Of a stretch of DNA of 14,887 nt, positions 1 through 14,887 are shown piece by piece. The notes under the pieces were generated by a model, which was not told where the DNA came from, made no database searches, and was given only the letters and a program-made list of their open reading frames with translations. How positions within the stretch are numbered: position 1 is the stretch's first letter; each line of letters opens with the position of its first letter. The stretch covers positions 1 through 14,887 of the forward strand of contig WTJB01000108.1 in assembly GCA_011526335.1 (NCBI GenBank), in the 5' to 3' direction. The position numbers were made by a program, and so were the translations under genes. The DNA is from Candidatus Arcticimaribacter sp. (GTDB lineage Bacteria > Bacteroidota > Bacteroidia > Flavobacteriales > Flavobacteriaceae).

Positions 1-794
1 TAGAACTTATAGCCGTTGGCGATTGGATGTCTCCTAAAGTTCTAGATGTCGTTGATCAAGAATTTGCAATTAAAACATTAAAGGGCGCAGAAAACCTGAA
101 CGGGTTCTGGAAAACCATTGAGATTGCCGATATAAACGATGACGGAGTCGACGATATCCTCCTTGGAAATTTAGGCGAAAACACCAAATTCAAAGCTTCT
201 GAAGCGCAGCCCATCTATCTTTATCTAGATGATTTTGATGAAAACGAGCAATTGGATCCTATTATTTTTTATAACTTTTTTGGAAGGTATCGGCCATTCA
301 ATACCAAAGAGGATTTGGCCGCTCAAATGCCCATGATCAAAAAACGTTTTACCAGCTTTCAAAAATTCGCTACGGTGGATAATATCAAAGCCCTTACAGG
401 TAAAAACGAAGACGAAATCGTTGAAGTCAAAAAAGTAAATACCTTGGCCTCTGCCGTACTTTTAAAAGGGGACCAGGGCTATACCGTACAAACACTTCCG
501 CAGGAAGCACAATACAGTAACATTCGAGATTTTCACTGGGACGACGCACACAAGCGTTTGTACTATGTCGGAAATGCGCAGGAGTTCGTAACAGAATTAG
601 GAAATGTTGCTGCCAACCCTGGAGGGGTATTGGAAATCGGGAAGAGCGGGACGCCTCTTTTCTCACATCTTGAATTTCTTCCCCTTCCCGTTCGCTTTAA
701 CCTAAGAAAAATTTTACCCCTTGCGCCCGCTACATTTCTCTTAGTGACCAATAATGATTATGTTTATCTCCTAAAAGACCAAAAAAATGATTAA
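1..794 (+). CDS. VCBS/FG-GAP repeat protein, C-terminal part (5' end outside window)
   Basis: The open frame runs in from the left edge (first full codon at base 3), so the ATG at 27 is internal and only about 263 C-terminal residues are visible. The start of the fragment (LIAVGDWMSPKV) and the later DINDDGVDDILLGNLG are typical blade motifs of FG-GAP/VCBS beta-propellers; DINDDGVDD at bases 129-155 is a calcium-binding-type DxNxDGxxD loop. A second acidic loop (DDFDENEQLDP) and the block QMPMIKKRFTSFQKFA are what I recall from the large Bacteroidota VCBS proteins found beside SusC/SusD loci. Later propeller repeats are degenerate. Such proteins are usually exported and thought to take part in binding or assembly at the cell surface; no enzymatic residues are visible. 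The end overlaps the next gene by 8 bp, which implies translational coupling. The family call is fairly sure; the exact function is unknown. Confidence 0.8.
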   Translation, partial: ELIAVGDWMSPKVLDVVDQEFAIKTLKGAENLNGFWKTIEIADINDDGVDDILLGNLGENTKFKASEAQPIYLYLDDFDENEQLDPIIFYNFFGRYRPFNTKEDLAAQMPMIKKRFTSFQKFATVDNIKALTGKNEDEIVEVKKVNTLASAVLLKGDQGYTVQTLPQEAQYSNIRDFHWDDAHKRLYYVGNAQEFVTELGNVAANPGGVLEIGKSGTPLFSHLEFLPLPVRFNLRKILPLAPATFLLVTNNDYVYLLKDQKND

Positions 795-2136
795 ACGATT
801 CTACCACATCCTTATGCTGAGTTGTATGGTGGTGATCACTGCATGTACACCCAATACAGCGTATAAAGCCCAACTAGAAGACCCCGAGCTTTTTCAATCA
901 GCGGTTAAAAACCTATCCGATATCATTGTTTATGATATCTTTTCGCCTCCCGTTGCCTCTCGGGTATATATGTACCCCACCATTGCGGCCTATGAAATTA
1001 TGGCGCAAGTAGATCCGAGCTACAACAGCCTTCAAGATCAACTGTCGGGATTGACGGCGATTCCTGCTATAGAAGAAAATGTCAACGCCAATTTGGCCGC
1101 ACTGTATGCCTATAACACCGTCGGGAAAACCTTAATATTTTCGGAAGATCGGATGGAGAAATTTGAGGCAAAATTAGACGACAAACTCAAGGCATTTGGT
1201 GTGCCAAGAAAGGTAAAAAAAGCCTCTAAAGCTTATGCAGATAAAGTTGTCAGCCATATTCTAGGCTGGGCCTCCAACGATATGTACAAACAAACCCGTA
1301 CCTATCCGAAGTACACCATACTAGAAGAAGATCGATTTTGGAAGCCTACCCCTCCAGACTATATGGACGGCATAGAGCCCCATTGGAATAAAATTAGAAC
1401 CTTGGTTTTGGATTCGGCCAATCAGTTTAGCCCAAAAGATCCGTTAACCTTTGACCTGACCAAAGGCTCTCCTTTTCAAACGCAGTTGCAAGAGGTGTAT
1501 GAGGTAGGAGACAATTTGACCCCTGAACAAATCGAAATCGCTAAGTTTTGGGACTGCAATCCTTATGTAACCCACCACCGTGGACACGCCATGTTTGCCA
1601 CCAAAAAAATCACCCCTGGAGGGCACTGGATTGGAATTACGGCCATTGCAGCCAGACAAGCACAAAGTACCTTTATAGAAACGGTAGACGCCTTTACCCA
1701 CGTTAGTGTGGCTCTTTTTGACGGCTTTATTTCTTGTTGGGATGAAAAGTGGAATACCCTGGTGGTACGCCCGGAAACCTTGATCAACCAGTATTATGAT
1801 GAAGAATGGCTTCCTCTATTGCAAACACCACCCTTCCCAGAATATACCAGTGGGCATTCTGTAATTTCGAGAGCTTCGGCTGTGGTCTTGACAAAGTTAT
1901 ACGGAGATAATTTTGCCTTTACCGACACTACCGAAGTAGCCTTTGGACTTCCCATTAGAAAATACGACTCCTTTATCCATGCCTCAGAAGAGGCCGCCAT
2001 ATCAAGACTTTATGGGGGTATTCATTACATGATGGCCATCACAGAAGGGGTAGCGCAAGGGCATAAAGTAGGCGAAACCGTTGCCCAAACATTAGAAACC
2101 AAACGCACAAATGAGGCTGTAGCTTCAGCGGAATAA
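787..2136 (+). CDS. Vanadium haloperoxidase/PAP2 phosphatase superfamily lipoprotein
   Basis: This 449-aa protein starts with a lipoprotein signal peptide: a basic n-region (KRFYH), a hydrophobic core and the lipobox ITAC, with lipidated Cys20. It is therefore membrane-anchored outside the inner membrane. No acidic surface-export cluster follows the cysteine, so a periplasmic-facing position is the simpler inference. The C-terminal third carries the superfamily signature: K321-x6-R328-P329, then Y-T-S-G-H-S with H357, then S406-R407-x5-H413. These residues bind phosphate or vanadate in PAP2 phosphatases and vanadium haloperoxidases. The Asp that normally ends SRx5Hx3D is Ala417 here. The mostly helical N-terminal two thirds fits the long haloperoxidase-like branch rather than small PAP2 enzymes. 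Whether it oxidises halides or hydrolyses a phosphate ester cannot be told from sequence. The start ATG overlaps the upstream stop by 8 bp, and the MFS gene follows 9 bp after the stop. Confidence 0.85.
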   Translation: MIKRFYHILMLSCMVVITACTPNTAYKAQLEDPELFQSAVKNLSDIIVYDIFSPPVASRVYMYPTIAAYEIMAQVDPSYNSLQDQLSGLTAIPAIEENVNANLAALYAYNTVGKTLIFSEDRMEKFEAKLDDKLKAFGVPRKVKKASKAYADKVVSHILGWASNDMYKQTRTYPKYTILEEDRFWKPTPPDYMDGIEPHWNKIRTLVLDSANQFSPKDPLTFDLTKGSPFQTQLQEVYEVGDNLTPEQIEIAKFWDCNPYVTHHRGHAMFATKKITPGGHWIGITAIAARQAQSTFIETVDAFTHVSVALFDGFISCWDEKWNTLVVRPETLINQYYDEEWLPLLQTPPFPEYTSGHSVISRASAVVLTKLYGDNFAFTDTTEVAFGLPIRKYDSFIHASEEAAISRLYGGIHYMMAITEGVAQGHKVGETVAQTLETKRTNEAVASAE

Positions 2137-2145
2137 ACTATATAT

Positions 2146-3507
2146 ATGCAAAAAAAGACACTTTCTTTTGGTCAAATCCTAACGATGAACTTTGGGTTTT
2201 TCGGGGTACAATTTAGTTTTGGCTTACAACAAAGCAACATGAGCGCCATTTATAAGTATTTGGGTGCCAACGAGGCAGAATTGCCTATGCTTTGGTTAGC
2301 AGGACCCGTTACCGGACTTTTGGTGCAACCCGTTATCGGTGCCATTTCTGACGGTACCTGGTCGCCAAAATTTGGCCGTAGAAAGCCTTTTTTCTTGATT
2401 GGGGCAGTCATTGCCAGTTTGGCCTTAATTGCCATGCCTTTTTCCTCCACCATATGGATGGCCGCCAGTTTATTGTGGATTTTAGATGCCGCTAACAACA
2501 TCGCTTTAGAACCTTATCGCGCATTTATTTCGGATAAATTACCCGAAAAGCAATATTCTTTAGGCTTTTTAATGCAAAGCTTTTTTACGGGTCTCGGGAC
2601 CACCTTAGCCAATTTTACCCCAGCCATTTTGGTTACCCTAGGGGTACTGGCCATGAGTGATAAGATGGATAACGGAATACCCGTAGCGACCTATTGGGCT
2701 TTTGGGATTGGTGCTTTTGCCTCTACCGCCACCATTTTGGTTACTGTACTCACCACCTCAGAGTATCCGCCAACGGAGGAAGAATTGGCTAAAATAGAAG
2801 CCGATAAAGCCCAGGGGAACCCGATTGCACGTACCCTAAAAGAAATCAAAGAGGCGTTTGTAGAAATGCCCAAAACCATGAAACAGCTGATCCCTGTGAT
2901 GTTTTTTCCGTGGTATGCCATGTTCTGTTATTGGCAATATTTGACCTCGGCTTTGTCTTTATCGCTTTATGATACCTTGGACCAGAATTCCGAATTTTTT
3001 GGGCAAGCACAATTATTGACGGGGAACCTAAACGGAACCTATAACATCATCTGTTTTAGTATTGCGTTTTTACTCATTCCCATTGCCCGTAAATTAGGCG
3101 CCAAACAACTGCACTTTATCAGCTTGGCGTTGGGGGGTGTAGGCTTGCTAATCATGCCACTATTAAACGACAGTAGCGTACTCTTTACCCTTCCTTTTGG
3201 GGACGGTATTGCAGTAACGCAGATCTATTTATTTTCCTTTGGACTGGGGATTACCTGGGCCTCTATGATGGCCATGCCATATCAAATGCTAGCTGCGGCT
3301 ATCCCGAGCGATAAAACCGGGGTATATATGGGGATTTTCAATATGTTTATTGTGATTCCTATGATCATCCAAATTTTTAGCATGCAGTACTTTGTTTATG
3401 ACCTTTTGGGACAAAACCCGGTTAATGTTATCCGTTTGGCCGGCTCCTTTTTAATCTTAGGAGGAATATTTTCCCTCTTTGTATCCCAGCCCAAAACAGT
3501 AGAATAA
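2146..3507 (+). CDS. SLC45-like MFS transporter (probable sugar:cation symporter)
   Basis: This 453-aa, strongly hydrophobic protein fits a 12-helix major facilitator of the inner membrane. Helix 1 lies near residues 8-28 and helix 2 near 46-66. The loop between helices 2 and 3 has MFS motif A in its SLC45/GPH form, GAISDGTWSPKFGRRKP (residues 65-81), with D69 and R78-R79. NNIALEPYRAFISDKLP (residues 117-133) and MQSFFTGLG are also family-typical of SLC45-like sucrose/maltose carriers. A hydrophilic central loop near residues 205-245 separates the two six-helix halves. Close relatives in Bacteroidota are usually annotated as maltose or disaccharide importers, but the substrate is not readable from the sequence. 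The gene follows the haloperoxidase-like gene after 9 bp and is the last gene before a strong terminator, so it is very likely in the same transcript as the two genes before it. Confidence 0.85.
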   Translation: MQKKTLSFGQILTMNFGFFGVQFSFGLQQSNMSAIYKYLGANEAELPMLWLAGPVTGLLVQPVIGAISDGTWSPKFGRRKPFFLIGAVIASLALIAMPFSSTIWMAASLLWILDAANNIALEPYRAFISDKLPEKQYSLGFLMQSFFTGLGTTLANFTPAILVTLGVLAMSDKMDNGIPVATYWAFGIGAFASTATILVTVLTTSEYPPTEEELAKIEADKAQGNPIARTLKEIKEAFVEMPKTMKQLIPVMFFPWYAMFCYWQYLTSALSLSLYDTLDQNSEFFGQAQLLTGNLNGTYNIICFSIAFLLIPIARKLGAKQLHFISLALGGVGLLIMPLLNDSSVLFTLPFGDGIAVTQIYLFSFGLGITWASMMAMPYQMLAAAIPSDKTGVYMGIFNMFIVIPMIIQIFSMQYFVYDLLGQNPVNVIRLAGSFLILGGIFSLFVSQPKTVE

Positions 3508-3528
3508 AATACGACCATATTTCTATTT

Positions 3529-3555
3529 AAGGAGGGAGTTATCCCTCCTTTTTTT
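3529..3555 (+). terminator. Rho-independent terminator after the MFS gene
   Basis: A perfect 9-bp stem, AAGGAGGGA / TCCCTCCTT, with the 4-nt loop GTTA is followed directly by five more T residues. It starts 21 bp after the MFS stop codon and separates the three-gene accessory unit from maeB. The opposite strand has no T-run after the stem, so it should act on the + strand only. Confidence 0.9.
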
Positions 3556-3591
3556 ATTCCCTTGCCGTATGGGGGTTTACGGCATTCTTTC

Positions 3592-3599
3592 TACATTTG
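3592..3599 (+). promoter_or_regulatory. Bacteroidota-type -7 promoter element of maeB
   Basis: TACATTTG matches the TAnnTTTG consensus of the Bacteroidota primary sigma factor. It lies just after the terminator of the preceding unit and 21 bp before the maeB ATG, which predicts a leader of about 15 nt. I see no clear -33 TTG at the usual 17-23 nt spacing (the nearest, at 3562-3564, is 27 nt away), so the call rests on the -7 box and its location. It also shows that the TTG at 3597 is part of the promoter and not a start codon. Confidence 0.6.
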
Positions 3600-3620
3600 T
3601 TAGAGACCGATATAAATTTT

Positions 3621-5894
3621 ATGAGTCAAGAACAAAAAAGAAGAGCGGCTTTGGTATATCATGCCAAACCCCGCCCAGGAAAAATTGAAGTTGTCCCCAC
3701 CAAGAAATATGAAACCCAACGCGACTTGGCTTTGGCCTACTCCCCAGGAGTAGCGCTTCCGTGTTTAGAAATAGAAAAGGAAGTAGCCAATGTGTACAAG
3801 TACACCAATAAAGGGAATCTTGTTGCGGTCATTTCCAACGGAACCGCGGTCTTAGGCTTAGGCGATATTGGTCCTGAAGCTTCCAAACCCGTCATGGAGG
3901 GAAAAGGACTGCTGTTTAAAATTTTTGCGGGAATTGATGTTTTTGACATTGAAGTAGACACCAAAAACACCGAGGAGTTTATTCAAGCGGTAAAAGCCAT
4001 TGCTCCCACCTTTGGGGGCATCAATCTTGAGGACATCAAGGCTCCTGAAGCTTTTGAAATTGAAAGACGGCTAAAAGAAGAATTGGACATTCCCGTCATG
4101 CACGACGACCAGCACGGAACAGCCATCATCTCTTGTGCTGCTTTGCTCAATGCGCTAGAATTGTCGGATAAAAAAATAGAGGAGGTGCGTATTGTGATTT
4201 CTGGTGCAGGGGCTGCAGCCATTTCTTGTACAAGATTGTATAAAGCCTTCGGGGCCAAAACCGAAAACATTGTCATGACCGACAGTAAGGGGGTTATCCG
4301 AAAAGACCGAGCGGTACTGACTCCAGAGAAAGAAGAATTTGCCACGCATTTAGATCTACACACCCTAGAAGATGCCATGCAGGGGGCCGATGTTTTTATT
4401 GGTCTTTCTTTGGCCAATATTGTAACCCCCGCCATGCTAAAAAGCATGAATGCCAACCCTATCGTCTTTGCTATGGCCAATCCGGATCCCGAGATTGCAT
4501 ATGAATTGGCCTGTGCTACCCGCGATGATATTCTGATGGCCACGGGACGTTCAGACCATCCCAATCAGGTAAACAACGTCTTGGGCTTTCCCTTTATTTT
4601 TAGAGGGGCTTTAGATGTTCGGGCCACAGGCATCAACGAAGCAATGAAAAAAGCGGCGGTTATCGCCCTTGCGGATCTGACCAAAAAACCTGTCCCCGAG
4701 CAGGTAAACTTGGCCTATAACGAAACGCGTCTTACCTTTGGACGTGATTATATCATCCCAAAACCCTTTGACCCTAGATTGATTGTGGAAGTACCCGCAG
4801 CAGTAGCCAAAGCCGCCATGGATTCTGGGGTAGCACAAGAACCCATCGAAGATTGGGATCGCTATAGAGAGACTTTGGCCGAATGGACTGGAGCAGAACA
4901 AAAAACCCTACGGGTACTGCATCACCGCGCCAAGCAAGCGCCCAAGCGCATTGTTTTTGCAGAGGCCGATCAGTTGGATGTACTCAAGGCCGCACAAATT
5001 GTAAAAGAAGAAGGCATTGGCGAACCCATACTCTTGGGACGTAAAGAGGTCATCTGTGATTTAATGTCGTCGATTGATTTTAACGAGTCCGTCAAAATAC
5101 TGGATCCCAAAAGCATGGAAGAACGGGAGATCAAAAACCAATATGCCGAACAATATTGGGCGACCCATAAACGCAAAGGCGTTACGGAGTACGAAGCCAA
5201 ATCCATCATGCGCGAACGGAATTATTTTGGGGCCATGATGGTCGAAATGGGCCATGCAGACGCTATGCTTTCGGGCTATTCTAGAAATTACGCTTCTGTG
5301 GTAAAACCCATCATGAAGATCATCAACAAAGCCAAAGGGGTCTCGCGCATAGCCGCCACCAATTTGATGCTAACCGAAAGGGGACCCCTCTTTTTGTCGG
5401 ATACTTCGATCAATATTGATCCTTCGGCGAAAGAAATCGCCAAGATTGCACAAATGAATGCCAAAGTGGTAGAAATGTTTGGTTTTAAGCCGATTACCGC
5501 TCTATTGTCCTACACCAACTTTGGGGCTTCTGTACACCCAAATGCAAAAAAAGTAAGCGAAGCTGTAGATTACCTGCACCGCTACTACCCCAATTTGGAG
5601 GTCGATGGTCCTTTACAGTCGGACTTTGCCTTAAACAAAGAGATGCTGGAAGAGAAATTCCCCTTCTCTAATTTGGTAAAAAAGAAGGTAAATACCCTGA
5701 TTTTCCCCAATTTAGAATCCGCCAACATTACCTATAAATTACTTAAAGAACTCAACGGTGCGCAGTCTGTAGGTCCTATTTTATTGGGCTTGGAAAAAGC
5801 AGTGCATATATTGCAACTGGGTGCCAGTGTAGATGAAATTGTAAACATGGCAGCAGTAGCCGTAGTAGATGCGCAACAAAAAACAAAAAAATGA
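3621..5894 (+). CDS. maeB: NADP-dependent malic enzyme with C-terminal phosphotransacetylase domain
   Basis: This enzyme oxidatively decarboxylates malate to pyruvate and CO2 in the cytoplasm with reduction of NADP, feeding gluconeogenesis, acetyl-CoA and NADPH supply. The 757-residue length is that of the MaeB hybrid family. The malic N-domain shows YSPGVA (Tyr40) and the lysine segment EGKGLLFK (K95, K100). The divalent metal/active-site motif HDDQHGTA is at 161-168. The Rossmann nucleotide loop SGAGAAA is at 194-200, followed by MANPDPEI. From about residue 430 a phosphate acetyl/butyryltransferase domain follows ([13 protein letters not shown], then [12 protein letters not shown] near the end). 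In characterised MaeB proteins this domain lacks transferase activity and mediates allosteric control by acetyl-CoA. I chose ATG 3621 because the family starts at [17 protein letters not shown] and the upstream TTG 3597 lies in the promoter box. The stop overlaps the ruvA start (ATGA). Confidence 0.95.
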
Positions 5895-6472
5895 TCACAC
5901 AAATACAAGGTAAACTCGTTGAAAAACATCCCACCCATGTGGTGATCGACTGCCATGGGGTAGGCTATGAAGTCCACATCTCATTACACACTTTTGGGCA
6001 ATTGGGCGCAGAGGAAAACATTCGTTTATACACCCATCTTCAGATTCGCGAAGATGCGCATACCCTCTTTGGCTTTTACGAACCCTTAGAACGCGGAATT
6101 TTTCGCCTTTTAATTTCTATTTCAGGGATAGGGGCTAGTATTGCCAGAACCATGTTGTCTTCCATGACACCACAAGAAGTGCAACAAGCGATCGTAAACG
6201 AAGATTTGGCAGCGATAAAAGCCGTGAAAGGAATAGGATTAAAGACGGCTCAACGTGTTTTGATCGAATTAAAAGACAAAATTCAAAATCTCTACGGAAT
6301 TGATGAAATTCCGATCTCTAAAAGCAATACAATCAAAGAAGAAACGTTATCAGCATTGGAGGTTCTTGGCTACCCGAGAAGGCAGTCCGAGAAAATTATT
6401 GATAACATCATTCAAAGTGCTCCAGAAAGTTCGGTAGAAGAACTCATAAAGACTGCTTTGAATAAATTGTAA
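5891..6472 (+). CDS. ruvA: Holliday junction branch migration protein RuvA
   Basis: RuvA binds four-way DNA junctions as a tetramer and loads the RuvB helicase motor for branch migration during recombinational repair. The 193-residue length is typical. The N-terminal OB-fold shows GKLVEKHPTHVVID and GVGYEVHI (residues 7-30). Two helix-hairpin-helix elements follow, at SISGIGASIA (77-86) and KAVKGIGLKTAQ (110-121), then a flexible linker near 138-150. The C-terminal three-helix domain that contacts RuvB (EETLSALEVLGYPRRQ onward) closes the protein. The start is the ATG of an ATGA overlap with maeB, so the two are translationally coupled and share a promoter. The sprA start lies 8 bp after the stop. 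Neither ruvB nor ruvC is in the window, which is usual because ruvA stands apart from ruvB in many Bacteroidota. Confidence 0.97.
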   Translation: MITQIQGKLVEKHPTHVVIDCHGVGYEVHISLHTFGQLGAEENIRLYTHLQIREDAHTLFGFYEPLERGIFRLLISISGIGASIARTMLSSMTPQEVQQAIVNEDLAAIKAVKGIGLKTAQRVLIELKDKIQNLYGIDEIPISKSNTIKEETLSALEVLGYPRRQSEKIIDNIIQSAPESSVEELIKTALNKL

Positions 6473-6480
6473 ATTAACCT

Positions 6481-9400
6481 TTGATTGAAGTAAATCGCTG
6501 TCATTTACGTTTGGTCCAGCGTTTACTGTTTTGCCTGTGTATTTTCCTTTTGATGGGGCAAAACAGTTATGGACAAACCCCCTCATCAGACACCTATGAT
6601 TTGGGAAGCATAGATTTACCTCAATCCGAAAGTCTTCAAAGCCAATACATTTACGACCCAGCGCAAGATCTCTATCTCCTTGTTGCTCCGCCAGGACAGT
6701 ATCCTATTGGCATTCCTTTGGTGTTGACGCCAAAAGAGTTTGAGAAAATTCGGCTAAAAGAACAGATGAATGGCTATTTCCAGGACAAGGTCATTACCAT
6801 CAGTAGAAATAAAGACGCAGCAGAAGAATTGCAAAAAAACCTCTTGCCTGAACTCTACGTCAATTCAAAATTTTTCTCTTCTGTTTTTGGAAGCAATTCT
6901 ATAGATGTGAGTCCGCAAGGTTCTATTGGCATTGATATGGGGATACGCTACCAGAAAACAGACAACCCAAGCTTGTCTCCACGAAACAGAAAAAATTTCG
7001 GCTTTGATTTTGATCAGCGCATTAGCCTAAGCCTTTTGGGGAATATAGGGGAGCGCCTCCAGATTACCGCCAACTATGATACCGAATCTACTTTTGACTT
7101 TCAAAATCTGGTAAAACTTCAATTCAACCCTCCAAAAATCAATGAACTGTCTGACTATTTGCCACAAAGCCTAAAAGACAAGGCCGATAACATTCAAGGA
7201 AAAGTAGAAAAGGCAGGAAGCAAATTGGCGAACCTGCAAAATAAAATTGGCGAGGCCCGTAGTCAAGTCAGTCAAGTCAAAAATCAACTGCAAAACCTAA
7301 AGGATAATGCAAACAACCTGGGTAATTTGGCAGGAGAGTATCAAAACAAGATCAATAATTTTCTCAATAAAAACGCCTCAGAAGATGCCATCCTGCAAAA
7401 CATAGATGTAGGGAACATCAATATGCCTTTGAACAGTACCCTGATCTCGGGCGCACAAAGTTTAATGGGGGTAAAGGCACAGCTAAAATTTGGGAACACC
7501 AACATCACGGGTGTTTTTGCAGAACAGCGCTCACAAACCCAATCCGTCATTGCTCAAGGGGGCGGAACCTTACAAGAATTTTCCATCTTTGCCTTGGACT
7601 ATGAAGCGGATCGTCACTTCTTTCTCGCCCACTACTTTAGAGACAATTACGATAAGTTTTTGCAGTCTTATCCTTTTATCAACTCTCCGATACAAATCAC
7701 CAGAGTGGAGGTCTGGATCACCAACCGACAGTCCCAAACACAAAATATCCGAAATATTGTAGCCCTTCAAGATTTAGGAGAAACCCAAGCAGAAAACACC
7801 CGTTTGGGGCAACAGTTCCCTACTTTTTTTACCCCGAGTGCTGCGGTGGGCGTTCCGGACAATGCGGCAAACGTTTTAAACCCGAAAGCCATAGGTCAGG
7901 GAGGAATATTAACCGATAACATCAGAGACATTGCTACCGTTCCGCAAGCTTTTGGTAGCTTGAATGGACAAACAAAAGAAGGCTTCGATTATGCGGTGCT
8001 TGAAAGTGCCCGTAAACTACAGCCTTCAGAATATACTTTGCACCCCCAATTGGGGTACATTTCTTTGAATCAGCGCCTGAGCAATGATGAAATTTTAGGG
8101 GTGGCATATCAATTTACTTATTTGGGCGAGGTGTATCAGGTAGGCGAGTTTGCCAACGGAGGAATTGCAGGAACATCGCTAAACACCAGTTCCCAAACCA
8201 CCGTAACCCCTGTGGTGGAAACCAATAATTTGGTGGTCAAACTGTTGAAGAGTAGCCTGACAGATGTACGTCAACCGGTATGGGATTTGATGATGAAAAA
8301 TATCTACAACACCGGGGCATTTCAGCTAGAAAGAGAAGACTTCCGACTAAACATTTTGTATTCAGATCCTTCTCCCATCAACTATATTCAAGCGGTTGAT
8401 GCTGCCATTTGGCCCGATGCCATCAGAGATCAGGTGTTGTTAAAAACATTAAATCTAGACCGTTTAAACGTATATAATGATCCTGAACCTGAGGGGGACG
8501 GTTTCTTTGACTATGTTCCCGGGATTACCATAGACCCTCAATATGGGCGTATTATCTTCCCAACGGTAGAGCCCTTTGGTGAGGCCTTGTTTAAACTCTT
8601 AGACAATCCTGACTCTGCTGCTGAAGACTACCAAAATCCAGCAACCTACAATGCCAATCAAAGCAAATATGTTTTTCGTGAAATGTATGCCTTGACCCAA
8701 GCGGCAGCCCTAGATGCTTCAGAAAAAAATAAGTTTGAATTAAAAGGGCGCTATAAATCGGCTGGGGGAGATGGCATTCCCATCGGGGCTTTTAACGTCC
8801 CGCGCGGATCTGTACAAGTTACCGCAGGGGGTCGGGTGCTTCGTGAAGGGATAGACTATACGGTAAATTATCAGATTGGACGGGTCAAAATATTAGATCC
8901 TGCCCTACAAGCCTCGAATGTACCCATTAAAATTTCTGTGGAAAACAACACCTTTTTTGGACAGCAAAACAAACGCTTTTCGGGCGTTGATGTTTCCCAT
9001 CAGTTCAATGAAAAATTTGTGGTTGGAGGAACCTTAATCAACCTAAGCGAAAATCCGTTAACGCAAAAAGCCAACTACGGCAGCAGTCCTGTAAACAATA
9101 CGATGGTTGGATTTAACACCAATTTTTCCACAGAGCTTCCTTTTTTAACGCGATTGATCAATAAACTTCCGACCATAGAAACGGCGGTTCCCTCCAAGCT
9201 TTCTTTCCGTGGTGAAGTGGCCAGTTTGATTGCAGGTGACCCCCGCCTTACCCAATTGCAGGGCGATGCTACGGTTTATATCGACGACTTTGAAGGAGCA
9301 CAAACCAATATTGATGTCAAAAACGCCCTGGCCTGGAACTTGTCTAGTGTGCCTTACGAAGGTTATGGCGGCTCGGGCATTGGGACCAATGATTTGACTG

Positions 9401-9510
9401 CGGGACACCACCGAGCCAAACTGGCTTGGTACACCATTGATCCAATTTTTTATACCCCACAAACCCGCCCGGATGGAATCTCCAACTCGGATCTTTCCTT
9501 AAACGTCTAG
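6481..9510 (+). CDS. sprA: SprA N-terminal portion, up to the amber codon
   Basis: This piece has 1,009 residues. An in-frame TAA at 6475 forces the start to 6481 or later. TTG 6481 and TTG 6511 are the only starts that keep a signal peptide (VQRLLFCLCIFLLM then QNSYGQ); the first in-frame ATG (6553) would remove most of it. The early mature part has family motifs such as IDMGIRYQKTDNPSLSPRN and LLGNIGERLQITANYDT. A predicted coiled coil at residues 231-297 (SLKDKADNIQGKVEKAG onward) interrupts it. Barrel sequence follows, with GQGGILTDNIRDIA. Three related beta motifs of the form Y/I-T-x-x-x-x-x-G-R/Y-I appear at about 518, 682 and 793, consistent with repeated domains in the SprA N-terminal half. 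Ended by TAG 9508, this product would carry only part of the barrel and be unlikely to form a translocon. Confidence 0.85.
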   Translation: MIEVNRCHLRLVQRLLFCLCIFLLMGQNSYGQTPSSDTYDLGSIDLPQSESLQSQYIYDPAQDLYLLVAPPGQYPIGIPLVLTPKEFEKIRLKEQMNGYFQDKVITISRNKDAAEELQKNLLPELYVNSKFFSSVFGSNSIDVSPQGSIGIDMGIRYQKTDNPSLSPRNRKNFGFDFDQRISLSLLGNIGERLQITANYDTESTFDFQNLVKLQFNPPKINELSDYLPQSLKDKADNIQGKVEKAGSKLANLQNKIGEARSQVSQVKNQLQNLKDNANNLGNLAGEYQNKINNFLNKNASEDAILQNIDVGNINMPLNSTLISGAQSLMGVKAQLKFGNTNITGVFAEQRSQTQSVIAQGGGTLQEFSIFALDYEADRHFFLAHYFRDNYDKFLQSYPFINSPIQITRVEVWITNRQSQTQNIRNIVALQDLGETQAENTRLGQQFPTFFTPSAAVGVPDNAANVLNPKAIGQGGILTDNIRDIATVPQAFGSLNGQTKEGFDYAVLESARKLQPSEYTLHPQLGYISLNQRLSNDEILGVAYQFTYLGEVYQVGEFANGGIAGTSLNTSSQTTVTPVVETNNLVVKLLKSSLTDVRQPVWDLMMKNIYNTGAFQLEREDFRLNILYSDPSPINYIQAVDAAIWPDAIRDQVLLKTLNLDRLNVYNDPEPEGDGFFDYVPGITIDPQYGRIIFPTVEPFGEALFKLLDNPDSAAEDYQNPATYNANQSKYVFREMYALTQAAALDASEKNKFELKGRYKSAGGDGIPIGAFNVPRGSVQVTAGGRVLREGIDYTVNYQIGRVKILDPALQASNVPIKISVENNTFFGQQNKRFSGVDVSHQFNEKFVVGGTLINLSENPLTQKANYGSSPVNNTMVGFNTNFSTELPFLTRLINKLPTIETAVPSKLSFRGEVASLIAGDPRLTQLQGDATVYIDDFEGAQTNIDVKNALAWNLSSVPYEGYGGSGIGTNDLTAGHHRAKLAWYTIDPIFYTPQTRPDGISNSDLSLNV
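7171..7371 (+). other. Coiled-coil insert encoded within sprA
   Basis: Residues 231-297 of SprA are rich in K, Q, N, E and L and nearly free of aromatics and beta-strand patterns (examples: SLKDKADNIQG, KLANLQNKIGEARSQV, KNQLQNLKDNANNLGNLAG). Hydrophobics fall with roughly heptad spacing. The surrounding sequence is beta-barrel type, so this is a helical segment inserted in a loop. It includes a 9-bp perfect tandem repeat (7261-7269 and 7270-7278, agtcaagtc) encoding SQV SQV. Confidence 0.65.
9508..9510 (+). other. In-frame amber codon inside sprA
   Basis: The TAG lies between SNSDLSLNV and [12 protein letters not shown]. In SprA homologues as I recall them a residue such as Thr precedes the Arg-Arg pair, so one amino acid is replaced by the stop and nothing is missing or added around it. 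The next base is C. Readthrough of amber codons is context-dependent and cannot be judged from this alone. Confidence 0.9.
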
Positions 9511-12500
9511 CGACGTATATTTATTCGAGAAATTTTCCCTGAACAAGACCTTATTCAAGGACAAACCACGATACAGCCTACATTAGATTTGGCTTATTTT
9601 CCCGAAGAAAAAGGACCCTATAACAATCAACTTTCGAGTCAATTTGAAGCACAGCCTCAAAACAACTGGGGAGGGATAATGCGCGGAATTAGTGCAACCA
9701 ACTTTGAGCAGGCCAATGTAGAATTCATCGAGTTTTGGTTGTTAGACACCTTTGATGAGGTGGCCTCTAGTGGGGATGAGCTAGGGACACTTGTTTTTCA
9801 TTTAGGAAACATTTCCGAAGACATTCTCAAAGATGGTCGCAAGCAATACGAAAATGGATTGCCCGGCACCGAATTGACTTCAGTGCAGACAACTGCTTGG
9901 GGAAAAACCCCAGCCGCACAATCACTCTTGTATGCCTTTGATACGGTAGAAGAAAATCGTTTGTTGCAAGATGTGGGTCTCGACGGTTTAAGCGATGAAG
10001 AGGAAAGAGAATTTTATCCAAACGGCCCTGTAGATGACCCAGCAGGAGACAATTATTCCTTCTTTTTGCAAGAGCAAGGGAGCTTAATCGAACGCTATAA
10101 AAACTACAATGGGACCGATGGAAATTCGCCAATTGCCTTTTCGGATACCAACAGAGGAAGTACGGCAGAGCCCGATACAGAAGACGTCAATCGGGATCAA
10201 ACCATGAATACCATTGACAGCTATTTTGAATACAAAATTCCGATTGAAAGAAACATGACGGTGGGCAGTCATCCGTTTGTTACGGATGTACGCGAGAATG
10301 TGCAAGTGGAGCTTCCCAACGGGCAAAGCTTAACGACCCGATGGATTCAGTTTAAAGTTCCTATCGACAAATCGTACTATGAGGGAACCTCCTTTCAATC
10401 TTATTTTGAGCGGATAAATGATATTCAAGATTTGCGCTCCATCCGTTTTATGCGCATGTTGTTGACGGATTTTGATGCCCCTGTGGTCTTCCGATTTGGG
10501 ACCCTAGATTTGGTGCGTGGCGATTGGAGACGCTACAACAAAAGCTTAAATGAGGACATCTTACCCAACCCCAATACCACCGTTGATATCAGTACAGTGA
10601 ATATTTTAGAAAATGAGAACCGTATTCCTGTCAACTATGTTTTACCCCCTGAGATTCAACGCGAGCAAATCAACAACAACAACACAGTCGTTCGTCAAAA
10701 TGAACAATCGCTTGCCTTCCGCGTTTGCGATTTACAACCGGCTGATGCCCGGGGTATTTTTAAAAGTGTAGATCTTGACTTACGCCAATACGAAAAATTG
10801 AAAATGTATTTGCATGCCGAGTCCATTCCCGGACAAACCCCATTGCCCGGCGAAGGCACAGCAGAACAATACGATGAACGTCTCGTTGCTTTTATCCGAT
10901 TAGGGACAGACTACCAAGACAATTATTATCAAATAGAGGTGCCGTTAAAGCCTACGGAATACACCGCCGGAGGGGGCAATAGTCTAAGCGCCGATGCGGT
11001 ATGGCAGCCCGAGTCCAATTCTATTGATGTTTCCATTGATTTTCTCTCCCAAATAAAAGCAGCTTACCTGCGCGGGGGGAACTTTATCCGGCCGGCATAC
11101 TATGATGAAGAGCTAAACAGGGTAAATGCTTTTTCGGCCATTAGCGAACTCCCTGGAGATAAAAAATATAAGTTTTCGGTAAAAGGGAATCCTTCTTTAG
11201 GGGCCATCAAGACCATGATGATTGGGGTCAAAAATCCCTCCCAAGAGGTGGGTGACAATCTATGTGGAGAAGTATGGTTTAACGAACTACGTATCGCCGG
11301 AATTGACAATAAAGGCGGCTGGGCAGCCGTAGGGGCCTTGGATGCCAATATTGCAGATTTTGCGAATTTTAGCGCTAGCGGTCGTTTGTCCACCGTAGGC
11401 TTTGGTAGTTTGGACCAGTCGCCCAACCAAAGAAGCCGAGAAGATATGGTACAATACGATATTGTTTCCAATATCAATGTCGGACAACTTTTACCCAAAA
11501 AATGGGGAATACAAGTGCCGCTAAACTACAGTGTAGGGGAAACGCAAATTACCCCGGAATACGATCCTTTTTATCAAGATTTAAAACTAAAAGACCGATT
11601 GAATCAAGCCGCTTCGGACAGCCAGCGCGAACAGATAAAAAGGCAAGCGGTAGACTATACCAAGCGAAAATCCATCAGTCTTATTGGGGTGAGAAAATTA
11701 GGAAACGGAGAGAAGAAACGATTTTACAGTCCCGAAAATTTTGATTTCTCTTATGCCTTTAATGAACTTTCGCATTACGATTACGAAATTGAAGCACAGT
11801 CCAACAGAACCCTTTCTTTGGGGGCCAACTACGGGCATTCTTTTCAGCCTTTGGAAATCAACCCCTTCAAAAAAATCAAGTTTATTTCAACCAAACGCTA
11901 CCTGCGTTGGTTAAAAGAAATAAACCTCAATCCTGTTCCGGCAAATATTTCTTTAAGTTCTAACATCAATAGGGCTTTCAACAACCAACAGTTCCGTGAA
12001 GTTTACCTAGAGGGGGTCAATGCTGCCGACCAGCTCAGCCTCCCAGACCTTCAACAGCGTAACTTTTTGTTTGATTGGACCTATGCCATCAACCATAACA
12101 TTACCCGTTCTTTGCGATTAAACTTTACTGCTTCAAGCAATAATATTGTCAAGAACTATTTTCAAGAAGACGGTAATGGTGGGTTGCGGGTAGATAAAGA
12201 AAAAGATATATGGGACGGCATCTGGGATATGGGAGACCCCAACCGTCATTTTCAATCGCTTAATCTTACCTATAAACTGCCCTTTGAATATGTGCCTTTT
12301 TTAAGCTTTATAGAAGCCAACTATAATTATACTGGCGATTTTAATTGGCAACGTGGGTCAGATGTATTGGCAGACGTTGTGGATGATAATGGCAATACCT
12401 TGGGAATCGTCAATACGGTACAAAACGTCAACACCAAAAGTTTAAATGGCTCTATTGCCATGAACAAGTTGTACCAGATTTTAGGGATAAAAACACAGCA

Positions 12501-13929
12501 AGATCGCCTGCGTCAGATATTGCCTCAACGAAGAATTCCGCAACGCGCACCCGACACCCTACAAGAAAAAAAGAAGAAAGAGAAAAAAATAGTAAAGCGG
12601 GTGGTGGATGTATTGGCCACCTTGAAACGCCTACAGTTTACCTATTCCGAAAACAACGGACAAGTCTTGCCCGGTTATCTGCCAAGTGTAGGTTTTGCCG
12701 GGTCATTGCAACCTACGCTAGGGTTTACGCTGGGTTCACAGGCAGATGTGCGTTATGAAGCGGCACGCCAAGGTTGGTTGACGACCTTCCCGAATTTTAA
12801 TCAGGCGTTTACCCAGTTGCACAACAGCAAGCTCAACATCAATGGGCAGTTGGATTTTGGGAAAGGGTTGATTATAGACATCAACGCAGAACGAAATTAT
12901 TCTGAAAACAGCGCAGAAAATTACGCCATCGAAAATGGAGAATATCAGCCGCTAAACCAAAATGTATTTGGGAACTTTGGAATTTCTACCCTCTTGATTA
13001 AAACGGCTTTTGACCGAACCAAGGGGCAAGAAAATAAATACTTTGATCTCTTTAGGAATTACAGACGCAACATTGCCCAACGTTTAGCCAATGCCCGCGG
13101 TATTTCTCCTCAAGACATCGATAGTGATGGTTTCCCCAATGGATTTGGGAAATCGCACCAAGAAGTCATCATCCCCGCCTTTTTGGCCGCTTACTCTGGG
13201 ACGGATCCCAATAAAATTGCGCTAAATCCCATTCAAAAAATTCCGCTGCCCAACTGGAATTTAAAATATACAGGCCTGATGAATCTCAAGTCATTGAAAA
13301 AAATATTTAACCGTTTTTCATTGACCCACGCCTACCGCTCTAGCTATACCATCAATAATTTTCAGACCAATCTGGACTATGACCCAAGCTTTCCAGAATT
13401 GAAAGATGACGGAGGCAATTTTGTTACCGAGAAACTCTATGGGAATTTAAATTTAGTAGAACAATTCAATCCACTTTTGCGTATTGATATGGAATTTAAA
13501 AATTCGTTTAAATTCCTGGCAGAATTAAAAACAGATCGCGCATTGTCTCTGAGCTTAGACAATAACTTGCTTACAGAATCCTCTGGCGAAGAATATATAC
13601 TGGGGATGGGGTATCGAATCAAAGACTTGCAATTTCGCACCAATATAGGCGGTAGACGAAGCACCCTCAAGGGAGACCTGAATCTAAAAGCCGATCTTTC
13701 TTATCGAAATAACATTACGGTATTGCGAAATCTAGAAATTGATAACAATCAAGTCACGGCTGGCCAGACCCTTTGGTCCATAAAAGTTACGGCCGACTAT
13801 GCCCTGTCAAGAAACCTTACCGGTCTATTTTTCTATGACCACAATTTTTCCAAATTTGCGATTTCAACGGCCTTTCCCCAGACCAGTATTCGTTCTGGAA
13901 TTACCATCCGTTATAATTTTGGAAATTAA
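9511..13929 (+). CDS. sprA: SprA C-terminal portion, downstream of the amber codon
   Basis: This is the continuation of the sprA frame: 1,472 codons ending in TAA. It has no signal peptide and no start codon of its own at the break. The first TTG in frame is at 9589 and the first ATG at 9679, both inside conserved sequence ([35 protein letters not shown]). Family blocks follow in order: [57 protein letters not shown], a lysine-rich loop near 12565-12600, [18 protein letters not shown], and [19 protein letters not shown]. The end, [12 protein letters not shown], is an amphipathic strand suited to closing the barrel. By itself this piece could not be exported. It could contribute to function only if translated as a fusion with the upstream half. 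Confidence 0.8.
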
Positions 13930-13952
13930 AGAAACAAATAGTTGAAAAAATC

Positions 13953-13960
13953 TATATTTG
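13953..13960 (+). promoter_or_regulatory. Candidate -7 promoter element of gcvH
   Basis: TATATTTG matches the Bacteroidota TAnnTTTG -7 consensus and sits 13 bp before the gcvH ATG, giving a leader of only about 8 nt. No TTG lies at normal -33 spacing: 13942-13944 is too near (8 nt) and 13919-13921 too far (31 nt). The box overlaps the right arm of an AT-only inverted repeat except for one G:C pair (AACAAATA 13933-13940, TATTTGTT 13955-13962). An own promoter would make sense, since gcvH belongs to one-carbon metabolism and not to secretion. Confidence 0.45.
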
Positions 13961-13973
13961 TTCAAAAAAAGAG

Positions 13974-14354
13974 ATGAACATACCCGAAAATTTAAAGTAC
14001 ACCAAAGACCACGAATGGGTGAGAATCGAAGGTAACGAAGCTTATGTAGGCATTACAGATTTTGCTCAAGGGGAGTTAGGCGATATCGTCTATGTAGAAG
14101 TAGAAACCCTCGACGAAGAAGTGGCTGCAGAAGAAGTTTTTGGAACGGTAGAGGCGGTGAAAACCGTTTCCGATTTGTTTATGCCCCTGAGCGGGACCAT
14201 TACCGACTTCAACGAATCTTTGGCCGATGCGCCTGAAGCCGTTAATGAAGACCCCTATGGGGAAGGGTGGATGATAAAAATAGCCCTTGACGACCCTGCA
14301 CAAGCGGAAGAACTCTTAGATGCTGCTGGATACAAAGCCTTAATTGGTGCCTAA
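13974..14354 (+). CDS. gcvH: Glycine cleavage system H protein
   Basis: GcvH is the lipoyl carrier that shuttles the aminomethyl group from P-protein (GcvP) to T-protein (GcvT) and is reoxidised by L-protein, in the cytoplasm. The 126-residue length is standard. Family motifs are [13 protein letters not shown] (residues 8-20), [17 protein letters not shown] (26-42) and the lipoylation site [13 protein letters not shown], where Lys63 is the modified residue. The C-terminal half has the usual [13 protein letters not shown]. The ATG at 13974 gives the normal N-terminus [15 protein letters not shown]. The other glycine-cleavage genes are not in the window; a gcvH standing alone beside sprA is common in flavobacteria. 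The stop overlaps the start of the following VanZ-like gene, suggesting coupling. Confidence 0.97.
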
Positions 14355-14733
14355 ATTCACCTTTACTTTTCTCAGTATTTTTTCTGCCCTGGCTATACTG
14401 CTTGGATCTCTATTGAATGTTGGGTCAGTCAGTAAATTATCGTATTGGCTGGGGGAAGATAAGTTATTGCATATGGGGGCGTACTTTTGGTTGAGTACAG
14501 CAACCTTTTTGGCCTTTGCCATTGATTGGAAAAAAACACATGCACATGCTACTGTGTTTATCTTGTGTTTTACCTATGGGATGACCATAGAATTGGCACA
14601 AGAACAATGGACCAACTACCGCAGCGGAGATGTTTATGATTTACTGGCCAACACAGTTGGTATAGTTCTTGCGCTTTTTTTAGGAAAAACAGTAAAAAAA
14701 ATTGTAAACAAAAGCCGTATTTTTTTAAATTAG
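14344..14733 (+). CDS. VanZ-like family small membrane protein
   Basis: This protein of about 129 residues has four predicted membrane helices: near residues 6-24 ([19 protein letters not shown]), 42-60 ([19 protein letters not shown]), 67-85 and 103-119. The VanZ-like signature is present: [13 protein letters not shown] after helix 1, then EL-x-Q-E in helix 3 and the closing [18 protein letters not shown]. VanZ itself confers low-level teicoplanin resistance, but short VanZ-like proteins of this type have no established function. An in-frame TAA at 14341 limits the start to TTG 14344 or GTG 14347; no ATG keeps helix 1. The start therefore lies inside the last codons of gcvH (8-11 bp overlap). 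It ends in TAG and is followed after 19 bp by the tonB-type gene. Confidence 0.85.
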
Positions 14734-14752
14734 CTACCTAAATTTTAGTTCT

Positions 14753-14887
14753 ATGCAACTCAAAAAAAATCCCAAGGCAGATTTAACCAAGAATAGCAGT
14801 CTGTATTTTGCTATCGGATTAGCTGCAGTATTGTTTATTTCATGGCAAGCCATTGAATGGAAAACCTACGACAAGTCGGGGTACGGA
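14753..14887 (+). CDS. TonB-type energy transducer, N-terminal 45 residues (3' end outside window)
   Basis: The window ends within this gene. The visible part begins MQLKKNPKADLTKNSSLYFA and continues with one hydrophobic segment (residues about 18-33, YFAIGLAAVLFISWQA), then EWKTYDKS. This N-terminus (M-x-x-K-K-N-P-K-A-D-L, one membrane anchor, then E-x-K-T-Y-D) is what I know from flavobacterial TonB proteins, which sit in the inner membrane with ExbB/ExbD and pass proton-motive energy to outer-membrane receptors. The proline-rich linker and the C-terminal TonB domain would lie beyond the edge, so the assignment rests on a short segment and on synteny. The gene starts 19 bp after the VanZ-like stop and is probably in the same transcript. 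Confidence 0.7.
   Translation, partial: MQLKKNPKADLTKNSSLYFAIGLAAVLFISWQAIEWKTYDKSGYG

What the first reader, a model, noticed from the sequence alone, without database searches (positions are those of the whole stretch)
9508..9510. A single amber codon splits an otherwise intact sprA
SprA is the type IX secretion translocon. The frame is open for 1,009 codons before the TAG and 1,472 codons after it, in the same frame, with family-like sequence on both sides and a normal C-terminus. There is no second lesion. If the stop is real, secretion and gliding are lost or a subpopulation is affected (a switch by nonsense mutation and reversion). If the protein is still made, amber readthrough or a suppressor tRNA is needed, which would be new for this system. 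A base-call error is the dullest and quite likely explanation.
Basis: partly seen in the sequence, partly recalled or inferred. Interest (0 to 1): 0.72.

Follow-up and report, generated by a model that had tools for sequence, protein, structure and literature searches.

The report
Lone stop codon in draft sprA
One draft genome of an uncultured marine bacterium shows a stop codon in the middle of a secretion gene that is intact in a nearly identical copy elsewhere; another gene of this draft has the same kind of flaw, so a draft error or a private broken copy is likelier than any special decoding.

Summary
In detail: TAG at 9508-9510 is the only lesion seen in an otherwise complete sprA (6481-13929). 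The window is one contig of a fragmented metagenome-assembled genome (343 contigs, 85% complete, 5.2% contamination) related to Candidatus Arcticimaribacter. A nearly identical intact SprA (P0002) matches 1009 of 1009 residues before the stop and 1464 of 1472 after it, with serine at the stop. In 35 other genomes no in-frame stop lies within the sprA matches. Amber decoding is unlikely: RF1 is present, TAG ends 27 of 175 long open frames, and no CUA tRNA was seen in an incomplete set. The telling extra find is a second lone stop, a TAA, in an OmpA-family gene of the same draft; 117 of 117 comparable relatives have a sense residue there, one about 97% identical. I favour a draft consensus error (0.50) over a real private loss-of-function allele (0.44). 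sprA stop alleles are already reported from phage-resistant Flavobacterium columnare. Reads would decide. Interest is low either way.

The parts
6481..9507 (+). sprA, part before the stop (1009 codons, TTG start)
   Evidence: TIGR04189 up to position 842, 1107 bits; 1009 of 1009 residues identical to P0002
9508..9510 (+). in-frame TAG, the only lesion seen in the gene
   Evidence: read directly; '1 TAG' inside the profile match; P0002 has serine here; 45 of 45 aligned relatives have threonine
9511..13929 (+). sprA, part after the stop (1472 codons plus stop)
   Evidence: TIGR04189 845-2319, 1558 bits; 1464 of 1472 residues identical to P0002
5891..6472 (+). ruvA, upstream neighbour
   Evidence: TIGR00084; found beside sprA in 33 of the 35 loci given
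13974..14354 (+). gcvH-like gene, downstream neighbour
   Evidence: PF01597; found beside sprA in 33 of the 35 loci given

Best explanation
The TAG is most likely an error in the consensus of a fragmented metagenome-assembled genome (a wrong base, or a low-coverage or mixed-strain consensus) inside an otherwise normal sprA, and not a biological device. Shown: the lesion is single, a nearly identical intact copy exists, and the same draft has another lone stop in an unrelated gene whose near relatives are intact. Inferred: that reads over the site would show a sense codon.
For: Draft of 343 contigs, 85.01% complete, 5.23% contamination. P0002 is full length (2482 aa) and stands for 23 member sequences and 4 contigs, the longest of 94,201 bases, so at least one is not this 14,887-base contig; it is identical before the stop, 1464/1472 after it, with serine at the stop. 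Second lone stop: G000:C140 (L208, minus strand), TAA at 8568-8566 in an OmpA-family gene; four relatives carry exactly one codon between the two pieces, and of 120 listed proteins the 117 that match both pieces up to the stop all have one sense residue there, Glu in 90, including P0248 at about 97% identity. Different stop codons in unrelated genes argue against anything specific to sprA or to TAG. In 35 other genomes with a sprA match no stop lies within the matched stretches.
Against: No reads are available, so the error is not shown. The draft is not riddled with such flaws: the survey of 73 unmasked stretches (477,319 bases) gave, besides the window, one clear lone stop, and the comparison with 400 kb of G010 one uncertain one plus two weak ones and no frameshift in 24,092 aligned residues. 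All 8 replacements against P0002 lie after the stop (about 0.015 by chance if even), and at 4 of the 8 sites the window's residue occurs in none of 45 relatives, against 1 of 8 for P0002; after the stop the window is less like the relatives than P0002 in 13 of 18 comparisons, equal in 3 and more alike in 2, by 0.0015 at most. That would fit mild relaxed constraint after a real stop, or a strain junction.
Confidence: 0.5

Rival explanations
1. A real, private nonsense allele of sprA in the sampled strain: the type IX translocon is lost in those cells, for example because phage predation favours cells without T9SS surface proteins, while other cells of the species keep an intact gene.
For: sprA stop codons are listed for three phage-resistant isolates, all from one replicate, of phage-exposed Flavobacterium columnare, and ompA changes for two other isolates (PMC9233685, passages with Table 2 seen); this draft has lone stops in sprA and in an OmpA-family gene. 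The stop would cut SprA between positions 933 and 936 of the 2403-residue F. johnsoniae chain, a protein described as a 36-strand barrel (PMC10994853, passage). All 8 replacements lie after the stop, and 4 of 8 window residues there are unseen in 45 relatives.
Against: No second lesion in the gene. The genome keeps gldM and four T9SS sorting-domain matches, three over the cut-off. An intact copy is known. That the ompA of F. columnare corresponds to this OmpA-family gene was not tested.
Confidence: 0.44
2. TAG is read as an amino acid, by a suppressor tRNA or programmed readthrough, and full-length SprA is made.
For: The frame is intact after the TAG and aligns to the intact copy without a gap. 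A 5-bp hairpin has UAG in its loop. An uncertain second lone TAG lies in another gene of the draft.
Against: RF1 is present over its cut-off. TAG ends 27 of 175 long open frames in the sampled contigs, this sprA piece included by the script's rule. No CUA tRNA among 12 tRNA matches of the genome or in the fetched contigs, but the tRNA set recovered is small, so this is weak. The fold at the site is ordinary (z -1.04). The other clear lone stop is TAA. Relatives have sense codons at the site, mostly Thr.
Confidence: 0.03
3. A nonsense-and-reversion switch of T9SS and gliding kept in the population.
For: Intact and broken copies of nearly identical sequence exist.
Against: The repeat search (minimum length 10) found no inverted repeat and no repeat over the codon; no stop at this site in the relatives read; the group is inferred not to glide (PMC9122927, passage).
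Confidence: 0.03

Closest known systems
SprA/Sov, type IX secretion translocon (NCBIfam TIGR04189; F. johnsoniae SprA, PDB 6h3i)
   Same: Both pieces match the profile and the solved chain on either side of the stop; malic enzyme, ruvA and gcvH genes are each found beside sprA in 33 of the 35 loci given
   Different: One in-frame TAG; a 79-residue stretch between two profile matches, shared by the genus
sprA stop alleles of phage-resistant Flavobacterium columnare (PMC9233685, passages seen)
   Same: A stop codon in sprA
   Different: There isolates were sequenced and tested; here only a metagenome consensus exists and no phage exposure is known

Membership tests
SprA/Sov T9SS translocon (TIGR04189) | Match over the curated cut-off along the profile | tested here: met
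   Pieces 1107 and 1558 bits against a cut-off of 200; matches from 2 to 173 and 171 to 2319 in the genome search
SprA/Sov T9SS translocon (TIGR04189) | One uninterrupted reading frame giving the whole barrel | tested here: not met
   In-frame TAG at 9508; intact in P0002
Amber recoding or suppression | TAG used as a sense codon in several conserved genes, or a CUA tRNA, or loss of RF1 | tested here: not met
   RF1 present; TAG ends 27 of 175 long open frames; no CUA tRNA in an incomplete set; one uncertain further lone TAG
Phase-variable switch | A repeat tract, invertible element or recurrent alleles at the site | tested here: not met
   No inverted repeat of 10 bases or more and two short direct repeats off the codon; no stop at the site in the relatives read
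Real nonsense allele or pseudogene | Lesion supported by reads or by an independent assembly | not testable with these tools
   No reads. Truncated near-identical proteins are not listed, but neither are the window's own pieces, so the lists cannot tell
Metagenome consensus error | Reads disagree with the consensus | not testable with these tools
   Indirect only: second lone stop in an unrelated gene with a near-identical intact copy

The most novel reading that the evidence does not exclude
The assembled strain is a real surface variant of a free-living marine flavobacterium, selected by phages in the sea, that has lost both the T9SS translocon SprA and an OmpA-family envelope protein by nonsense mutations, as in phage-exposed Flavobacterium columnare, while intact cells of the same species persist.
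Probability: 0.1. Interest if true: 0.5.

Novelty: not a real feature. Interest (0 to 1): 0.12.

Why it matters
If real, it would show loss of the T9SS translocon in a wild, uncultured marine population, something reported from laboratory phage exposure of a fish pathogen. More likely it is a caution: a lone stop codon in a single metagenome-assembled genome should be held against near-identical intact copies, and against the rate of such stops elsewhere in the same draft, before recoding or switching is proposed.

Tried and rejected
Amber recoding: RF1 found, TAG is a used terminator, no CUA tRNA seen (few tRNAs recovered). RNA structure at the stop: z -1.04, ordinary. Second sprA copy: none found in the draft. 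Translation restart: the next in-frame start codons are TTG 9589 and ATG 9679; not pursued further. Truncated relatives: one search lists 120 of 440 matches (candidates of about 555-1765 aa only), some on long contigs; none of the 120 is near-identical to the window, but the window's own pieces are missing too, so this says nothing about the species. Split sprA of G017: a 100-N scaffold gap lies at the split. The plasmid collection gave no match. A paper on F. columnare phage resistance (PMC8315173) is not held. Three paper searches bore on stop codons: 'SprA + type IX secretion + nonsense mutation' gave 0, 'type IX secretion + premature stop codon + gliding' gave 2, and one on pseudogenes in metagenome assemblies gave 0.

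Survey limits: of 101 stretches (100 contigs of the draft and the window), 28 were wholly masked and dropped; 73 (477,319 unmasked bases) were scanned for places with 40 or more open codons on both sides of one stop and the best coding score in that frame on both sides. Of 35 such places two are in the window. I tested four others, without a near ATG, by Pfam: L208 is a split gene, and the other three look like adjacent genes. The remaining 29 have an ATG within 19 codons after the stop and were taken as adjacent genes without a homology test. The scan misses stops near contig ends. Of the three stops inside alignments to 400 kb of G010, two in L132 lie in one weak stretch and were not followed; the third, in L098, is under Noticed in passing.

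Changed on checking: the 8 replacements after the stop had first been called ordinary; one search shows that 4 of 8 window residues are unseen in the 45 relatives, so the odds were moved slightly, from 0.52/0.42 to 0.50/0.44.

Full report
What is there. The window is contig C326 of a metagenome-assembled genome of 1,915,142 bases in 343 contigs, 85.01% complete with 5.23% contamination. Three same-genus contigs have the lengths (39,514, 28,311 and 106,998) of records titled Candidatus Arcticimaribacter, so the genus is probably that one. The gene is sprA: NCBIfam TIGR04189 matches the two pieces with 1107 and 1558 bits, up to position 842 and from 845 to the end at 2319. The flanks are a malic enzyme-like gene, ruvA, a gcvH-like gene and a VanZ-like gene. 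Malic enzyme, ruvA and gcvH genes are each found beside sprA in 33 of the 35 loci given to the comparison (L032-L066, of the 42 found), the VanZ-like gene in 13.

The stop. TAG at 9508-9510 is in frame with 1009 codons before it and 1472 after it. Among 40 genomes searched, this one included, 36 have a sprA match; this one alone shows a stop inside a match, so 0 of 35 others do, some of which have only fragments or gaps. At the codon, of 56 relatives' loci read on the plus strand 47 have Thr, 8 Val, 1 Gln and none a stop; 15 loci on the other strand were not read in that call, and some of the 56 are one contig under two names. In an alignment with 45 relatives (17 same-genus loci and 28 database proteins, overlap possible) all 45 have Thr.

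A nearly identical intact copy. The protein search found P0002, 2482 aa, standing for 23 member sequences and 4 contigs with a longest contig of 94,201 bases. It is identical to the window in 1009 of 1009 residues before the stop and in 1464 of 1472 after it, without gaps, and has serine at the stop. It is probably the same species (inference from identity). Its sources are listed as '-', which the tool uses for proteins that the window itself encodes; with eight other differences it is not the window's own letters, so why it is so marked is unclear, and its DNA could not be read here. All 8 replacements lie after the stop; if they fell evenly the chance would be 0.015. All 8 sites vary among the 45 relatives, but the window's residue is unseen in them at 4 of 8 sites and that of P0002 at 1 of 8, and after the stop the window is slightly less like the relatives than P0002 in 13 of 18 comparisons, equal in 3 and more alike in 2. 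A strain junction, errors, or mild relaxed constraint after a real stop could each give this.

Is the stop decoded? RF1 is present. Of 175 long open frames with a stop in the sampled contigs, 122 end in TAA, 27 in TAG (the sprA piece among them by the script's rule) and 26 in TGA. Twelve tRNA matches were found in the genome and none has a CUA anticodon; the fetched contigs gave none either. Since so few tRNAs were recovered, this last point is weak. The local RNA fold is ordinary (z -1.04).

Is sprA special? No. In the same draft, contig C140 has a lone TAA at 8568-8566 (minus strand) in an OmpA-family gene. The 137-residue piece before it and the 123-residue piece after it match four relatives, with one codon between, and these relatives' open frames are longer than the second piece. 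Of 120 listed proteins, 117 match both pieces up to the stop; all 117 have a single sense residue there, Glu in 90, including P0248 at 97.1% and 96.7% identity. So the draft carries at least two lone stops that near-identical copies lack, of two codon types, in unrelated genes, within the quarter of its length that was surveyed. A third, in contig C11 (TAG), is uncertain: its gene is only 52-56% identical to the 15 counterparts listed in the genus, so the contig may be foreign.

Reading. These facts fit a consensus error of a fragmented draft best (0.50), a real private nonsense allele nearly as well (0.44), and decoding or switching poorly (0.03 each). If real, the product would stop between positions 933 and 936 of the 2403-residue F. 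johnsoniae SprA, described as a 36-strand barrel (PMC10994853, passage), and could hardly work (inference). The genome keeps gldM and four T9SS sorting-domain matches, three over the cut-off, one of these only with its neighbours. Loss of gliding is an unlikely consequence, since the NS5 group, to which this candidate genus belongs, is said to lack gliding motility (PMC9122927, passage). Real sprA stop alleles are known: in phage-exposed Flavobacterium columnare, Table 2 lists sprA stop codons in three resistant isolates of one replicate, and ompA changes in two others (PMC9233685, passages). The pair of genes hit here invites that comparison, but the link is speculative.

Verdict. Reads over the two stops would settle error against allele.

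Noticed in passing
L208 (G000:C140) 8197-8979, minus strand, stop at 8568-8566: A second lone in-frame stop (TAA) in the same draft, in an OmpA-family gene; 117 of 117 comparable relatives (of 120 listed) have a sense residue there, Glu in 90.
   Followed up: yes
L098 (G000:C11) 2448-3510, stop at 3420: A TAG inside what looks like a double ABC ATPase gene (named from its sequence, no family search), 29 codons before the contig end; only 52-56% identical to 15 genus counterparts, so the contig may be foreign.
   Followed up: partly
window 7132-7368: A 79-residue stretch of SprA between two profile matches; all 18 other same-genus genomes also give split matches there, while the 5 matched genomes of other genera in the family give one match each. 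By eye it looks helical; no prediction was made.
   Followed up: partly
window 9503-9516: A 5-bp perfect hairpin with the UAG in its 4-base loop; the fold of the stretch is not clearly better than shuffles.
   Followed up: partly
L215 (G017:C132:18900-26300): At the apparent split of sprA in a sister draft lies a scaffold gap of 100 N.
   Followed up: yes
L132 (G000:C305) 3437 and 3464, minus strand: Two in-frame stops inside one alignment to a G010 protein, in a stretch of weak identity.
   Followed up: no
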